Assembly (NCBI RefSeq): GCF_030813495.1
Contig: NZ_JAUSUI010000001.1
Coordinates: 372,001 to 436,000 of the forward strand
DNA: 64,000 nt
Direction: 5' to 3'
DNA from: Ancylobacter polymorphus
GTDB lineage: Bacteria; Pseudomonadota; Alphaproteobacteria; Rhizobiales; Xanthobacteraceae
Under the pieces are notes generated by a model that saw only the letters and a list, made by a program, of their open reading frames with translations, did no database searches and was not told the origin of the DNA. Of the stretch, positions 1-64,000 are shown piece by piece. Made by a program: the position numbers and the translations under genes. Within the stretch, counting starts at the first letter, position 1. The number at the start of each line of letters is the position of its first letter.

Positions 1-1073
1 GCCCCTTGCCTTTCAAAGCGCCGCCCGCCCATCAGTAGCCGGGCCTTGGTCATCACCGGCTCTGAATCGCCATCGCCGAGGATGGCGACGGTTTCCACGC
101 CCGCCGGCAGCACAATGCCCGGGCTGTCGAAGTCCGGTTCGGCCGGCACCCTCATGGGCCTGCCGCTGGGCATCCGCGCGCTCGGGTGGTCGCGGGTGAC
201 GGCGGCGCGGCCGGAGAGGTTGCCGAGCGAAACGGCGGCCGCGACGGCCCACTCCCGCCCGCCAGCCGGGCGCAGCACACGCCAGGAGCGGGACGTCTCG
301 ATCCCTTCGCCCATGGCGAGCCGAGGCCCCATAGCCGAAAGGCGAATGAGACCACCCATCTGTTCGCCAGAGATCTTCTTGGCCTTGTTCCGGCCCCGGT
401 CGCCGGGCGGCTTCAGCTTCAGGCCGGTGCCCGCCTCGAGGAAGGTTCGATGCACGCCGATTAGTCGGCCTTGGTGGTCGCGGATCGCCGCCAGCATCAC
501 AGGGAAGTCGCCGAGCGGCTCGCGGTCCTCCGCCTCAGTGGTGGCGAAGCCGTAATAGGGCAAGCCGCGCATGAAGCGCAGGTCGAACGTCCACGAGGGG
601 TCGACCGCAAGCCCACGCGATTCAAGGTAGGCTTGGGCCAATGTGCCGGCGATCGGTTTCGCGCGGTCGAACAGCCGCTCGCAGCGCGTCATCTCCTTCT
701 CGCGGCGCTGACGCTCCGCCGCCTCGTCCTTCGCCCTCTTCTCTTCCGCCTCCCGCTGGCGCCGGGCCGCAACCTCGGGGTCCACCTCTTCCGCGCCGCC
801 CAGAATGCGCACGGCCTCCATGAAGCCGACCTCTTCGTGCAGCATGACCAGCTTGAAGACGTCGCCGCCGTCGGCGCAGGTGGCGCAGACCCAGCCATCC
901 TCCCAGCATTCGAATGAGGTGCTGTCCTTGGCCTGCGGGTCGGTGGAGTGAAGCGGGCAGGGCCCGACCATGGCGCCCTTGGCGCCGCCGCGGCGCAGGC
1001 GGACCCACTGCCCAGCCACGCTGGTCACGGGGTTCCGGTCACGGAGATCCTGCTTTTGGGCTTCGGAGATCAT
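1..1073 (-). CDS. Phage DNA primase, CHC2 zinc finger plus Toprim, C-terminus beyond window
   Basis: Reading leftward from ATG at 1073, the product has a CHC2-type zinc finger near residues 39-70 (CPLH, then a CWEDGWVCATC stretch), a charged helical linker, and then a Toprim-type primase region. The last visible part (VAILGDGDSEPVMTKA) looks like the Toprim acidic motif. The frame stays open to base 1, so the C-terminus lies outside the window. Such proteins prime phage DNA replication, sometimes fused to a helicase. It is the last visible gene of the leftward early operon, separated from the methylase gene by a gene on the other strand. The family is clear; the full architecture is unknown. 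Confidence 0.8.
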   Translation of the reverse strand, partial: MISEAQKQDLRDRNPVTSVAGQWVRLRRGGAKGAMVGPCPLHSTDPQAKDSTSFECWEDGWVCATCADGGDVFKLVMLHEEVGFMEAVRILGGAEEVDPEVAARRQREAEEKRAKDEAAERQRREKEMTRCERLFDRAKPIAGTLAQAYLESRGLAVDPSWTFDLRFMRGLPYYGFATTEAEDREPLGDFPVMLAAIRDHQGRLIGVHRTFLEAGTGLKLKPPGDRGRNKAKKISGEQMGGLIRLSAMGPRLAMGEGIETSRSWRVLRPAGGREWAVAAAVSLGNLSGRAAVTRDHPSARMPSGRPMRVPAEPDFDSPGIVLPAGVETVAILGDGDSEPVMTKARLLMGGRRFERQG

Positions 1074-1159
1074 CGGTCGAGCCTTGGCCGATGGGCATCT
1101 CGACAGCGAAGCGGCTCGTGCTCACAATCAGAGAGGTATCCAGCGGGGAGGATTTTCTG

Positions 1160-1513
1160 ATGACGTCGATCGATGGTGAAGTGCTCAACGCGGCCGAAGG
1201 TCTGCGCGACCTCGCCGAGACCGCTCTCATTTATGCCGGCCACTTCGCAATTCCGGAAAATTTCGCCTATGCAATTTTGCGCACCGCCCGCTCGATTGGC
1301 CCTTTGATCTCGGCAACGACAACTGGAGACCAGCCGCCTGCCGATCTGATCGCAAAGCACGCCGAAGCACTGGTGGTTCAGCTGGATCTCCTGTTGGGCC
1401 ATATGGCCGAACGCGGAAAATTGAGCCCTACCGCTCTTGCTGACGCGAAGAAAACTCTGAGGATCGCTGTCGATCGCCTTTCGGAGGCGATAGAGCTCGG
1501 AAGAGCCCAGTGA
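1160..1513 (+). CDS. Hypothetical small helical protein, opposite strand to its neighbours
   Basis: A 117-residue protein starting at ATG 1160 behind a strong ribosome site (GGGGAGG, 1144-1150). It is predicted to be mostly helical and shows no motif I recognise. It is transcribed against the flanking primase and methylase genes, which suits a moron: an independently transcribed gene inserted in a phage operon. Base composition is more moderate than the flanking genes. The function is unknown. The ribosome site and ordinary amino-acid composition support a real gene. Confidence 0.6.
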   Translation: MTSIDGEVLNAAEGLRDLAETALIYAGHFAIPENFAYAILRTARSIGPLISATTTGDQPPADLIAKHAEALVVQLDLLLGHMAERGKLSPTALADAKKTLRIAVDRLSEAIELGRAQ

Positions 1514-1533
1514 AGGCTGGGGTATCTCACGCA

Positions 1534-3510
1534 TCACTGAACTGCCTCGCAGAAGTCAGGCACTTCCACTGACAGCGCCACGGTGAGCGGCTGCACCCAT
1601 ATCGGGTCCGCCGAAAGCATGAAGCTCTCGCCCGCCCAGGCGAGCAGGAGCGTGCGGCCCATGACGGAGGCGATCGAGGCCGCAGCTTCCGGCGGGACCG
1701 CGTTGCCGATGCGCTCGCGCCACGCGGAATCGGACCGGCCTTCCAGGGTGAAGAGCGTCTCCGGATCCACGAGACTCTGCAGAGCGGCGAGCTCCAGCGT
1801 CGTGAAAGGCCGGTGCCAGGTCCCGTCGAGCGCCCGGATGACGGCGACAAGGTTCGTGCTCGCTTCCGGCAGCGCCGCGAGCTCGGCGAGGACAGCGTCC
1901 GGCGCGCGCGGGTCGGCAACCGACCAATGGCCGTTGTTGTTCTTGGCGAACGCCGGCACCGCGCCGCTGCTCTCGTCCCAGCCCGTGACGCCGTAGTGCC
2001 CGCCCGTCAGATAATCCTTCCGGTCCTCGCGGCTGAGGGCGGCCGGCCGGGGATCAGCGACGCAGAGCGCGCCAGATCCGACGCGATCGGACCCGATCAC
2101 CGCCTTTGAAGGCCCGAGCCACTCCTGCACCGCCATCTTGTTCTGGTGGGTCCCTTCAGGATAACCGGTCCGAGGGTCCGCGACGGCGAACGCTCCATTG
2201 CCCGTAGTCGATGCGCTGATGACCACGCCCGATGCCTCATCCATCCGCGTGACGCGGTATTTCGTCTGCTTGTAGTCGTCGCGCTCTGCTGGCCGGGGAT
2301 CGGCGACCGCCAGGCCGCCGGCGGGTCCGCCCGGGCCAGCAATGGCCGGCGAGGTCCCGCCCCACGGCACGATGCGGAACACGTTGTTGAAACGCGGCGG
2401 GCCCTCCATGCGCGGATCCGACACGGCGAACCCGCCTTGGCCGGGCGACTTCACGTTGATCACGGCGCCAGTCGTCTCGCTCCAGTCCCGGACGCCGAAA
2501 TTGCCATATTGCAGCGCGCCGTCGGGCGCGCGCGGGTCGGCCACGGCGAAGGTGCCGTTCGTCGGGCTACCCCGCCCCGTCACCGTGCCGCTGTGCCGGG
2601 CCCACGACTGGACGCCCAGCACGCCAGCCTGCCAGCCGGTGTCCGACGCGATGCCGTAGTCGGCGAGATTGCCGTCGGTCACGTTCAGCCGGTTCAGCGA
2701 CCGCCAGTCCGAGCCGGCTTCGACGAAGGCCAGACGGACCCACGTCTTCCACTGCAGGGAGGGCACGCGGTGCATCGGGCCGCCGCGCCCTTCGTCGCCC
2801 GGAAGCGGGAGCTTCTCGAGGATCTCGCCGACGCCGCGCAGCCGGCGCTTGGGCGGCTCATAGAGGAAGGGCGGCACCTTCTTCGCGTGTCGCGCCACCA
2901 TCAGGAATCGCTTGCGGCTCTGCGCCAGGCCGCCGATCACGCCGCAGTCGTGCGTGGTCTCGGCGACGACATACCCGTAGCTGCGCAGCAGGGCGACGAG
3001 TTGGTCAACGAAGTGCCGGCCGCGCGTGGCGATGCGGGGCACGTTCTCGAAGATGAAGAACTCCGGCGGGTCGTCCTTCCACGCCTCCAGCGCCAGCCAC
3101 AGTCCGCGGAAGCTGAGGCTGTTGAGCGCGGTGTATTTCGTGGTCAGGCTCTTGGTCTCGGAGAGGAGGCCGGAGAAGCCCTTGCACGGGAACGACGCGA
3201 ATACGATGTGCGGCCGCTCGCCGCCGGCGGCGCGGTGATAGTCGGCAGTGGTGGCCTCGCGCCACTCCGGCGGCGGCTCCTTGCCATGAAAGGCGACATA
3301 CTGGCGCCGATCGAAGATATCGAGCACCGTCCCCTGCACGCCGGCAGCGTGGGTGAAATCCCGGATCGCGGCGGCGTCGCTGTCGATGCCGCCGATGCAG
3401 CGGAACTTCGCGACCATGGAGCCGACGCGCGCCTGCCCCTTGTTGAAGCCCTTAGCGCCGCCGCCGAGGCCGCAGCAGATGTGGAAGTGGAGGATCTCGA
3501 CTTCGGTCAT
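1534..3510 (-). CDS. Phage C5-cytosine DNA methyltransferase with repeat-filled insert
   Basis: This transfers a methyl group from SAM to cytosine C5. The N-terminus has the SAM-binding start (FHICCGLGGGAKGF), the catalytic loop SFPCKGFSG with its cysteine nucleophile, and the ENVP motif (FIFENVPR). The C-terminal part (GNAVPP) restores the fold. Between them, roughly residues 310-560, lie six degenerate units each ending in a V(A/S)DPR motif, replacing an ordinary target-recognition domain. The start is ATG 3510, overlapping the upstream stop as ATGA; a further-upstream start is possible but would overlap that gene. At about 658 residues it is longer than typical bacterial enzymes. It probably modifies phage DNA against restriction. 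Confidence 0.88.
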   Translation of the reverse strand: MTEVEILHFHICCGLGGGAKGFNKGQARVGSMVAKFRCIGGIDSDAAAIRDFTHAAGVQGTVLDIFDRRQYVAFHGKEPPPEWREATTADYHRAAGGERPHIVFASFPCKGFSGLLSETKSLTTKYTALNSLSFRGLWLALEAWKDDPPEFFIFENVPRIATRGRHFVDQLVALLRSYGYVVAETTHDCGVIGGLAQSRKRFLMVARHAKKVPPFLYEPPKRRLRGVGEILEKLPLPGDEGRGGPMHRVPSLQWKTWVRLAFVEAGSDWRSLNRLNVTDGNLADYGIASDTGWQAGVLGVQSWARHSGTVTGRGSPTNGTFAVADPRAPDGALQYGNFGVRDWSETTGAVINVKSPGQGGFAVSDPRMEGPPRFNNVFRIVPWGGTSPAIAGPGGPAGGLAVADPRPAERDDYKQTKYRVTRMDEASGVVISASTTGNGAFAVADPRTGYPEGTHQNKMAVQEWLGPSKAVIGSDRVGSGALCVADPRPAALSREDRKDYLTGGHYGVTGWDESSGAVPAFAKNNNGHWSVADPRAPDAVLAELAALPEASTNLVAVIRALDGTWHRPFTTLELAALQSLVDPETLFTLEGRSDSAWRERIGNAVPPEAAASIASVMGRTLLLAWAGESFMLSADPIWVQPLTVALSVEVPDFCEAVQ

Positions 3511-3899
3511 TCGGCCTGTCCGGTATCCAAGAGGTTCTGAAGCATCACCCGCTCCTCCAGGCACATCAGCGCGAGGACGCGGGCAGCGAAGTCTTCCAAG
3601 GTCGTTTCGGAGCGGTCCGCGAGCTCAGTGGCCGCAACGGCAACCGGGCGCGGCACGCGCACCATGATCAGCTCCATCGCCCCGGGCTCCCGCAGCAGCT
3701 TGAGGCCCATGGCGCGCAGCGCGGCTCGGACCCGCTGGGGATCCTCGACACCGACCTCGTCCGCGATCTGCCGACCGGAGCGGCCCATGCCGGCCAAGTA
3801 AGCCATGCGGACCTTCATCGGGACCGAGTAGGAGGCGGTGCGCCGGCGGGTTGCGCGCTTGCGGGCGCGGGGAGGGCGCTCTGCAGGTGGCTTCTTCAT
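3507..3899 (-). CDS. Small basic phage protein with helix-turn-helix-like segment
   Basis: A 130-residue protein starting at ATG 3899 (ATGA overlap with the gene before it). The N-terminus is very basic (KKPPAERPPRARKRATRRR). The middle stretch (GMGRSGRQIADEVGVEDPQR) reads like a helix-turn-helix of the homeodomain-like type. The C-terminal half is helical. It lies directly before the cytosine methylase with overlapping stop/start. DNA binding is inferred from composition and the HTH-like segment. No specific family is assigned. Confidence 0.6.
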   Translation of the reverse strand: MKKPPAERPPRARKRATRRRTASYSVPMKVRMAYLAGMGRSGRQIADEVGVEDPQRVRAALRAMGLKLLREPGAMELIMVRVPRPVAVAATELADRSETTLEDFAARVLALMCLEERVMLQNLLDTGQAE

Positions 3900-4171
3900 C
3901 CGCGAGGCCCCCGCGTCTGGAGGCGGCGCACGAGATCGTTCACCTGCTCGATGTAGGGGGAGCATTTGAGGATGAATCGCTCGGCCCTATGGAGCGCGAG
4001 GGCGCGCTTCATGATGCCCTCGTCCGGCTGGGGGCAGTCGCCGGAGTCGACGAGCGCCTTGTGGCGGCGGATCAGGCCGGCACGCTCAATGCTGAGGGCG
4101 TTGAACATGTCCCGCATGCTGACGCGCGGTGCCGGCCAGTTCGGCGGCCAGTCGCTGGGAAGATCGCTCAT
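3896..4171 (-). CDS. Hypothetical phage protein, 91 aa
   Basis: Starts at ATG 4171 (MSDLPSDWPPNW), overlapping the previous stop by ATGA. The N-terminus is rich in tryptophan and proline, followed by a helical, charged C-terminal two-thirds. I do not recognise a family. Translational coupling on both sides argues that it is a genuine member of the leftward early operon. The function is unknown. Confidence 0.55.
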   Translation of the reverse strand: MSDLPSDWPPNWPAPRVSMRDMFNALSIERAGLIRRHKALVDSGDCPQPDEGIMKRALALHRAERFILKCSPYIEQVNDLVRRLQTRGPRG

Positions 4172-4488
4172 GCGCACCCCCAGCGGGCATAGATCTGATC
4201 GACCGGCTCGCCCGTCTCCCGCGCCTCGCGGCGCGCGGCCATGCGCAGTTTTTTGCGCTTTGTGCGCGCGCGCCTCTCGTCGGGTGAGAGCTTCGCCCAC
4301 TGGCGTCGTGCGCTCTCGCGACGCGTCTTCCTATGGCGCCGCAGGACGTCGACATCAGGTTCGCCGATCGCTTCGTGGGTCGTGACCCGCTGGCCGCATG
4401 TGCTGCACTGGCGACGCCGCCTGATGGTGTTGAGAGGACCGTCACGGGTCTCCAGCGCGTGTAGCTCGCCGCCGCACCGACACTTCAT
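4168..4488 (-). CDS. Zinc-ribbon protein resembling the NrdR N-terminal domain
   Basis: Starts at ATG 4488 (ATGA overlap). The first 35 residues carry CRC and CSTC cysteine pairs separated by a basic segment (TIRRRRQCSTCGQR), as in the NrdR zinc ribbon. The ATP-cone that defines true NrdR is absent; the remainder is a highly basic helix. At 106 residues it is probably a small phage nucleic-acid-binding protein, not a ribonucleotide-reductase repressor. The neighbours are the MT-A70 methylase and a hypothetical gene. Confidence 0.6.
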   Translation of the reverse strand: MKCRCGGELHALETRDGPLNTIRRRRQCSTCGQRVTTHEAIGEPDVDVLRRHRKTRRESARRQWAKLSPDERRARTKRKKLRMAARREARETGEPVDQIYARWGCA

Positions 4489-5087
4489 GAGGCCACCTTG
4501 TCGAACTTCGTGGCCTCGTTGCCCCAGACGTCCCAACCGGGGCGGGTCTGACGCGAGAAGAGGGAGGCGCGGCGTGCCTCGGGCCACGCCGCCTCACAGC
4601 GGGCATAGAATTCATCGGGCTTGCGGGAGTGCTCCCGCGCCAACCCGTCGAGTGAATCCGCCTCGAGCGTCTCGACGAGATTGGGGAAGCCGGCGCCCTT
4701 CCATTTCGCGCCAGGCAGCTTGGAGAGGATGAAAGGTTCATGCAGCGAACGCAGCGAGTAGCCCGTGCCCCAGCGGAGCTTGCCGCTTGGCGTACGCTTG
4801 GCCCAACCGCCGCCGGTGACAGGCTCAAGACCCCACCCGCGAACGACCTCGACGTGGGCGCCGATCGCGACCAGGGGCCATGTCGTCCACATGATGCAGA
4901 CGCCACCGGGGGCCAGCAGATGGCCCACCGGCAGGGCCTTGATGTCGTCCAGCGACATGGTCGCGTACTGCGCCTGTGGCGACTTTTCCACGCCCTTGGC
5001 GGAGTACAAATCAAAGTGCCAGGGCGGATCGGCCTCCACCACGTCGTAGCCGAATATGCGAAGCGGTTCGAAAGGCCACGACCTCAC
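4485..5087 (-). CDS. MT-A70 family adenine-specific DNA methyltransferase
   Basis: A 200-residue MT-A70-like protein. The catalytic DPPW motif is at about residues 20-23 (VVEADPPWHF), and the C-terminal GWDVWGNE stretch closes the SAM pocket. It predicts N6-methyladenine formation on phage DNA. It is coupled by ATGA overlaps to the RuvC-like gene upstream and the zinc-ribbon gene downstream. With the cytosine methylase at 1.5-3.5 kb, this operon encodes two different base modifications, consistent with anti-restriction. The recognition sequence cannot be read from the gene. Confidence 0.85.
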   Translation of the reverse strand: MRSWPFEPLRIFGYDVVEADPPWHFDLYSAKGVEKSPQAQYATMSLDDIKALPVGHLLAPGGVCIMWTTWPLVAIGAHVEVVRGWGLEPVTGGGWAKRTPSGKLRWGTGYSLRSLHEPFILSKLPGAKWKGAGFPNLVETLEADSLDGLAREHSRKPDEFYARCEAAWPEARRASLFSRQTRPGWDVWGNEATKFDKVAS

Positions 5088-5710
5088 TGCGGGATGTCCT
5101 CAATGTCGTCGAGCCGGCGCAGTAGCGCCTCCCTCGTGCCCATCGCGGGAGCATTCGAGATCGCGCCGGCGGCGCGCGGCTGGAAAAGGTGAGTGGTGGC
5201 GATCGCGGTCTTCGGCGCGACGATGGCGCAGGCGTAGGACCAGACGGCGAGGGCATCCGCGGCGTCCTCGCTGTCGAACTTCCATCCGAGTTGGCGGCAG
5301 CGCGCCTGCACCGCCACCTTGCCCTTATCGCCTGGCGGATTGCAGCCGATGAAGTGCTTCCGGACGTCCGCCACCTCTGTTTCGCTGATGTCGTAGATGC
5401 CCTTCGCCTGCCCGAGCGTCTCGATCAGGAAGACCAAGCCCAGCAAGATGCGGGAGGTCTGCATGTTCGTGCGCATCCCCATCTTCCGTGGGTCGAAGGG
5501 CGCCTCGAAGAAGATCCGATCGGTGGGGAAGACCTTCGTGAAGTCGGCGAACCAGCGCATCATCCCGCGCCCGACTGCGCCGGGGGAGGAGCCAGGCGGC
5601 GCGAAGCGGATGGTGCCGGCGCGCGGCACCTCCCCTGGGACGCCGTAAGCCCAGCCGGTGGACGACGCGATGTCGAGCGCGAGGGTGCGCTGGTTCGCCG
5701 ACGTGCTCAC
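5084..5710 (-). CDS. RuvC-like phage Holliday-junction resolvase/nuclease
   Basis: A 208-residue protein with RNase H-fold acidic residues in the expected places: LALDIASSTGWA at the N-terminus (Asp about 13), FFEAPF (Glu about 69) and DSEDAADALAVW late in the sequence. This matches RuvC-like resolvases of phages, which cut branched DNA during replication or packaging. The start at ATG 5710 overlaps the preceding stop (ATGA). The spacing of acidic residues supports an active enzyme; substrate specificity is inferred. Confidence 0.8.
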   Translation of the reverse strand: MSTSANQRTLALDIASSTGWAYGVPGEVPRAGTIRFAPPGSSPGAVGRGMMRWFADFTKVFPTDRIFFEAPFDPRKMGMRTNMQTSRILLGLVFLIETLGQAKGIYDISETEVADVRKHFIGCNPPGDKGKVAVQARCRQLGWKFDSEDAADALAVWSYACAIVAPKTAIATTHLFQPRAAGAISNAPAMGTREALLRRLDDIEDIPQ

Positions 5711-6105
5711 TGGTACGTCCCAGCCTCGAAGTCGCTGAGCGCTTCCGTGTCAGCGGCCTGCTCTGCCGCCGCGCGCTTGCCCGGCGCCTTCTTCGCCGCC
5801 GGCTCCTCGCCGTCGTAGTAATCGAAGAGCTTGGCGTCCTCTGCTTCAAGCGCGTCCCGGATCTCGTCGATCTTCTTGCGCAGCGTGACGACCTTCAGCC
5901 GCGCCTTGAACGGCTTGAGGGCGACGCCGCGGTCCTTGGCCTCGACGAGGAGGTCTTTCATCTCGCCGCGGACCGACTTGCAGTCCGACATGTACGAGCC
6001 CTTCATGCTCGCCATCTCGTCCACAAGGGTCTGATAGCGCTTCTCGAATTCGGCAATAGTTTCCCGGTCGACCGAACCTGTGTTCGGCTTCGCTTTCTTC
6101 GCCAT
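5707..6105 (-). CDS. GapR-like (DUF2312-type) coiled-coil DNA-binding protein, tentative
   Basis: A 132-residue protein. After a short basic leader there is a long predicted helix (about residues 17-60), then EAKDRGVALKPFKARLK and a second helix. That layout resembles the chromosomal protein GapR, which binds overtwisted AT-rich DNA in alphaproteobacteria. The C-terminal 40 residues are an Ala/Lys/Glu-rich tail not found in host GapR. The start at ATG 6105 is clear. The similarity is judged by eye and is modest; an unrelated coiled-coil protein is possible. It is the second gene of the leftward operon. Confidence 0.5.
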   Translation of the reverse strand: MAKKAKPNTGSVDRETIAEFEKRYQTLVDEMASMKGSYMSDCKSVRGEMKDLLVEAKDRGVALKPFKARLKVVTLRKKIDEIRDALEAEDAKLFDYYDGEEPAAKKAPGKRAAAEQAADTEALSDFEAGTYQ

Positions 6106-6137
6106 GGTGATGTTCCTGGGGTGAGGGGGAACGCCGC

Positions 6138-6431
6138 TTAGGCGGCGGCGCTGTCGTCACTGCGACCCGCCGCGTCAGACGCGGGAGGACGTTCGATCCC
6201 ATCGGGCCAGCTCACGCCCTTGGGCCAGGCGTCAGAAAACGCCTGGATGACGCGGTCATAGAGCTCGATGGTGAAGTTGCTGCGGTTGGCGACGACGCGG
6301 CTGATGTGGGAAGCGTCGTACTGCTTCATACCGATCGCTTTCAGCGCACGACTGACGCTGATCGGGATGTGGCCGCCATAGGCGGCGACCAGAGCCTCGA
6401 TGTTGTGAATCAGTGTGTCTCGCATGCTCAT
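6138..6431 (-). CDS. Cro-like helix-turn-helix protein
   Basis: A 97-residue protein, divergent from the CI-like repressor and first gene of the leftward operon. An HTH-like region spans about residues 27-55 (KAIGMKQYDASHISRVVANR). The C-terminus is Ala/Ser/Asp-rich. Position and size fit a Cro-type antirepressor or early regulator. The start may be ATG 6431 or the in-frame ATG 6425. A 13-bp inverted repeat lies immediately upstream at 6434-6446, suitable as its operator. Confidence 0.65.
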   Translation of the reverse strand: MSMRDTLIHNIEALVAAYGGHIPISVSRALKAIGMKQYDASHISRVVANRSNFTIELYDRVIQAFSDAWPKGVSWPDGIERPPASDAAGRSDDSAAA

Positions 6432-6433
6432 GA

Positions 6434-6446
6434 GTTGTAAAACAAC
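6434..6446. promoter_or_regulatory. Candidate phage operator, copy 1
   Basis: GTTGTAAAACAAC: five-base arms GTTGT/ACAAC around AAA, three bases upstream of the Cro-like start codon. A copy differing at one base occurs at 7402-7414 before the rightward operon. Both positions suit binding by the CI-like or Cro-like protein. Confidence 0.55.
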
Positions 6447-6541
6447 ACATCAGGCAGGCGATTTCAATCCCGCTCGCGCTTGAAAAATTGGTCGAAGTGC
6501 GAGAAACATTCGGAACTGGAGGTAATCATTTCGAGGGGAAA

Positions 6542-7156
6542 ATGCTGAAATCGCGCGTGCAAGAACGACTTAACGCCCTGAACATCTCTCAGTGGGAGGC
6601 GGCTCAGAGGGCCGGGCTGCACCGCAATTTCGTCTACGATCTTCTCGAAGGCCGAAAGCAGAAGCCGCAGCAGAAAACGTTGCTGGCCCTCGCCCGATCG
6701 CTCCAATGCTCGGTCGAGTATCTCACGGGCGCATCTGACGAAATTGGTTCGCCGCCCGCGGCGTCCAGCACTGACGCCGATGCCGGCGTTCCGGTCGCGG
6801 GCGTGATCGAGGACGGTGCGTGGCGCCGTCCGTCCACCACCAGCAAGGGTCGAGTTCTCATCCAGCCGGACGGCCGCTATCGGGGGCGGCAGATCGCCTA
6901 CATTTTCCGCGGCGAACCGTCCGACGGCTTGGAGGACGGCATGTTCGTCCTGGCCGTGGACATGCAGGACTACGAGCAGCAGGTAGGCACTCCACCCCTG
7001 AACAATCCCGTGGTCGTGGAGCTTCACCGAAAGTCGCTCAACGAGGTCCAGATCGTGATTCGTCCGTGGTCGCCGGGCCTCGAGACGTCTCAGAGCAGCT
7101 CCGGGATCGAGGCGCGCGTCGTGGGAGTGGTGGCCGCCACTTTCCGCCTTTACTGA
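6542..7156 (+). CDS. CI-like phage repressor, XRE HTH plus degenerate S24-like domain
   Basis: Starts at ATG 6542 behind GAGGGG. Residues 1-60 are an XRE-type HTH (NISQWEAAQRAGLHRNFVYD). Residues 85-204 resemble the LexA/CI C-terminal domain. The usual Ala-Gly cleavage site appears as EDG (GVIEDGAWRR), and the expected GDSM serine motif reads GEPSDGLEDG. The autoproteolysis residues therefore look altered, and the protein may not be cleaved in the SOS response. It faces away from the Cro-like gene, the classical immunity layout. Confidence 0.75.
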   Translation: MLKSRVQERLNALNISQWEAAQRAGLHRNFVYDLLEGRKQKPQQKTLLALARSLQCSVEYLTGASDEIGSPPAASSTDADAGVPVAGVIEDGAWRRPSTTSKGRVLIQPDGRYRGRQIAYIFRGEPSDGLEDGMFVLAVDMQDYEQQVGTPPLNNPVVVELHRKSLNEVQIVIRPWSPGLETSQSSSGIEARVVGVVAATFRLY

Positions 7157-7234
7157 CGGAGCCTTTCCTGCGCGCGCTCGCACGAGCGCATTATGCGCGC
7201 GCCCTTAGTTTGTTAATTAATACAATCACCTAGT

Positions 7235-7276
7235 CAGTGTGAGGGGCGCTTCAAGGCGCCCCCTCACCAAACACTG
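7235..7276. terminator. Long hairpin downstream of the repressor gene
   Basis: CAGTGT and ACACTG outer arms enclose GAGGGGCGC and GCGCCCCCTC inner arms around TTCAAG, with a small bulge. It follows the CI-like gene and could end its transcript. No T-run follows on either strand, so factor-independent termination is uncertain; it could be a regulatory site instead. Confidence 0.45.
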
Positions 7277-7399
7277 AGTCCTGCGCAAAGCCCGCATTTT
7301 ACAAATTCGTTCTGGCGAACATTCGCCCGGGCGTAGCAGGACTTGTGCCAAATTCACGTCACCGCCTGCAAAAAAATTTCAATAAAAAACGCGCCCTGA

Positions 7400-7416
7400 G
7401 AGTTGGAAAACAACTC
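7400..7416. promoter_or_regulatory. Candidate phage operator, copy 2
   Basis: GAGTTGGAAAACAACTC has perfect six-base arms around GAAAA. Its core GTTGGAAAACAAC (7402-7414) matches the 6434-6446 site at 12 of 13 positions. It lies about 110 bases before the YqaJ-like start, where a repressor could block the rightward operon. Confidence 0.55.
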
Positions 7417-7527
7417 GACTTGCAACACACTCTGCAAATCGACGCGGGAATGGCTCGCGTCGCTCCCAGGCAGAGTAGCACATGACCTCATCTCGCACGG
7501 CCGCCTATGCGGCTGCTGGGGGCGCTC

Positions 7528-8505
7528 ATGCTTATTGAGCGCATCACAGCGGGCACTCGCGAGCAATGGCTCGACCTCCGCAAGAACGACATTACGGCTT
7601 CCGTCGTCGGCGCCCTCTTCGGCGTGCATGACTACCAGACGCCGTATGGCGTCTACGCCCTCAAGGCCGGCCTGACGCACGAGGATCCGGAAGAGAGCGA
7701 CCCGATGAAGCGCGGACGGCTCCTGGAGCCGGTTGCTGTTCAGCTTCTCCGGGAAGAACGGCCGCAATGGTCGATCACTCACAATACCGGACCGAATGCG
7801 GTCTATCTCCGCGACCCTTCCGTCAATCTCGGCGCAACGGTCGACGTGTTCGCCGACTGCCCCACGAGGGGCCCCGGTGTGGTGCAGATCAAGTCGGTTC
7901 AGGCCGATCATTTCCGCCGCAAATGGATCGACCCCGAGACGCGGGAGGTGACGCCTCCGCTCTGGATCGTCCTGCAGACCCTCACCGAAGCGCATCTGGC
8001 TGGCGCTTCGTGGGGAGCGGTTGCCCCGCTTGTGGTCGACCACGGCATCGAGCTGCCGGTGATCGAGATCCCCATCCATGAAGCGATGATCAAGAAGATC
8101 CGCAACCAGGCGCGGAACTTCTGGACCATGATCGAGGAAGACCGCGAGCCCGACGTCGATTTTGCAAAGGACGCCGCGCTTATCCATCGGCTCTATGCGC
8201 AGGACGACGGGTCCTCCGTGCAGATCACCGGCAACCGGATCGTCGAACTCCTTGCCCGGCGGGCGGAGTTGAAGGTGGACGAACAGAAGGGTGCGGCTGC
8301 CGAGAAGGAACGCCGTGTCATCGATACCGAGATCATCAGCATGCTCGGCAACGCGACGGTAGGCCTCACGGCCGACGGCACGCAGGTCTCGGCCAAGACC
8401 ACGCACCGCAAGGGCTACGAGGTCAAGCCGAGCAGCTATCGCACCGTGAAGGTGAAGCCCGGCGCTGGCGCCGGAAGCAGCGCACCGGCCGACGACGAGT
8501 TCTGA
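7528..8505 (+). CDS. YqaJ-type viral recombinase / lambda-exonuclease-like nuclease
   Basis: A PD-(D/E)XK nuclease of the YqaJ family that resects double-stranded ends to feed the downstream RecT protein. Visible motifs are RKNDITASVVGALFG at the N-terminus, RGRLLEPVAVQLL (acidic helix), NLGATVDVF and VVQIKSV (Asp, then QxK catalytic strand). The start at ATG 7528 sits behind GGGGGCG; ATG 7507 is in frame too. 325 residues from 7528, slightly long because of a C-terminal extension (about residues 250-325). It opens the rightward operon. Confidence 0.85.
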   Translation: MLIERITAGTREQWLDLRKNDITASVVGALFGVHDYQTPYGVYALKAGLTHEDPEESDPMKRGRLLEPVAVQLLREERPQWSITHNTGPNAVYLRDPSVNLGATVDVFADCPTRGPGVVQIKSVQADHFRRKWIDPETREVTPPLWIVLQTLTEAHLAGASWGAVAPLVVDHGIELPVIEIPIHEAMIKKIRNQARNFWTMIEEDREPDVDFAKDAALIHRLYAQDDGSSVQITGNRIVELLARRAELKVDEQKGAAAEKERRVIDTEIISMLGNATVGLTADGTQVSAKTTHRKGYEVKPSSYRTVKVKPGAGAGSSAPADDEF

Positions 8506-8533
8506 CACCCCTCTGTACTGAAAGGATCTCGCC

Positions 8534-9301
8534 ATGGAGGCTGAGAATCCGCGTGCCGTCGTCGGGGGGAACAATCCCCCGAGCCTGACGGAGCTCTTGG
8601 TCGATCGCCACAAGGCTCTGTTCGACCTCGTCGAGCCGCTCGCCGCCCGAGCGAACAAGCTGCCGAAGACCATCGCGACCGAGGAAGAGAATTTCGACTT
8701 CGGCAAGGTCATCATGGACGCCTCGGAAGCGTTCCGGAAGCTCGAGGACGCCCGCGTCACCGAGAAGGACCCGTTCCTCAAGGCGGGGCGGGAAGTCGAT
8801 GATCTGTTCCGTGGTCCGAAAGACCGCCTCGACAAGATGGTGAAAGGGCTCTCTGCCCGCGCCGATGCCTACGCCCACCAGAAGAAGCTCGAGGCCCGCC
8901 GCCAGGCCGAAGAGGAGGAGCGCAAGCTCCGTCTCGAGGAAGAGCGCAAGCGGCGCGAAGCCGAGATGGAGGCCGATTTCGGATACATCGAAGAGGCGGA
9001 GGCCACGGCTGATCAGGCCGACACCCTCGCCTTCCGCGCGGCCCAGGCGGCCGAGACATCAACTGCCCGTGCGGCGGACCTGACACGCACGCGCAGCAGT
9101 AGCGGCATGCTGGCGACCGCCAGCGACAAGTGGGATTTCCGCGTCGCCGATTGGTCGAAGGTGGATATCGCCGCGCTGCGTCCCTTCATCGCTGTCGATG
9201 TGCTGGAAAAGGCGGTGCGTGCGCACATCCGGATCCACAAGGGCTCCATGCCGATCGCCGGCGTCGAGTTCATTGAAGCGACCAAGGCGCAGTTCCGATG
9301 A
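8534..9301 (+). CDS. Phage coiled-coil protein of the recombination module
   Basis: A 255-residue protein with a strongly charged coiled coil at about residues 115-165 (KKLEARRQAEEEERKLRLEE). A C-terminal globular part contains WSKVDIAALRPFI. Proteins of this kind commonly lie between the exonuclease and RecT genes in alphaproteobacterial phages, but I cannot assign a biochemical role. It has a ribosome site (GAAAGGATC) before ATG 8534 and ends overlapping the next start by ATGA. Confidence 0.65.
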   Translation: MEAENPRAVVGGNNPPSLTELLVDRHKALFDLVEPLAARANKLPKTIATEEENFDFGKVIMDASEAFRKLEDARVTEKDPFLKAGREVDDLFRGPKDRLDKMVKGLSARADAYAHQKKLEARRQAEEEERKLRLEEERKRREAEMEADFGYIEEAEATADQADTLAFRAAQAAETSTARAADLTRTRSSSGMLATASDKWDFRVADWSKVDIAALRPFIAVDVLEKAVRAHIRIHKGSMPIAGVEFIEATKAQFR

Positions 9302-9702
9302 GCGCGGCGCTGAATCACGACCCCAAAAACCTTCGCGCGTGGCTCCACCGAATCGAGGAGGAGTGCGCGTCCGCGGATGCCACGCCACAGATCCGGGAGA
9401 TCCGCGACGCTGCGCTGTCGGCTCTTTGCGGCGCTGCCGCTCCCGGCGGCCCCGGGCTCACCATCACTGCGGCGGCGCCCGAAGACCTCATCCTTCCGAG
9501 CGACCTGGTCCGTATCAACCTGTCGACGGACGAGGCCGCCGGCCTGTCCAGTGGCCTCGCCGACATCGCCTGCTGGATCCGAGGCTGGATGGCCGGCGCT
9601 AGCGAAGCCCAACGCGACAACGCCCCCCTCGGCCTTGAGGCCGTCCGAACCCTGAACCTTCAGCTCAAGGCGGCCATGCGGCGCGCCGAGGAGAATTCAT
9701 GA
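9298..9702 (+). CDS. Hypothetical phage protein, 134 aa
   Basis: Starts ATG 9298 with ATGA overlap to the previous gene and ends with ATGA overlap to RecT. Mostly helical, with no motif I recognise. Coupling on both sides supports expression with the recombination genes. The function is unknown. Confidence 0.6.
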   Translation: MSAALNHDPKNLRAWLHRIEEECASADATPQIREIRDAALSALCGAAAPGGPGLTITAAAPEDLILPSDLVRINLSTDEAAGLSSGLADIACWIRGWMAGASEAQRDNAPLGLEAVRTLNLQLKAAMRRAEENS

Positions 9703-10910
9703 GCAATGAAGTCGCCACCCGCGAGGAGCGCCTCGCTGCGCGCGTCGACACGACCGAGACGCGCGCGCTTCCGATATCCAGCCGCATGGGCGGCGTCGCC
9801 TTCAGCAACATGCAGCAGGTCATGGAGTTCTCGAAGCTCATGGCCCTCAGCGATGTCGCGGTCCCGAAGTTCATGCGGATGAACCCGGGATCCTGCCTGG
9901 CAGTCACCATGCAGGCGATCGAGTGGCAGATGTCGCCCTGGGCGGTCGCCAACAAGGCCTATTCCGTCAACGACCGTGTCGGCTACGAGTCGCAGCTCAT
10001 TCACGCGGTCGTCCTGCGGCGCGCGCCCATCAAGGGCCGGCTGCGTTGCGAATTCATCGGGGATGCCGAGCGGCGCCGGTGCCGGGTGTGGGCGATCCTC
10101 GACGACGGCACGGACGAGATCGTCGAATACACCTCGCCCGACATCGGAAGGATCCCGGTCAAGAACTCGCCCCTGTGGAAGGGCGACCCTGACCAGCAGC
10201 TCTTCTACTACTCCAGCCGCGCGTTCGCTCGACGCCATTTCCCCGATGTCATCCTCGGCATCTACACGCAGGACGAACTCTACGACCGCAATGACGTGCG
10301 CACGCAAGCCCCGGCTGCGCGCCCGGACATGGTCGAGACGCTCGACCTCCTTGCGGCGCAAGGCCCGGCCGACGAAGCGGTTGAGCTCGCCGCGAAGCCG
10401 TCCGAACCTGAGAAGCCCAAGCGCGAGCGCCGCCAGCGCAGTGCGGCCCGCGAAGACGCCGATGCCAGCGTGCCGGCTGTTGCTGCTGAGGCCTCCGGCG
10501 TTGTCGATGTGGTCGAGACGACCACTTCCGGCAGCGTTGCCAATGTATCCGGAACGCCGGCCGTTGCCGAGGCGGACGTCGTCGACGACGACCCCTTCGC
10601 CGAAGGGGCTGAGGAAGTGGCGGCTGAGGCGCCGTCCGCTGACGACGAGGCCGAACGGATCTTCACGAGGATGGAGAACCTCGATGTCGCACCGCGCGGT
10701 ATCGACCAGAGCGACGTCGAGCAGTGCAGGCTCTTCCTGGAAGGTCACGATGCCGCCCATGCGAAGCATCCGCGCACCGTTCCGCCTGACCTGAAGCGGC
10801 GCTGGATCGAGGATAAGGACGAGCGCGCCCGCACCCTCGGCATCTGCTGGATGAAGGGCCACGACAGCGTGACGGGGTTCACGCCTCCGCCGCCGGCCTC
10901 GAAGGCATGA
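9699..10910 (+). CDS. RecT family single-strand annealing protein
   Basis: A 403-residue protein. Residues about 25-200 fit the RecT family: a segment about choosing substrates (MQQVMEFSKLMALSDVAVPK), then WAVANKAYSVNDRVGYESQL and WKGDPDQQLFYYSSRAFARR. It anneals complementary single strands made by the exonuclease encoded upstream. Residues 220-320 are a low-complexity Ala/Glu/Val linker. The C-terminal 80 residues form a small separate domain, so this protein is longer than classic RecT (about 270 residues). It is the core of the phage recombination module. Confidence 0.85.
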   Translation: MSNEVATREERLAARVDTTETRALPISSRMGGVAFSNMQQVMEFSKLMALSDVAVPKFMRMNPGSCLAVTMQAIEWQMSPWAVANKAYSVNDRVGYESQLIHAVVLRRAPIKGRLRCEFIGDAERRRCRVWAILDDGTDEIVEYTSPDIGRIPVKNSPLWKGDPDQQLFYYSSRAFARRHFPDVILGIYTQDELYDRNDVRTQAPAARPDMVETLDLLAAQGPADEAVELAAKPSEPEKPKRERRQRSAAREDADASVPAVAAEASGVVDVVETTTSGSVANVSGTPAVAEADVVDDDPFAEGAEEVAAEAPSADDEAERIFTRMENLDVAPRGIDQSDVEQCRLFLEGHDAAHAKHPRTVPPDLKRRWIEDKDERARTLGICWMKGHDSVTGFTPPPPASKA

Positions 10911-10914
10911 CGCA

Positions 10915-11175
10915 ATGTCGGCAGATCTTCACGCCGCCATCAGGACCGCCGTCCGCGACCATGTGGTTGCGGGCGGGATGTCCACCGAGGCCGGGATCGT
11001 CTTCGACGCAACCGAGGTCGCTGACGCCCTGATCGAGGTGCTGGCCGAGGTGATCGTCTCGGGCCCGCCGGACCATCGCTGGAGCTTCGTCGCTTCGATC
11101 CACTCCGCTCTCGACCAGGCTGTCGTCACCAAGGCGTCCATCAGTCAGGTCGCCTATCCCGTCCTTCCGTCATGA
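10915..11175 (+). CDS. Hypothetical phage protein, 86 aa
   Basis: Starts ATG 10915, five bases after the RecT gene, and ends overlapping the next start (ATGA). Helical and acidic (ATEVADALIEVLAEVIVSG). No family recognised. Confidence 0.5.
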   Translation: MSADLHAAIRTAVRDHVVAGGMSTEAGIVFDATEVADALIEVLAEVIVSGPPDHRWSFVASIHSALDQAVVTKASISQVAYPVLPS

Positions 11176-11444
11176 GCGCCGAGATCCTCAAGGCCCGTAT
11201 CGACCATGCCGTCGCGCAGTGGATCGAGGAATTCGGGGACGGGCCCAACCTAGCGGTGCCGGCCGACCTCGTGCTCGGGGCCGCGGTGCAATCGCTGGCG
11301 GACCTCCTGCTCGCCATCGAAGACACGGCTCTGCGCACGGCTCTGGCGCGCGGCACGCACACCTTTCTCGACCTCTGCCTCGCCGCCGGCGAGCCCGTCG
11401 ATTTCGCCGCGTCGGCGACCGTCATTCCTCTGAGGGCAAGATGA
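11172..11444 (+). CDS. Hypothetical phage protein, 90 aa
   Basis: Starts ATG 11172 by ATGA overlap and ends as ATGA into the exonuclease gene. The sequence is helical, with a hydrophobic segment around residues 30-55 (VPADLVLGAAVQSLADLLLA) of amphipathic rather than membrane character. The function is unknown. Confidence 0.5.
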   Translation: MSAEILKARIDHAVAQWIEEFGDGPNLAVPADLVLGAAVQSLADLLLAIEDTALRTALARGTHTFLDLCLAAGEPVDFAASATVIPLRAR

Positions 11445-12160
11445 TCATTCGCTGTGTCGACTTCGAAACGACGGGCACGCCGACCGAAGATCAGCGGCAC
11501 GCCCTCTGCGAAGTCGGGTGGTGCGACGTCGCGTTCGAGGAGACGGACCTGGCCGATGGCTTCGCGGTGCCGATCCTCAGCGAGCCGAAGGGATTTTTGG
11601 TGAACCCCGGCCGGCCGATCCCGCCGGAGGCGAGGGCAGTGCATCACATCTCTGACGCGGATGTCGCCGGCGCGCCGGGGCCGGATCGTGCGTGCATGAC
11701 ACTCGCAGCCGGCGGCGCCGCCTACTACGCCGCGCACAATTCCGAGTTTGAGGCGAGCTTCTTCGGCAGCGAGGTGACGTGGATCTGCACGTACAAGGTG
11801 GCGCTCCGGCTCTGGCCGGACCTTCCTTCCCACGGGCTGCAGTATCTCCGTTACGCCCTGCCGCTGGATCTCGACCAAGCCCTCGGACTTCCGGCGCATC
11901 GTGCCGTTCCGGACGCCTATGTCGGTGCCGTGCTGCTGGCCCGGATCATCGAAGAGGGGCGGGCCTCCCTTGCCGAGATGGTCCGTTGGTCGAGCGGAAG
12001 GGCGCTTCTGCCCCGGTGCCCCCTCAAGAAATACCGCGACAAGCTTTGGGCCGACGTGCCCACCGACTATCTGGTCTGGATCGTCGAGAACATCAAAGAC
12101 AACCCCGATGTCGTCGCCAACGCCAAGCATCATCTGAAGCAACGTGACGCGTTGAGGTAG
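11441..12160 (+). CDS. DnaQ-like 3'-5' exonuclease (RNase H fold)
   Basis: Starts ATG 11441. Exo I motif CVDFETTG with the metal-binding DxE is at the N-terminus, and VHHISDADV is the typical following segment. YYAAHNSEFEASFF corresponds to Exo II, and HRAVPDAYVGAVLLARI carries the late His/Asp. It would trim single strands or proofread during phage replication. At 239 residues it contains the exonuclease domain and a C-terminal extension ending in a helical tail. It is coupled to the upstream gene by ATGA. Confidence 0.8.
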   Translation: MIIRCVDFETTGTPTEDQRHALCEVGWCDVAFEETDLADGFAVPILSEPKGFLVNPGRPIPPEARAVHHISDADVAGAPGPDRACMTLAAGGAAYYAAHNSEFEASFFGSEVTWICTYKVALRLWPDLPSHGLQYLRYALPLDLDQALGLPAHRAVPDAYVGAVLLARIIEEGRASLAEMVRWSSGRALLPRCPLKKYRDKLWADVPTDYLVWIVENIKDNPDVVANAKHHLKQRDALR

Positions 12161-12326
12161 ATTGTCTCACCCAGAGTTCGGGCTTCACGAATGTCAAATG
12201 AGTTACCTCTTAACCACTACATCCGTCGATTAATGGACTAAAGCAAGTACCCCGTTACGTAAAACCAACTTGACGTCGTAGACTTGGATTTTGCACCTCT
12301 TCAATTCGTCTGATGGGAACGAATAC
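12161..12326 (+). promoter_or_regulatory. Intergenic region, possible internal promoter before the ssb operon
   Basis: A relatively AT-rich spacer in an otherwise tightly packed operon. TTGACG at 12270-12275 could be a -35 element, but no good -10 hexamer is visible at standard spacing. The break in coupling suggests separate control of the ssb-helicase genes. Confidence 0.3.
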
Positions 12327-12542
12327 ATGCCAAACTCAAGAATGCGACAGGACGAAAGCAACGTCTGCAACGAAACGCTCGGACAGGCCGCACGGGACGA
12401 CATTCGCGCCAAGGCCAAGGCCCGGGCGCTGCTCAAGATGACCGAAGTCGAATGGGAAGCACATCGCATCGCGACCGGGGACCCCGTGCGCGCCGATGTC
12501 CTCATGGCCTTCGGCGAAGACAGTACGGAGAACGAAGAATGA
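12327..12542 (+). CDS. Small hypothetical phage protein, 71 aa
   Basis: Start taken at ATG 12327; an upstream TTG at 12291 is in frame but lacks a ribosome site. The protein is charged and helical (ARDDIRAKAKARALLKMTE). It ends overlapping the ssb start as ATGA. The function is unknown. Confidence 0.5.
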   Translation: MPNSRMRQDESNVCNETLGQAARDDIRAKAKARALLKMTEVEWEAHRIATGDPVRADVLMAFGEDSTENEE

Positions 12543-13060
12543 GCATCAACCGCGTCACACTTCTCGGCCGCTTGGGTGCCGACCCCGAAATTCGCCGGCT
12601 TAACAACGGCAAACTGGTCGCGAACCTACGCTTGGCCTGCGAGGAACGGTGGAAGGACAAGTCCACTGGCAATTGGGAAAAGCGCACCGAGTGGATGCCG
12701 GTGGTCATTTGGGTCGAGCACCTGGTCGAGCTCGTCGAGCAGTACGTGAAGAAGGGGGACGCCCTCTATGTGGAGGGTAAGTTCCAGACCCGGAAATGGC
12801 AGGACCAGAGCGGCGCCGACAAGTACGTCACCGAAGTCGTTCTGCAGGGCTTCGACGGCAAGATCGAGTTGTGCGGCCCAGGCCGAAAGGGCGGCTCGCG
12901 TGACGACGGCGACCGCGACGATCGACGCGGCGGCGGGGGTGACGACCGTGGATCTGGCGGCCGGTCCTTCGGCGGCGGATCCGGTGGCGGTTCCCGTGGT
13001 CCTCGCAGCATGACGGACGATCTGGACGACGAGATTCCGTTCGCTCCGGAGTTCCGCTGA
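12539..13060 (+). CDS. ssb: Single-stranded DNA-binding protein
   Basis: A 173-residue SSB. Residues 1-115 are an OB fold beginning NRVTLLGRLGADPEIR, with conserved EWMPVVIW and GDALYVEGK. A Gly/Arg/Asp-rich linker follows. The acidic tail DDLDDEIPF is present but is followed by five extra residues (APEFR), so the protein-binding hexapeptide is not at the extreme C-terminus. ATGA overlap with the upstream gene and TGATG with the helicase gene indicate coupled synthesis. It would protect strands exposed by the exonucleases and cooperate with RecT. Confidence 0.92.
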   Translation: MSINRVTLLGRLGADPEIRRLNNGKLVANLRLACEERWKDKSTGNWEKRTEWMPVVIWVEHLVELVEQYVKKGDALYVEGKFQTRKWQDQSGADKYVTEVVLQGFDGKIELCGPGRKGGSRDDGDRDDRRGGGGDDRGSGGRSFGGGSGGGSRGPRSMTDDLDDEIPFAPEFR

Positions 13061-14166
13061 TGAGTTGGTCGCCCCAGCAGGAAGGCGCGCGCCGAGAGGT
13101 TGCCGCTTGGCTCCGCGATCAGGCCGGGGCGCAGGTCTACTACCTCGCCGGCTATGCCGGCACCGGGAAGACCACCCTCGCCAGAGATCTGGCCGGCGAC
13201 GCCCGTGGCGAGGTGCTCTATGGTGCCTTCACCGGCAAGGCCGCGCTGGTTCTCCAACGGAAGGGCTGCATCGGCGCGTCGACCATCCACTCGATGATCT
13301 ACAAGCCCCGCCGCAAGGCCGGCGGCGTAGTGGAGTTCGTCCTCAACCCTGAGAGCGCGGTTAAGAAAGCGGGCCTCGTGGTGATCGACGAGTGCTCGAT
13401 GGTCGACGAGGCGCTCGGCAAGGATCTCCTGTCATTCGGCACCAAGGTGCTGGTCCTCGGGGATCCCGCGCAGCTTCCGCCCGTGCGCGGTGAAGGGTTC
13501 TTCACCAGCCGGCGCCCGGACACGATGCTCACCGAGGTGCATCGCCAGGCACAGGACAGCCCGATCATCCGGATGTCCATGGACGTGCGGGAGGGCAGGG
13601 GGCTCGCCTACGGCGCCTACGGCTCCAGCAAGGTCATTCCTCCGTCCCAGCTCGAGCAGGCCGAGGTGCTGGAAGCCGAGCAGATCCTCATCGGCCTTAA
13701 CAAGACGCGGCGCCGCTACAACGGCCGCATGCGGGAACTGCGAGGGTTCACGGGTGACCGGCCAAACATCGGCGAGCGCCTCGTCTGCCTCAAGAACCGC
13801 CACAGCAAGGGGCTGCTGAACGGTGGGCTCTGGAGCGTCATCGACCACATGCGGTCGGATGACCCCGACTATGTCGAGATGGTCGTTGAACCGTCCGACG
13901 CCGGCGCCGCGCGGATGCCGGTCGACGTCAGGGTCCACCGCTTCTATTTCGCCGGGCGCGAAAGCGAGCTCGAGTTCCATCAGCTCAAGGGCACAGAGCA
14001 GTTCGACTACGGCTACGCCCTGACCGTCCACAAGAGCCAGGGCTCGCAATGGGACAGCGTCATCGTCTTCGATGAGAGCGACGCCTTCCGCGAGTCCTCC
14101 GCCAAGCACCTCTACACCGCCATCACCCGCGCCGCAGAGCGCTTGACCATCGTGAGGAGCCAATGA
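13060..14166 (+). CDS. RecD/Dda-like superfamily 1B DNA helicase
   Basis: A 368-residue SF1 helicase. Walker A is GYAGTGKTTLARD (about residues 31-43), motif II is VVIDECSMVD, motif III is LGDPAQLPPV, and the C-terminal UvrD/RecD-like block has ALTVHKSQGSQWD and LYTAITRAAERL. Size and layout resemble phage Dda and the core of RecD2. It would unwind DNA 5'-3' at forks or recombination intermediates. The start at 13060 overlaps the ssb stop. All core helicase motifs appear intact. Confidence 0.88.
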   Translation: MSWSPQQEGARREVAAWLRDQAGAQVYYLAGYAGTGKTTLARDLAGDARGEVLYGAFTGKAALVLQRKGCIGASTIHSMIYKPRRKAGGVVEFVLNPESAVKKAGLVVIDECSMVDEALGKDLLSFGTKVLVLGDPAQLPPVRGEGFFTSRRPDTMLTEVHRQAQDSPIIRMSMDVREGRGLAYGAYGSSKVIPPSQLEQAEVLEAEQILIGLNKTRRRYNGRMRELRGFTGDRPNIGERLVCLKNRHSKGLLNGGLWSVIDHMRSDDPDYVEMVVEPSDAGAARMPVDVRVHRFYFAGRESELEFHQLKGTEQFDYGYALTVHKSQGSQWDSVIVFDESDAFRESSAKHLYTAITRAAERLTIVRSQ

Positions 14167-14393
14167 GCAAGATCGTGAAGCGGTCGATCGTGATCGCCGG
14201 ACACAAGACCAGTATTTCGCTGGAGGCCGAATTCTTCGCGGCATTCAAGGCCATTGCCGCCCGCCGGTCGAAGACGCTTTCGGCGCTGACTGCCGAGATC
14301 GACGGTGCGCGATCGGGCGGCAATCTGTCGTCGGCAATCCGGTTGGCCGTGCTGGCGGACCTCCAGGCCCGCGCTGGTCGCGCCAATGGATGA
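14163..14393 (+). CDS. Ribbon-helix-helix protein
   Basis: A 76-residue protein coupled by ATGA to the helicase gene. KRSIVIAGHKTSISLEAEFF gives the N-terminal strand, and the two helices FFAAFKAIAARR and SSAIRLAVLADLQAR follow. This matches the alphaproteobacterial RHH_4-type family, whose members bind DNA as dimers. It is probably a small phage regulator. The target is unknown. Confidence 0.65.
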   Translation: MSKIVKRSIVIAGHKTSISLEAEFFAAFKAIAARRSKTLSALTAEIDGARSGGNLSSAIRLAVLADLQARAGRANG

Positions 14394-14625
14394 GCACAAG
14401 TGCCCGGTCTGCCTGGTCGCGCTCGAGCCCAGCGACGTGTGCGCCACGGACTATGAGATGGGCATCTGCCACGCCGCATGCCTGGCAGATGCGCCCATCG
14501 TGGATCTTGAGACGGGGCTGCCGGCGCCCGTCGGCGCCGAAGTGGACACCTACCTGTTCAGCGAGGTGTGCGACGACTGCCGGTCGCGAAGCCCGAAGGA
14601 AAGGGAGCGCGATGGCTATCACTGA
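14386..14625 (+). CDS. Small zinc-ribbon-like phage protein
   Basis: Starts ATG 14386, overlapping the RHH stop by eight bases. The 79-residue product has CPVC near the N-terminus, further Cys at about positions 17, 27 and 31 with His 28, and CDDC near the C-terminus, consistent with one or two zinc sites. It overlaps the start of the AlpA-like gene. No family recognised. Confidence 0.5.
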   Translation: MDEHKCPVCLVALEPSDVCATDYEMGICHAACLADAPIVDLETGLPAPVGAEVDTYLFSEVCDDCRSRSPKERERDGYH

Positions 14626-14803
14626 GAGCGCCGAATATCTCTCCGCCCAGGACATCGCCACGATCACCGGCGTGCATGTCGCGACCGTCTGGGAGTGGGC
14701 GAAGCAGCCGGAGTTCCCGGCGGCGTTCCGGCTGAGCGCGAAGGCCACGCGATGGCGACGCACCGAGTTGGAAAGCTGGTTGGAGACAAAGAGGGCGCGT
14801 TAG
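14612..14803 (+). CDS. AlpA/excisionase-like MerR-type HTH protein
   Basis: A 63-residue protein starting ATG 14612 behind AAGGGAG. SAQDIATITGVHVATVWEWA is a winged-HTH recognition segment and WRRTELESWLE is the usual C-terminal motif of AlpA-type prophage regulators and excisionases. It is the last gene of the rightward operon. Its stop codon lies inside the terminator hairpin. In related prophages such a gene lies beside the integrase; only a degraded recombinase is seen here. Confidence 0.75.
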   Translation: MAITESAEYLSAQDIATITGVHVATVWEWAKQPEFPAAFRLSAKATRWRRTELESWLETKRAR

Positions 14804-14816
14804 GCGCCCTTTTTCT
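14792..14816 (+). terminator. Rho-independent terminator of the rightward phage operon
   Basis: AGGGCGC and GCGCCCT pair across a short loop and are followed by TTTTC. The hairpin includes the stop codon of the AlpA-like gene, so coding and termination signals overlap. Confidence 0.8.
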
Positions 14817-14856
14817 TGTGGTACGATGCGTCGTCCGATTGGAATGGAGAACGGCT

Positions 14857-15390
14857 GTGTATTTCGAGAAGCTTGTGACAAATCACAAGATCGACATGAA
14901 GCGCCTGAAAGCCGCCTTCTTCGCCGAAGACGACATCGGTGCGGTTATTCGCTGCCATTACGAAGCAGAGCGTGCGCTAATTCACGCCCTCGATAAGCTC
15001 ACCAGCGGTCGAGCTACGAAAGATAAAAAGAAGAACAAATATTTTGCAGATTCGCTGAACATTCTTTTTATATTGGGAGTGGCGGATCAAATCATCAAGC
15101 CTATGGAAATATTGAATAATGTCCGCAATGGCTTTGCCCACAAAGGACACGAAACAATAGACGATAAGGCCATCACTGAACTCCAAGCAGCCGTTGCGAC
15201 ATTCACGGATACGCCGCTGGAGACGTTTATTATAAAATTTGAGGGGGGAAAGACTTTCGAAGAGAGCTACGATAAGCTCTCAAAGCGTCAGAAATTTGTG
15301 GTCTGCGCAACAATCGCCACCGGCATGCTCGCGGCCTCTCCTGATGCCTATAAACAAGCAAGTGATAAGCTCACCACGCCGAATACGTAG
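14857..15390 (+). CDS. AT-rich orphan gene, hypothetical helical protein
   Basis: Product of about 177 residues starting at GTG 14857, or about 164 from ATG 14896; neither has a strong ribosome site. It reads as a helical bundle with basic patches (TKDKKKNKYFADSLNILFIL) and NVRNGFAHKGHE, which resembles the Rx4-6H-like arrangement seen in HEPN-type and related abortive-infection proteins. That resemblance is weak. Base composition is clearly more AT-rich than its neighbours, implying recent acquisition. It lies between the phage terminator and the broken recombinase, a common place for phage cargo. Confidence 0.55.
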   Translation: MYFEKLVTNHKIDMKRLKAAFFAEDDIGAVIRCHYEAERALIHALDKLTSGRATKDKKKNKYFADSLNILFILGVADQIIKPMEILNNVRNGFAHKGHETIDDKAITELQAAVATFTDTPLETFIIKFEGGKTFEESYDKLSKRQKFVVCATIATGMLAASPDAYKQASDKLTTPNT

Positions 15391-15496
15391 GCCCGAGAGT
15401 GAGTTGCAGAAATAAATAATGTGGGGTCATGGAGGTGGCTATCGACGCAACAGCGCAAAATATCCACTTCTTTCTCAAGTAGTTAGAGGGCGTCTT

Positions 15497-15867
15497 CTAT
15501 AGACACCCCTTCCGCCATTTCAGTCCCGAACTGGGCACGCCGAGCCTAGCCGTTTTCCCTTCTGAGACGGCAGCAAGCGTTCGAAGCCGGTCGCCTTTCG
15601 ATCCGATGCTGCGGACTTCCCTCGCTCCGGCCTCCACGCATTGAGCCAGGGCGCGCGAATGATCGCGCCACCGCCGCCGCCTTCCATACGCATGCGCTTG
15701 CGGGCGATGTCGGCGAAATGCGCGGCCATAGCCGGTGTGACGGCGTCTTCGCCTGAGGTCGTGAGCGATGTTTGGGCGCGGGCGGCATCGGCTTGGTCGC
15801 GGATCGCCCTGAACCCCTCTGTCCGCTCCTTTGATCGCCGGCTCCCATATGCTTTGCGCGAAGCCGC
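15497..15867 (-). pseudogene. Remnant of a serine recombinase C-terminus, frameshifted
   Basis: Read leftward, one frame gives RSKERTEGFRAIRDQADAAR and HFADIARKRMRMEGG. After the G-rich stretch near 15675-15695 the homologous reading moves to another frame: RDHSRALAQCVEAGAREVR, SIGSKGDRLRTLAAVSEGK, ending LGVPSSGLKW and a TAG at 15497-15499. This is the typical C-terminal tail of Rhizobiales large serine recombinases. The catalytic N-terminal domain is missing. It is a decayed integrase-like gene at the prophage edge. Confidence 0.7.
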
Positions 15868-16082
15868 ATAAGGCCGTTGTGTGGAGGACGGGCCGGAGAT
15901 GAACTAGCTTGAACCTGTGTTTGACGGGTGCCTGACGCGCCGGCGGGAACTCAGCCGCGGTGCGAAACGCTCTTCGCCGGGGAAAGAATGCCGTGCGCCG
16001 ACTCTTCTTGGCGCTTCAGCGAGCCCTTCGCGAGCCGGGCAGCCGGATATGCGTCCATCCACCCAGGCGCGGGAAACGGAAC

Positions 16083-17135
16083 ATGCGTATGAGCTGCTCT
16101 TTCACAGGTATCGGCCTCGCCGCTGCGCTCTCGACCTATCTGGCGGGTGGGGCAATCGCCTCCGCCTGCAGCCTCATTCTCTGGAACACCAACCCCCAGG
16201 CGGTGGTCGCCGCCCGCACCATGGATCTCTATATCGACGACCAGCCCCGCCTCGTCTTCCTGCCGCGGGGTATCGCCCGGCGCGGGCTCTCGGACGGCAA
16301 TGCCGTTCAGTGGAGGTCGACATACGCCAGCACGGTCCTGACCGCCCTGGATTTCGCAACCAGCGACGGCATGAATGAGATGGGCCTCAGCGCCCACCTG
16401 CTCTATCTGCACGACGCCGAGCACGAGCCGGCCGACCAGCGCCCGGGCCTGTCCAACCTGCTCTGGCCGCAATTTGTGCTCGATAACTTCGCCACCGTCG
16501 CGGAGGCGCTGGAGGGCCTGAAGAAAGTCCGCATTGTTTCCGTGCCGGCCCACGGGCGCGAGTGGCCACTGCACCTGTCGATTGCGGATGCGAGCGGAGA
16601 CAGTGCGGTCATCGAGTTCGTAAAGGGCAAAACCGTGATCCACCACGGCAAGGACGTGACCGTGATGACAAACGAGCCTCCATTGGAGGAGCAACTCGCA
16701 AATCTGAAGCGCTATAAGCTGTTCGGCGGCACGCTTGCGATGCCCGGCGACATCGATCCGATGAGCCGCTTCGTGCGCGCCTCCTCCTATCTGAAGACGT
16801 TGCCGACGCCCGTCGACACTGCGGAGGCCATCGGTCATCTGGCCGGCGTGGTGCGCAACGTCGCCGTGCCCTTCGGGGCGGTCGATACGTCGGGAGGGGA
16901 CTCGGCCGATGCCTGGCCGACGCGCTGGGCCTCGGTGTCAGACCACAGCCATAAGGTGTATTATGTGATGCCGGTGAACAGCCCGAACGTGTTCTGGCTG
17001 GAGTTTTCCAAACTGAATCCGGAGGGAACCGAGATTCTCGCCTTGACGCCCTCCGAAGCCGGGCTGAGCGGAGACGTCTCGGCGAAGCTGACGCCGCTCG
17101 GTCCTGTTGGCGAGGCCTTTCCACCCACGCTGTGA
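16083..17135 (+). CDS. Exported choloylglycine-hydrolase/penicillin V acylase-like Ntn hydrolase
   Basis: A 350-residue protein (start ATG 16083; ATG 16089 is possible). Residues 1-28 are a signal peptide ending AIASA. The next residue, Cys29, would become the N-terminal nucleophile after cleavage (CSLILWNTN), with the family Arg/Asp at AARTMDL. The linear-amide C-N hydrolase fold follows to the C-terminus. Such enzymes cleave bile-salt amides, penicillin V or acyl-homoserine lactones; the substrate cannot be read here. Periplasmic. It is a monocistronic gene beside decayed DNA. Confidence 0.85.
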   Translation: MRMSCSFTGIGLAAALSTYLAGGAIASACSLILWNTNPQAVVAARTMDLYIDDQPRLVFLPRGIARRGLSDGNAVQWRSTYASTVLTALDFATSDGMNEMGLSAHLLYLHDAEHEPADQRPGLSNLLWPQFVLDNFATVAEALEGLKKVRIVSVPAHGREWPLHLSIADASGDSAVIEFVKGKTVIHHGKDVTVMTNEPPLEEQLANLKRYKLFGGTLAMPGDIDPMSRFVRASSYLKTLPTPVDTAEAIGHLAGVVRNVAVPFGAVDTSGGDSADAWPTRWASVSDHSHKVYYVMPVNSPNVFWLEFSKLNPEGTEILALTPSEAGLSGDVSAKLTPLGPVGEAFPPTL

Positions 17136-17157
17136 GCGCAGGACAAGGCTGGCCTGA

Positions 17158-17309
17158 GGCGCCTCGGAGATCCGCCGGCGCCCGGTGTCCACCCCGGTCT
17201 TCTTCGGCATGATCGGCGCCTCGACCTTCGGCATCCTGGTCATTCCCATGCTCTATGTGCCCAGTCCGCCCGCGAATGGGTCAAGACGAGGGGCCGGAAG
17301 CCAGGCTGA
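17158..17309 (+). pseudogene. C-terminal remnant of an RND efflux permease
   Basis: One frame reads GASEIRRRP then STPVFFGMIGASTFGILVIP, the last transmembrane helix of AcrB-type permeases. The expected continuation SAREWVKTRGRKPG appears in another frame before a TGA at 17307-17309, so there is a frameshift near 17255. Everything upstream of the last helix is missing. A short deletion relic beside the hydrolase gene. Confidence 0.6.
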
Positions 17310-17336
17310 AACCCAGGCGGGCGCCCCTCATCCCGC

Positions 17337-18332
17337 TCAATCGGCTGGAGTGCGCGCGTCCGGGGCGCCGGTCGGCGGATGGCCGAAACAGCGTGCGAAG
17401 GCGAGCGAGAAGTTGCTGGCATGGGCATAACCCAGCCGGTGCGCCACCTGCTTCACGCTGAGATCTCCGCTGCGGAGCCACTGGCGGGCCAGATCGAGCC
17501 GCCATCGCACCAGACACTGCAGCGGAGACGCACCGAACACCTCCTGGAACACTTCGTTCAGCCGTCTTTGCGACACCCCGACTTCACTGGCGACATCCTC
17601 GATGCGCGGAGGTCTGGCGGGGTCCGCGAGCATGATCTCGCGGGCCGCAAACGCATGGCGGCGCGCCCGCGCACCAGGGTTTGGAGGGGCCTCGTGATGG
17701 AAGACGGACAGGCATTCCGCGAGCATCTCGAAGGCCTTGCCTTCAAGAAATACCGCCTCCATCGGCCCCTCATAGGGGTTGCGGGCAATCTGCGCCGCGA
17801 TGGTCCGCATCGCTTGGGTGGGCGAGGATGAGCGGATCGACGGGTCGAACGCGCCCGTGACGAAGGCCGATATGAACCTTTCGGGCAGCTCGCCCTGCAA
17901 CATCTCGTCGAGCCGCGCAGGCGTCACCGCCATACCCGACACTCGATGGTGTCCTCCCACATAATGAAAGGTGCTCAGCGGGTCGCGCAGCATGGCGAAA
18001 TGGCTGCTGGCGGGAACAATTTCACCCTCCAGCCCCCCGTCATGCACATAGGAACTGCTGCCGGAGATGTTGAGCGCGAGCCAGAGATAGGGCTCACCGG
18101 ACAGCACTTCATAAGTCAGGTTGACCGGCGACCTGATCTTGGCATCGAAGGTGTAGACTTCCAGTCCCGGCCGGAGGGAAAACTGCGGGTAGGTGAGTTC
18201 CGCCACGCTATCGGGCAGGGTGCGCTGATCTGGCGGGAGTTCGAGGCTGTCGAAGCCATTGGGAAGAAGCCATCGGCTCTGCGATGCGATACCCAAGGTC
18301 GCCGCGCTTGCGGCTTGAGATGGATCCGACAC
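17337..18332 (-). CDS. AraC-family transcriptional regulator
   Basis: Start chosen as GTG 18332 because AGGTGGGGG lies just upstream; longer forms to 18452 are in frame. The N-terminal two-thirds is an effector-sensing region. The C-terminal 100 residues hold two HTH motifs: IEDVASEVGVSQRRLNEVFQ and SVKQVAHRLGYAHASNFSLA. At about 331 residues it resembles PchR-type regulators. Its target is not obvious; the gene lies tail-to-tail with the RND remnant, possibly once its partner. Confidence 0.8.
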   Translation of the reverse strand: MSDPSQAASAATLGIASQSRWLLPNGFDSLELPPDQRTLPDSVAELTYPQFSLRPGLEVYTFDAKIRSPVNLTYEVLSGEPYLWLALNISGSSSYVHDGGLEGEIVPASSHFAMLRDPLSTFHYVGGHHRVSGMAVTPARLDEMLQGELPERFISAFVTGAFDPSIRSSSPTQAMRTIAAQIARNPYEGPMEAVFLEGKAFEMLAECLSVFHHEAPPNPGARARRHAFAAREIMLADPARPPRIEDVASEVGVSQRRLNEVFQEVFGASPLQCLVRWRLDLARQWLRSGDLSVKQVAHRLGYAHASNFSLAFARCFGHPPTGAPDARTPAD

Positions 18333-18798
18333 GCGAGCCCCCACCTGCGATCGGCAAACGATAGCATGAATTTGACGGCGCGCCCCGCATTTCGAGCCCG
18401 ATGAGTCCAGCCTCGCCGCAAGTGCCATCTCCAGAGAGACCGCGGGGCCCATCGGATGTGAAAGTGCCGCTCGTGGTCATGGCGACATCCCCGTCGGGGC
18501 GATCCCGCCGTTGCGGCAATGATCGGCGACCCCGCCCGCATCCGATGGATCGCCCGCACAGCCAGCCACCGAGCCCAACTGGCGCTCGCCCGTGCAGGGC
18601 TTGGCAGTGCTGTCGTTCAAGTTCCTACGGTCGCGACACTGGCGCAAGCCTGCGCCACCTCTGTCGGGCCGGTCATTCCCCGGCTCCCGCAAACAGAAAG
18701 CCCGGAACCGTTTCCGGTGCCGGGCTCTGCTCTCGGGCCGTGCCTCTCCGGACGCTGGCCGCATCGTCGAGGGGTGCCGTCCGGGAGGCCCCGCCGCG
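18333..18798. other. Noncoding interval between AraC gene and minE
   Basis: 466 bases, upstream of the AraC gene and downstream of minE. The only clear signal is the minE terminator (18699-18726). Reading frames in it show the arginine/alanine-rich composition of high-GC noncoding DNA. It presumably holds the AraC gene promoter. Confidence 0.5.
18699..18726 (-). terminator. Terminator after minE
   Basis: AGCCCGG and CCGGGCT arms, extended by ACCG/CGGT around TTTC with one mismatch. On the minus strand it is followed by TTTCTGTTT, giving a T-rich tail. Located 73 bases beyond the minE stop. Confidence 0.7.
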
Positions 18799-19071
18799 TC
18801 AGGCGGCGCGGCTGATCGCCAGATTGACCTCGCCGCGCACCTCGACCTCGATTTCGAGGATCGACATCGGCGTCCCGCGCTCCAGGCGGACCTTCACATT
18901 GTCCTGCTCGCAGGGCACATGCCGTGCCACGACGGCGAGGATGTCCTCGCGCAGGCGGGAGAGTAGATCGTCGCCGCCCAGAACCTGGCGCTCATGCGAG
19001 AGGAGGATCTGCAGCCGCTCCCGTGCCTGCGGGGCGCTGCCATGCGAGAACAGGCGCTTCCACAAGGTCAT
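18799..19071 (-). CDS. minE: Cell division topological specificity factor MinE
   Basis: A 90-residue MinE: N-terminal membrane-targeting segment MTLWKRLFSH, anti-MinCD helix ERLQILLSHERQ, and topological domain with LREDILAVVARHV and MSILEIEVEV. It stimulates the MinD ATPase and drives pole-to-pole movement of MinCD so that FtsZ assembles at mid-cell. The start overlaps the minD stop by ATGA. Last gene of the minCDE operon. Confidence 0.97.
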   Translation of the reverse strand: MTLWKRLFSHGSAPQARERLQILLSHERQVLGGDDLLSRLREDILAVVARHVPCEQDNVKVRLERGTPMSILEIEVEVRGEVNLAISRAA

Positions 19072-19880
19072 GCTGCCCTCCGCAGGAGCTTGCTGAACAG
19101 GCCGCCGCGCGCACGCGGCGTTTCCATGGCGATGTTCTCGCCCTTCAGCCGCAGCGCCGCGTCGTGATAGGCGCGGGCCGGGGCGCTGTTGGGATCATGG
19201 ATGGAGACCGGAACGCCCATATTCGACGCCTTCAGCACGTCCGGGCTCTCCGGCACGATGCCCAGCAGCGGCAGGGACAGGATTTCCAGCACGTCCTCGG
19301 TCTTCAGCATGTCGCCACGCGCCGCGCGGACGGGGTCGTAGCGCGTCAGCAACAGGCGCTTGTCGACGGTCTCGCCGCGCTCGGCCCGCAGGGTCTTGGC
19401 GTCGAGAATGCCGACGATGCGGTCGCTGTCGCGCACCGAGGAGACTTCCGGGTTGGTGACCACGATGGCGATCTCGGCATGGCGCATGGCCAGCGTCGCA
19501 CCGCGCTCGATACCGGCGGGGCTGTCGCAGATCACCCAGTCGAAATGCTGCGACAGCATGCCGATGACGCGGTCGACGCCTTCCTCGGTCAGCGCGTCCT
19601 TGTCGCGGGTCTGCGAGGCCGGCAGCAGGAACAGCGATTCCAGCCGCTTGTCCTTGATCAGCGCCTGCGGCAGGCGGGCATCGCCCTGGATGACGTTGAC
19701 GAAATCGTACACGACCCGCCGCTCCGCCCCCATGATGAGGTCGAGATTGCGCAGCCCGACGTCAAAATCGACGACGACGACCTTATCGCCGGTGCGGGCC
19801 AGGGCCGCGCCGATGGCGGCGGTCGTCGTCGTCTTGCCGACCCCGCCCTTGCCCGACGTGACGGTGATGATCTTGGCCAT
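19068..19880 (-). CDS. minD: Septum site-determining ATPase MinD
   Basis: A 270-residue ParA-type ATPase with deviant Walker A GKGGVGKTTTT (residues 10-20, signature Lys11), VVVVDFDVGLRNLD, and Walker B VICDSPAGIE. The C-terminal amphipathic helix (GGLFSKLLRRAA) anchors ATP-bound dimers to the membrane. It recruits MinC and is released by MinE. Length matches the family. 14 bases downstream of minC. Confidence 0.97.
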   Translation of the reverse strand: MAKIITVTSGKGGVGKTTTTAAIGAALARTGDKVVVVDFDVGLRNLDLIMGAERRVVYDFVNVIQGDARLPQALIKDKRLESLFLLPASQTRDKDALTEEGVDRVIGMLSQHFDWVICDSPAGIERGATLAMRHAEIAIVVTNPEVSSVRDSDRIVGILDAKTLRAERGETVDKRLLLTRYDPVRAARGDMLKTEDVLEILSLPLLGIVPESPDVLKASNMGVPVSIHDPNSAPARAYHDAALRLKGENIAMETPRARGGLFSKLLRRAA

Positions 19881-19894
19881 GACTTGCTTCGCTC

Positions 19895-20599
19895 CTAAAG
19901 CGCGGTAATTCGCAGGGTCTCGTCTTCGGTCGACACGCGCACCGCCGTGCCGCGAAAGGCGTCGTCAATGTCCTCGGCCGTGCGGTAGATGCCGTCCACG
20001 GCCAGCAGCTCGGCTTCCAGCTTGCTGCAGAAGATCTGCGCGGCGGAGCCGAAGGTCGCGCCGGCGATCGCCCGGCCGGCGAGCGTGCCATAGACATGGA
20101 TCGAGCCGCCGGCGATGATTTCGGCGCCAGCGCCGACCGAGCCGATGATGGTCACGTCGCCTTCGAGGCAGACGATGGACTGGCCGGAGCGCACGCGCCG
20201 CTCGACGATCAGGTTCACCGGTTCGACCGGCTTGCGGGGTTCCGGGGCCGGTTCCGGCGCGGCCACGTCGTTGATGGCGAGCGTGGCGTCGCGGCCGCCG
20301 CGCAGGATGGGCGGCATGGCGGCGTCGACAAGGCTGGGGCGCACGCCCTCCAGCCCGACCAGCCGAACGCCGCGCGTCGCGAGTTCGCTGATCCAGCCTT
20401 CGACCTCGGCCTTGCTCTGCGCCGTGCCGGCGAGATCGAGCACGACGGTACGGCCGGTGAAGAAGCCGGGGGAACGCTGCAGCCAGACATCGAAATCGGC
20501 CAGCCAGGCCGACAGCGGCACGTCGGCCACCAGCGTCATCGCCATGAACGAGCGTCCACGGAAACGGATGGAGGGGCCGGTCTGACTGACTGCGTTCAC
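19895..20599 (-). CDS. minC: Septum site-determining protein MinC
   Basis: A 234-residue MinC starting at GTG 20599 with GGGAGA upstream. The N-terminal FtsZ-inhibiting domain (about 1-105) is followed by an acidic/proline linker and the C-terminal beta-helix (VRSGQSIVCLEGDVTIIGSV, GGSIHVYGTLAGRAIAG), which dimerises and binds MinD. First gene of the min operon. Gene order minC-minD-minE is standard. Confidence 0.95.
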   Translation of the reverse strand: MNAVSQTGPSIRFRGRSFMAMTLVADVPLSAWLADFDVWLQRSPGFFTGRTVVLDLAGTAQSKAEVEGWISELATRGVRLVGLEGVRPSLVDAAMPPILRGGRDATLAINDVAAPEPAPEPRKPVEPVNLIVERRVRSGQSIVCLEGDVTIIGSVGAGAEIIAGGSIHVYGTLAGRAIAGATFGSAAQIFCSKLEAELLAVDGIYRTAEDIDDAFRGTAVRVSTEDETLRITAL

Positions 20600-20786
20600 G
20601 GGTCGAATCTCCCTAAGTGATGGATAGATTCAGTTAATTTTGGTTAACGAGTGGTTAATTCCGGCACGTTTGGCGCCGAGGGCAGGCGCCTTGTCCCCGG
20701 CCATGCACGCGCGCGGAAACTGCCCGCCGATTGGGCACGCCGAACGGGCGCGCCAGCGTCGCTCAGGGCTTCGAGCGGTTCCGGTA

Positions 20787-21812
20787 TCAGAGGCTGGTGA
20801 GGAAGGCCGGGAGCAGTTCGCGCTCGCTGGTGATGTCCAGCTTGTCGTAGATGCGCAGCTTGTGGTTCTTCACCCCGCCGACCGTGATGTCGAGCTGGCG
20901 GGCGATGGAGGCGTTGTGGTGGCCATCGAGCGACAGCCGCACGATCTGCTTCTGACGCTCGGTCAGCCCGTAGAGCCGGGCCAGCCGGTCGAGGCGGCTG
21001 GCGAAGTCCTGCGCCTCTTTTCGCAGCACGAACACCTGTGCGTCGCGCAGAAGCGGGTCCGTGCCCTCGCTCGCCGGCCGCAGCAGGCACCAGCCGCCAT
21101 TGCCGAGAATGACCCGGCGGTCGCCCCGCAGTACGTGATCTGGCACGCTCGGCCGGTCGAAGGCCTGACGCGCCGCCTCTCCCCAGCCTTCGGACTGGAA
21201 CAGGCGGGTCCCATCGGCGCTGAGGATCAGGATCTCGGCCGGCGCGTCGCCCGCCAGGCTCGATGTGCGCGCGACCTGCCGCTCCACGGTGAGGGCCACG
21301 TGCTGGCGGTGCATTTCCAGCAGGATATCGAGCATTTCCGAGGCGAGGCGCAGTTCCCCGTCGTCGAACGCCTCCCGGTGCCGGTCGAGGCACAGGGCGA
21401 GGAAGCTGCGCTCGTTCAGCGGCAGCAGCAGCGCCAGTTCGTCGGCGATGCCGAGATCGACATCGAGATAGCGGGCATAGCTGCGGTCGAGCGGGCCATG
21501 CGCGCACAGGTTCCGCAGGCTGATGGCGCGGTGACCATCGGTGGCGAGCGGGGTGGAGGCCAGCGGATCGAACCGCCACAGCCTGTCCGCATAGGCGGAT
21601 TTGGCGCGCGCGGCCATGCCGGATTCGGAGATGATGCAGGGCTTCGCCGCCTCCTCGTAGCGGGCCATGATCCAGAAATCGCACGGGATCAGCGGGGCGA
21701 TGGCGTCGATGACGGTTTCATAGAAATCGTCGCGGCCCATGCGTGACAGCACGCGCGCCATGGTCTTGCCGAAGCCGGCCGGCAGATCGTGAACCCGTTG
21801 GTGGCGACCCAT
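20787..21812 (-). CDS. LuxR-type transcriptional regulator
   Basis: A 341-residue protein with a C-terminal LuxR HTH: YGLTERQKQIVRLSLDGHHN and ITVGGVKNHKLRIYDKL. The N-terminal 270 residues resemble a GAF/PAS-like sensor, not the autoinducer-binding domain of quorum-sensing LuxR proteins. It is divergent from the transport operon at 22 kb. A perfect 14-bp palindrome (21893-21906) lies between them, so it probably controls that operon. ATG 21812 has AAGG about ten bases upstream. Confidence 0.8.
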   Translation of the reverse strand: MGRHQRVHDLPAGFGKTMARVLSRMGRDDFYETVIDAIAPLIPCDFWIMARYEEAAKPCIISESGMAARAKSAYADRLWRFDPLASTPLATDGHRAISLRNLCAHGPLDRSYARYLDVDLGIADELALLLPLNERSFLALCLDRHREAFDDGELRLASEMLDILLEMHRQHVALTVERQVARTSSLAGDAPAEILILSADGTRLFQSEGWGEAARQAFDRPSVPDHVLRGDRRVILGNGGWCLLRPASEGTDPLLRDAQVFVLRKEAQDFASRLDRLARLYGLTERQKQIVRLSLDGHHNASIARQLDITVGGVKNHKLRIYDKLDITSERELLPAFLTSL

Positions 21813-21892
21813 GCCGGCCTTGCTTTCCTGCTGCTCGATCGTCGCTCAAAGGCAAGAATCATGCCCTGTGCGCCCGGCGCGGCAGCGGTGCG

Positions 21893-21922
21893 GTGACTGC
21901 AGTCACTATCGGAGGACCGTCC
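21893..21922. promoter_or_regulatory. Palindromic operator candidate in the luxR-type/transport intergenic region
   Basis: GTGACTGCAGTCAC (21893-21906) is perfectly self-complementary and is followed 21 bases on by GGACCGTCC (21914-21922), also near-palindromic. Related elements occur before the amidase gene at 31711-31719 and 31736-31749. The spacing between the two elements here is two helical turns. Confidence 0.6.
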
Positions 21923-21989
21923 CGCGCGGGGATATACATTTTGACATAAACAGCGGTGGTCGTCCTCCGCGCCAAGAGGGAATGGTCGC

Positions 21990-23117
21990 ATGTCCGGATC
22001 GCGTTTTCTTACCCCGCCTCGCCCCAGCCGCCGCGACGTGCTGCGCTTCGGCGCGCAGGCGGCGATGTTCGCGACCATTGCCAGCCAGGTGGATTTCACG
22101 CGCCCCGCCTATGCGGGCGAGGCCAAGCTCACGGGTCCGCTCAATGTGCTGGCCTGGGCCGGCTATAACGACCCGGAGCTGATGCGCGGCTTCACCGAGC
22201 TGACCGGCGTCGAGCTCAACATCAAGGAAGCCGAGAGCAATGGCGCGCAGCTGAGCCTCGTGCAGGCCGGCACCACCAAGTTCGACGTAATCAACCCCGA
22301 CGCGGTGTGGACCTCGAAATTCGCCGCCGCCGGCCTCACCTTGCCGATCGACACCGCCAAGCTGCCGTCGCTCGACGAGACGCTGCCGGCATTCCGCAAC
22401 CGGCCGGAGACGATGTTCGACGGCAAGGTCTACGCCATCCCGACCCGCTTCGGCGTCAACGGCTTCGTCTACTGGCCGGACAAGATTTCCGCCGCCTCCG
22501 CCGCCGATGCCGAACTCGCCTGGGACCCGGCGCTGAAGAACCGGATCGAGATCATCGACTGGCCGGAGCTCTATCTCTGGATGACCGGCAAGTGGATCGG
22601 TCAGGCAAAGCCGGAAGACGCGACCGGCGAGGCGCTGCAGAAGATCCTCGACAAGATGATGGCCTTCCGCCCCAACATGCGGGCGCTGCAGGCCGATATG
22701 GGCACGGTGAAATCCGATCTCACCAACCGCGAGGCGTGGATGGTGTGGGGCTCGTCGAGCGACAATGTCCGCACCACGGCCCGCCTCGCCGGCGCCGATG
22801 TCGAGCTGTCCATTCCCAAGCAGGGCGGCGCCATGTGGATGGAGACGCTGCAGATCGTGCGCGGAACCGAGCATCTCGCCTCCGCCATGGCCTATCTCGA
22901 CTACATGACCAGCGCCAAGGCGATGAAGCAGATGGCCTAGGGCGCGGACAAGTTCGCGGTGACCAATGCCAAGGTGAAGGACCTCCTCACGCCTGAGCAG
23001 GTAAAGGCGCTGGGCCTCGACAAGATGGAAGAATGGGTCGCCAACTGCCAGATGAGCCTGGCGCCGGTCGACGAGACCGCCTGGGCCGACGCCTGGCAAA
23101 CCTTCAAGATGGGCTGA
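21990..23117 (+). pseudogene. PotD-like ABC substrate-binding protein gene with in-frame amber codon
   Basis: The N-terminus has a twin-arginine leader (PSRRDVLRFGAQAAMFATIA). The body resembles spermidine/putrescine-type binding proteins (LNVLAWAGYNDPELMRGF, DVINPDAVWTSKF, TRFGVNGFVYWPD). TAG at 22938-22940 stops translation after KAMKQMA. The same frame continues as GADKFAVTNAKVKDLLTPEQ to a normal TGA at 23115-23117. The usual residue at the TAG is Trp, so a single G-to-A change (TGG to TAG) explains it. The truncated product of 316 residues lacks about 58 C-terminal residues. It could be inactive, partly active, read through, or a sequencing error. Confidence 0.8.
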
Positions 23118-23128
23118 GGCGCGGGTCG

Positions 23129-23863
23129 ATGCATATACGTGTGATCGTGCCGGTGCTGGATTCCAAGGAGCTGGTGGGCAAGGCCGAGGCCGAGTACCGC
23201 TCCTTCGCCGGCGAAGGCGTCGAGATTTCCGCCGTGCCGCTGCGGCGCGGCACCAACTCCATCGAGGCGGAGTTCGACTCCGCCCTCGCGGCGCCGGAGG
23301 TGATGCGACTCGCGCGCGAGGCCGAGGCGGATGGTGTGGATGCCTGCACCATCGCCTGCTTCACCGATCCGGGCCTGGCGGGCGCGCGCGAGCTGGTCTC
23401 CATCCCCATCGTCGGGGAAGGCGAGGCGGCGCTGCACATGGCGGCGATGCTCTCCAACCGCTTCACCGTGTTCATCACCGAGAAGCCGCTGTTCCCGCTC
23501 ATCCGGCGCGTCGTGGCCCGGTATGGGCTGGAGCGGAACCTCGCCTCGGTACGGGCGGCCGGCGCGAGCGTGCTGGCGCTGGACGAGAGCTGCCTCGCCC
23601 ATATCATTGCGGAGAGCATCGACGCGGTGGAGCGCGACGGGGCGGAAGCCTTCGTCATGGGCTGCACCGGTACCGGCTTCGACATGGCGCAGGCGGTGGA
23701 AGAGGCCCTGCACCGGCATTTCGGCGTCGCCATTCCGGTGATCGACCCCGGCAAGGTGGCGCTGCACTTTGCTCGCGCCATGGTGGCGACCGGACTGCGG
23801 CCGTCCAAGCTCGCCTATCCCACGCCGGCCTTCGCCCGCGACGAATATGCCTTCGCTTCATGA
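23129..23863 (+). CDS. Asp/Glu/hydantoin racemase family protein
   Basis: A 244-residue cofactor-independent racemase family member. Two catalytic cysteines are visible: DACTIACFTDPG (about residue 75) and VMGCTGTG (about residue 180). Hydantoin racemases invert 5-substituted hydantoins; aspartate racemases and related enzymes share the fold. It lies 11 bases after the binding-protein stop and overlaps the permease start by ATGA. Placement with hydantoinase-like genes favours hydantoin or a similar cyclic amide as substrate. Confidence 0.8.
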   Translation: MHIRVIVPVLDSKELVGKAEAEYRSFAGEGVEISAVPLRRGTNSIEAEFDSALAAPEVMRLAREAEADGVDACTIACFTDPGLAGARELVSIPIVGEGEAALHMAAMLSNRFTVFITEKPLFPLIRRVVARYGLERNLASVRAAGASVLALDESCLAHIIAESIDAVERDGAEAFVMGCTGTGFDMAQAVEEALHRHFGVAIPVIDPGKVALHFARAMVATGLRPSKLAYPTPAFARDEYAFAS

Positions 23864-24750
23864 GCGCGGCGCATGACATCCCACGGCGCCGGCCGCTTCT
23901 TAGGGCGGCGCTGCCGGCGGCCGGGCTGCTGCCACTGGTGCTGTGGCAGATCGTGTTCTTCGTCGTGCCGGTGGCGTTGATCTTCGGGGTGAGCGTCTGG
24001 CGCACCCAGAGCTACCGCCTGATCCCCGCTTTCACCTTCGACAACTACATCGCCATCTTCGCGCGCCCGGCGATCTGGCGCGCGCTGCTGCTGTCGGTGG
24101 AGACGGCGGCCTTCGTCACGGTGGCCTGCGCGGTGCTGGCCTTCCCCGTCGCCTATTTCATCGCCAAAAAGGCGGGGCGCTGGCGCGGGCTGCTGCTGGT
24201 CGCGGTGATCGCGCCGTTCTGGATCAGCATCGTCATGCGGGTGGCGGCGTGGCGGCTGCTGCTGGGCGAGCGCGGCGTCATCAACCAGGTGGCGATGACG
24301 CTCGGCCTGACCGATGCGCCGATGAGCTTCCTGCTCTATTCGCCGGTCTCGACCGCCATCGGGCTGATCTACGCCTATCTGCCGCTTTATGTGCTGCCGC
24401 TCTACGCTGCCATCAGCAACATCCATGACAACTGGATCGAGGCGGCGCTGGACCTCAACGCCAGCCCGGCCCGCACCTTCTTCGAAGTGATCCTGCCGCT
24501 GTCGGCCCCCGGGCTGGTGGTGGGCGCGGTGTTCTGCTTCGTGTTCGGGCTTGGCGAATTCGTCACCCCCGCGCTGCTCGGCGGCGGCAAGCAGCTGATG
24601 TTCTCGCAGGTGATCCAGGACGAGTTCCAGCGCCGGCTGGACTGGCCGAGCGGGGCGGCGATGGCCGTGGTGCTGCTGGTCCTCGTCTTCGCCGCGCTGG
24701 CGCTGTCGATGAAATGGATCCGCCGCGCCAGCGGGGAGACGGGCCTATGA
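23860..24750 (+). CDS. ABC transporter permease, PotB type
   Basis: A 296-residue inner-membrane protein with six predicted helices, beginning LLPLVLWQIVFFVVPVALIF. The cytoplasmic EAA loop is near residues 195-215 (EAALDLNASPARTFFEVILP). It pairs with the PotC-type gene that overlaps its stop (ATGA). With the ATPase at 25.5 kb it forms a polyamine/opine/peptide-type importer of the operon. Confidence 0.88.
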   Translation: MSAAHDIPRRRPLLRAALPAAGLLPLVLWQIVFFVVPVALIFGVSVWRTQSYRLIPAFTFDNYIAIFARPAIWRALLLSVETAAFVTVACAVLAFPVAYFIAKKAGRWRGLLLVAVIAPFWISIVMRVAAWRLLLGERGVINQVAMTLGLTDAPMSFLLYSPVSTAIGLIYAYLPLYVLPLYAAISNIHDNWIEAALDLNASPARTFFEVILPLSAPGLVVGAVFCFVFGLGEFVTPALLGGGKQLMFSQVIQDEFQRRLDWPSGAAMAVVLLVLVFAALALSMKWIRRASGETGL

Positions 24751-25544
24751 ACCGCCTCTCCTTCGGCTGGACGCTGCCGGCCTATTCGGTGCTGCTTTAC
24801 GCCTTCCTCTATCTGCCCATCGTGGTGATCGTGCTGTTCGCCTTCGACGCCAAGGCGATTCCGGGCCTACCCATCGACGCCTTCACCACCGACTGGTTCA
24901 GCGCGAGCCTCGGCGATACGCGCCTCGTCGGCTCGCTGCTCACCAGCATCCGCCTCGCGCTGATGGCGGCCGTGCTTTCCACCGCGCTCGCCATGCCGGC
25001 GGCGATGGTGCTGGCCTGGCGGCCGGTGCGGATGAAGTCGCTGGTGCTGTGCCTCGTTCTCGGGCCGGTGGTGCTGCCGCAGCTGGTGCTCGGTCTCGGG
25101 CTGGTGGTGCTGTTCCGCGCCGCGCCCGATCTGATCGGCGCTCCGGCCATCGTGCTGGCGCACACGACGATGACATCGAGCTACGCGACGCTGATGCTCT
25201 ATTCGCGCTTCCTCGGTTTCCGGCGCAGCTATATCGAGGCGGCGATGAATCTCGGGGCGGATGAGTTCACCACCTTTCGCGAGGTGGTGCTGCCGCTGGT
25301 CGCGCCGTCGCTGATCGCCGTGCTGCTGCTCGCCTTCACCGATGCGTTCGGCGAGTTCGTCGTGGCGTGGTTCCTCGCCGGTTTTACCGAGACCCTGCCC
25401 ATCGCCATCTGGACCTCGCTGCGGCAGGTCATCTCGCCCAAAATCTACGCGCTCTCCGCCCTGGTGATCCTGGTCACGCTGTTTGTCAGCGTTTCGGCGC
25501 AGGTCTGGATCCTCGGCCAGAGCCGCCGCGAATGTGAGTCCTGA
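24747..25544 (+). CDS. ABC transporter permease, PotC type
   Basis: A 265-residue permease starting ATG 24747. Six helices begin PAYSVLLYAFLYLPIVVIVL. The EAA loop reads EAAMNLGADEFTTFREVVLP. Second membrane half of the importer. Its stop is immediately followed by the ATPase start. Confidence 0.88.
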   Translation: MNRLSFGWTLPAYSVLLYAFLYLPIVVIVLFAFDAKAIPGLPIDAFTTDWFSASLGDTRLVGSLLTSIRLALMAAVLSTALAMPAAMVLAWRPVRMKSLVLCLVLGPVVLPQLVLGLGLVVLFRAAPDLIGAPAIVLAHTTMTSSYATLMLYSRFLGFRRSYIEAAMNLGADEFTTFREVVLPLVAPSLIAVLLLAFTDAFGEFVVAWFLAGFTETLPIAIWTSLRQVISPKIYALSALVILVTLFVSVSAQVWILGQSRRECES

Positions 25545-25547
25545 GTG

Positions 25548-26630
25548 ATGACCGAGCGATCCCCCAATGCCGTCGAACTGCGGGCCGTCAGCAAGGTCTA
25601 TGGCGCGTCGGCGGCTGTGCGCGATGTATCGATGGAGATTGCGCGCGGGGCCTTCGTCACCATTCTCGGGCCGTCCGGCTGCGGCAAGTCCACTCTGCTG
25701 CGGATGATCTCGGGTTTCGTCACGCCCTCCTCGGGCGATGTGCTGATCGACGGCGTGTCGGTCCTCGGCGCCGCTCCTTATGAGCGCGACACGGCGATGG
25801 TCTTTCAGGACTACGCGCTGTTCCCGCATCGGACGGTGGCGCAGAACCTCGCCTTCGGGCTGCGCATGCGCAGGATAGCGAAGGACGAGATCGCCCGCCG
25901 GGTCGAGGCGATGCTGGAGCTGGTGAATCTCAGGGGCTTCGGCGACCGCCGGGTGAGCCAGATGTCGGGCGGGCAGGCGCAGCGCGTGGCGCTCGGCCGG
26001 GCGCTGATCGTGCGGCCGGCGGTGCTGCTGCTCGACGAGCCGCTGGGCGCACTCGACCTCAAGCTGCGCAAGCAGATGCAGGCGGAGCTGAAGACCATCC
26101 ACCGCGACCTCGGGCTCACTTTCGTCGCCGTCACCCATGACCAGGAGGAGGCGCTGACGCTCTCCGACCGGATCGCCGTGATGAATGGCGGCGCGCTGGA
26201 GCAGTTCGACACGCCGGAGAATCTCTACCGCCGGCCGGCGACGCGCTTCGTCGCCGATTTCGTCGGCAATGCCAATCTGTTCGACGCTCGTATCGGCGGC
26301 GGGGGCCGCGTGGCGGCGGACTCGCTGCCTTTGACGCTGGACCTCAGCGCCGCGCAGCGCGGCGGGCGCGGCGAGGGGACCCGGGTGGCATTGGTCGTTC
26401 GCCCGGAAACGATCGCCGTGGGCGCGGCCGCTCCCGCGCACCATGATTGCCGCGTCGAGGCGCGGGTCGACGAGATCATGTTCTCCGGCGCGGTGCAGCA
26501 GATCACCGGCCACCTGCCGGACGGTACGCGCCTGACCGCGCATCAGAGTGCCGCGCTGCCAGCGCCGGAGCGCGGCGCCACCGCCATTTTCTCCTGGCCG
26601 GGCCAGTCGGTCTGGCTGGTCGACGGCTGA
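25548..26630 (+). CDS. ABC transporter ATP-binding protein, PotA type
   Basis: A 360-residue ATPase. Walker A GPSGCGKST, Q-loop VFQDYALFPHRTVAQN, signature MSGGQAQRVALGRAL, Walker B VLLLDEPLGALD, switch His in VAVTHDQEEAL, and a C-terminal TOBE domain from about residue 280. ATG 25548 is preferred; GTG 25545 is in frame directly after the preceding stop. It powers the importer formed by the two upstream permeases. Confidence 0.92.
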   Translation: MTERSPNAVELRAVSKVYGASAAVRDVSMEIARGAFVTILGPSGCGKSTLLRMISGFVTPSSGDVLIDGVSVLGAAPYERDTAMVFQDYALFPHRTVAQNLAFGLRMRRIAKDEIARRVEAMLELVNLRGFGDRRVSQMSGGQAQRVALGRALIVRPAVLLLDEPLGALDLKLRKQMQAELKTIHRDLGLTFVAVTHDQEEALTLSDRIAVMNGGALEQFDTPENLYRRPATRFVADFVGNANLFDARIGGGGRVAADSLPLTLDLSAAQRGGRGEGTRVALVVRPETIAVGAAAPAHHDCRVEARVDEIMFSGAVQQITGHLPDGTRLTAHQSAALPAPERGATAIFSWPGQSVWLVDG

Positions 26631-26651
26631 GGCCGTTCAAGGGCTTTTTCC

Positions 26652-27734
26652 ATGCGTGAACTCGACTATGACGAACTGGAGGCGCTCGCCATCGGTGCGG
26701 GCGTGCTCGGCACGGGCGGGGGCAACCACCCCCATCTCGAACTGATGTGCGCGCAGGCGGACTACCGGCGCGGCCGGCGCATCCGCCTGATCGACCCAGA
26801 CGAACTCGCCGACGACGCCCGCGTCGCCGTGGTGTGCATCATGGGCGCGCCGCTGGTGACCAAGGAACGCCTGCCGGAGCCGCAATCCATCTGCCGCGCC
26901 GTGCGCCGCATGGAGGCGCATACCGGCCAGCCCTTCGACGCCATCATGTCGATCGAGATCGGCGGCGAGAACGCCTTCTTCGCCATGCTGGTCGGCATGG
27001 AACTCGGCCTGCCGGTGGTGGACGCCGATACGATGGGCCGCGCCTTCCCCGAAGCGCAGATGGCGAGCTTCGCCATTCGCGGGCTGGAGGTCGCCCCCTT
27101 CGCCATTGCCGACATACGCGACAACGAGATCCTCATCGCTCGCGCCGAGAGCCCGACGCGGGTCGAGCGTATCGGCCGGCGCATCGTGGTCGAGCTCGGC
27201 TCCATCGCCGGCACCTGCACCGCCCCGCGCTCGGGCGCGGAGGTGAAGGCGCACGCGATCCTGCGCTCGGTCTCGCGCGCCATCGCCATCGGCCGCTCGA
27301 TCCAGGCCGCCAAAGCCGTCGGCCGCGATCCCGTCGCGGCCGTGGTCGAGCGCGCGCTGGCGCGACTGGTGTTCACCGGAAAGGTCGAGGACGTGTCGCG
27401 CCGCACCGAAGGCGGCTTCGTGCGCGGCACTGTCCGCCTCACCGGCACGGGCGCCTGGCAGGGGCGGGAACTCGCCATCGCGTTCCAGAACGAGTTCGCG
27501 GTCGCCCACCGGGACGGGGCGCTCGTCGCCAGCGTGCCGGACCTCATCACCGTGCTCGACGAGGAAAGCGCCGAGGCGATCGGCGCCGAGGTCATCCGCT
27601 ACGGCCAGCGCGTGGCGGTGATCGTGCTCGGCGCCGACCCGATCATGCGCAGCGCGGAGGGGCTCGCCGTCGTGGGGCCGCGCGCCTTCGGCTACGATTT
27701 CGACTACCGCCCCTTCGAGGAGCTGACCCCATGA
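26652..27734 (+). CDS. DUF917 family protein
   Basis: A 360-residue DUF917 member, starting MRELDYDELEALAIGAGVLG with the Gly/His-rich GTGGGNHPHLEL segment, followed by IEIGGENAFFAMLVGMELGL. The family is usually encoded next to hydantoinase/oxoprolinase A subunits and may act with them. No biochemical function is firmly known. The stop overlaps the start of the hydantoinase-like gene. Confidence 0.85.
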   Translation: MRELDYDELEALAIGAGVLGTGGGNHPHLELMCAQADYRRGRRIRLIDPDELADDARVAVVCIMGAPLVTKERLPEPQSICRAVRRMEAHTGQPFDAIMSIEIGGENAFFAMLVGMELGLPVVDADTMGRAFPEAQMASFAIRGLEVAPFAIADIRDNEILIARAESPTRVERIGRRIVVELGSIAGTCTAPRSGAEVKAHAILRSVSRAIAIGRSIQAAKAVGRDPVAAVVERALARLVFTGKVEDVSRRTEGGFVRGTVRLTGTGAWQGRELAIAFQNEFAVAHRDGALVASVPDLITVLDEESAEAIGAEVIRYGQRVAVIVLGADPIMRSAEGLAVVGPRAFGYDFDYRPFEELTP

Positions 27735-29266
27735 AGCGCATCGGCATCGATGTCGGCGGCACCAATACGGACGCGGTTCTGCTCGACGGCAGCCGCATCC
27801 TGCGCGCGATCAAGAGCCCGACCACGGCGGATGTGACGAGCGGGGTGCGGGCCGCGCTCGCCCATGTGCTGGCCGACAGCGACGGGACGACGCCCGATGT
27901 GCGCGCGGTGATGATCGGCACGACCCATTTCACCAATGCGGTGATCGAGCGGCGCGGCCTGTCCAAGGTGGCGGTGATCCGCATCGGCCTCCCCGCCGCC
28001 TCCTCCATCGAACCCATGGCCGACTGGCCGGAGGACCTGCACCGCGCGGTGGCCGGGCCGGTCTTCCTGCTGCACGGCGGGCATGAGTTCGACGGCCGGC
28101 CCATCGCCGCCTTCGACCGCGACGCCATGCGCCGGGCGGCGGAAGCGATCCGCGACAGCGGCATCGCGGCGGCGGCCATCACCGCCGTGTTCTCCCCGCT
28201 CATCGCCGATTGCGAGCGGGAAGCCGCTGCCATCCTCGCCGAGGTGGCGCCCGGCGTGTCGGTCACCCTGTCCAGCGATCTCGGCCGCATCGGGCTGATC
28301 GAGCGCGAGAACGCCACCATCCTCAACAGCGCCCTGCACGGGCTGGCACGGCGCACGGTCGCCGCCTTCCGCCAGGCAATTGCCGAAACCGGCCTCGCGG
28401 GCCCGCTCTACCTCACCCAGAATGACGGCACGGTGATGCGGGCCGAGGAGGCCGAGCGCTTCCCGGTGCTGTGCTTCGCCTCGGGCCCGACAAACAGCAT
28501 GCGCGGGGCGCATCTTCTGTCCGGTCTCGCCGACGCCGTCGTGCTCGATGTCGGCGGCACCACCACCGATGCCGGCATGCTGCAGGCCGGCTTCCCCCGG
28601 CAGGCCAATACGCAGGTGGATATTGGCGGCGTGCGCACCTTCTTCCGCATGCCGGACGTGGTGGCGATCGCGCTCGGCGGCGGCACCGTGGTGCGCGAGG
28701 CGCCCTTTTCCGTCGGGCCCGACAGCGTCGGCTTCCGGCTGCTGGAGAAGGCGCGCATCGCCGGCGGCGACACACTCACCCTGACCGATGTCGGCGTGCG
28801 GCTGGGCCTGCTGGAACTGGGGGATGCCCAGCGGCGGAACGCGATCCCGCTCGACCTCTCCGAGGCGGCGCAGAACTGGATCGGCCGCCGGCTCGCGGAA
28901 CTCGTCGACCGGATGAAGACCAGCGGCGCCGATCTACCCGTCATCGCCGTGGGCGGCGGGGCGTTCCTGGTACCGGACCATCTGCCCGGCGTCTCTCAGG
29001 TCATCAAGGTGGAGAATGCCGGCGTCGCCAATGCCGTGGGCGCCGCCATGTCGCAGGTCAGTGGCGAGAGCGACCGCGTGTTCTACGGTGTGCCCCGCGA
29101 GGAGGCGATTGCCGAGACGCTGCGCGCGGCCCGCGAGCAGGCGGTTGCCGCCGGCGCGGCGCCGGATACGCTTGCCGTGCTCGATGTCGACGACACGCCC
29201 ATGTCCTACATTCCCGGCGACCCGCTGCGGGTGAGGGTGCGCGTGATCGGCGATCTCGCGGGCTAG
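27731..29266 (+). CDS. Hydantoinase/oxoprolinase family protein (HyuA-like)
   Basis: A 511-residue protein. It begins RIGIDVGGTNTDAVLLDG, the Hydant_A N-terminal ATPase-like motif, with a second phosphate loop VLDVGGTTTDAGML near residues 275-290, and NDGTVMRAEEA before it. Members open lactam or imide rings such as hydantoins or 5-oxoproline with ATP. It is shorter than fused oxoprolinases (about 1,200 residues) because no HyuB part is fused. It overlaps the DUF917 stop by ATGA. Confidence 0.88.
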   Translation: MKRIGIDVGGTNTDAVLLDGSRILRAIKSPTTADVTSGVRAALAHVLADSDGTTPDVRAVMIGTTHFTNAVIERRGLSKVAVIRIGLPAASSIEPMADWPEDLHRAVAGPVFLLHGGHEFDGRPIAAFDRDAMRRAAEAIRDSGIAAAAITAVFSPLIADCEREAAAILAEVAPGVSVTLSSDLGRIGLIERENATILNSALHGLARRTVAAFRQAIAETGLAGPLYLTQNDGTVMRAEEAERFPVLCFASGPTNSMRGAHLLSGLADAVVLDVGGTTTDAGMLQAGFPRQANTQVDIGGVRTFFRMPDVVAIALGGGTVVREAPFSVGPDSVGFRLLEKARIAGGDTLTLTDVGVRLGLLELGDAQRRNAIPLDLSEAAQNWIGRRLAELVDRMKTSGADLPVIAVGGGAFLVPDHLPGVSQVIKVENAGVANAVGAAMSQVSGESDRVFYGVPREEAIAETLRAAREQAVAAGAAPDTLAVLDVDDTPMSYIPGDPLRVRVRVIGDLAG

Positions 29267-29308
29267 ACACGGCGGCAGCATCGAACGGACCACATCAGGG
29301 GAAGGCGC

Positions 29309-30361
29309 ATGGCCATCTCGGCGCAGCAATTCGCGAGCGACAATTATGCCGGCATCTGTCCGGAAGCCTGGGAGGCGATGGCGCGCGCCAATGCCGGGTC
29401 GTGTGTCGCCTATGGCGACGACGAATGGACCGCCCGCGCCGCCAATGCGTTTCGCGACCTGTTCGAGAGCGACTGCGAGGTGTTCTTCGTTTTCAACGGG
29501 ACGGCGGCGAACTCGCTGGCGCTGGCTTCGCTCTGCCAGTCCTATCACAGCGTGATCTGCGCGGCCTCCGCCCATGTCGAGACGGATGAATGCGGCGCGC
29601 CGGAGTTCTTCTCCAATGGCTCGAAGCTGCTGGTCGCGCCGTCGAGTTCGACCAAGCTGACGCCGCAGACCATCCGCGCGCTGGCGACCAGCCGTTCCGA
29701 CATCCACTTTCCCAAGGCGCGGGTGGTCACGCTCACCCAGCCGACCGAGACCGGGCTCGTCTACAGCCTCGACGAGATCGCCGCGATTTCGGCACTGTGC
29801 CGCGAACTCGGGCTCAAGCTGCACATGGACGGTGCCCGCTTCGCCCATGCCTGCGCCAGCTTGGGCTGCACGCCGGCCGAGATGACCTGGAAGAGCGGCG
29901 TCGACGTGCTGTGCTTCGGCGGCACCAAGAACGGCATGGCGGTGGGCGAGGCGGTGATCTTCTTCGATCGCGTGCTGGCAGCGGATTTCGACTATCGCTG
30001 CAAGCAGGCCGGTCAGCTCGCCTCCAAGATGCGCTTCCTCTCCGCCCCCTGGGTGGGGCTGCTGGAAAGCGGCGCCTGGCTCGCCAATGCCCGCCACGGC
30101 AATGGCTGCGCGGCGCGGCTTGCCAACGCGCTGAGCGGCTGTCCGGGCGTGGAGCTGCTGTTCCCGGTCGAGGCCAATTCCGTGTTCCTGAAGGCGCCGG
30201 AGCCGGTGCTGGAGGCGTTGCGGCGGCGCGGCTGGCGCTTCTACACCTTCATCGGCGGCGGCGCCCGGTTCATGTTCGCCTGGGACGCGAGGCTCGACCG
30301 GGTGGATGAACTCGCCGCCGACATAGGCGCGGCGGCGGCGCTTCACGCCGGAACGAACTAG
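29309..30361 (+). CDS. ltaE: Low-specificity L-threonine aldolase
   Basis: A 350-residue PLP enzyme of the beta-eliminating lyase/threonine aldolase family. VFNGTAANSLAL, HMDGARFAHAC (Asp binding the pyridine nitrogen) and CFGGTKNGMAVGEA with the PLP lysine are visible. It cleaves L-threonine or related beta-hydroxy amino acids to glycine and an aldehyde. 42 bases after the hydantoinase-like gene with GGGGAAGG upstream, so probably the last gene of that operon. This suggests that the imported compound yields a beta-hydroxy amino acid. Confidence 0.9.
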   Translation: MAISAQQFASDNYAGICPEAWEAMARANAGSCVAYGDDEWTARAANAFRDLFESDCEVFFVFNGTAANSLALASLCQSYHSVICAASAHVETDECGAPEFFSNGSKLLVAPSSSTKLTPQTIRALATSRSDIHFPKARVVTLTQPTETGLVYSLDEIAAISALCRELGLKLHMDGARFAHACASLGCTPAEMTWKSGVDVLCFGGTKNGMAVGEAVIFFDRVLAADFDYRCKQAGQLASKMRFLSAPWVGLLESGAWLANARHGNGCAARLANALSGCPGVELLFPVEANSVFLKAPEPVLEALRRRGWRFYTFIGGGARFMFAWDARLDRVDELAADIGAAAALHAGTN

Positions 30362-30366
30362 ACCCG

Positions 30367-31677
30367 CTACAGCAGCGGCTCCAGCCGGCGGGCGAGCGCG
30401 AGGAGCGCCGCGTCCGCGCCGGGTTTGCCCGTGAGCTGGAGCCCCACGGGCAGCCCGCTCTCCCGGCGGCAGGGCAGGGAGAGGCCCGGCGCGCCGGTGA
30501 GATTGGCGTGGGTCAGGGTGAGAATTTCGTCGTCGCCCTCGGCGCTGAGGGCGGGATCCGTGTCCGGCGCGACGAAGGGCACGGTCGGGCTGATGATGGC
30601 GTCGACCGCCTCGAACAGCGTCCCAAGCTCGGCGGTCCAGTGCTGCTGGTGCCGCTTGGCGTCGAGATAGCGCACGGCCGGCAGGACAGCCCCGGCCTCG
30701 ATCTGCGCGGCGGTTCCCGGCGCATAGCCGGAGGCCGCGTCGCGATAGGTTTGCGCATGCACCAGGGCGGCCTCGGGCAGCAGGATATCGAGCAGCGCGG
30801 CAGTCATCCGCTCCGGTGAGGGCAGGGCGACATCCACCATCGTCACGCCGGCACTCTTGAGCCGGCCAAGGACGGCATTCCCGGCCAGCCGCACCTGCGG
30901 ACGCAGCGCCGGCGAATCCCATTGGTTGCGGCAGACGCCGAGACGGATCGACGCCAACTCACCGACACCGGCGGCTGGCAAGGGCGCCAGCGCGGCAAGG
31001 CCCAGCGCCACATCCTCAACGCTGCGGCCGAGCAGGCCGAGATGATCGAGGCTCGGCGCCAGCGGATGGACGCCCTCCAGCGACAGCCGGCCGAAGCTCG
31101 GCTTCAATCCGACGATGCCGCAATAGGCCGCGGGCGCGCGCACCGAACCGCCCGTATCGGTTCCCAGCGCCAGAGGCACGATGCCGGCCGCCACCGCCGC
31201 CGCCGAGCCCCCGCTGGAGCCGCCGGCGGTGCGGGAGGGGTCGCACGGATTATTGGTCTGGCCGAAGGCGGGATGGGCGATGCCATAGGCGAATTCCAAG
31301 AGATTGGTCTTGCCGAAGAGGATGGCCCCCGCCTCCCGCAGGCGCCGCACGCAGTCCGCATCGCGGGCGGCGCGGCGCGGGGGCAGCGCCCGCGTGGCAC
31401 AGCTCGTCTCCACGCCTGCCACGTCGATAATGTCCTTGATGGCGACGGGGATGCCGTGCAGCGGGCCCTTGTCCTCGCCCCGCGCCAGCGCGCGGCTGGC
31501 CTCGTCGGCCTGCCGCCTCACCTCGTCCGTCATCGGGTCGATGAAGGCGTTCAGCCTCGGCTCCCACTCGCTCAGCCGCGCCATCGCCTGCGCGCAGATA
31601 TCGCGCGGGGTGAAGCGGCCGGCGCGGTAGCCTTCCGCCAGTGCGGTGACAGACAGGAAGGATAAAGCGTCGGCCAT
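30367..31677 (-). CDS. Amidase of the amidase-signature family
   Basis: A 436-residue hydrolase from ATG 31677 (31686 is also in frame). The Ser-cisSer-Lys triad is visible: Lys in [12 protein letters not shown] (about residue 81), and the serines in [16 protein letters not shown] and [13 protein letters not shown]. It hydrolyses amides, or transfers ammonia in GatA. No gatB/gatC neighbour is present, so a catabolic amidase is likely. Convergent with ltaE. A motif shared with the hydantoin operon lies 34-72 bases upstream of the start, suggesting co-regulation. Confidence 0.88.
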
Positions 31678-31710
31678 GTCGCGCACTCCGGCTGAATGCC
31701 GCCACAGCTA

Positions 31711-31749
31711 GGACCGTCCCGAACGGCACGCAATGAGGACCGCAGTCAC
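31711..31749. promoter_or_regulatory. Operator candidate before the amidase gene, shared with the transport operon
   Basis: GGACCGTCC (31711-31719) is identical to 21914-21922. AGGACCGCAGTCAC (31736-31749), read on the minus strand, matches the 21893-21906 palindrome at 11 of 14 positions. The spacing here is nine bases longer than at the first site. Confidence 0.5.
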
Positions 31750-31886
31750 CAGGGACCGGCGCCGCTTCGGGGCAGGGCGGCCGCCCAGATCACGAACGAA
31801 CGACGTTGCACCGACATTGCTTAATATCGCCATGTCCGCCAGCATCGACACATGGATCAAGAACCGGCCCTGCGGGCTATGCCGCC

Positions 31887-32714
31887 ATGGATGTCATCGT
31901 CTATCACAACCCGGAATGCGGCACGTCGCGTAACACGCTGGCGCTGATCCGCCATGCCGGCATCGAGCCGCATGTGATCGAGTACCTGAAATCGCCGCCG
32001 GCCTCCGCCCTGCTGGTGCAACTGGCGGAGCGCATGGGCTGGAAGCTGCAGGCGCTGCTCCGCGAGCGGGGGACACCCTTCCGCGACCTCGGGCTGGACG
32101 CGCCTGACGTGGATGACGCCCGGCGGCTGGAAGCCCTCGCCGCCCATCCGATCCTGCTCAACCGGCCGATCGTGGTGACGCCGCTCGGCGTGAAGCTGTG
32201 CCGCCCGTCGGAGACGGTGCTGGACCTGCTGCCCATCGTCCCGCGCGCCGATCTCGACAAGGACGATGGCAGTCCTTTCCTGCGCGACGAGCAGGTCGCC
32301 GCCGCCGAGCCGCGCCTCGCCAAGGCGCTGCGCGCGGCGGGCCTGCCAACCGATGACCTGCGAGCGTCACCCGGCCGCTTCTACAGCTACCGGACCCTTG
32401 GCGGCACGCTGGTCGGCTATGCCGGCTTCGAGCGGCATGGGGAAGACGCGCTGCTGCGCTCGGTGCTCGTCACACCCGCCGCGCGCGGCAGAGGGATAGG
32501 CCGCAACATCGCCCTGCTGCTGATGAGCCGCGCGTTCGACATGGGCGCGCGACGCGCCTGGCTGCTGACCGAAGGCGCTTGCGCCTTCTTCGAGCGCATC
32601 GGCTTCGCCGTCACGCCGCGCGAACAGGCGCCCGACGCCATTCGCCAATTGCCGCAGGCGACCGCGCTGTGCCCGTCCACCGCCTCTCTCCTCACCCGCC
32701 GCATCGCACTCTGA
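31887..32714 (+). CDS. ArsC-like arsenate reductase fused to GNAT acetyltransferase
   Basis: A 275-residue two-domain protein. Residues 1-120 are a glutaredoxin-coupled ArsC domain: VIVYHNPECGTSRN with catalytic Cys11, then LLNRPIVVTPLGVKLCRPSE. Residues about 140-270 are a GNAT domain with the acetyl-CoA motif SVLVTPAARGRGIGRN. The second half resembles ArsN-type acetyltransferases. It may couple arsenate reduction to acetylation of an arsenical, but that is inference. It stands alone, without arsR or arsB nearby. The ATG at 31887 matches the ArsC N-terminus. Confidence 0.85.
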   Translation: MDVIVYHNPECGTSRNTLALIRHAGIEPHVIEYLKSPPASALLVQLAERMGWKLQALLRERGTPFRDLGLDAPDVDDARRLEALAAHPILLNRPIVVTPLGVKLCRPSETVLDLLPIVPRADLDKDDGSPFLRDEQVAAAEPRLAKALRAAGLPTDDLRASPGRFYSYRTLGGTLVGYAGFERHGEDALLRSVLVTPAARGRGIGRNIALLLMSRAFDMGARRAWLLTEGACAFFERIGFAVTPREQAPDAIRQLPQATALCPSTASLLTRRIAL

Positions 32715-32755
32715 GGCACCCTGCCGACGTTCGAACGGGAAGGGCCGGTACTGCC

Positions 32756-33679
32756 TCACGCCTTGCGCGGAAAGCGGGTGCGGAATTCGTCGGCGGTGGC
32801 GTAGGAGCGTTGCGTGCCGCGCCGCGTGATCGAATCCGCCGCATAGGTCGCCGCCTCGCCCAGCGCCTCGAACACCGGCAGGCCCTGGGTGTGAAAATGG
32901 GCGAAGGCCCCGATGAAGGCGTCGCCCGCGCCGGTCGTGTCGACCGGCTCCACCTTGACCGGCGCGACGCGGCGTACCTCCTCGCCCGACACCAGCAGCG
33001 CGCCGCGCCCGCCCATCGTCACCACCACCGTGCCGATGCCGCGCGCGGTAAGCGTCTTCGCCGCCGCCTCCACCTGCGCCTCGGTCTCGACCGGCAGGCC
33101 GGTGAGGGTGGCGAGTTCGGTCTCGTTCGGGGTGAGGAAGGCGAGATCCGCCAGCCGCGCGACATCGAGATCCGGCAAGGCCGGCGCCGGGACCAGCAGG
33201 GTGGGCACGCCCCATTCTTTCGCCCGCTTCACCGTGTGGTAGACGGTGTCGACCGGGATTTCGAGCTGCATCAGGATCAGCGCGCAGCCCTTGAGCAGAT
33301 CGGCGGCGGCGTCGACATCCGCCGGGGCGAGGTGTGCATTGGCGCCCTTGACGATGAGGATCGAATTCTCGCCCGAGGGCTCGACGAAGATCGGCGCCAC
33401 GCCGGAGGGCGCGCCGGGCGTGCGCAGCACATGGGTGGTGTCGATGCCGTTGCGGGCGAAATTGGCGAGGGTAGCGTCGGCGAAAGTATCCTCGCCCACC
33501 CTCGTGACCATGACGACGGGGGAACCGAGCCGCGCGGCGGCAATGGCCTGGTTGGCGCCCTTGCCGCCATGGCCCATCTCGAAGCTCGGCGCCTCGACCG
33601 TCTCGCCGCGCAACGGCATGTGGTCGACATAGGTGATGAGGTCCATCATGTTGGACCCGACGACGGCGATCTTCGACAT
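32756..33679 (-). CDS. PfkB-family sugar kinase (ribokinase/deoxyribokinase type)
   Basis: A 307-residue PfkB kinase. KIAVVGSNMMDLITYVDHMP at the N-terminus, GGKGANQAIAAARLG for sugar binding, and DTTGAGDAFIGAF with the catalytic Asp. Length fits ribokinase. As the last gene of an operon with deoC, the substrate is more likely 2-deoxyribose (deoxyribokinase) than ribose; sequence alone cannot separate them. It lies about 45 bases after the mutarotase-like gene. Confidence 0.85.
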   Translation of the reverse strand: MSKIAVVGSNMMDLITYVDHMPLRGETVEAPSFEMGHGGKGANQAIAAARLGSPVVMVTRVGEDTFADATLANFARNGIDTTHVLRTPGAPSGVAPIFVEPSGENSILIVKGANAHLAPADVDAAADLLKGCALILMQLEIPVDTVYHTVKRAKEWGVPTLLVPAPALPDLDVARLADLAFLTPNETELATLTGLPVETEAQVEAAAKTLTARGIGTVVVTMGGRGALLVSGEEVRRVAPVKVEPVDTTGAGDAFIGAFAHFHTQGLPVFEALGEAATYAADSITRRGTQRSYATADEFRTRFPRKA

Positions 33680-33723
33680 TTCAACCTCTCCCGCCGTCCC
33701 CTGCCGGAACGGTCATTTCCGTT

Positions 33724-34800
33724 TCAACCGCGCAGGCTCGGCGCGAGCGCGGCGCATTCGGCCGCGTCGAGATGGCCGAGCTCGACGCTGTAGCGCGCCG
33801 TGGCCCCGGCCGGCAGGCGGATGACATTGCCCTTGGCCTTCTCCGCCGTGTAACCCTCCGGCTCGCAGGTGGCGGGGAGGGCGAAGGCGCAGACCGACTG
33901 ATCGTGCCCGGCCAGAATCCAGCGCACGGTCTTGGGAAATTCCGCCGGGCGGTAGCGGGCGAGGAAGGCGTCGCCCTCCGGGCGGCGCAGCAGCATCGTC
34001 GTCGCGCCCTGCGCATCGGCGGCGAGACCGGTGAGATAGAACACCTGCTCCGGGTCGAATCCGTCCGCCTGGCGGACGACGCGACTGCCGGAGGGATCGG
34101 TCGCGAGCGCCTCGATGCGTGCGAGATAGGTCGGGTTCGGTGCCACATGCGCCGGCACGGCGCGGCGCACCGCCGTATGGGTGGCGTCGTAGGGCGCCTG
34201 CTGCAGGATTTCGCCGCCTTCGACAAAGGCGTAGTTCACATGCGCCATATACATGAGGTCCATGGCGTCGCCGGCGGAGAGGTTGGTCACCTCCATTGCC
34301 ATGTCAAAGCGGGCGTCAGTGGCGTGCAGCGTCACGCTCGGCCGGGCCATGTAATGGGCGCCGAAGCCCATCGCATATTCATAGGCGCCGAACAGCCGCA
34401 TCCACGGCCCGCGCGCATCCGTGCCGAGTTCGATGCCGGCGCTGTCCATCGGCGCGCAGGGCATCTCGCCATGGGCGGGATGGGTATCGGTCGGGCCGGG
34501 CACGCCATTGCGCAGCAGGCCGGAATGAAAGGCGAAGCAGCCATAGGTCTCCGCGATGGTGCGCACCGGGCGGGGCGCCTTGAACATGCTGCGCATGGTC
34601 AGGTCGACGCCGTCGAAGGCGGCGGACCAGATCATCTGCCCGAGATAGGGCAGCACGACCAGCGCGCCGCGTGCATTGGCGAGCCGGACCGCCTCCACGC
34701 CGGTGGGGTAGCGGAACAGGCTGGCGGTCAGGCCCTCATGCTCCACGGCCAGCCGTTCCGTGTCGCCGAAGCTGCGGCGGTCGAGATGAATGCGGGTCAT
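33724..34800 (-). CDS. Aldose 1-epimerase-like protein (DUF4432/DeoX-like)
   Basis: A 358-residue protein of the galactose-mutarotase-like superfamily. HSGLLRNGVPGPTDTHPAHG and EVTNLSAGDAMDLMYMAHVN match DUF4432-type epimerases. ATG 34800 overlaps the permease stop (ATGA). Such proteins accompany deoxyribose kinases in enterobacterial deoK-type loci, so interconversion of sugar anomers before phosphorylation is likely. Active-site His residues are visible in the THPAHGEMP and YMAHVNYAF segments. Confidence 0.75.
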   Translation of the reverse strand: MTRIHLDRRSFGDTERLAVEHEGLTASLFRYPTGVEAVRLANARGALVVLPYLGQMIWSAAFDGVDLTMRSMFKAPRPVRTIAETYGCFAFHSGLLRNGVPGPTDTHPAHGEMPCAPMDSAGIELGTDARGPWMRLFGAYEYAMGFGAHYMARPSVTLHATDARFDMAMEVTNLSAGDAMDLMYMAHVNYAFVEGGEILQQAPYDATHTAVRRAVPAHVAPNPTYLARIEALATDPSGSRVVRQADGFDPEQVFYLTGLAADAQGATTMLLRRPEGDAFLARYRPAEFPKTVRWILAGHDQSVCAFALPATCEPEGYTAEKAKGNVIRLPAGATARYSVELGHLDAAECAALAPSLRG

Positions 34801-35792
34801 GCGCGATTCCTGAAAGCGTTCAGCACCATGACGAGCAGCAGGAAGCCGCCCCAGATGAAGTCGATCAGATGGTTGGAAAAGCGCATCATCTGGAAGCCCG
34901 AGGCCAGCAGCATCAGCGCGATCACCGCGATGGAAATGCCGAGCACCGTGCCCTTGCCGCCGGCCGGATTGGTGCCGCCGAGCACGCAGATGAGCACCGC
35001 CTGCAAGAGGTAGGACGTGCCGTAATCCGACTTCGCCGCATTGGTGCGGCCCGAGAGCATGATGCCCGCCAGCGCTGCCAGCGTGCCGCTCAACATGTAG
35101 GAGGCCAGCACCATGCGGTCGCTCTTCAGTCCCGCGAACACCGCCGCGCGCGGATTCGTGCCGATGAGGAACAGGTTGAGGCCGAAGGAGGTGCGCGTCA
35201 GCATCACCGCGATCACCATGGCGACAGCGACGAAGATCAGCAGCGGAACCGCGATGCCGAACAGCTTGCCATTGCCGATCAGCCCCCAGTAAGCGGGGAA
35301 GCCGACAATGGCGGGCCCGCCGGTGAGCACCATGCACAGGCCGGTGAACACCTGTCCCGTGCCGAGCGTGGCGAGGATGGGGGTGATCTTCGCCCGGGTG
35401 ATCAGCAGCCCGTTCAGCGCGCCCGCGATCAGCCCGACGCCGAGTGCCAGCATCACCCCGGCGGCGACACGGGCGATTTCGCCCGCCGCGCCGGCCGTGG
35501 GATCGCCGGGGAACAGCTTGGTGAAGAACACGCCGGCGAGGATGCCGGCAAGGTTGGCGATGCCGATCACCGACAGGTCGATGCCGCCGGTGAGCATGGC
35601 CAGCATCATGGCGATGGCGACGATGCCGAGCTCGGGAAAGATGAAGCTGATCGACTCGAAATTGTAGTAGCGCAGGAACTTGGTGGGTTCGAGCCAGCTC
35701 ATCACCGCAAAGATGACGACCGTGATCAGAACCAGTTGCAGGATGTTGTTGTCGCGGTTGATGAAGCGCGAAAGGTCGAGACGCTTTTCCAT
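34797..35792 (-). CDS. ABC sugar permease, RbsC-like
   Basis: A 331-residue permease of the ribose/AI-2 type. The start is taken as ATG 35792 because GAGGGG lies at good distance; in-frame starts exist at 35801 and 35810. Typical segments are LTGGIDLSVIGIANLAGILA and FSNHLIDFIWGGFLLLVMVL. Second of two tandem permeases, together forming the transmembrane pore. Confidence 0.9.
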   Translation of the reverse strand: MEKRLDLSRFINRDNNILQLVLITVVIFAVMSWLEPTKFLRYYNFESISFIFPELGIVAIAMMLAMLTGGIDLSVIGIANLAGILAGVFFTKLFPGDPTAGAAGEIARVAAGVMLALGVGLIAGALNGLLITRAKITPILATLGTGQVFTGLCMVLTGGPAIVGFPAYWGLIGNGKLFGIAVPLLIFVAVAMVIAVMLTRTSFGLNLFLIGTNPRAAVFAGLKSDRMVLASYMLSGTLAALAGIMLSGRTNAAKSDYGTSYLLQAVLICVLGGTNPAGGKGTVLGISIAVIALMLLASGFQMMRFSNHLIDFIWGGFLLLVMVLNAFRNRA

Positions 35793-35806
35793 GGTGCCCA
35801 TTCCCC

Positions 35807-36778
35807 TCACGCCAGCGTCTTGCGGTCGCGCCAGGCGGTGAGCGCGGTGGCGACGACGATGACGCCGCCGACGACCACGCCCTGCCAGGTATTGTCCACG
35901 CGCATGATGATGAGGCTGTTCTTGATCAGCACCAGCAGGAACACGCCGAGCAGCGTGCCCAGCACCGAGCCGCGTCCGCCGAAGATGGAGGCGCCGCCCA
36001 GCACGACGGCGGCGATCACGTCGAGCTCATAGCCGACGAAGTCGCGCGGATTGGCCAGCCAGATCATCGAGGCGTGCAGCAGGCCGGCGAAACCCGCCAG
36101 CGCGCCGGCGAGGCCATAGGCGACATAGACCGTGCGCCGGGTGTTGAAGCCAACGCGCTTGGCCGATTCCGCATCGTCGCCATAGGCGAAGATCGAGCGT
36201 CCGGTCAGGGTGCGGCTGAGGAACAGCCAGACCGCGCCGGCGATGGCGAGATAGACGAACACCATCACCGAGAGCTTGGCGCCGCCAATATCGAGGCTGG
36301 AGCGGCCGAAGGCGATCAGCGCCGGCGGCATGCGGTCGATATTGACGATCGACGTGCCGACCAGCCCGAGCAGGAGGCCACGCACCACCGAGGCGGAGCC
36401 CAGCGTGACGATCAGCGGGATCATGCGGAAGGTGTGAATGAAGAAGGCGTTGGCGAGGCCGCAGATGAGGCCGATCAGCGTCGCGCCGATGAAGGGCAGC
36501 ATCACGCCCTCATGGCCATAGGCGTTCATCGCCAGCACGGTGAGATACATGGCGGCGGCGGCGAAGGCCGGGAACGACACGTCGATGCCGCCGGAGATCA
36601 TCACCACCAGCACGCTGAGCGCCATAATGCCTATGATGACATTGGCGCGCAGCAGGTTGAACAGATTGTCCGCCTGCCAGAAAGCGGGATTGATCAGCCC
36701 GATCACCACCATGATCGCGGCGACGATGAGGAAAACCGCCGTTTCGGAGCGGCGCATCAGCTTGGCGAGGGTCATCAT
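35807..36778 (-). CDS. ABC sugar permease, RbsC-like
   Basis: A 323-residue inner-membrane protein with about eight to ten predicted helices. VVMISGGIDVSFPAFAAAAM and LGGASIFGGRGSVLGTLLGV are characteristic of carbohydrate-uptake-2 permeases. It overlaps the ATPase stop. The two different permeases predict a heterodimeric channel, as in AI-2-type importers. Confidence 0.9.
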   Translation of the reverse strand: MMTLAKLMRRSETAVFLIVAAIMVVIGLINPAFWQADNLFNLLRANVIIGIMALSVLVVMISGGIDVSFPAFAAAAMYLTVLAMNAYGHEGVMLPFIGATLIGLICGLANAFFIHTFRMIPLIVTLGSASVVRGLLLGLVGTSIVNIDRMPPALIAFGRSSLDIGGAKLSVMVFVYLAIAGAVWLFLSRTLTGRSIFAYGDDAESAKRVGFNTRRTVYVAYGLAGALAGFAGLLHASMIWLANPRDFVGYELDVIAAVVLGGASIFGGRGSVLGTLLGVFLLVLIKNSLIIMRVDNTWQGVVVGGVIVVATALTAWRDRKTLA

Positions 36779-38274
36779 CAGCGCAGCGTCTTCAAGCGGG
36801 AATGGATGTCGTCCTCCTCAAGACCGCGCGGGTCGAGATCATCGAGGATCGCGCCGCGGTGCATGAGGAGAATACGGTTGCAGTTGTGCAGAAGCTCCGG
36901 CACGTCGTCCGAGATCATCAGCACCGCCAACCCGTCCTTAACCGCGAGTTCGCGGATGCGCCGGTGGATCTCCGCCTTGGAGCCGACATCGACGCCGACG
37001 GTGGGCCCGTTGAGGATCAGCACGCGCGGCCCGGTGAGCAGCCAGCGGCCGATGATGACGCGCTGCTGATTGCCGCCGGAGAGCTTGCCGACCTCCTTCT
37101 CCACATCGGTGGTGGCGATCTTCATATCGGCGACGGTGCGCTCAGCCAGCGCGGTCATCGCGTCGTCGGAGAGGAAAGGCCCGCGCGTCGCCCGCTCGAT
37201 GGCGCTCGCCACCACATTGCGGGCGATGGACTGGCTCATGAACAGCCCTTCGGACAGGCGATCCTCCGGCACATAGGCGATGCCGGCCTCCACCGCCTCC
37301 GGCACGCTGGCGAGGCTGAGCGGCGTGCCGTCGAGCAGCACCGTGCCGCGATGCTCCGGTTCCATGCCGAACAAAGCGAGGGCGAGTTCGGTGCGGCCCG
37401 AGCCGAGCAGACCGGAAAGGCCGACAATCTCGCCGGCGCGCAGATCGAACGACACGTCCCGCACCGCCTCGCCGACGCTGAGGCCGCGCACGCGCAGGCG
37501 CGGTTCGGCCGCCGCGTCGCCCGTCCAGCCATAGCGCTCATGACCGAGGTCCTGCCCGGTCATGGCGCGGGTGATGCGGGCCTCGGTGAAATCGGTCGTC
37601 GGGCCTTCCTCGACCTTGCGGCCGTTGCGGAACACGCAGATGCGGTCGGAAATCTCCAGCATCTCCCGCATCTTGTGGCTGACGAACAGCACGGCGATGC
37701 CCCTGGCCCGGATTTCACGCACGAGGGTGAAGAGCCGCTCGACCTCGCGCCCGGTGAGTGCGGTGGTCGGCTCGTCCATGATCAGCAGGCGCGTCTCGCT
37801 CATCAGCGCCCTGGCGATGGCGACGATCTGCCGGTCGGCGGTGGAGAGATCGCCGACCCGCGCGTCGAGGTCGATGGCGACATCGAGCCGGGCGAGCGCC
37901 TGCGCGCCGAGGCGGCGGCATTCGGCAGGGCTGACGAGCCGGCGCCCCTCGCTGAGCAGCCGGCCCATGGCGAGGTTCTCCGCCACGGTCAGGCTCGGGA
38001 ACAGCGAGAAATCCTGATAGATGACCTGGACACCGGCGGCGATGGCCGCGCGCGGTGAGAAGCCGGACACGGGTACGCCGTCGATCAGCAGCGTACCTTC
38101 GTCAAAGGCGTAGACGCCGGAGACGATCTTGATCAGCGTCGACTTGCCCGAACCGTTCTCGCCGGCGAGGCAGAGGATCTCCGCCGGGGCGATGGCGAAG
38201 TCGATGCCGTCCAGCGCCTTCATGCCGGGGAAGCGCTTGGTGACGCCGCGCAGTTCGATCAGGGGTACGGCCAT
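36778..38274 (-). CDS. Sugar ABC transporter ATPase with two nucleotide-binding domains, RbsA-like
   Basis: 498 residues from ATG 38274. The first domain has Walker A GENGSGKST and Walker B LLIMDEPTTALT. The second has a degenerate P-loop (LLGSGRTE), signature LSGGNQQRVIIGRWL and ILNGPTVGVDVG, where Asp-Glu of the usual DEPT is replaced by NGPT. One degenerate site is normal for CUT2 ATPases, but loss of the DE pair in domain two is notable. It energises import through the two permeases. Confidence 0.9.
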   Translation of the reverse strand: MAVPLIELRGVTKRFPGMKALDGIDFAIAPAEILCLAGENGSGKSTLIKIVSGVYAFDEGTLLIDGVPVSGFSPRAAIAAGVQVIYQDFSLFPSLTVAENLAMGRLLSEGRRLVSPAECRRLGAQALARLDVAIDLDARVGDLSTADRQIVAIARALMSETRLLIMDEPTTALTGREVERLFTLVREIRARGIAVLFVSHKMREMLEISDRICVFRNGRKVEEGPTTDFTEARITRAMTGQDLGHERYGWTGDAAAEPRLRVRGLSVGEAVRDVSFDLRAGEIVGLSGLLGSGRTELALALFGMEPEHRGTVLLDGTPLSLASVPEAVEAGIAYVPEDRLSEGLFMSQSIARNVVASAIERATRGPFLSDDAMTALAERTVADMKIATTDVEKEVGKLSGGNQQRVIIGRWLLTGPRVLILNGPTVGVDVGSKAEIHRRIRELAVKDGLAVLMISDDVPELLHNCNRILLMHRGAILDDLDPRGLEEDDIHSRLKTLR

Positions 38275-38405
38275 GGGATGCGCCCGTCGGGAAGGGAAGG
38301 CCGGCACAAAGCGCCGCCCGCCCACGCCTTTGTCAGCGAAATGAGGGGACCTTCGCAAGCCGGGGAGGGGCGCCGGCGCCCCGCCACGGCTCGCCCTGCG
38401 GTGGC

Positions 38406-38432
38406 GGCGCGGGACCTCAAGGACCCCGCGCC
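38406..38432 (-). terminator. Hairpin between binding-protein and ATPase genes
   Basis: GGCGCGGG (38406-38413) pairs with CCCGCGCC (38425-38432), 9 bases after the binding-protein stop. No T-run follows. Such hairpins attenuate transcription or protect the 3' end of binding-protein mRNA, so that this product outnumbers the membrane parts. A second GC palindrome (GGGGCGCCGGCGCCCC) lies just downstream near 38366-38381. Confidence 0.55.
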
Positions 38433-38440
38433 AACCGCCG

Positions 38441-39487
38441 TCAGAACTTGTACTGGTCCATGTTTTCCTTGGTCACGCCGACCCAGCCCTGCCCGTAGAG
38501 CAGGTTCGGCGCGGCGCCGGCCGGGGTGGTGAGGTTCTCATAGCCCTTGAGGCCGAGATTGAGGCCAGCCTTGATCTGGTCCTTCTTGCCCGAGAGCGCC
38601 ATCACGGCCAGCTCGTTCATGGCATAGCCGGCGACCGCCGGGTCCCAGAACTGGATGTACTGAATGTCGCCGTCCGCGAGGTACTTGCCGGCGACGGAGG
38701 GCAGGCCGGTGCCGGAGAAGAACACCTTGCCCTTCAGCCCGCGCTCGGCGATCAGACGGCCGGCGCCGGCCGAGGTCGGCATCGGGCCGCCGATGATGCC
38801 GTTCACGTCCGGATAGGTGGTCAGGGCTTCGGAGAGGCGGTTATAGTCGGTGTTGGCGTCGTCATAGGTCTCAAGGCGCTGGGTGGCGAGCGCCATGTCC
38901 GGAAAGTGCTTCTTCTGGTACTCGATCGCGCCGTCGATCCATTCATTCTGCGACTGCGAGGTCAGGCTGCCCACGGTGGCGAGGTACTTGCCCTTGCCGC
39001 CGGTGTATTTGCCGAGCACCTCCATCAGCTGCGCGCCATAGGCCTTGTTGTCGAAGGCTTCCAGGATGTAGTCGGCGTTCTTGAGGTTCGAGGCCTCATG
39101 GGCGATGACCACGATGCCGCGGTCGCGCGCCTTCTTCAGCACCGGCTCGACCGCTTCGACCGAGAACGGGACGATGCAGATGGCATCGACGCCCTGGGCG
39201 ATGAGGTTCTCGATGAGCTGCACCTGGGCGGCGGCGTCCGCCTGGCTCGGGCCGACCTGCCACACATCCATCCCGGTGTCAGTGCCGAACTGCTTGACCC
39301 CGTCGCGCATGCGATCGAACCAGGCGATGCCGTCGACCTTCACTACGGTGGCGATGGAGAACTTCTTGCCGGTGGCGGCGGCGGTGATGTCCTTCGGCAC
39401 CTGGCTGGTATCCACCACGCCATCGGCGAAGGCGGGGGCGGCCAGCAGCGACAGGCTCGCCGCGAGGGTCAGTAGCGTCTTTCTCAT
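38441..39487 (-). CDS. Periplasmic sugar-binding protein of the ABC importer
   Basis: A 348-residue protein with a Sec signal peptide (MRKTLLTLAASLSLLAAPAFA). The mature part is a peripasmic-binding-protein type 1 fold: QLIENLIAQGVDAICIVPFS, DRGIVVIAHEASN, GPMPTSAGAGRLIAERG. It resembles rhamnose/AI-2/ribose-type receptors. ATG 39487 follows GGGAGGAC. With DeoC next to it, 2-deoxyribose or a related pentose is the favoured ligand; this is inference. Confidence 0.88.
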   Translation of the reverse strand: MRKTLLTLAASLSLLAAPAFADGVVDTSQVPKDITAAATGKKFSIATVVKVDGIAWFDRMRDGVKQFGTDTGMDVWQVGPSQADAAAQVQLIENLIAQGVDAICIVPFSVEAVEPVLKKARDRGIVVIAHEASNLKNADYILEAFDNKAYGAQLMEVLGKYTGGKGKYLATVGSLTSQSQNEWIDGAIEYQKKHFPDMALATQRLETYDDANTDYNRLSEALTTYPDVNGIIGGPMPTSAGAGRLIAERGLKGKVFFSGTGLPSVAGKYLADGDIQYIQFWDPAVAGYAMNELAVMALSGKKDQIKAGLNLGLKGYENLTTPAGAAPNLLYGQGWVGVTKENMDQYKF

Positions 39488-39570
39488 GGATGTCCTCCCA
39501 GACATTCGTTGATTTTGATGGCGTTGGCGAAGGGCAGAGGGTGCCCCGGTAGCAAACCGGCCGGAACGGC

Positions 39571-40272
39571 TCAGTAGCCGGCATTCGCCGCCGGGGCGGC
39601 GCCCGCGACGATGGCGATGCTGGCGCTGGCGCCGATGCGGGTGGCGCCGGCGTCGATCATCGCCCAGGCGGTAGCGGCATCGCGCACCCCGCCGGACGCC
39701 TTAACACCCATGTGCGGCCCGACGACCCGGCGCATCAGCGCGATGTCGGCCACGGTGGCACCGCCGGTCGAAAAGCCTGTCGAGGTCTTGACGAATTCGG
39801 CGCCGACCTTCTGCGCGAGGCGGCAGGCCTCTTCCTTCTGGGAATCGGTGAGCAGGCAGGTCTCCAGGATCACCTTGAGCACCGCGCCGCGGGTGGCTTC
39901 GCGGACACTGGCAAGGTCGGCGCGGCAGCGGGCAAGGTCGCCTTCGATCAGCGCGCCGATGTCGATCACCATGTCGATTTCCTGCGCCCCGGCGGCGATG
40001 GCCAGCCGTGCCTCGGCGGCCTTGGCCTCGGCCCCGCCGGCCCCCAGCGGGAAGCCGACCACCACGCAGGTCTTCACCGGCGTGCCGGCGAGTTCATCGG
40101 CGACAAAGCCGGCATGCACCGCGTTCACGCACACCGAGGCGAAGCCATGTTCGCGCGCTTCCGCGCAATAGCGGGCTACTTCGGCGCGCGAGGCTTCCGC
40201 CTTGAGAAGGGTGTGATCGATGAGCCCGGCCAAAGAGCGGGTATCGCGCAGAGCTGGTGCGGTTTCTGCCAT
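39571..40272 (-). CDS. deoC: Deoxyribose-phosphate aldolase
   Basis: A 233-residue class I aldolase. The Schiff-base lysine lies in AEFVKTSTGFSTGG, and a second lysine in MGVKASGGVRDA. It splits 2-deoxyribose 5-phosphate into acetaldehyde and glyceraldehyde 3-phosphate. First gene of the leftward operon that includes the importer, mutarotase-like protein and kinase. Divergent from the DeoR-type regulator, with operator-like repeats between them. Confidence 0.95.
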   Translation of the reverse strand: MAETAPALRDTRSLAGLIDHTLLKAEASRAEVARYCAEAREHGFASVCVNAVHAGFVADELAGTPVKTCVVVGFPLGAGGAEAKAAEARLAIAAGAQEIDMVIDIGALIEGDLARCRADLASVREATRGAVLKVILETCLLTDSQKEEACRLAQKVGAEFVKTSTGFSTGGATVADIALMRRVVGPHMGVKASGGVRDAATAWAMIDAGATRIGASASIAIVAGAAPAANAGY

Positions 40273-40294
40273 GAGACGTTTTCACCCGGTCAGT

Positions 40295-40354
40295 TTTGTT
40301 ATGATTATCACAAGATTTGTTGCGAACATTTCACGGCACACTTGACGAGTCAAG
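40295..40354. promoter_or_regulatory. Operator-like repeats between deoC and the DeoR gene
   Basis: TTTGTTATGA (40295-40304) recurs as TTTGTTGCGA (40316-40325), a 21-base direct repeat (two helical turns). A perfect inverted repeat CTTGAC-GA-GTCAAG lies at 40341-40354. Both are placed where a regulator could control divergent transcription; CTTGAC could alternatively be a -35 element for the regulator gene. Confidence 0.5.
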
Positions 40355-40379
40355 GCGGACCGCCAATGAAGGTGGGGGG

Positions 40380-41102
40380 ATGGGGAGCGACGTGAAGAAA
40401 CCCGAGCGAATCCGGCGGCTGGACGAGCGGCTGCGCGCCGTGGGCGTGCTGCACCTGCGCGACGCCGCCCAACATCTCGACGTGTCGGAAATGACGGTGC
40501 GTCGCGATCTCGCGAGCGCGCCGGAGCTGTTCAGCTATCTCGGCGGCTATATCCTGCCCGCCGGGAGCGAGCGCGCCTCAACCTACCGGCTCGATGCGGA
40601 ATTCGACGCCCATGCCGAGGCCAAGGAGGCGGCCGGCCGCGCGGCGGCGCGTCTTGTCGAGCCGGACGACACCATCTTCATCGACTGCGGCACGACCACG
40701 CCGCGCATGATCGAGCATTTGCCGGTCACGGGCCGGCTCACCGTCATCACCTATGCCATGAACATCGCCGCGCGGCTCGCCGGGCGGCCGAACACCAGCC
40801 TCATCCTGCTTGGAGGGCTGTTCCACGCCTCGTCGCAGAGCTTTTCCGGCGAGGAGGCGCTGCGCAGCCTGGAACGGCTCGGCATCAGCAAGGCGTTCAT
40901 TTCCGCCGGCGGCGTCCACGCCCAGCATGGCGTCACCTGTTCCAACTTCCATGAAGTGCCAGTGAAGCAGGCGGCGCTGGTGCGGGCGGCGGCGGCCTAT
41001 CTCGTCGTCGACTCCAGCAAGCTCGACAAGATCAAGCCCGCCTTCTTCGCCCGGCGCGAGCAGTTCGCCCGCCTCATCACCGAGGCGGACGCGCAGAGCT
41101 GA
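40380..41102 (+). CDS. DeoR-family transcriptional regulator
   Basis: A 240-residue DeoR/GlpR-type repressor starting ATG 40380 behind AAGGTGGGGG. The N-terminal HTH is LHLRDAAQHLDVSEMTVRRD. The C-terminal sensor has DDTIFIDCGTTTPRMIEHLP and SFSGEEALRSLERLGISKAF, the phosphosugar-binding fold. It likely represses the divergent deoC operon and responds to deoxyribose 5-phosphate or a similar sugar phosphate. Confidence 0.9.
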   Translation: MGSDVKKPERIRRLDERLRAVGVLHLRDAAQHLDVSEMTVRRDLASAPELFSYLGGYILPAGSERASTYRLDAEFDAHAEAKEAAGRAAARLVEPDDTIFIDCGTTTPRMIEHLPVTGRLTVITYAMNIAARLAGRPNTSLILLGGLFHASSQSFSGEEALRSLERLGISKAFISAGGVHAQHGVTCSNFHEVPVKQAALVRAAAAYLVVDSSKLDKIKPAFFARREQFARLITEADAQS

Positions 41103-41110
41103 AGTAGCCG

Positions 41111-41950
41111 CTAGAAGCGGTAGGTCGCGCCCAGAATGGGCCCCTGCATCAGCACGTCATAGAGAAACGCGCCGTTCTGGTAATCGACCGACAGCGCGCG
41201 ATAGCCGGCGCGCAGGGCGAGATTCTCGTTCCACTGGTAGTTCACCGTGGCAATGGCCTGCCAGGTGAGCTTGGAGCCGACATCGAAACCGCCAATATCG
41301 CCCACCAGCGTCAGGCTCCACGGCCCGCCAAGCTGGGCGAGCACGCGGGCGGCGATGACCGGATCGATCCAGCTCTCGGCCTGGCTGTATTCGAGTCCCG
41401 CCGGCAACAGGCCGGGATCAACCGTGAGCCGGTTGTTGAGGTGCCAGTAGCGCAGGCCCGCGCCGGCATCGACATCCAGCGTGTCCGATTCGTAGAGGCG
41501 ATAGAGCACGTCGCCCTGCAGCGTCAGGCTGCGCGAACGGATTTCGAAGCCGGCGTTGTAGGGACCGGGCAGGGTGCCGGAGGGCGTCACCTGCGTGAAC
41601 ATCAGATCGGCGAGAAAGCCCCACCGTCCCACCCGCATCTCGCCCGAGCCCATGACCGCGCCATTGAGGTCCTGCAACACGTCGCGGAAGCTGAGGTCGA
41701 TATTGGCGGCGGGCAAAGGCGGCAGGGTGGAACTCGTGCCGTGCAGCGCACTGGCCCAGAGATACATCGTGGCGGAGAAGGTCGGTGCATCCGCATCGAC
41801 GACGGGCGCGGGCAGGCTCACCGCCGGCGGCGTCGGTTCAAGATCGGCGGCACCGGCCGGCGCGCCGCCGACAAGGACCAGTAACGCCGCTGCAAAGAAC
41901 GGTGCGGCGGCGGCGGAAGGGCCAAGGGCCCGCAGGCGGGGCTCGCGCAT
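41111..41950 (-). CDS. Outer-membrane beta-barrel protein
   Basis: A 279-residue exported protein. The signal peptide (about residues 1-35) ends GGAPAGA. The rest shows alternating aromatic/hydrophobic strands such as FSATMYLWASALHG, GDVLYRLYESDTLDVDAGAG and LALRAGYRALSVDYQ, ending with YRF, the typical C-terminal phenylalanine of barrels. ATG 41950 overlaps the sulfatase stop (TGATG). Co-transcription with the sulfatase suggests a role in uptake of sulfated molecules; the specificity is unknown. Confidence 0.75.
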   Translation of the reverse strand: MREPRLRALGPSAAAAPFFAAALLVLVGGAPAGAADLEPTPPAVSLPAPVVDADAPTFSATMYLWASALHGTSSTLPPLPAANIDLSFRDVLQDLNGAVMGSGEMRVGRWGFLADLMFTQVTPSGTLPGPYNAGFEIRSRSLTLQGDVLYRLYESDTLDVDAGAGLRYWHLNNRLTVDPGLLPAGLEYSQAESWIDPVIAARVLAQLGGPWSLTLVGDIGGFDVGSKLTWQAIATVNYQWNENLALRAGYRALSVDYQNGAFLYDVLMQGPILGATYRF

Positions 41951-43425
41951 CAATCGTTCTCCAGGCCCATCTCGTAGAGCGCTTCGCCGGGCTGCGCCAG
42001 CGGCGCGGAAAGCGTAGCCTTCAGCGCCGCGCTGTAGAAGAGCGGCGGTGCCATGGTGCGGGCGAAATCCACCACACGCTGCTGCAACTGCGCCACCTTC
42101 TCGGGGTGAGCGGTGGAAAGGTCCGTCGTTTCAGACGGGTCCTTCGACAGGTCGAACAATTCGACCTTGGGCGGCAGCGCGACATGCCACACCAGCTTCC
42201 AGTCGCCCTCGCGCACCGCGCCCTGGGTCGGATCGACATTGTAGAGCAGTTCCGCGCGTCCGGGCTGACCGGCCGCCAGCACCTGCCAGACATCGCCGCC
42301 ATCGAGCGGCTTCGCCTTGCCGAGGCTGGCGCCGGCGAGCTTCGCCAGGGTGGGGAGCATGTCCACCACATGCATCACGCCTTCCGCCGCGCCCGGCGCG
42401 ATCCGGCCGGGCCAGTTGGCGAGGGCGACGACACGGGTGCCGCCCTCATAGAGCGTGCCCTTGCCTTCGCGCAGCGGCGCGTTGCTGGGCGGCAGGTCAC
42501 CGGCCACGGCGCCCTCGCCGGCGAACATCTTGTTGCGCGTGCCGCCATTGTCGCTGTGGAACACGATCAGCGTGTTCTCGCGCAGCCCCCGCGCATCGAG
42601 CGCCGCCACCACCTTGCCGATCTGCTCGTCCATGGCGGTGATCATCGCCGCATAGGCCCGGCGCTGGGGATCGGCGATGCCCGCATAGGCATCGAGATAA
42701 CGCTGCGGCGCCTGATAGGGCGTGTGCGGGGCGGTGAAGGCGAGATAGAGGAACAGCGGTGTCTTCGGATCGTGGCCGGCGATCTGCCGGATCGCGTCGG
42801 CACCGAACAGTTCGGTATCGTAGCCCTCTTCCTTCAGCTGCGTGTTGTCGCGGTACCAATCGGTGACGCCGTGCGCCTCATGCTTGAAGTGGTCGATCTC
42901 ACCGACCAGCGGCCCGTAGAAGTAATCGAAACCGCGCTGGCGCGGCCAGTATTTGCGGTCGGCATGGCCGAGATGCCACTTGCCGACCAGCGCGGTGCGA
43001 TAGCCCACCTCCTTCAGTGCCTGCGGCAGCAGGAACTCGTCGGTGGCGAGGCCGTAGCTTGCCCCGGAGGGGATGACGCCCACCTGCAGCCCGTAGCGCA
43101 AGGGATAGCGCCCGGTCAGGAGGGCCGCGCGGGTCGGCGTGCACATCGGCTGGGTGTAGAACTGGCTCAGCGTCGCCCCCGTCGCTGCCAGCGCGTCGAG
43201 ATTCGGGGTGCGGATATCCGAGCCCCGGAAGCCGACATCGGCGAAACCGAGATCGTCGGCGACGATGTAGAGAATATGCGGGCGCGGCGCGGTCTCCGCC
43301 CGCGCACCGGAGGAGAGCAGCGACAGGCCGGAAACGGCGGCCAGGAAGCCGGCGCTGCCGGCCAGCACATCGCGGCGGCTGGGCGCGCGGGCGGGCGCGG
43401 CGGGGGGGAGGTCACGATCAGTCAC
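41950..43425 (-). CDS. Tat-exported arylsulfatase-type sulfatase
   Basis: A 491-residue sulfatase. A twin-arginine leader (PSRRDVLAGSAGFLAAVSG) occupies about residues 15-43. HILYIVADDLGFADVGF gives the calcium-binding aspartates, and C95-T-P-T-R99 (QPMCTPTRAALLTGRYP) is the CxPxR sulfatase signature whose Cys becomes formylglycine. TALVGKWHLGH and FHSDNGGTRNK supply further metal and substrate ligands. It cleaves sulfate esters in the periplasm. The adjacent gene encodes a likely activating enzyme. Confidence 0.93.
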   Translation of the reverse strand: MTDRDLPPAAPARAPSRRDVLAGSAGFLAAVSGLSLLSSGARAETAPRPHILYIVADDLGFADVGFRGSDIRTPNLDALAATGATLSQFYTQPMCTPTRAALLTGRYPLRYGLQVGVIPSGASYGLATDEFLLPQALKEVGYRTALVGKWHLGHADRKYWPRQRGFDYFYGPLVGEIDHFKHEAHGVTDWYRDNTQLKEEGYDTELFGADAIRQIAGHDPKTPLFLYLAFTAPHTPYQAPQRYLDAYAGIADPQRRAYAAMITAMDEQIGKVVAALDARGLRENTLIVFHSDNGGTRNKMFAGEGAVAGDLPPSNAPLREGKGTLYEGGTRVVALANWPGRIAPGAAEGVMHVVDMLPTLAKLAGASLGKAKPLDGGDVWQVLAAGQPGRAELLYNVDPTQGAVREGDWKLVWHVALPPKVELFDLSKDPSETTDLSTAHPEKVAQLQQRVVDFARTMAPPLFYSAALKATLSAPLAQPGEALYEMGLEND

Positions 43426-43448
43426 GGCAGTTCCTCGGCTTCGGCTCG

Positions 43449-44447
43449 TCAGAGAGGGCGGGCATCAGGGGCGATACGGCGGATGCAGCGGAAACCGATA
43501 TGCACCGAGGCCGTGTCGAGGGTCTGGGGTTGGCGGGCGGCCGGGCGGTAGCGCCGGCAATAGCTGGGCGCGCACAAATGCGAACCACCCTTCAGCACCT
43601 TGCGCGGCGCGAGTGCGCCCGCCTCGAGCGGATCGACGCTGTCCTCGCGCCGGGCACCGCGCGGGTTGCGCGAGACGCAACATGCCTTTGCCGAGGGGAG
43701 GGACGCGGCATGGGTGGCGGCGTACCAATCGTCGGTCCACTCCCAGACATTGCCGATCATGTCGAAGACGCCATAGCCATTGGCAGGATAGGCGCGGACC
43801 GGCGAGGTGCCGGCATAGCCGTCCTCGGCGCTGTTTTCCTGCGGGAACGCGCCCTGCCAGGTATTGGCGCGGTGGACGCCGCCCGGCACCAATGTGTCAC
43901 CCCAGGCGAATTCAGCCCCCTCAAGCCCGCCGCGTGCGGCAAACTCCCATTCCGCCTCGCTCGGCAACTGCTTGTCGCACCAGCGCGCATAGGCGAGGGC
44001 GTCCTCATGCGCGACATGGACCACGGGATGATCCTCCAGCCCTTCAACAGTGCTGCCGGGCCCCTGCGGATGACGCCAGTCCGCGCCGGGCATGAAGCGC
44101 CACCACCGCGTCCAGTCCTCATGTGACACCGCATGCTCAGGCGCGATGAAGACGAGCGAGCCGGGCACGAGCAGGCGCGGATCGGCATCGGGGTAATCCG
44201 CGGGGCAGGGGTCCCTCTCCGCCAGCGTCCGGTAGCCGGTAGCGTCGACGAAGGCGGCGAAGGCGCGGTTGGTGACCGGAGTCGTGTCGATGAAGAACCC
44301 GTCGACGCCGACGCGGTGCGCCGGCGCTTCCTCGGGATAATGCCGATCCGAGCCCATGGTGAACGTACCGGCGGGGATCCACACCATGCCGGGCGCCGTC
44401 AGCGCCCCGGCATCGGCATGCCCCTCGGCCAGAACTGTCAGCTGCAT
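43449..44447 (-). CDS. Formylglycine-generating enzyme (SUMF1-like)
   Basis: A 332-residue protein from ATG 44447. MVWIPAGTFTMGSDRHYPEE opens the FGE-sulfatase domain. LPSEAEWEFAARGGLEGAEF, MIGNVWEWTDDWY and KGGSHLCAPSYCRRYRPAAR follow; the two Cys in the last segment match the copper-binding catalytic pair. It oxidises the Cys in the sulfatase CxPxR motif to formylglycine. The gene directly precedes the sulfatase in the operon. Confidence 0.92.
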   Translation of the reverse strand: MQLTVLAEGHADAGALTAPGMVWIPAGTFTMGSDRHYPEEAPAHRVGVDGFFIDTTPVTNRAFAAFVDATGYRTLAERDPCPADYPDADPRLLVPGSLVFIAPEHAVSHEDWTRWWRFMPGADWRHPQGPGSTVEGLEDHPVVHVAHEDALAYARWCDKQLPSEAEWEFAARGGLEGAEFAWGDTLVPGGVHRANTWQGAFPQENSAEDGYAGTSPVRAYPANGYGVFDMIGNVWEWTDDWYAATHAASLPSAKACCVSRNPRGARREDSVDPLEAGALAPRKVLKGGSHLCAPSYCRRYRPAARQPQTLDTASVHIGFRCIRRIAPDARPL

Positions 44448-44522
44448 CGCGGCTCCGCTGCCTTCCCGCCGGCCCCCTCCTCGCGGGGCCAAGCCGGCGT
44501 CGCGATCCGGAAAGACCGCGGA

Positions 44523-45575
44523 TCAGGAACCTAGCACCGCCCCGTCGCCCCCCTCAATTGCCATTTCGCGCCAGATGGACCGGCGCCAATGGAGCGGCGC
44601 GGTGCCTTCCCAGCGATGGAAGGCGCGGATGAAATGGGCGGGATCGCTGTAGCCCAGCTGCCGGGCGATGGACGCGACGGGGAGCCGGCTCCCGGCGAGG
44701 CACTGCCGCGCCTGCCTCTGCCGCCACTGATCGACCAGAACCTCGAAACGCAGGCCGAGCGAGGCGAGACGCCGCTGCAGCGTGCGCGGCGACAGACCGA
44801 GGCTACGCGCGGCATCGATCAGGGACAGCGTGCCGGCGAGCGCCGAGGCGGTGATGATTCGTTCCAGCGCAGCGACCAGCGCGGCATCGTCGTGCCGCTG
44901 ATACAGCACGACCGGCGTCGCGGCGCCGTCGAGTTGCACCCATGCGCCGCCGAACAGCGGGTTCGGGCGGTCGAGCCATGCCGCATCGAAACCGATGACG
45001 AGCCCCTGGCCGTTGCCGAAAGCGACATCGGCGGCCAGTGCGTCCTCATAGGCGCGGACCGGCGCGCGCGCCTGGTGCGGAAGGCTCACGCGCAGCGGGC
45101 CGGCCTCGGCGCCGGCAAGGGCGCGCAAGGCCCGGACCATAAAACCGGCCACCCCGTCATTGAGCACGGCGCTGTGGCCGGGATCGCTGTCCTCGAAACT
45201 ATGACGCCAGAACGCGCGGCCGGCATCTTCATCAAGTTGGAGACGCACCCCGCCCTGAAGTGTCGGCATATGCCGGGCATGGGCGGCGAGGCTTTCGCGC
45301 AGCGTGCGGCCGGAGAACAGCGCCCGCCCGGAGAGGCCCAATCGTGCCGGCTGCGCGCTGGCGGCAAGGGCGAGACCCAGCGTCGGCTCGCCCGCCCGCC
45401 GCGCGGCCTCGTGCAGCACGGTCGCGATCTGGCCGCGCGCGACGATATCCTCGCCACCGAGGGCGCCCACTATGCCGGCCCGGTCAAGCAGCGGCGCGAG
45501 TTCCAGACCTTGCGCCTGCGCGACCTGCGGCAGCATGTGCAGCAGAGACAGACGGATCGGATGCCGGTCCCACAT
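44523..45575 (-). CDS. AraC-family regulator with arabinose-binding-like N-domain (OruR type)
   Basis: 350 residues from ATG 45575; upstream in-frame starts to 45653 exist. The N-terminal 200 residues match the Arabinose_bd-type domain of OruR/ArgR-like AraC proteins (SLLHMLPQVAQAQGLELAPL). The HTH region is at the C-terminus: SLIDAARSLGLSPRTLQRRL and LPVASIARQLGYSDPAHFIR. It lies upstream of and parallel to the sulfatase operon, so it may control it. Confidence 0.82.
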   Translation of the reverse strand: MWDRHPIRLSLLHMLPQVAQAQGLELAPLLDRAGIVGALGGEDIVARGQIATVLHEAARRAGEPTLGLALAASAQPARLGLSGRALFSGRTLRESLAAHARHMPTLQGGVRLQLDEDAGRAFWRHSFEDSDPGHSAVLNDGVAGFMVRALRALAGAEAGPLRVSLPHQARAPVRAYEDALAADVAFGNGQGLVIGFDAAWLDRPNPLFGGAWVQLDGAATPVVLYQRHDDAALVAALERIITASALAGTLSLIDAARSLGLSPRTLQRRLASLGLRFEVLVDQWRQRQARQCLAGSRLPVASIARQLGYSDPAHFIRAFHRWEGTAPLHWRRSIWREMAIEGGDGAVLGS

Positions 45576-45938
45576 CAGCTCGGTTCCAACGCCCGTCCTT
45601 ACCGGAGACGGGCTCCAGTTCCGCCACCCAGCGGCCGAAACTACCATCCCCATTAGCCGCTTGCCTAGCGCGGGGGGAGGGAGGGCGCCGCTCCCTCACC
45701 GGGGCGCGGTTTCGGAGTCGGGCCGTTCGGGAGAATTCACGGCCTCGACAGCTTGGTACCGGTGATCGGGTCCGGTTCGGGGCAGGTATCGACGGGCGAA
45801 AGCCGACTTGCGCGCGGCTTCAAGCGCCCCTGTCCGATACGTACGGTTCAAGAGCCGCGCTCATCCGTCTCGATTCCAGCCCGGACGCCGCCGCGCGCCA
45901 CGGAGCGGGCGACGCAGCATGCGGTAGCTTGCCAGCCG
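45576..45938. other. Noncoding interval before the polysaccharide island
   Basis: 363 bases with no convincing gene. It contains a hairpin GAGGGAG-GGCGCCG-CTCCCTC (45677-45697) without a T-run. It separates the AraC regulator from the end of the eight-gene polysaccharide operon. Confidence 0.5.
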
Positions 45939-47702
45939 CTATTTCGGCGCACCCGCCCGGCGCTCGTGACGGTTGAAGGCATTTCCTTCCGCCCATTCAC
46001 CGTCGTCGAGATAGGGAAACTGGTCATGGATCGGGCGCCCCATCTCGACCTTCGGCTCGATCGGCGTGCGCGGGTCGAGAATGATGTCGAGCAGCCGGAG
46101 CCCTTCGGGGGCCAGCATCTCCGGGCGGATGTCGCTGGGCCGTTCGATGCGGTGGTAGTCGATGCCATAGGCGGCTGCGATACGGCCGAAATCCGGCTGA
46201 CTGTACCCGGTGGCTGTCGCGTGATGGCGACCGGCGAGATAGGCGTCCTGAAACTGCTTGATGATGCCGTAGCCGGCATTGTTCATGACGATGATGGTCA
46301 TGTCGGTGCCGTAATGCACCGCGGTCTGCAGTTCCTGCAGATTGACCTGGAAGCCTCCGTCGCCGGTCATGCAGACCACCTGCCGCTCCGGCGCCGTCAA
46401 CTTGGCACCAATCGCGGCGGGTAGCGCGTAACCCATGGGCGAGTTGCCGCCCGCGGTGAACAGCGCCTGTCCGGTGCGATGGAACGCCTGGAATGCCCAG
46501 CAGACGGCGGCGCCGGTATCGTTCACCACCACCGCGTCGCGCGCGACAAGCGCATTGATCCGACGGATCGCCTCATAGGGCGACTGGCTACCGTTCGCCT
46601 CGGCGAATGTGCTGCGGCATTTGCCGACATAGCGCTCCTGCATCAACCCCACATGATCGAGCCAGGCGTTATTCGCCTCGGGCAAGGCGACCTGCCGCAG
46701 CACGGCCGGCAGGTGCTTGAAATCGAGCTGCTCGCAGACATAGCCGTCGGCCGCGTATTTCGCGAGCTCCTCGGCGTCGACGTCCAGCACGATCACCCGC
46801 GCGTCGGGGGCGAAGGTCGCCGGGTTCCCGGTGCGCTGACGGTTGTCGAGCCGGCTTCCGAGCACGAGCAGGGCGTCGCAATTCTGGATCAGGAAATTCC
46901 CGCCCCGATTGCCGTAGACCCCTACGGTGCCGCAGAAGCCGGGAAGATCGTGGTCGATAGAGGTGGCGCCCGCCCAGCTCGACACCACGGGAAGGCCGCT
47001 CGCGCGGACCCACGCCTCCACCTCCCGCTCGACCCCGGCCAATCCGACGCCGGCGCCCCAATAGAGAAGAGGGCGCCTGGCGCCTTCCAGCGCCCGCGTC
47101 ACCGTCGCGGCGATGCGGGCCAGTTCCTCCTCATGTGGCGGAAGGGAAGGAGGTGATGGCAGGGGAGAAAAGGCACCCATCTCGGCCTGCTGCAGGTCCA
47201 TCGGCACGTCGACGAGAACCGGCCCCATCCGCCCGGTCGTCGCCTCGCGATAGGCGACCTCCAGCTCGCGCCGAAGGTCCTCGGGGGTATGAACCTGCAC
47301 CGCGTATTTGGTGACAGGCCGGGCCATCTCGACGATCTTCGTCTCCTGAAAGCCGACCTGACGGGGAGCCGCACTGCCGAGGCGCCGGCTCTCGCGCAGA
47401 TTCACCTGCCCGGTGATGTGCAGCGACGGGATGGAATCGAAATAGGAGCAGGCGATGCCCGTCAGCAGATTGGTGGCGCCGGGGCCCGATGTGGCCATCG
47501 TCGCCCCCACCGTGCCGTTCACCCGCCACACCGCGTCCGCCGCCATGGCCGCCGCCTGCTCATGCTGCATGCAGACATAGTCGATGTCGTCGCGTCGCCC
47601 GATGGCGTCGATCATGAAGGTGGCGGCGCCCCCGGTCATCAGGAAGACATGGCGTATGCCCTTGCTGGCGAGGAAAGCGGCGATGTACTCGGCTCCGGTC
47701 AT
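45939..47702 (-). CDS. Acetolactate-synthase-like thiamine-diphosphate enzyme (YerE-like candidate)
   Basis: A 587-residue ThDP enzyme. The activating Glu is in CMQHEQAAAMAADAV (about residue 48), the central domain is VGLAGVEREVEAW onward, and the ThDP motif is CMTGDGGFQVNLQELQT to VMNNAGYG. In this locus it lies with rfbF, rfbG and rfbH, the same setting as YerE. That enzyme transfers a two-carbon unit from pyruvate to CDP-4-keto-3,6-dideoxyhexose. A housekeeping acetolactate synthase is less likely because no small subunit follows. ATGA overlap with gtrB. Confidence 0.8.
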   Translation of the reverse strand: MTGAEYIAAFLASKGIRHVFLMTGGAATFMIDAIGRRDDIDYVCMQHEQAAAMAADAVWRVNGTVGATMATSGPGATNLLTGIACSYFDSIPSLHITGQVNLRESRRLGSAAPRQVGFQETKIVEMARPVTKYAVQVHTPEDLRRELEVAYREATTGRMGPVLVDVPMDLQQAEMGAFSPLPSPPSLPPHEEELARIAATVTRALEGARRPLLYWGAGVGLAGVEREVEAWVRASGLPVVSSWAGATSIDHDLPGFCGTVGVYGNRGGNFLIQNCDALLVLGSRLDNRQRTGNPATFAPDARVIVLDVDAEELAKYAADGYVCEQLDFKHLPAVLRQVALPEANNAWLDHVGLMQERYVGKCRSTFAEANGSQSPYEAIRRINALVARDAVVVNDTGAAVCWAFQAFHRTGQALFTAGGNSPMGYALPAAIGAKLTAPERQVVCMTGDGGFQVNLQELQTAVHYGTDMTIIVMNNAGYGIIKQFQDAYLAGRHHATATGYSQPDFGRIAAAYGIDYHRIERPSDIRPEMLAPEGLRLLDIILDPRTPIEPKVEMGRPIHDQFPYLDDGEWAEGNAFNRHERRAGAPK

Positions 47703-48700
47703 GGCTCGCTCCCCGGATGGGCCGGCTGATCTGTCTTTGTCCCGCCCGCTGCGGCGACAGCCTCGCCGAAATTGAGGCGCTCCCGCTCGAAAACCACGGG
47801 TTTCTGGCGCACGCGGGCATAGATCGCCAGCACATATTCGCCGATGAGCCCCATGAAGAACAGCTGGACCCCGCCGAAAAAGAACAGCGCCACGATCAGC
47901 GTGAAGATGCCGGGTTCGGCGAGCCGCTGGTAAAACAAGAGGCCGACTAGGAGGTTGACGATGGAATAGAGGACGCTCAGCCCGGCGAGAACAAAGCCGG
48001 CGAAAAGCCCGATCCGCAACGGCGCGGTGGTGAAAGAGGTAATCCCGTTCATGCCCTGGTCGAACAGGGCGGACAGGCGGTTCTTCGAGAGGCCGCGCTT
48101 GCGCGCCCGCCAGCGATAGGGAACGCCCACCGCCCGGCCGCCGCATTCAAACGTCATCATGCGCATGAACGGATAGGTGTCGTCGATGCGCCGCATCGAA
48201 TCCACCACGCGTCGGTCGACCAGCTGAAAATCGCCAACCCCCGGGGGTATGTCGAACTCCGAGAAGCGCGTCAGCGCGCGGTAATAGACCTGACGAAGAG
48301 TGCGCATCGACCAGCTCTCGTCGCGGGTCGCCCGGATGCCATAGACGATCTCGTAGCCCTGCTCCCACAGACGTACGAACTCGGGCAAGAGCTCAGGCGG
48401 ATCCTGGAGATCGGCCGGCAGGAAAATGAGCACCGCATCGCCGGACGTCGCCATGACGCCGTTATAGGTGTTACGGAGCGGCCCGAAATTGCGGGCGTTG
48501 ACGATGACCCTGACGGACGGATCCTCATCTGCCAACCGGCGCAGGATCTCTCCCGTCGCATCGGTCGACGCATTGTCGCAGAAAATGTGCTCCCGCTCAT
48601 AGCCGGGCAGATGTTCGTCGAAGATGGCCCGCACGGTCGCATAGCATTCGGCAACGTTGTCTTCCTCGTTGTAACAAGGGGTGACGACGGAGATCTTCAT
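47699..48700 (-). CDS. GtrB-like undecaprenyl-phosphate glycosyltransferase
   Basis: A 333-residue GT2 enzyme from ATG 48700: KISVVTPCYNEEDNVAECYA, DNASTDATGEIL, FLPADLQDPPELL (DxD), then two C-terminal transmembrane helices (LRIGLFAGFVLAGLSVLYSI and FTLIVALFFFGGVQLFFMGL). It adds a sugar to undecaprenyl phosphate on the cytoplasmic face for flipping by GtrA. ATGA overlaps on both sides. Probably used to add a side sugar to the polysaccharide. Confidence 0.88.
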   Translation of the reverse strand: MKISVVTPCYNEEDNVAECYATVRAIFDEHLPGYEREHIFCDNASTDATGEILRRLADEDPSVRVIVNARNFGPLRNTYNGVMATSGDAVLIFLPADLQDPPELLPEFVRLWEQGYEIVYGIRATRDESWSMRTLRQVYYRALTRFSEFDIPPGVGDFQLVDRRVVDSMRRIDDTYPFMRMMTFECGGRAVGVPYRWRARKRGLSKNRLSALFDQGMNGITSFTTAPLRIGLFAGFVLAGLSVLYSIVNLLVGLLFYQRLAEPGIFTLIVALFFFGGVQLFFMGLIGEYVLAIYARVRQKPVVFERERLNFGEAVAAAGGTKTDQPAHPGSEP

Positions 48701-49131
48701 GGGGCCCCCCGGAAGACGACAAGACGGTTCCCTAGGAACGAGAGAACCACGACCGCAGGCAAAACAAGCAATTGCCCCAACAGCGGCGCCACGCCCGCCG
48801 CGACCAGCAGTTCGAGCGCACCGAGATTGAGTGCGAAGGTCAGAGCATAGAGGCCGACGAACAGCGGCAGGCGGCTCCACCGACGGTTTGCGAAGACCAA
48901 TCGGCCGGTCGTGACGAAATTGAACAGCACGCCCAGAACGGTCGCGATCAGCAGGGCGAGCCTGTGGTCGCCCGACAGCAGGAAGAGCACGGCGAAGAGC
49001 GAATAGCCGACCAGCGTGTTGAGCCCACCGACGAGCACGAAGCGGACGAACTGCGCCAGCCTTCCCTGACGCATTGCGGCGGAGGCAGACGGGAAGTTGA
49101 TGTGCCGGAACATGCTCATCGTCGGCCTCAT
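48697..49131 (-). CDS. GtrA-like lipid-linked sugar flippase
   Basis: About 144 residues with four transmembrane helices: FVRFVLVGGLNTLVGYSLFA, ALLIATVLGVLFNFV, LFVGLYALTFALNLGALELL and VLPAVVVLSFLGNRLVVF. This is a GtrA family protein that translocates undecaprenyl-phosphate-linked sugar. The start is given at ATG 49131 because of ATGA overlap; ATG 49119 and 49113 are alternatives. Partner of GtrB encoded next. Confidence 0.85.
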   Translation of the reverse strand: MRPTMSMFRHINFPSASAAMRQGRLAQFVRFVLVGGLNTLVGYSLFAVLFLLSGDHRLALLIATVLGVLFNFVTTGRLVFANRRWSRLPLFVGLYALTFALNLGALELLVAAGVAPLLGQLLVLPAVVVLSFLGNRLVVFRGAP

Positions 49132-50075
49132 CCGTTCCGTGAGTCGACAGCGCAATGGTCAGGCCCTTGTGAGCTGTACCACCGCAGGGTGGAGGACAGC
49201 CCCTCCGCCAGGGTCAGGCGCGGCCGCCAGCCGGTGGCGCGGTGGAGGCGGCCGATGTCCGCCTGCAGATGCATGACTTGTTCAGGCCGGAAGGGCAGCG
49301 CGCCGAGATCGAGCGGCAAGGCGGGATCGATGAGGTCCCGCAACAGCGCCACCGTGTCCACGAGTGGCGGCGCCTCGCCCGAGCCGAGATTGAACGGCCC
49401 GGCTGCTGCCTGCGCCGCAGCCACGGCGACAATCGCGGCGGCCGCATCGTCCACGTGGAGAAAGTCCCACTTCTGGGTGCAGGCGGTGAGGGGAGGGCAC
49501 TCACCCGCCAGAAGGCCCCGCATCAGGGTGGGGATGAGAAAGGAGGGATTGTCGCGCGGGCCATAGGCACAGAACAGCCGAATCCACGCCCAGCGCACGC
49601 CGGCGCGGACACAAATCTGTTCCGTTGCGAGCGCGGCGGCCAGCTTCGCCACACCGTAGAGCGAGGTCGGACGGGTGGGATGGGTCTCGTCGGCCGCCCC
49701 GGTCATCGGACCATATTCGGCCTGCGAGCCGATGCCGATGAAGGCACCCGCGCCGACCTCGGACGCCAGCATGGCGAGATCGGCGGCGAACACGGCATTG
49801 CGCAGCTGCGCCGGAGTGTCCCGTCCCGCACCGCTCACATCCGACCACCCGGCGTGAATGACGACTTCCGGCGCAAAGGCGGAAAGCGGCGCGCGCAGGC
49901 TGTCCACATCCTCAAGCGATCCATGGATCGGCGTAAGTGAGCCCGCCACATCCCCCAGGCGCGCGCGGTCCGTGGCCGGCCGCACCAGCGCTGCGACCTC
50001 GTGGCCGGCAGCGACGAGCTGGCGCGCCGTGGGCCGGCCGAGGAAGCCGCTTGTGCCGGTCATGAAGACGCGCAT
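49128..50075 (-). CDS. NAD-dependent epimerase/dehydratase (SDR), nucleotide-sugar reductase candidate
   Basis: 315 residues from ATG 50075. The extended-SDR signature MRVFMTGTSGFLGRPTARQL (Rossmann) and catalytic YGVAK are present, with HAGWSDVSGAG and DFLHVDDAAAA. In the CDP-dideoxyhexose context it may reduce the 4-keto group (RfbJ/CDP-abequose-synthase-like) or act after the ThDP enzyme (YerF-like). The sequence alone does not decide. It lies 12 bases after rfbH. Confidence 0.75.
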   Translation of the reverse strand: MRVFMTGTSGFLGRPTARQLVAAGHEVAALVRPATDRARLGDVAGSLTPIHGSLEDVDSLRAPLSAFAPEVVIHAGWSDVSGAGRDTPAQLRNAVFAADLAMLASEVGAGAFIGIGSQAEYGPMTGAADETHPTRPTSLYGVAKLAAALATEQICVRAGVRWAWIRLFCAYGPRDNPSFLIPTLMRGLLAGECPPLTACTQKWDFLHVDDAAAAIVAVAAAQAAAGPFNLGSGEAPPLVDTVALLRDLIDPALPLDLGALPFRPEQVMHLQADIGRLHRATGWRPRLTLAEGLSSTLRWYSSQGPDHCAVDSRNG

Positions 50076-50087
50076 GGCCGATGCCAC

Positions 50088-51416
50088 CTAACCTCGCACG
50101 AAGCTGCGGATGGTATCGACCATATAGTCGATGGCGGGATCGCCGAGCCCCGGATAGACACCGACCCAGAACGTCCGGTTCATCACGGCGTCACTGTTGG
50201 CAAGGGACCCGACAGCGCGATGCGGGCGCCCCGCCATATAGGGTTGCCGCAGCAGGTTGCCCCCGAAAAGCTGCCGCGTGCCGATGCGGTGCGCATCTAG
50301 GTGCATCACCAGCGCCCGTCTGTCGAAAGGCGCGCCTTCCCGAACCGTGAGAGGGAAGCCGAACCAGGAAGGATCGGAGTGGGCCGTGGCCTCGGGCAGA
50401 ATGAACACGTCCTCAAGCTCGGCGAGCCCTGCCTTGAGGCTGTTGAAATTGTGCCGGCGACTGGCGATGAAATCGTCCAGTCGATCGAGCTGCGAGAGGC
50501 CCACGGCAGCCTGCATGTCGGTGATCTTCAAATTATAGCCGACATGCGAATAGATGTACTTGTGGTCATAGCCGTGCGGGAGGTCGCCAAGCTGCCAGTC
50601 GAAGCGCTTGTGGCAGGTATTGTCCGCCCCCGGCGCACAGTAGCAGTCACGCCCCCAGTCCCGGATCGACTCCATCGCCCGACGGAGCCGAGCATTGCCG
50701 GTGAAGACCGCGCCGCCTTCGCCCATCGTGATATGATGAGCGGGATAGAAGCTCAACGTGCCGACATCACCGAAGGTCCCGACCGGCTGGCCACGATAGG
50801 TGGCGCCAAGAGCATCGCAGCAGTCTTCGACAACCCAGAGATTATGCCGACGGGCGATATCCATGACCGCATCAAGGTCGAACGGGTTGCCGAGCGTGTG
50901 GGCCACCACGATGGCACGCGTCCGCTCGCTGAGCGCCGCCTCGATCTGATCGGGTTCGATATTGTAGGTCGGCAGGTGGATATCCACGAAGACCGGCACC
51001 AGGCCGTTCTGTAGCACCGGGTTGATCGTCGTGGGAAAGCCGGTGGCGCAGGTGATCACCTCGTCGCCCGGCTTGAGCGCCCGCTCCCCCAGCAGTGGAG
51101 AAGTCAGCGCCGAAACCGCCACGAGATTGGCTGACGAGCCGGAGTTCACCGTGAGCACATGTTTCCTCTGCACCACCTTGGCCAGCCGCGCCTCAAAGGC
51201 GGTGTTGAAACGCCCGGTTGTCAGCCAGAAGTCCAGCGCGCTGTCGACGAGGCTCTGCATGTCCCGCGCATCGAACACACGCCCCGAAACCGGAACCGGC
51301 GATCGGCCGGCCGCGAAGGGCGACGGGGCGTGTCGTGCGTCGTAATAGGCCTCGACCAGCGCCATGATCTGCGCGCGCAATTCCTCGGCGGTCGCAGCCG
51401 GCGTTTCGCTCACCAT
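50088..51416 (-). CDS. rfbH: CDP-6-deoxy-L-threo-D-glycero-4-hexulose-3-dehydrase (E1)
   Basis: A 442-residue PMP-dependent dehydrase of the DegT/DnrJ/EryC1 fold. The usual PLP lysine is replaced by His in [16 protein letters not shown], as in E1. A cysteine cluster for the [2Fe-2S] centre is in [19 protein letters not shown]. It removes the 3-hydroxyl of CDP-4-keto-6-deoxyglucose; the reductase E3 is needed but not present in this window. The stop is 12 bases before the SDR start. Confidence 0.93.
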
Positions 51417-51453
51417 TCACCCAATCCTCATTCCGGTCTGCCGTTGCGACACG

Positions 51454-52527
51454 TCACGCGGCCCGTCGCGCGGCGGAGTACGCGTCGATTTGGGCATGCG
51501 TGAACGCTCGCATGTCCGCTCCCGCCCGGCACGCCTTGAACCAGTCCACGGTCAGCGCCACCGCCTCGGCCAGATCGAGGGCCGGCTGCCAGCCCAACTG
51601 CGTACGCGCCTTGGTACAGTCGAGCGTCAGGGTTCGGGCCTCATGCAGGCCGGTCGTGTCACCCTCGACCCGCCACGCCGCCCCTTCACCCCAACGCCGC
51701 ACGAGTTCGTCCGCCAACCTTGATACCGGCACCTCACTGTCGGTCGCAGGACCGAAATTCCATGCCTGCGCGAAGTCCGAGGCGCGCGGACCCAGCAGCG
51801 CGTCCGCCAGCATGAGATAACCGAACAGCGGTTCGAGCACATGCTGCCAGGGCCGCAGCGCCGCAGGATTGCGCACCGCCAGCGCACGTCCCTGGCTGAA
51901 GGCGCGAACCGCATCCGGCACCAGACGATCGACGGCCCAGTCGCCGCCACCGATCACGTTGCCTGCCCGAACCGTCGCCAACGCCGTACCGCCCGCCTTG
52001 AAATAGGAGGCGCGAAAAGCCTGAGCGACCAGTTCCGTACAGCCTTTGCTGTTGCTGTAGGGGTCGTGGCCGCCCATGGGATCGCTTTCGCGATAAGCCC
52101 ACATCTGCTCACGGTTCTCGTAGCATTTGTCGCTGGTCACGATGACGGCAGCCCGCACGCCCCCCCGCCGGCGGATGACATCGAGCACATTCGCCGTCCC
52201 CATCACATTGGTCGAGTAGGTTCGCAGCGGATCGTCATAGGAGGGACGAACCAGCGATTGCGCCGCCATATGGATGACGACCTCCGGCGCGGCCCGATCA
52301 AACGCGGCTTCAACGGCCGCGAGATCGCGAACATCGCCGATGATGCTGTCGAGCGTGCGGGCGTGGGAGAGGTGGGCAAACAGGCTGGGTTCGGTCGGCG
52401 GCTCCAGCGCGAAGCCGGTGACAATGGCGCCCAGTCGCTCCAGCCAAAGGCCGAGCCATGCTCCCTTGAAGCCGGTGTGCCCGGTGAGCAGCACGCGGCG
52501 TCCCCGCCATGCAGCATCGAGGCTCAT
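51454..52527 (-). CDS. rfbG: CDP-glucose 4,6-dehydratase
   Basis: A 357-residue extended SDR from ATG 52527. RVLLTGHTGFKGAWLGLWLE is the NAD-binding motif, DPYSNSKGCTELVAQAF carries Tyr/Lys, and AAVIVTSDKCYENREQ supplies the catalytic Asp/Lys region. It forms CDP-4-keto-6-deoxyglucose. ATGA overlap with rfbF. Length and motifs match the RfbG family. Confidence 0.93.
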   Translation of the reverse strand: MSLDAAWRGRRVLLTGHTGFKGAWLGLWLERLGAIVTGFALEPPTEPSLFAHLSHARTLDSIIGDVRDLAAVEAAFDRAAPEVVIHMAAQSLVRPSYDDPLRTYSTNVMGTANVLDVIRRRGGVRAAVIVTSDKCYENREQMWAYRESDPMGGHDPYSNSKGCTELVAQAFRASYFKAGGTALATVRAGNVIGGGDWAVDRLVPDAVRAFSQGRALAVRNPAALRPWQHVLEPLFGYLMLADALLGPRASDFAQAWNFGPATDSEVPVSRLADELVRRWGEGAAWRVEGDTTGLHEARTLTLDCTKARTQLGWQPALDLAEAVALTVDWFKACRAGADMRAFTHAQIDAYSAARRAA

Positions 52528-53300
52528 GCCCACACCTTCCAGGGAGCCGCGCCGGACGTCCAGCGCTCCTGCAAAAGCCGGCGGTCGCGCGGCGTGTCCA
52601 TAGGTTGCCAGAAGCCGTCGTGAAGGAAGGCCTTCAACTCGCCCTGCGACGAGAGAGACTCAAGGGGTTCCTGCTCCCATGCCGTGGAATCGTCCGAAAT
52701 CAGGTCGAGAACCTTGGGCGACAGCAGGAAAAAGCCGCCATTGATCCGGCCCACCTCGTTCGGTGGCTTCTCGCGGAACGAGGCGACACGCCCATCGGCG
52801 TCGATCTCAAGGACTCCGAAGCGGCTTGGCGGCGTCACCGCCGCGATCGTCGCGAGCCGGCCATGGGCCTGATGAAAGGCCAGTTCCGCCTTGAGGTCGA
52901 TGTCGGCGACGCCGTCGCCATAGGTCATGGCGAAGCACGGCTCGCCACGCAGATAGGAGGCCACCCGCTTGAGCCGGCCTCCGGTATTCGTGCCGTCGCC
53001 GGTATCAACCAACGTGACGCGCCACGGCTCTGCGGTTTCCCTGTGCACCTCCATCGAATTTCCTGCCATGTTGAAGGTTACATCGGACATGTGCAGGAAA
53101 TAATTCGAAAAATACTCTTTGATGACGTAGCCGCGATGGCCCAGACATATGATGAACTCATTGAAGCCGTGGGCAGAGTAAATCTTCATGATGTGCCACA
53201 GGATCGGGCGCCCACCGATTTCGATCATCGGCTTCGGCACGACCGTGGATTCGTCGCTGATGCGCGTGCCAAATCCTCCTGCGAGTATAACGACCTTCAT
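52524..53300 (-). CDS. rfbF: Glucose-1-phosphate cytidylyltransferase
   Basis: A 258-residue nucleotidyltransferase from ATG 53300. VILAGGFGTRISDESTVVPK and PMIEIGGRPILWHIMKIYS define the CTP-binding region; YGDGVADIDL gives the metal-binding Asp. It makes CDP-glucose, the entry to CDP-dideoxy sugars. It starts at the TGATG overlap with the giant fusion gene. Length and motifs match RfbF. Confidence 0.95.
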   Translation of the reverse strand: MKVVILAGGFGTRISDESTVVPKPMIEIGGRPILWHIMKIYSAHGFNEFIICLGHRGYVIKEYFSNYFLHMSDVTFNMAGNSMEVHRETAEPWRVTLVDTGDGTNTGGRLKRVASYLRGEPCFAMTYGDGVADIDLKAELAFHQAHGRLATIAAVTPPSRFGVLEIDADGRVASFREKPPNEVGRINGGFFLLSPKVLDLISDDSTAWEQEPLESLSSQGELKAFLHDGFWQPMDTPRDRRLLQERWTSGAAPWKVWA

Positions 53301-56300
53301 CAGGCACAAATCCCTTCGATAGCCTGCACGAGTTGCCTGCGCATCGTCTCACGGGAGAAGTGCTCCTGCGCAAAGGCCTGCTGCGCGCTCGCCTGCCTTG
53401 CCCACAGATCGCCATCCGTAGCGAGCTGGCGTACCGCCTCTGCCAGTTCCGCAGGGTTCGCGGTGACGGCACAGATGGTCTCCAGCCCCGGCATGCCTTG
53501 GGCCCCGACCGGCGTCGTAACCAGGGGCAACCCATGCTGCAGCGCTTCCACCACTTTGGATTTAACCCCCGCTCCAATCCGTAACGGCACAATGGCGACG
53601 CGAGAGGTCCGGTAATACCGCGTCAGATCTTCGGCGCTTACCCAACCGCGAACGGTCACGCGCTTGGAGGCGAGAGCCTGAACCTCCGCGGTCGGATATG
53701 AGCCGACAAGCGACAGGTGCAAATCGGGCATGACTTGCCAGATCAGCGGCATCACCTCCTTCACGAGCCATATGGCGGCATCGACATTCGGCGAATGCGC
53801 AAAGCCGGCCACGAAGAGCAGCCCCTCCCGGGTCTCGAAGTCGGGAGTCTGTGTTGGCAATTCGACGATGTAGGGAGAGACAAGCTGAACGGGAGTGGAA
53901 GGCTCCATAGCCTTCACCACCGCCACCTCGTCAGCGGAGGGATAGAGCACGCAGTCCATCTGCGACCAGATCCACCGCTCCTCCTGCTCCTGCGCCTGTG
54001 CCGCCGCAAGGTCTTCCGGCTGTCCCGTGGCCTGATGGGCAAGCCGGAGCCTGCGATGATGCAGGTCGTGCCCGTAATAGACCGAGCGGGCCCTGGTATT
54101 GTTCCGGACGGTGTCCATGTATTTCGCGGTGATGTGGGGCCGGCTGAACAGCACGGCGTGCAACTGCCCGCCAAACTGCTTCATCCACTCATTGAAACCT
54201 GCCAGTGTGGCGAGCGGCCCGTAGAGAATCTCGATGCCCATGTCCTGGATCAGAGGGGCGTAGTCAGGGTGCAGATAGCCGTTCTCAGTCAGGAACTTCA
54301 CCACATAGCCGGCGCTTAGAAGCTCGGAGAGGAACGCCACCATGGTTCGTGAACCGGCGTCTCGGTCCGGTTCCGGCAGATAGTGATCGATGACCAGCAC
54401 GACCCTGCCGGTAAAGTTGCGTTCGCGGGCGCGAAACACATTCACCGCGTTGGGATAGTGGCGGGCTTCCAGCTCCGCGCGCCACCGCTCGACCAGCCGT
54501 TGCTGGTTCCGAACCTGATAGGACTTGATGCCTTCGGACGTGTCGGTGCCGTGGGAGACACCCTCATGGTGGATGACGACCGAGCGCGGCTGGTACAACA
54601 CCTTCCGAGACGCTGCCCGCGCCTTGAACGCCAGATCGGAGTCCTCGCAATAAGCCGGCGCGTAGGCGATGTCGAAGCCGCCCTGGTCTCGGAAGAACGC
54701 CGCGTCGACGAGGATCGAGGCGCCGGAACAATAGTCGACCTCGCGGGTGTAATTGTACTTGGGCAGCGCCGGATCGTCATAGCGCCCGAAATTCCAGGCC
54801 GAACCATCCCGCCAGACGATGCCGCCGGCTTCCTGCAGACGCCCGTCTGGATAGACCAGCTTGGAGCCGACAATGGCCGCCGAGGGGTGCAAAGCGAAGG
54901 TGCGAAGCAGCGTGTCGAGCCAGCCCTCGGTCACCTCCGTGTCGTTGTTGAGGAAGTGAAGGTAGCGTCCGCGCGCCTGGCCGGCGGCCTTGTTGCAATT
55001 ATTGATAAAGCCCAGATTGGTCTCATTTTCCAGAAAGACCAGGCCGGGAATACGGCGCAGCAACCCCAGCGCCGGGTCTTGAGAGGCGTCGTCGATGACA
55101 ATCACCTCGTAGGTCGCCGCGGGCCGGAAACGGTGCATCGACGCCAGGCAGCGCAACGTATAGTCGACTTTGCCATAGGTCGGGATAATCACCGAGACGA
55201 GAGGTGTGTCTTCGCCAATGCCGAAGTCGAGTCCTTCTGCCATCGGCAGCAAATCGACCCCCAGTCCGGCCGCCATCGCCGGCCGCGCGGCAGGCGACGT
55301 GCGGATCCTGAAAGCCGACTTCGCCTGCCCACGCAGTGCCCGAAGCCGCGGCTTCACCGCGCGGTACACTGCCGTCCTGCGAATCCGGTCTCTCATCCAG
55401 CGCCTCAGCGTGCGCAAGGGCCGCCGACGCATCTCCTCGATCTGGCGCGCATAGGACGCGTGGAGCTCATTCAGCGAACTCAGATGCGCGGCTTCAAATT
55501 GCTCGCGCTCAAATCTGCGGTCGCCCTCAAAACGCGCAAGGTCGGCCCTGAGGCGCGACGCTTCCGCCCCTTCATTCTCCTGTGCGCAAGCGAGTTCAGC
55601 CTTCAGGCGGGCGACCTCTGCCGCAGCCGTCTCCCGCGCATGGACGAGTTGGGCTTCAAGACGCACCGCCACTGCGGCACCGACCGCTCGCGTATGGGTG
55701 AGTTCGGCCGTCAGGCGGGCAATCTCAGCCTGAGCCGCCGCCTGCGTCTGTAGCAGATCGGCGCGAAGTCGCTCGATCTCGGTCCCCTCAAGAGACGGCG
55801 GGCTGTTTTCGGCCGCCATCGGTGCCGCCGCACCCGCACGCTGGTCCCTGAACTCGGCGTTGAGGCGGTCAATCTCCGCCTGCCCCGTCCGCCGCGCATC
55901 GGTCAGTTCGGCATTGAGCCGGTCGATTTCCGCCTGCCCAGCCCCACGGACGGCGGCGAGTTCAGCGTTGAGGCGGTCAATCTCTGCCTGCCCCTTGCGA
56001 CGAACGTCGGTAAGCTCGTCGTTCAGCCGACCGATTTCGGACACGCTGGCCCGCACGCTTTCCTCGGCGCTGAGGCGGGCGCCTTCGAGGGCGCGAAAGT
56101 GGCTCGGCGAATGGAGCACGCTGTGGCTCAGGGCCGGCAATTTTTCGTTTGAAGCGAGCGCGATCAGATAGGGCGCCTCGGGCACGCCCGTGCAGGAGGA
56201 GAAGCAGGTCCCATCATCGCTAATGAAGCCGGCGACACCCCGCGCCCCCGTCGCCTCGTCGCCCAGGATCACCGATCCCCACAAGGCACGCTGTTCGAAC

Positions 56301-56869
56301 AGCGCAATATGCGCAAAACGCGTCGCCAACAGGTCGCGCAGTTCCTGGCGGTCCAGTTCACGCACGTGGAAGTCATTCTTGAAATCCCGCTTCTCCGAAT
56401 AGGTGACGCGGTCCGGGGAAGAAATCACCAGCATCCCGCCGGGGCGCAGGACACGGAGGACCTCGCCGACGAAGGCCGGCTGGTCCTCAAAGTGCTCCAG
56501 CGTCTCGAAGCTGACGACAACATCGACCGACTGCGCCTCAAGCGGCAGCGCCTCGGCCTTACCCTCGCGGAACGATACCCTCGCCGTCGCATGGTTGCGC
56601 GCCGCGAAAGCGACGGAAGCGGCGTCAATATCGACCCCCACCACGGAACGCGCGACCTGGCCAAGGAGATGGCTTCCATAGCCCTCTCCGCTCGCCACAT
56701 CGAGAACGTCTTTGCCGCTGCAGAACTGAAGGGCGAAGAGATACCGGTGATAGTGCTCGTGCTGAATCTCACCCACCAGACCGGAAACATAGCGCTCCCC
56801 GGTGAAAGCCATGCTCTCGTCGGGAGACGGGAACCGGAACGTGGGAGGTCGGTGGGAAGACTCGGTCAT
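53300..56869 (-). CDS. Giant fusion: SAM methyltransferase, coiled-coil, GT2 and GT4-type glycosyltransferases
   Basis: A 1189-residue protein. Residues about 20-200: methyltransferase with [15 protein letters not shown]. Residues about 275-480: long coiled coil containing near-identical 18-residue units ([12 protein letters not shown]...). Residues about 550-800: GT2 with [37 protein letters not shown] and EDSDLAFKA. Residues about 820-1180: GT4-like with [17 protein letters not shown] and [20 protein letters not shown] 56869 is chosen; an inner ATG at M20 is possible. It probably builds and caps the O-polysaccharide, the coiled coil acting as a length ruler as in WbdD; that is inference. 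Confidence 0.88.
55861..56040 (-). repeat. Tandem 54-bp repeats encoding 18-residue coiled-coil units
   Basis: Copies start at 55861, 55915 and 55969 with exact 54-base spacing; a diverged fourth copy follows toward 56040. Each unit encodes (R/G)[17 protein letters not shown]. The units are in frame with the fusion gene, so copy-number changes would lengthen or shorten the coiled coil without frameshift. Confidence 0.85.
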
Positions 56870-56932
56870 GGATGCAATTCTAGATAGCGAGTGCGGAGTA
56901 TTCGGACACAGGAGTCGCCTGCCATCCAGCAA

Positions 56933-57937
56933 CTATGGATCGTCAGCGGGCATCAGCCTAGCGTCGCCCCCACGCCCATCCGACCCGAGCCGCGACATGG
57001 ATTTCGACGTGTTGGCATCCACAACACCATAATGACGCAACGGCACCAACACATCAGTCTTCAGGCCGAGGACGCTGCCGCCCCCTTCGCCGACGAAGAC
57101 ACATCCGAATTTTCCCGACGCCAGTTGCCGGAGCATCACGTCGCGATCTTCGACCGTCAGCATCTCCACATAGCCGGGCCCCTTCAGCGGCGACCGTCCC
57201 TGGGCAGACGCCTAGTACAAGCCCTGCCGCTGCGCAAGGATGACCCATTCGTCCCCCGGCCGCGGTTGGCGGCGAATGAAGTCCAGCTCGTCTGCCACGA
57301 GAGGCGAGGGAGGCGGACCCGGCCGTCGAGCATCCGCACGGCATCGCGCCAGAGCGGGCCGATGTTCTGGATGAACGGAATGCCGCAGAACATGAGAACC
57401 GCCAACGTCAGCGCGGGCATGGCGAGTTGGACAGGACCCAGCTCGCCGGCGCGTACCATTCGACCCGTTCGGTCCGGCAAGACGGTCGCGATCGCCAGTG
57501 CCGGCCAACACATCGTGACGCGATTGAAGATGTGCGAACGGCCCTGATAATAGACGAACAGCCCCCATCCGAGCGCGCTGAGATAGAACACGACATCCAC
57601 GCACGGGGAGTTCGCCCCCGGCGCCATTCGGTCAGCGCAAACAGCAGGCCCAGAAGAGGGGAAGCATGTTCATGCCTAGACGGTAGAAGAGGTTGGGATA
57701 GGTCATCAACCACTGTCCGTGAGGCGCCTGTGACGAGACGGCCGTGAAATAGATGGCAGTGGCCGCGATCGTCAAAGACAGCACCGTCAGGAGCAGGAGC
57801 AGCGCCCGCATTTCGGGAGAGCTGCGTCTCCCACCGCCCTTGGCGCTGCCGGCCGCCGAATCGCTTTCGCCGCTAGCCGACACAGACGTGTCGGGCGAAC
57901 TGTCTGCCTTAGAGCCATAGTCCATGGCCGAGTTCAT
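56933..57937 (-). pseudogene. Decayed polytopic membrane protein gene
   Basis: Homologous text appears in successive frames: from ATG 57937, LLLLLTVLSLTIAATAIYFT then NLFYRLGMNMLP; in a second frame LLGLLFALTEWRRG; in a third VVFYLSALGWGLFVYYQGRS and LAMPALTLAVLMFCGIPFIQ; back in the first frame DELDFIRRQPRPGDEWVILA. A TAG at 57212-57214 interrupts this, followed by LASGKFGCVFVGEGGGSVLG to the stop at 56933. At least two frameshifts and one stop are present. The layout (several helices then a soluble C-terminus) suggests a membrane glycosyltransferase; that is a guess. Confidence 0.65.
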
Positions 57938-58240
57938 CAGCCCCCGTTTGCGCAACCTGCTTTCCTTCCCATGGGCGGGCTCGGACGGCTCTCCTTCAGT
58001 CTCTATCTCACGCATTTCCCGATCATGTTCACGATTGGCATCGCCCTCTTCCTTCAGCTGGAGGCATGGCTCGGCTATATGCCGGCGGCGTTGATCGCGA
58101 GCCAGACTAGCATCGGGATCAGCCTTCTGGTTGCGATACACTTTGAGCGCTACATTGACCGCCCCTCGCTTCGCTTGTCCCACAAAGTGGGTGGACACAT
58201 GACCATGCCGGCAGACCTTCCCGCCCAGCAGGCTGCCTGA
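57924..58240 (+). pseudogene. C-terminal remnant of an OafA-type acyltransferase
   Basis: FISPRLRNLLSFP in one frame, then MGGLGRLSFSLYLTHFPIMF and IGIALFLQLEAWLGYMPAAL in another, which match the last helices of acyltransferase-3 proteins. The frame shifts near 57970, and the rest of the gene is gone. It abuts the decayed membrane gene on the opposite strand near 57924-57937, marking an old rearrangement junction. A short expressed product from ATG 57971 cannot be excluded. Confidence 0.6.
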
Positions 58241-58241
58241 C

Positions 58242-59462
58242 TTGATTGATCAGGCCGTCATCCTCTGCGGGGGCATGGGCACCCGCCTCGGCGCGCTGAC
58301 CGAAGCGACGCCCAAACCCATGCTGGAAGTCGCCGGGCGCCCCTTCCTCTTTCACCTCATCCAGGAAGTGGCCCGCTATGGCGTGAAGCACATTGTGCTG
58401 CTCGCCGGCCGTTTCGGTGAGCAGATCGTGACGGCGTTCCATGGACGTCGGCTGTTCGGCGCGCAGGTCGAGGTGCTTGTGGAGCCTGGACCACTCGGAA
58501 CGGGCGGCGCGTTGCGTTTCGCGGCCGATCGTCTCGCGCCGCAGTTCCTGCTGTTGAACGGCGACTCCTGGATCGATGCCGACCTCGCACGCTTTGGACT
58601 TGGCTGGCACAAGGCAAGGGAGCGGGATCCAGAGGTCAAGGCCCAGATGCTGCTTCACCGCGTGCCCGACACGGCGCGTTTCGGCCGGGTCACGCTGAAA
58701 GCAGACCGGGTCGTCGGGTTCGAGGAGAAGGGCGCCCCGCTCGCGGATGCCTCAGGCCTCATCAGCGCCGGCGTCTATGCAATCGACCGGGCGATTCTTG
58801 ATTTGATCCCGCCCCATGCCGCCTGCTCCCTGGAGCGGGACGTACTTCCACGCCTCGTGGCGGAGGGACGCGTCGTCGCCTCGCAGGCGCGCGAGGGAGC
58901 GTATTTCGTCGACATCGGGATTCCCGAGACCTTCGCGCAGGTACAAGTGGATCTTGTCGCCGCCCGTACGCGTCCGGCCGTATTCTTCGACCGGGATGGG
59001 ACGCTCAATCGCGATGGCGGCTACACGCATCGAGTCGAGGATCTCGTCTGGATGCCGCAGGCACGGGAGGCCATCGCTCACATCAACGAGCTTGGCTATT
59101 TCGTCTTCGTGGTCACGAACCAGGCTGGCATCGCCCGCGGCTATTATGACGAGAACGCGGTTACGGCCTTTCATGACGCCATGCAGGTCTCCCTGGCCTC
59201 TGTTGGCGGCCATGTGGATGCGTTCGAGTGGTGTCCGCACCATCCCGAGGCCGTTATTCCCGCCTACCGCCGCGATTGCCCGCGCCGTAAGCCCGGCCCG
59301 GGTATGCTCCTCGACCTGATGGCGGCCTGGCCGGTGGATTCGCAGCGAAGCTTCCTCATCGGCAACAGCTCCGCCGACATGGAAGCCGCACGTGCTGCGG
59401 GCCTCCGCGCGCTGCGTTACGAAGGCGGCTCTGTCGTCGACATCGCCGCCCAATTGCTGTAA
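58242..59462 (+). CDS. Fusion of heptose-1-phosphate guanylyltransferase (HddC) and heptose-bisphosphate phosphatase (GmhB)
   Basis: 406 residues starting at TTG 58242. Residues 1-240: nucleotidyltransferase with ILCGGMGTRLGALTEATPKP and LNGDSWIDADL, as in HddC, which makes GDP-D-glycero-alpha-D-manno-heptose. Residues 245-406: HAD phosphatase with AVFFDRDGTLNRDGGY (nucleophile Asp), VTNQAGIARGYY and CPHHPE zinc-binding segment, as in GmhB. The two are usually separate proteins. They act at consecutive ends of one pathway, which also has hddA and gmhA nearby. Confidence 0.88.
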   Translation: MIDQAVILCGGMGTRLGALTEATPKPMLEVAGRPFLFHLIQEVARYGVKHIVLLAGRFGEQIVTAFHGRRLFGAQVEVLVEPGPLGTGGALRFAADRLAPQFLLLNGDSWIDADLARFGLGWHKARERDPEVKAQMLLHRVPDTARFGRVTLKADRVVGFEEKGAPLADASGLISAGVYAIDRAILDLIPPHAACSLERDVLPRLVAEGRVVASQAREGAYFVDIGIPETFAQVQVDLVAARTRPAVFFDRDGTLNRDGGYTHRVEDLVWMPQAREAIAHINELGYFVFVVTNQAGIARGYYDENAVTAFHDAMQVSLASVGGHVDAFEWCPHHPEAVIPAYRRDCPRRKPGPGMLLDLMAAWPVDSQRSFLIGNSSADMEAARAAGLRALRYEGGSVVDIAAQLL

Positions 59463-59473
59463 GTGGTACCTGA

Positions 59474-60469
59474 ATGTGGATTAGTAAAACTCCCCTTCGC
59501 GCCAGTTTTTTTGGCGGCGGCACCGACTACCCCTCCTATTTTCGCTCCAGTCCGGGCGCCGTACTAGGTGGTACCATCGATAAATATATCTATATCCAGG
59601 CGCTTCCTCTCTCGCCGATCGCTGAGCAGAGGTTTCGCGTGACCTACCGCACGACGGAGAGTGTGCAGCGGATCGAAGACATCCAGCATCCGGTGGTCCG
59701 CGAAAGCCTGAAGCTCTACGGCTGGGAGTGCCCGCTGAACATCGCGACCATGTCGGATTTGCCAGGCAATACGGGACTTGGCAGTTCGTCAGCCTTTACT
59801 GTCGGCTTCATCAACCTGCTTCACCGCATGCGCGGTGTCCAACTGACGCGCTATGAACTGGCGCGGCAGGCCATTCGCATGGAGCAGGACATTCTCCAGG
59901 AAAATGTGGGCGTCCAGGATCAGATCCACGCCGCCTTCGGTGGCCTCTCGCGCTATGAGTTTTCCGGTGAGACCATTGCCATCGAGCCGCTGACGCTCAC
60001 CACGAGCCGTCTGGCGACCCTGAATGCCTCGCTGCTGCTCGTCTACACCGGCGCGCAACGTCGTGCCGTGGATGCGCTTGAGAGCCAGCACAGGCGCACC
60101 GTCAGCGGCGACAATGCCGCCTATCTCGCTGAAATGTATGAGATGACGCGCACGGGCACGCGCCTGTTGGAAGAAGCCGGCGATGACATGGCGAGTATCG
60201 CTCGCTTCGGCCATCTCCTGGACGAAGGCTGGCGCCTGAAACGCAAACTGGGGGAGGGCGTGACCAGCCCGATCATCGACGAGTTGTATCGTCGCGGGAA
60301 GGAACTCGGCGCGCATGGCGGCAAGCTCCTGGGCGCCGGCGGCGCCGGCTTCATCCTCCTTATCGTCGAACCCGGCCGCCACCCTCTGTTCGTGGAGCAT
60401 TTCGGCGCCGGCAATGTCATTCCGATTTCGCTTACCGATGGCGGATCGACAGTGTCACATTTCGCCTGA
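59474..60469 (+). CDS. hddA: D-glycero-alpha-D-manno-heptose-7-phosphate kinase
   Basis: A 331-residue GHMP kinase. ISKTPLRASFFGGGTDYPSY at the N-terminus, SDLPGNTGLGSSSAFTVGF for ATP binding, and GGKLLGAGGAGFILLIV at the C-terminus. It phosphorylates heptose 7-phosphate at C1 in the GDP-heptose branch (HldE is the ADP-branch analogue). 11 bases after the HddC-GmhB gene, so co-transcribed. Confidence 0.92.
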   Translation: MWISKTPLRASFFGGGTDYPSYFRSSPGAVLGGTIDKYIYIQALPLSPIAEQRFRVTYRTTESVQRIEDIQHPVVRESLKLYGWECPLNIATMSDLPGNTGLGSSSAFTVGFINLLHRMRGVQLTRYELARQAIRMEQDILQENVGVQDQIHAAFGGLSRYEFSGETIAIEPLTLTTSRLATLNASLLLVYTGAQRRAVDALESQHRRTVSGDNAAYLAEMYEMTRTGTRLLEEAGDDMASIARFGHLLDEGWRLKRKLGEGVTSPIIDELYRRGKELGAHGGKLLGAGGAGFILLIVEPGRHPLFVEHFGAGNVIPISLTDGGSTVSHFA

Positions 60470-60543
60470 CCGCTCGCCTGCCGTCACGCACGTATTTCCA
60501 CGCCACGCAGATGCCTTCGAGCGTAAAGCCTGCAGGCGCGCGA

Positions 60544-61128
60544 CTATCGACCGGGCGGGCAAAGCGCCGCTTCGGCGATGCCGCACATCACGTGCCCGAT
60601 CGCGATATGAGCCTCCTGGATATGGCTGGTCTGTTCATGCGGCACGGCCACCAGCACATCCGCGAGCGCGCCCAGCGCACCGCCGCTCGCCCCGGTAAAG
60701 GCGACGCCTGTGATGCCCATCTGCCGGGCGGCCTCGAAAGCCTTCACCACATTCGCGCTGTTGCCACTGGTGGACAATCCGACCAGCACATCGCCCTTGC
60801 GGCCGATGCCACGGACCTGGCGCGCGAAGACATGCTCAAAGCCATAGTCGTTGGCAATCGCCGTCAATGCCGACGTATCCACGGTCAGCGCCAAGGCCGG
60901 CAGAGGAGCGCGATCCGAGAGGAATCGCCCCATCAGTTCGGCCGCAAGGTGCTGCGAATCGGCTGCCGAGCCCCCATTGCCGCAAAACATCACCTTGCCA
61001 CCGCTCGACAAGGCATCGATCCAGGTGTCGGCCGCCCTGCGGACATCGGCCGCCATGGAGTCGAGACGGCCTAAAAGTCGAGCGGATTCAGCAAAATAGG
61101 CGCGGATGCTGTCGGTCGAATTGATCAT
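60544..61128 (-). CDS. gmhA: Sedoheptulose-7-phosphate isomerase
   Basis: A 194-residue SIS-domain enzyme. MFCGNGGSAADSQHLAAELM carries the catalytic and zinc-ligand region; ALTVDTSALTAIANDYG and LVGLSTSGNSANVV follow, with EQTSHIQEAHIAIGH giving Glu/His ligands. It makes D-glycero-D-manno-heptose 7-phosphate. Convergent with hddA, so it has its own promoter although it acts first in the same pathway. Confidence 0.95.
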   Translation of the reverse strand: MINSTDSIRAYFAESARLLGRLDSMAADVRRAADTWIDALSSGGKVMFCGNGGSAADSQHLAAELMGRFLSDRAPLPALALTVDTSALTAIANDYGFEHVFARQVRGIGRKGDVLVGLSTSGNSANVVKAFEAARQMGITGVAFTGASGGALGALADVLVAVPHEQTSHIQEAHIAIGHVMCGIAEAALCPPGR

Positions 61129-61255
61129 GGTTGTGGCTCGGAAATGCAGCGACGATGTCCGCCCGCTACCGTCCCGACCGAGGGCAAGTCGATGGCTGGC
61201 TCAGACCGCGGGCAGACTTAGGAGGTCAACCCGCGACTGTCCACACGAACAACGG

Positions 61256-62335
61256 TCACTGGCCGAACAGGCTGGCGTCCGACGCCTCCCAATGCAGCCG
61301 CAGGTTGGTACCGATCGTCACATCGTCGGCACGTGCCAGGCTCGCGGGCATGCGCATGTTGACGCTCGCGCCCCACCCCGTTGTCAGCACGAAGTGGTAG
61401 GTTTCGCCGATGAAGGTGGCATCGGACAGAACCACGTCGATGCCGGGCCCATTCTCACCTCGGAGCGGCGACAGACGGAGCCGATCCGGCCGGATCATCA
61501 GGCCGCCGCGCCCGCCGGCCCTGGCGTCGCCATGCACCGCGACGCGCTCCAGCGCGCTGCCATCCGGAAGCGTGATGTCCGCGAACCCGCCGTGGCTGCG
61601 GGCGATGGTACAGTCGAGAAAATTGGAATGACCGATGAAGTCGGCGACGAAGCGGGTTCGGGGCGCCTCATAAAGCTCGCGACCCTTGCCGAGTTGCTCG
61701 ATTTTGCCGTGGTTGAACAAGGCGATGCGGTCGGAGAGGCTCAGCGCCTCCTCCTGGTCGTGGGTGACATAGAGGATGGTCACGCCCGTTTGCCGGTGGA
61801 TGCGGCGAATCTCGTCCTGGATTTCCTCGCGCAGTTTCTTGTCCAGCGCCGAGAGCGGCTCGTCCATCAGCAGCAAGGGTGGGTTGTAGGCGAGCGCGCG
61901 GGCGAGGGCGACGCGCTGCTGCTGACCGCCGGAAAGCTGGGCGGGCATGCGGCCGGCGAAACTCTCCAGCCGCACAAGCGCCAGCATCTCCTCGACCTTG
62001 CCGGCGATTTCCGCCGCCGGGCGGCGGCGCACGCGCAGCGGAAAGGCGACATTCTCCGCGACGGACAGATGCGGGAACAGCGTGTAGCGCTGAAACACCA
62101 TGCCGATATTGCGCTTGTTCGACGGCTCGGAAAGGATGCTGCGCCCCTCCAGCCGCACATCCCCGCGCGTCGGCTCGAAGAAGCCGGCGATCATGTAGAG
62201 CGTCGTGCTCTTGCCGGAGCCCGAGGGCCCGAGAAAGGTGACGAACTCGCCGCGCGCAATCTCCAGCGACACGTCGCTGACGGCGGTGACATTGCCGAAT
62301 GTCTTGGAAATATTGGCTATTTCCAGAAAGCTCAT
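61256..62335 (-). CDS. ABC transporter ATP-binding protein, PotA type
   Basis: A 359-residue ATPase. Walker A GPSGSGKSTTLYM, VFQRYTLFPHLSVAEN, signature LSGGQQQRVALARALAYNPP, Walker B LLLMDEPLSALDKKL, VTHDQEEALSLSD, and a C-terminal TOBE domain. It starts by ATGA overlap with the permease stop. The related importer at 24-26 kb is a separate copy. The binding-protein gene should lie beyond base 64000. Confidence 0.92.
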   Translation of the reverse strand: MSFLEIANISKTFGNVTAVSDVSLEIARGEFVTFLGPSGSGKSTTLYMIAGFFEPTRGDVRLEGRSILSEPSNKRNIGMVFQRYTLFPHLSVAENVAFPLRVRRRPAAEIAGKVEEMLALVRLESFAGRMPAQLSGGQQQRVALARALAYNPPLLLMDEPLSALDKKLREEIQDEIRRIHRQTGVTILYVTHDQEEALSLSDRIALFNHGKIEQLGKGRELYEAPRTRFVADFIGHSNFLDCTIARSHGGFADITLPDGSALERVAVHGDARAGGRGGLMIRPDRLRLSPLRGENGPGIDVVLSDATFIGETYHFVLTTGWGASVNMRMPASLARADDVTIGTNLRLHWEASDASLFGQ

Positions 62336-63132
62336 GAGCGGTCGTCCTTGCGAAGGAGGGCGGCGGCCGCCATGAGGGCGGCGGTCAGGGCGATCAGCAG
62401 CGTCGAGACGGCGGCGATGACGGGGGAGAGATCCTGCCGCAGCGTGCCGTAAATGCGCACTGGAAGCGTCTGGAGATCGGGGCTCGCCATGAAGATGGCG
62501 ATCACCACCTCGTCCCAGGAGGCGAGGAAGGAGAAGATCGCCGCGCTGATGAGGCCGAGGCGGATGCCGGGCAGGGTGACGCGGATCTTGGCTTCCAAAG
62601 GGCTGGCGCCGCAGACGATGGCGGCGGTTTCAATATCGCGGTCAAACCGTTCCAGCGCATTGGAAATCGCGATGATGGAGAAGGGCAGCGCGATGACGAG
62701 ATGCGCGAGAACGAAGCCCAGAAACGTGCCGTTGAGATGCAGCCGCAGGAAGAAGGCGTAGAGCGCGACCGCGAGCACCACCACCGGCAGGATCATCGGG
62801 GTGAGAAACAGCGCCCGCAACGCTTGCCGGCCGCGAAACGTGCCGCGTGTCAGGCCGAAGGAGGCCATCAGGCCGATGCCGACCGACAGCACCGTCACCA
62901 CGGCGGCGATCTTGAAGCTGGTGAGGAAGGAGGCGATCCATTCGGGATCGTCGAACAGGTCCTCATACCAGCGCAGCGTCCAGCCGGGCGGCGGGAATTG
63001 CAACCATTGCGAGGAGCCGAAGGACAGGGCGACGATGAGCAGGATCGGCAGCAGAAGATAGGCGCCGACCAGCAGGGCGATGAGGCTGAGGGCGACGCGC
63101 CAGGGGCCGAGACGGGCGAAATCAAGCAGCAT
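62332..63132 (-). CDS. ABC transporter permease, PotC type
   Basis: A 266-residue permease starting ATG 63132. Helices begin VALSLIALLVGAYLLLPILL. The EAA loop reads ETAAIVCGASPLEAKIRVTL. Five bases after the PotB-type gene and ATGA-coupled to the ATPase. Confidence 0.88.
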   Translation of the reverse strand: MLLDFARLGPWRVALSLIALLVGAYLLLPILLIVALSFGSSQWLQFPPPGWTLRWYEDLFDDPEWIASFLTSFKIAAVVTVLSVGIGLMASFGLTRGTFRGRQALRALFLTPMILPVVVLAVALYAFFLRLHLNGTFLGFVLAHLVIALPFSIIAISNALERFDRDIETAAIVCGASPLEAKIRVTLPGIRLGLISAAIFSFLASWDEVVIAIFMASPDLQTLPVRIYGTLRQDLSPVIAAVSTLLIALTAALMAAAALLRKDDRS

Positions 63133-63137
63133 GGCGC

Positions 63138-63983
63138 CTAGCCCCTCGCCTGACCGAAACCGAAAAAGCGAAGCTGCACCATATAGATGGCGAGCGTGAT
63201 CACGAGGAGCACCAGCGCCGCCGCGCCCGCCAGCCCCCAGTCGAGCAGCGACTGCACCAGCTGCGCGATCAGTTCCGCCAGCATCATATTGGCGGTGCCG
63301 CCGAGCAGGGCCGGGGTGATGAAATAGCCGAGCGACATGACGAACACCATCAGCGCGCCAGCGGCGATGCCGGAGGCGGTGAGGGGGAGCATCACCCGCG
63401 TGAAAGCCTGAAAACGGCTGGCGCCGCAAAGGGATGCGGCCTGGAAAATGGCGGGGTCGATGGAGCGGATCGTGGCGTGCAGCGGCAGGATCATGAAGGG
63501 CAGCATGATGTAGGTCATGCCGATGGTGACGCCGACGAGGTTGTTAATCAGCGGCAGCGGCTCGGAAATCAGGCCGAGATTCATCAGCGTGCGGTTGATG
63601 ACGCCGGTGCGCTGGAGCAGCACCATCCAGGCATAGGTGCGGGCGAGCAGGTTGGTCCACATCGACAGGATGACGATGGCGAACAGCAGCCGCGACCAGA
63701 AGGACGGCGCGATCGCCAGGAACCAAGCCACGGGAAACCCAAGGAGAACCGTCACCACCGTGACCGTGAAGGCGACGAGGAAGGTGTTGCCGAGCACCTT
63801 GAGATAGGTCGTCGAGCCGAAGAAGGTGGCGTAGTTCTGCAGCCCCGGCGCCGGTTCCAGCACGCTGCGCAGCAGCAGGGCCAGCACCGGAATCACAAAT
63901 ACCAGCACAACCAGAGCGAGCGCCGGCAGCACGGGCGCGAAGCCCCGTCCGCCCCGCCGGGCGGCTGGGGACTGGGGGGCCAT
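63138..63983 (-). CDS. ABC transporter permease, PotB type
   Basis: A 281-residue permease with ATG 63983 (GTG 63998 is also in frame, and a start beyond the window cannot be excluded). FAPVLPALALVVLVFVIPVL is the first helix. The EAA-like loop includes FQAASLCGASRFQAFTRVML. It pairs with the downstream permease and ATPase in a second polyamine/opine-type importer. Confidence 0.85.
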   Translation of the reverse strand: MAPQSPAARRGGRGFAPVLPALALVVLVFVIPVLALLLRSVLEPAPGLQNYATFFGSTTYLKVLGNTFLVAFTVTVVTVLLGFPVAWFLAIAPSFWSRLLFAIVILSMWTNLLARTYAWMVLLQRTGVINRTLMNLGLISEPLPLINNLVGVTIGMTYIMLPFMILPLHATIRSIDPAIFQAASLCGASRFQAFTRVMLPLTASGIAAGALMVFVMSLGYFITPALLGGTANMMLAELIAQLVQSLLDWGLAGAAALVLLVITLAIYMVQLRFFGFGQARG

Positions 63984-64000
63984 CGGTACGTCGGTCACGG

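Follow-up and report, generated by a model that had tools for sequence, protein, structure and literature searches.

The window analysed here, a stretch of 64,000 nucleotides from the Ancylobacter polymorphus genome, carries on its minus strand an open reading frame (53300..56869) of 1,189 amino acids that begins with an ATG at 56869 and ends with a stop codon at 53300-53302; an alternative TTG start upstream of this ATG would give a product of 1,210 amino acids. Three Pfam families score above their curated cut-offs in this protein: Methyltransf_11 (residues 56-149, E 8.5e-22), Glycos_transf_2 (residues 559-683, E 1.5e-21) and Glyco_trans_1_4 (residues 1017-1152, E 2.4e-23). Reading frame and Pfam matches together confirm what a preliminary description of this DNA had claimed, namely a 1,189-residue chain in which a methyltransferase (MT), a coiled coil and two glycosyltransferases, GT2 and GT4, follow each other in that order. 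The preliminary description had left the strand of the frame unstated.

The class I SAM-dependent MT domain occupies residues 34-252 (56114..56770, minus strand) as judged from Pfam, alignment and model. Residues D57, G61, G63, G65, E38, H39, R42 and Y43 are invariant across 26 aligned sequences, and we take D57, G61, G63 and G65 to form a SAM site of the glycine-rich type. Structure prediction with AlphaFold2, which had been proposed as a check, returned an MT fold, two coil helices and a confident GT2-GT4 part. The model of residues 1-553 (mean pLDDT 79.3) places the MT fold ahead of helices predicted to be 94 and 122 residues long, the first of which begins at residue 255 with no intervening domain. 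A Pfam search of the protein found no kinase family at E 0.1, and since the model leaves no space for a kinase between MT and coil, the predicted cap is methyl, not methyl-phosphate; for the same reason a hidden kinase, like that in the ORF6 protein of Klebsiella pneumoniae O7, was excluded. No molecule named WbdD occurred among the 46 single-sequence matches to the MT, all of which were checked, or among the matches listed from the profile search (60 of 150) and the fold search (50 of 1,703).

The coil contains nine 18-residue repeats. Four lie at residues 277-348 in helix 1 (residues 255-348; 55826..56107, minus strand), which is separated by a proline-containing break (residues 349-360; 55790..55825, minus strand) from helix 2 (residues 361-482; 55424..55789, minus strand) with five degenerate repeats at residues 364-453. 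These boundaries come from AlphaFold2 and lag analysis, the break from AlphaFold2 and sequence. Identity at lag 18 over residues 255-482 was 0.338, whereas 2,000 shuffles, each scored by the best of nine lags, reached at most 0.19; the hydrophobic period of the coil is 3.56-3.62. A repeat search also found the DNA form of the repeat, a 54-bp tandem repeat of 2.6 copies (55854..55994, no strand assigned). The model and an amphipathicity scan place basic amphipathic helices at residues 481-520 (55310..55429, minus strand); residues 481-498, exactly at the coil end, are the top-scoring basic amphipathic window of the whole protein with a net charge of +9, and this helix would contact the membrane.

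The remainder of the chain consists of a GT2 module of GT-A type (residues 555-815; 54425..55207, minus strand; Pfam, model and profile) and a GT4 module of GT-B type (residues 816-1186; 53312..54424, minus strand; Pfam, model and fold search). Residues 549-1189 were modelled at a mean pLDDT of 91.5 and a pTM of 0.88. Near folds of the GT4 module include GDP-mannose-bound PimB', and GDP-mannose users are present among both its near folds and its profile matches.

The next gene in the run overlaps the stop of the target gene and encodes RfbF, a glucose-1-phosphate cytidylyltransferase (52524..53309, minus strand), followed on the same strand by RfbG, a CDP-glucose 4,6-dehydratase (51454..52533), and the LPS biosynthesis protein RfbH (50088..51416), all three above cut-off. 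Further along this strand, profiles identify an NAD-dependent epimerase/dehydratase (49128..50087) and a GtrA-family membrane protein (48697..49155). A GT2 resembling PgfS/ArnC (47699..48880; below cut-offs) would be a polyprenyl-phosphate sugar transferase, and its true start probably lies within this frame. Another co-oriented gene encodes a TPP-dependent acetolactate-synthase-like enzyme (45939..47702; below the cut-offs of its best matches), for which the RfbF-G-H neighbours suggest a YerE-like role. Beyond the start of the target gene lie an HddC-like nucleotidyltransferase fused to a GmhB-like phosphatase (58242..59462, plus strand; both below equivalog cut-offs), an HddA-like GHMP sugar kinase (59474..60469, plus strand; below cut-off) and a GmhA-like phosphoheptose isomerase (60544..61128, minus strand; below cut-offs, narrowly so for TIGR00441). 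The HddA-like kinase recurs near relatives, at 15 of 29 loci with an MT of the target's type (window counted).

A first search of genome contigs with the single protein found no relative, and a phage search gave two partial GT2 matches. The comparison set comprises 139 proteins, target counted, which share the GT2-GT4 pair and differ in the N-terminal module. This module is an MT of the target's type in 29, a sulfotransferase in 12, a glycosyltransferase in eight and a pyruvyltransferase in four, with 67 in an 'other' or unclassified group and 19 without a module; names were given at 50 bits by similarity to seeds, and the relatives that carry a name rank as the 80 most similar among at least 591. 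Duplicates (L139, L143, L158, L192), partial matches and loci lacking a complete GT2-GT4 frame, including L182, L187, L046 and the frame-broken L061, were left out. Pfam confirmed the sulfotransferase in L038, the sole one of the 12 members put to it. For the pyruvyltransferase it did so in L040 and in L083 but listed none in L039 and L041 at E 0.001. A minority of the 67 'other' N-terminal parts were named; those tested include other methyltransferase families and glycosyltransferases, and several have no Pfam family. On a FastTree tree in which 47 of 136 inner branches are open, the MT label clusters weakly (22 changes versus a shuffled mean of 26.8). Using a home-made detector, which also scores at least 40 residues in 26 of 139 GT2-GT4 controls and 15 of 53 shuffled segments, we found a coil-like stretch of at least 40 residues ahead of GT2 in 26 of the 29 MT-type proteins; it was undetected in L131 and L191 and spans just 29 residues in L201. 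Other repeats replace or come after the coil in some relatives, and the class without a module lacks a coil partly by definition because it was set by an N-terminal part of less than 150 residues. Exchange of N-terminal modules on the same GT2-GT4 pair among these proteins appears, from sequence comparison, to be new here; judged by title or abstract opening, the matches listed held no coil terminator bearing a pyruvyl- or sulfotransferase, and by title none of the literature matches listed had Ancylobacter LPS as its subject.

For a few O antigens it is established that a coil controls the length of the glycan, and proteins uniting terminator, ruler and polymerase in a single chain have already been published, namely K. 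pneumoniae WbbB (O12) and ORF6 (O7; PMC11231755). Both carry, as is proposed for the target, an N-terminal terminator (an MT in ORF6), a coil and two C-terminal glycosyltransferases, and the layout of the target matches theirs on domain order and predicted structure. In ORF6, too, the terminator sits far from the polymerase, although a kinase and a carbohydrate-binding fold separate its MT from the coil, which the target's MT joins directly, and its modules are two GT2 instead of GT2 plus GT4. The terminator of WbbB is a Kdo transferase (PMC11231755), whereas the candidate terminator of the target is a methyltransferase. In Aeromonas salmonicida a separate sulfotransferase-domain protein lies beside WbbB (PMC4483657). 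WbdD of Escherichia coli O9a/O8 likewise has an N-terminal MT and a coil leading into a membrane-associated amphipathic helix, a combination that prediction also gives for the target; the O8 form is without a kinase, as is the target, and the O9a form has one (PMC3482155). However, the WbdD polymerase, WbdA, is a separate protein (PMC3482155 and PMC11231755). The resemblance to WbdD drawn in the preliminary description finds no support for a combined methyltransferase/kinase, and strict WbdD membership was rejected because the kinase is missing and the polymerase fused.

We give a probability of about 50% to the target being a glycan-assembling protein of the coiled-coil terminator type, with all its activities in a single chain. 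GT2 and GT4 would sit at the membrane-near coil end, with the basic amphipathic helix as their anchor, and would add sugars in turn, while the coil would keep the MT at its far end, where the growing chain could reach it only above a minimum length; methylation of the non-reducing end would then stop growth. Donors would probably include a GDP-heptose-like sugar, and the branched CDP-dideoxy sugar that the co-oriented genes would supply is a probable donor, direct or indirect. Besides the published layouts, this reading draws on the constancy of GT2-GT4 across the 139 proteins, the coil-like stretches of MT-type relatives, the position of the basic amphipathic window, the recurrent HddA-like kinase and the GDP-mannose users matched by GT4; relatives whose coil is undetected, short or replaced by other repeats speak against it.

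Evidence from exporters bears on this both ways. A Wzt with the cap-reading domain (Wzt_C) is encoded near 14 of the 29 MT-type loci (window counted), 11 of these being directly adjacent (within 63 bp, same strand) in Gammaproteobacteria and Bacillota, as against 1 of 19 loci without a module (Fisher p 0.0016, computed as if the sequences were unrelated). Among the other types Wzt_C occurs at 0 of 4 pyruvyltransferase, 0 of 8 glycosyltransferase, 2 of 12 sulfotransferase and 28 of 67 unclassified loci. Pfam confirmed the domain in seven of eight neighbouring Wzt-type proteins tested, the exception being at L084. An Aquifex aeolicus Wzt domain reads an O-methyl sugar end as a cap (PMC9445017), as would be expected for the target's relatives, and the association supports end-capping for the family. 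However, Wzt_C is absent within about 10 kb at 15 of the 29 loci, the target's included, and a domain search, which a Wzt without the C-terminal domain would escape, found none in the organism's own genome; nor do 30 genomes of the genus contain it, whereas wzm and wzt lie in the ORF6 cluster (PMC11231755) and WbdD works with an ABC transporter (PMC3482155 and PMC11231755). Profiling of the wider surroundings of two of the genome's four ABC2_membrane matches revealed no Wzm/Wzt. Growth, measuring and capping in one molecule, as earlier suggested, therefore draws support from the WbbB/ORF6-like layout and the Wzt_C link but not from the genus itself. With no Wzt_C there and no Wzm-like protein in the loci examined, chain growth, terminal methylation and ruler function in Ancylobacter are putative, as is an export that would proceed without Wzt_C.

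That absence is what one would expect if the protein were a non-polymerising oligosaccharide builder, a realistic possibility that we hold at well under even odds. In the cytoplasm, GT2 and GT4 would each attach a single residue to an acceptor, be it lipid A-core, lipid-linked or protein-linked, and the last sugar would be methylated by the MT. The coil would not be a ruler but a scaffold that serves oligomerisation and placement at the membrane; export would travel with the acceptor, so that Wzm/Wzt would be unnecessary. Genus members with pyruvyltransferase, MT or glycosyltransferase modules on the same GT2-GT4 pair, likewise without Wzt_C, fit this, as does the supply of a branched dideoxy sugar, such sugars often being side-chain or terminal ones. 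Against it, the same architecture stands directly beside a cap-reading Wzt at those 11 loci, and a repeat-built coil of 216 residues would be long for a mere scaffold. It is improbable that the MT acts on sugars within repeats or on nucleotide-linked precursors while length is set elsewhere, e.g., by Wzz/Wzy: the genome does hold Wzz (2 matches) and Wzy_C (3 matches), but these lie close together on contigs C8 and C9, away from the target locus on C1, and MT-type relatives show a link to a cap-reading Wzt. Very improbable is an O antigen exported in the classical way by Wzm/Wzt, like that of WbdD systems, with its transporter missed in a draft assembly of 22 contigs; such a transporter is next door in relatives L085-L087, L124, L140 and Bacillota members, but the genome has a listed completeness of 100% and all 30 genus genomes lack Wzt_C. 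A chance frame or misassembled fusion, to which the many long antisense frames in this region might point, was dropped as negligible given three enzyme domains above curated cut-offs and an MT followed by GT2-GT4 in 28 other proteins.

A further reading, which we regard as rather doubtful, is that the target belongs to a widespread family joining a conserved GT2-GT4 polymerase and a repeat-built coil to interchangeable end enzymes, with an Ancylobacter version of terminator, ruler and polymerase that does without a cap-reading ABC exporter. Caps in such a family could be methyl, sulfate, pyruvate or a sugar; the exchange of end enzymes among relatives predicts coil-measured glycans ending in sulfate or pyruvate. 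The relatives' layout beside a cap-reading Wzt spans Gammaproteobacteria and Gram-positive Bacillota, and its retention in a genus lacking Wzt_C raises the question of what the coil is for where no such exporter reads the cap. The 18-residue repeats would offer a natural means of altering a ruler in fixed steps.

The frame running from 56869 to 53300 on the minus strand encodes 1,189 residues in which a class I methyltransferase (MT), a GT2 domain and a GT4 domain all score above the Pfam cut-off, with a repeat coil between MT and GT2. The preliminary description had read this order, methyltransferase, coiled coil, GT2 and GT4 in a single chain, and it is confirmed: the protein is real and well formed. 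Invariant or conserved residues include D57, G61, G63 and G65 in the MT and N93, D95 and E194 in the GT2 domain (numbering there starts at residue 549). The helix-rich region between these domains carries an 18-residue repeat, with four copies at residues 277-348 and five degenerate ones at 364-453, the two blocks being separated by a proline-containing break; in the DNA it appears as 54-bp tandem copies (55854-55994). The lag-18 identity of 0.338 compares with a maximum of 0.19 in 2,000 shuffles. The hydrophobic period of 3.56-3.62 residues gives about five turns per 18-residue repeat, and we therefore infer a nearly straight coil, unlike the usual heptad coil.

An AlphaFold2 model of residues 1-553, built from 26 aligned sequences, has an MT fold, a helix at 255-348, a break, a helix at 361-482 and then shorter helices (mean pLDDT 79.3, with values mostly over 90 in the blocks at 41-190 and under 65 in a loop near 200-230). 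At the helix rise of 1.5 Å per residue, the two long helices would measure about 14 nm and 18 nm. No other stretch of the protein scores as high for basic amphipathic character as residues 481-498, where the coil ends; their net charge is +9. The GT2-GT4 part was modeled with a mean pLDDT of 91.5. Folds near the MT model are many SAM methyltransferases, including RebM and AtmM, the latter annotated as a D-glucose O-methyltransferase; those near GT2 are polypeptide GalNAc-transferases, and those near GT4 include GDP-mannose-bound PimB'.

The most interesting part is a family-level pattern, in which exchangeable end enzymes sit on one polymerase-and-coil unit. Relatives were sought in the organism's own genome, 150 relatives, plasmids, named genomes (the best 80 of 591 by similarity) and overlapping taxon samples that include the own genome (genus 30, family 391, class 385, phylum 398). 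The fetched loci held 143 full GT2-GT4 frames, or 139 once four duplicates were dropped, the window's counted; identity to the window protein was 37-53% in aligned subsets of 14 and 22 sequences. With N-terminal modules assigned by profile at 50 bits, and "none" denoting an N-terminal part below 150 residues, the 139 comprise 29 MT, 12 sulfotransferase, 8 GT, 4 pyruvyltransferase, 19 none and 67 other. A sulfotransferase-like module replaces the MT at loci L038, L082, L125, L126, L129, L133, L170, L174, L194, L196, L199 and L202; Pfam confirmed it in L038, the only such member submitted. Pyruvyltransferase was likewise confirmed in L040 and L083, while Pfam gave none in L039 and L041 despite their class by profile, and other methyltransferase families appeared in L123, L128, L144, L150 and L157. 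On a FastTree phylogeny of GT2-GT4 the MT label takes 22 changes, at least 14 of them forced by starred branches, versus 26.8 in shuffles; these changes suggest frequent swapping of the end enzyme during the family's history. We found no published description of such exchange in titles and abstract openings among the matches listed, which is weak evidence of absence, as subscription journals lay mostly outside the search. Ancylobacter oerskovii (NZ_JAHBGB010000006.1) carries a 1,136-residue relative, and in L049 the MT is split from the GT2-GT4 pair and sits in the adjacent gene. Elsewhere in the own genome (L054 9708-14249; contig C1, about 598.7-603.2 kb) a 582-aa MT-coil paralog precedes a 926-aa GT4-RgpF protein, so that the MT-coil-GT idea recurs there in split form; a UbiA/HAD-like protein and a FAD-binding protein lie nearby. 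A Lichenihabitans plasmid relative (L061 14983-19700) is split into several frames.

Ahead of GT2, a coil-like stretch of at least 40 residues is present in 26/29 MT-type proteins, 11/12 sulfotransferase, 5/8 GT, 1/4 pyruvyltransferase, 45/67 other and 3/19 module-less proteins, the controls being 26/139 for GT2-GT4 parts and 15/53 for shuffled sequences. Total coil length in the MT type lies between 0 and 316 residues, with 196 for the window protein, and the period of strong internal repeats also varies: 18 in the window protein and Pseudodesulfovibrio L058, 21 in L135, 28 in L163 and 14 in L200. The relative at L058 5744-9427, from a plasmid, has a coil that is a nearly perfect 18-residue repeat (lag-18 identity 0.80). 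HPLFD...NPDV-type repeats precede GT2 in MT-type relatives L043, L045, L048, L079 and L103.

Wzt_C, the cap-reading domain of the ABC exporter protein Wzt, occurs in 14/29 MT-type, 2/12 sulfotransferase, 1/19 module-less and 28/67 other loci; the pyruvyltransferase and GT types showed no sign of an exporter-read cap in the loci studied (0/4 and 0/8). Wzt lies within 63 bp of the MT-type gene, on the same strand, in 11 of the 14 Wzt_C-bearing loci, and Bacillota MT-type proteins directly adjoin Wzt with Wzt_C in L162, L163, L169, L172, L179 and L200. Judged from gene order, this is the arrangement to be expected if the methyl group were the chain end read by the exporter. Wzt_C was absent from the own genome and from all 30 genus genomes. 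The own genome has four ABC2_membrane matches, with no Wzm/Wzt by profile in the broader neighbourhoods covered for two of them, and zero Polysacc_synt (PF01943) matches; its Wzy_C and Wzz matches cluster on contigs C8 and C9, away from the target locus on C1.

WbdD, WbbB and ORF6 of O7 represent the known kind, coils with a terminator at the far end (PMC11231755; PMC3482155), and in ORF6 an MT, a coil and two GTs are joined in a single chain, like the window protein (PMC11231755). The central idea of the preliminary description, MT, coil and polymerase in one chain, is thus already in print. The window protein differs from the known kind in lacking a kinase, for which Pfam found no domain, and further in its GT2-GT4 pair, 18-residue coil repeat and missing exporter. 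From its anatomy it is predicted to work like the coiled-coil terminators, though it is a candidate rather than an established member, since the transporter expected with them was looked for and not found and its control of chain length is a prediction.

The target heads a run of eight co-oriented genes, overlapping or with short gaps, that includes RfbF, RfbG and RfbH (above equivalog cut-offs), an epimerase/dehydratase, GtrA, a PgfS-like GT2 and an acetolactate-synthase-like TPP enzyme, which may have a YerE role. RfbF-G-H with the TPP enzyme points to a CDP-3,6-dideoxy branched sugar of the yersiniose type, since YerE has a CDP-4-keto sugar of this kind as its substrate (PMC12247030). On the other side, genes resembling HddC-GmhB, HddA and GmhA, none of which reaches its equivalog cut-off, suggest a GDP-heptose. 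An HddA-like kinase is found at 15/29 MT-type loci (window counted), 3/4 pyruvyltransferase, 5/8 GT, 4/12 sulfotransferase and 19/67 other, versus 2/19 without an N-terminal module. Between the target and the heptose genes, 56880-58240 holds no clear intact gene and looks decayed; its pieces are two membrane-protein-like stretches on the minus strand without a Pfam match and a short acyltransferase-3-like one on the plus strand, below cut-off.
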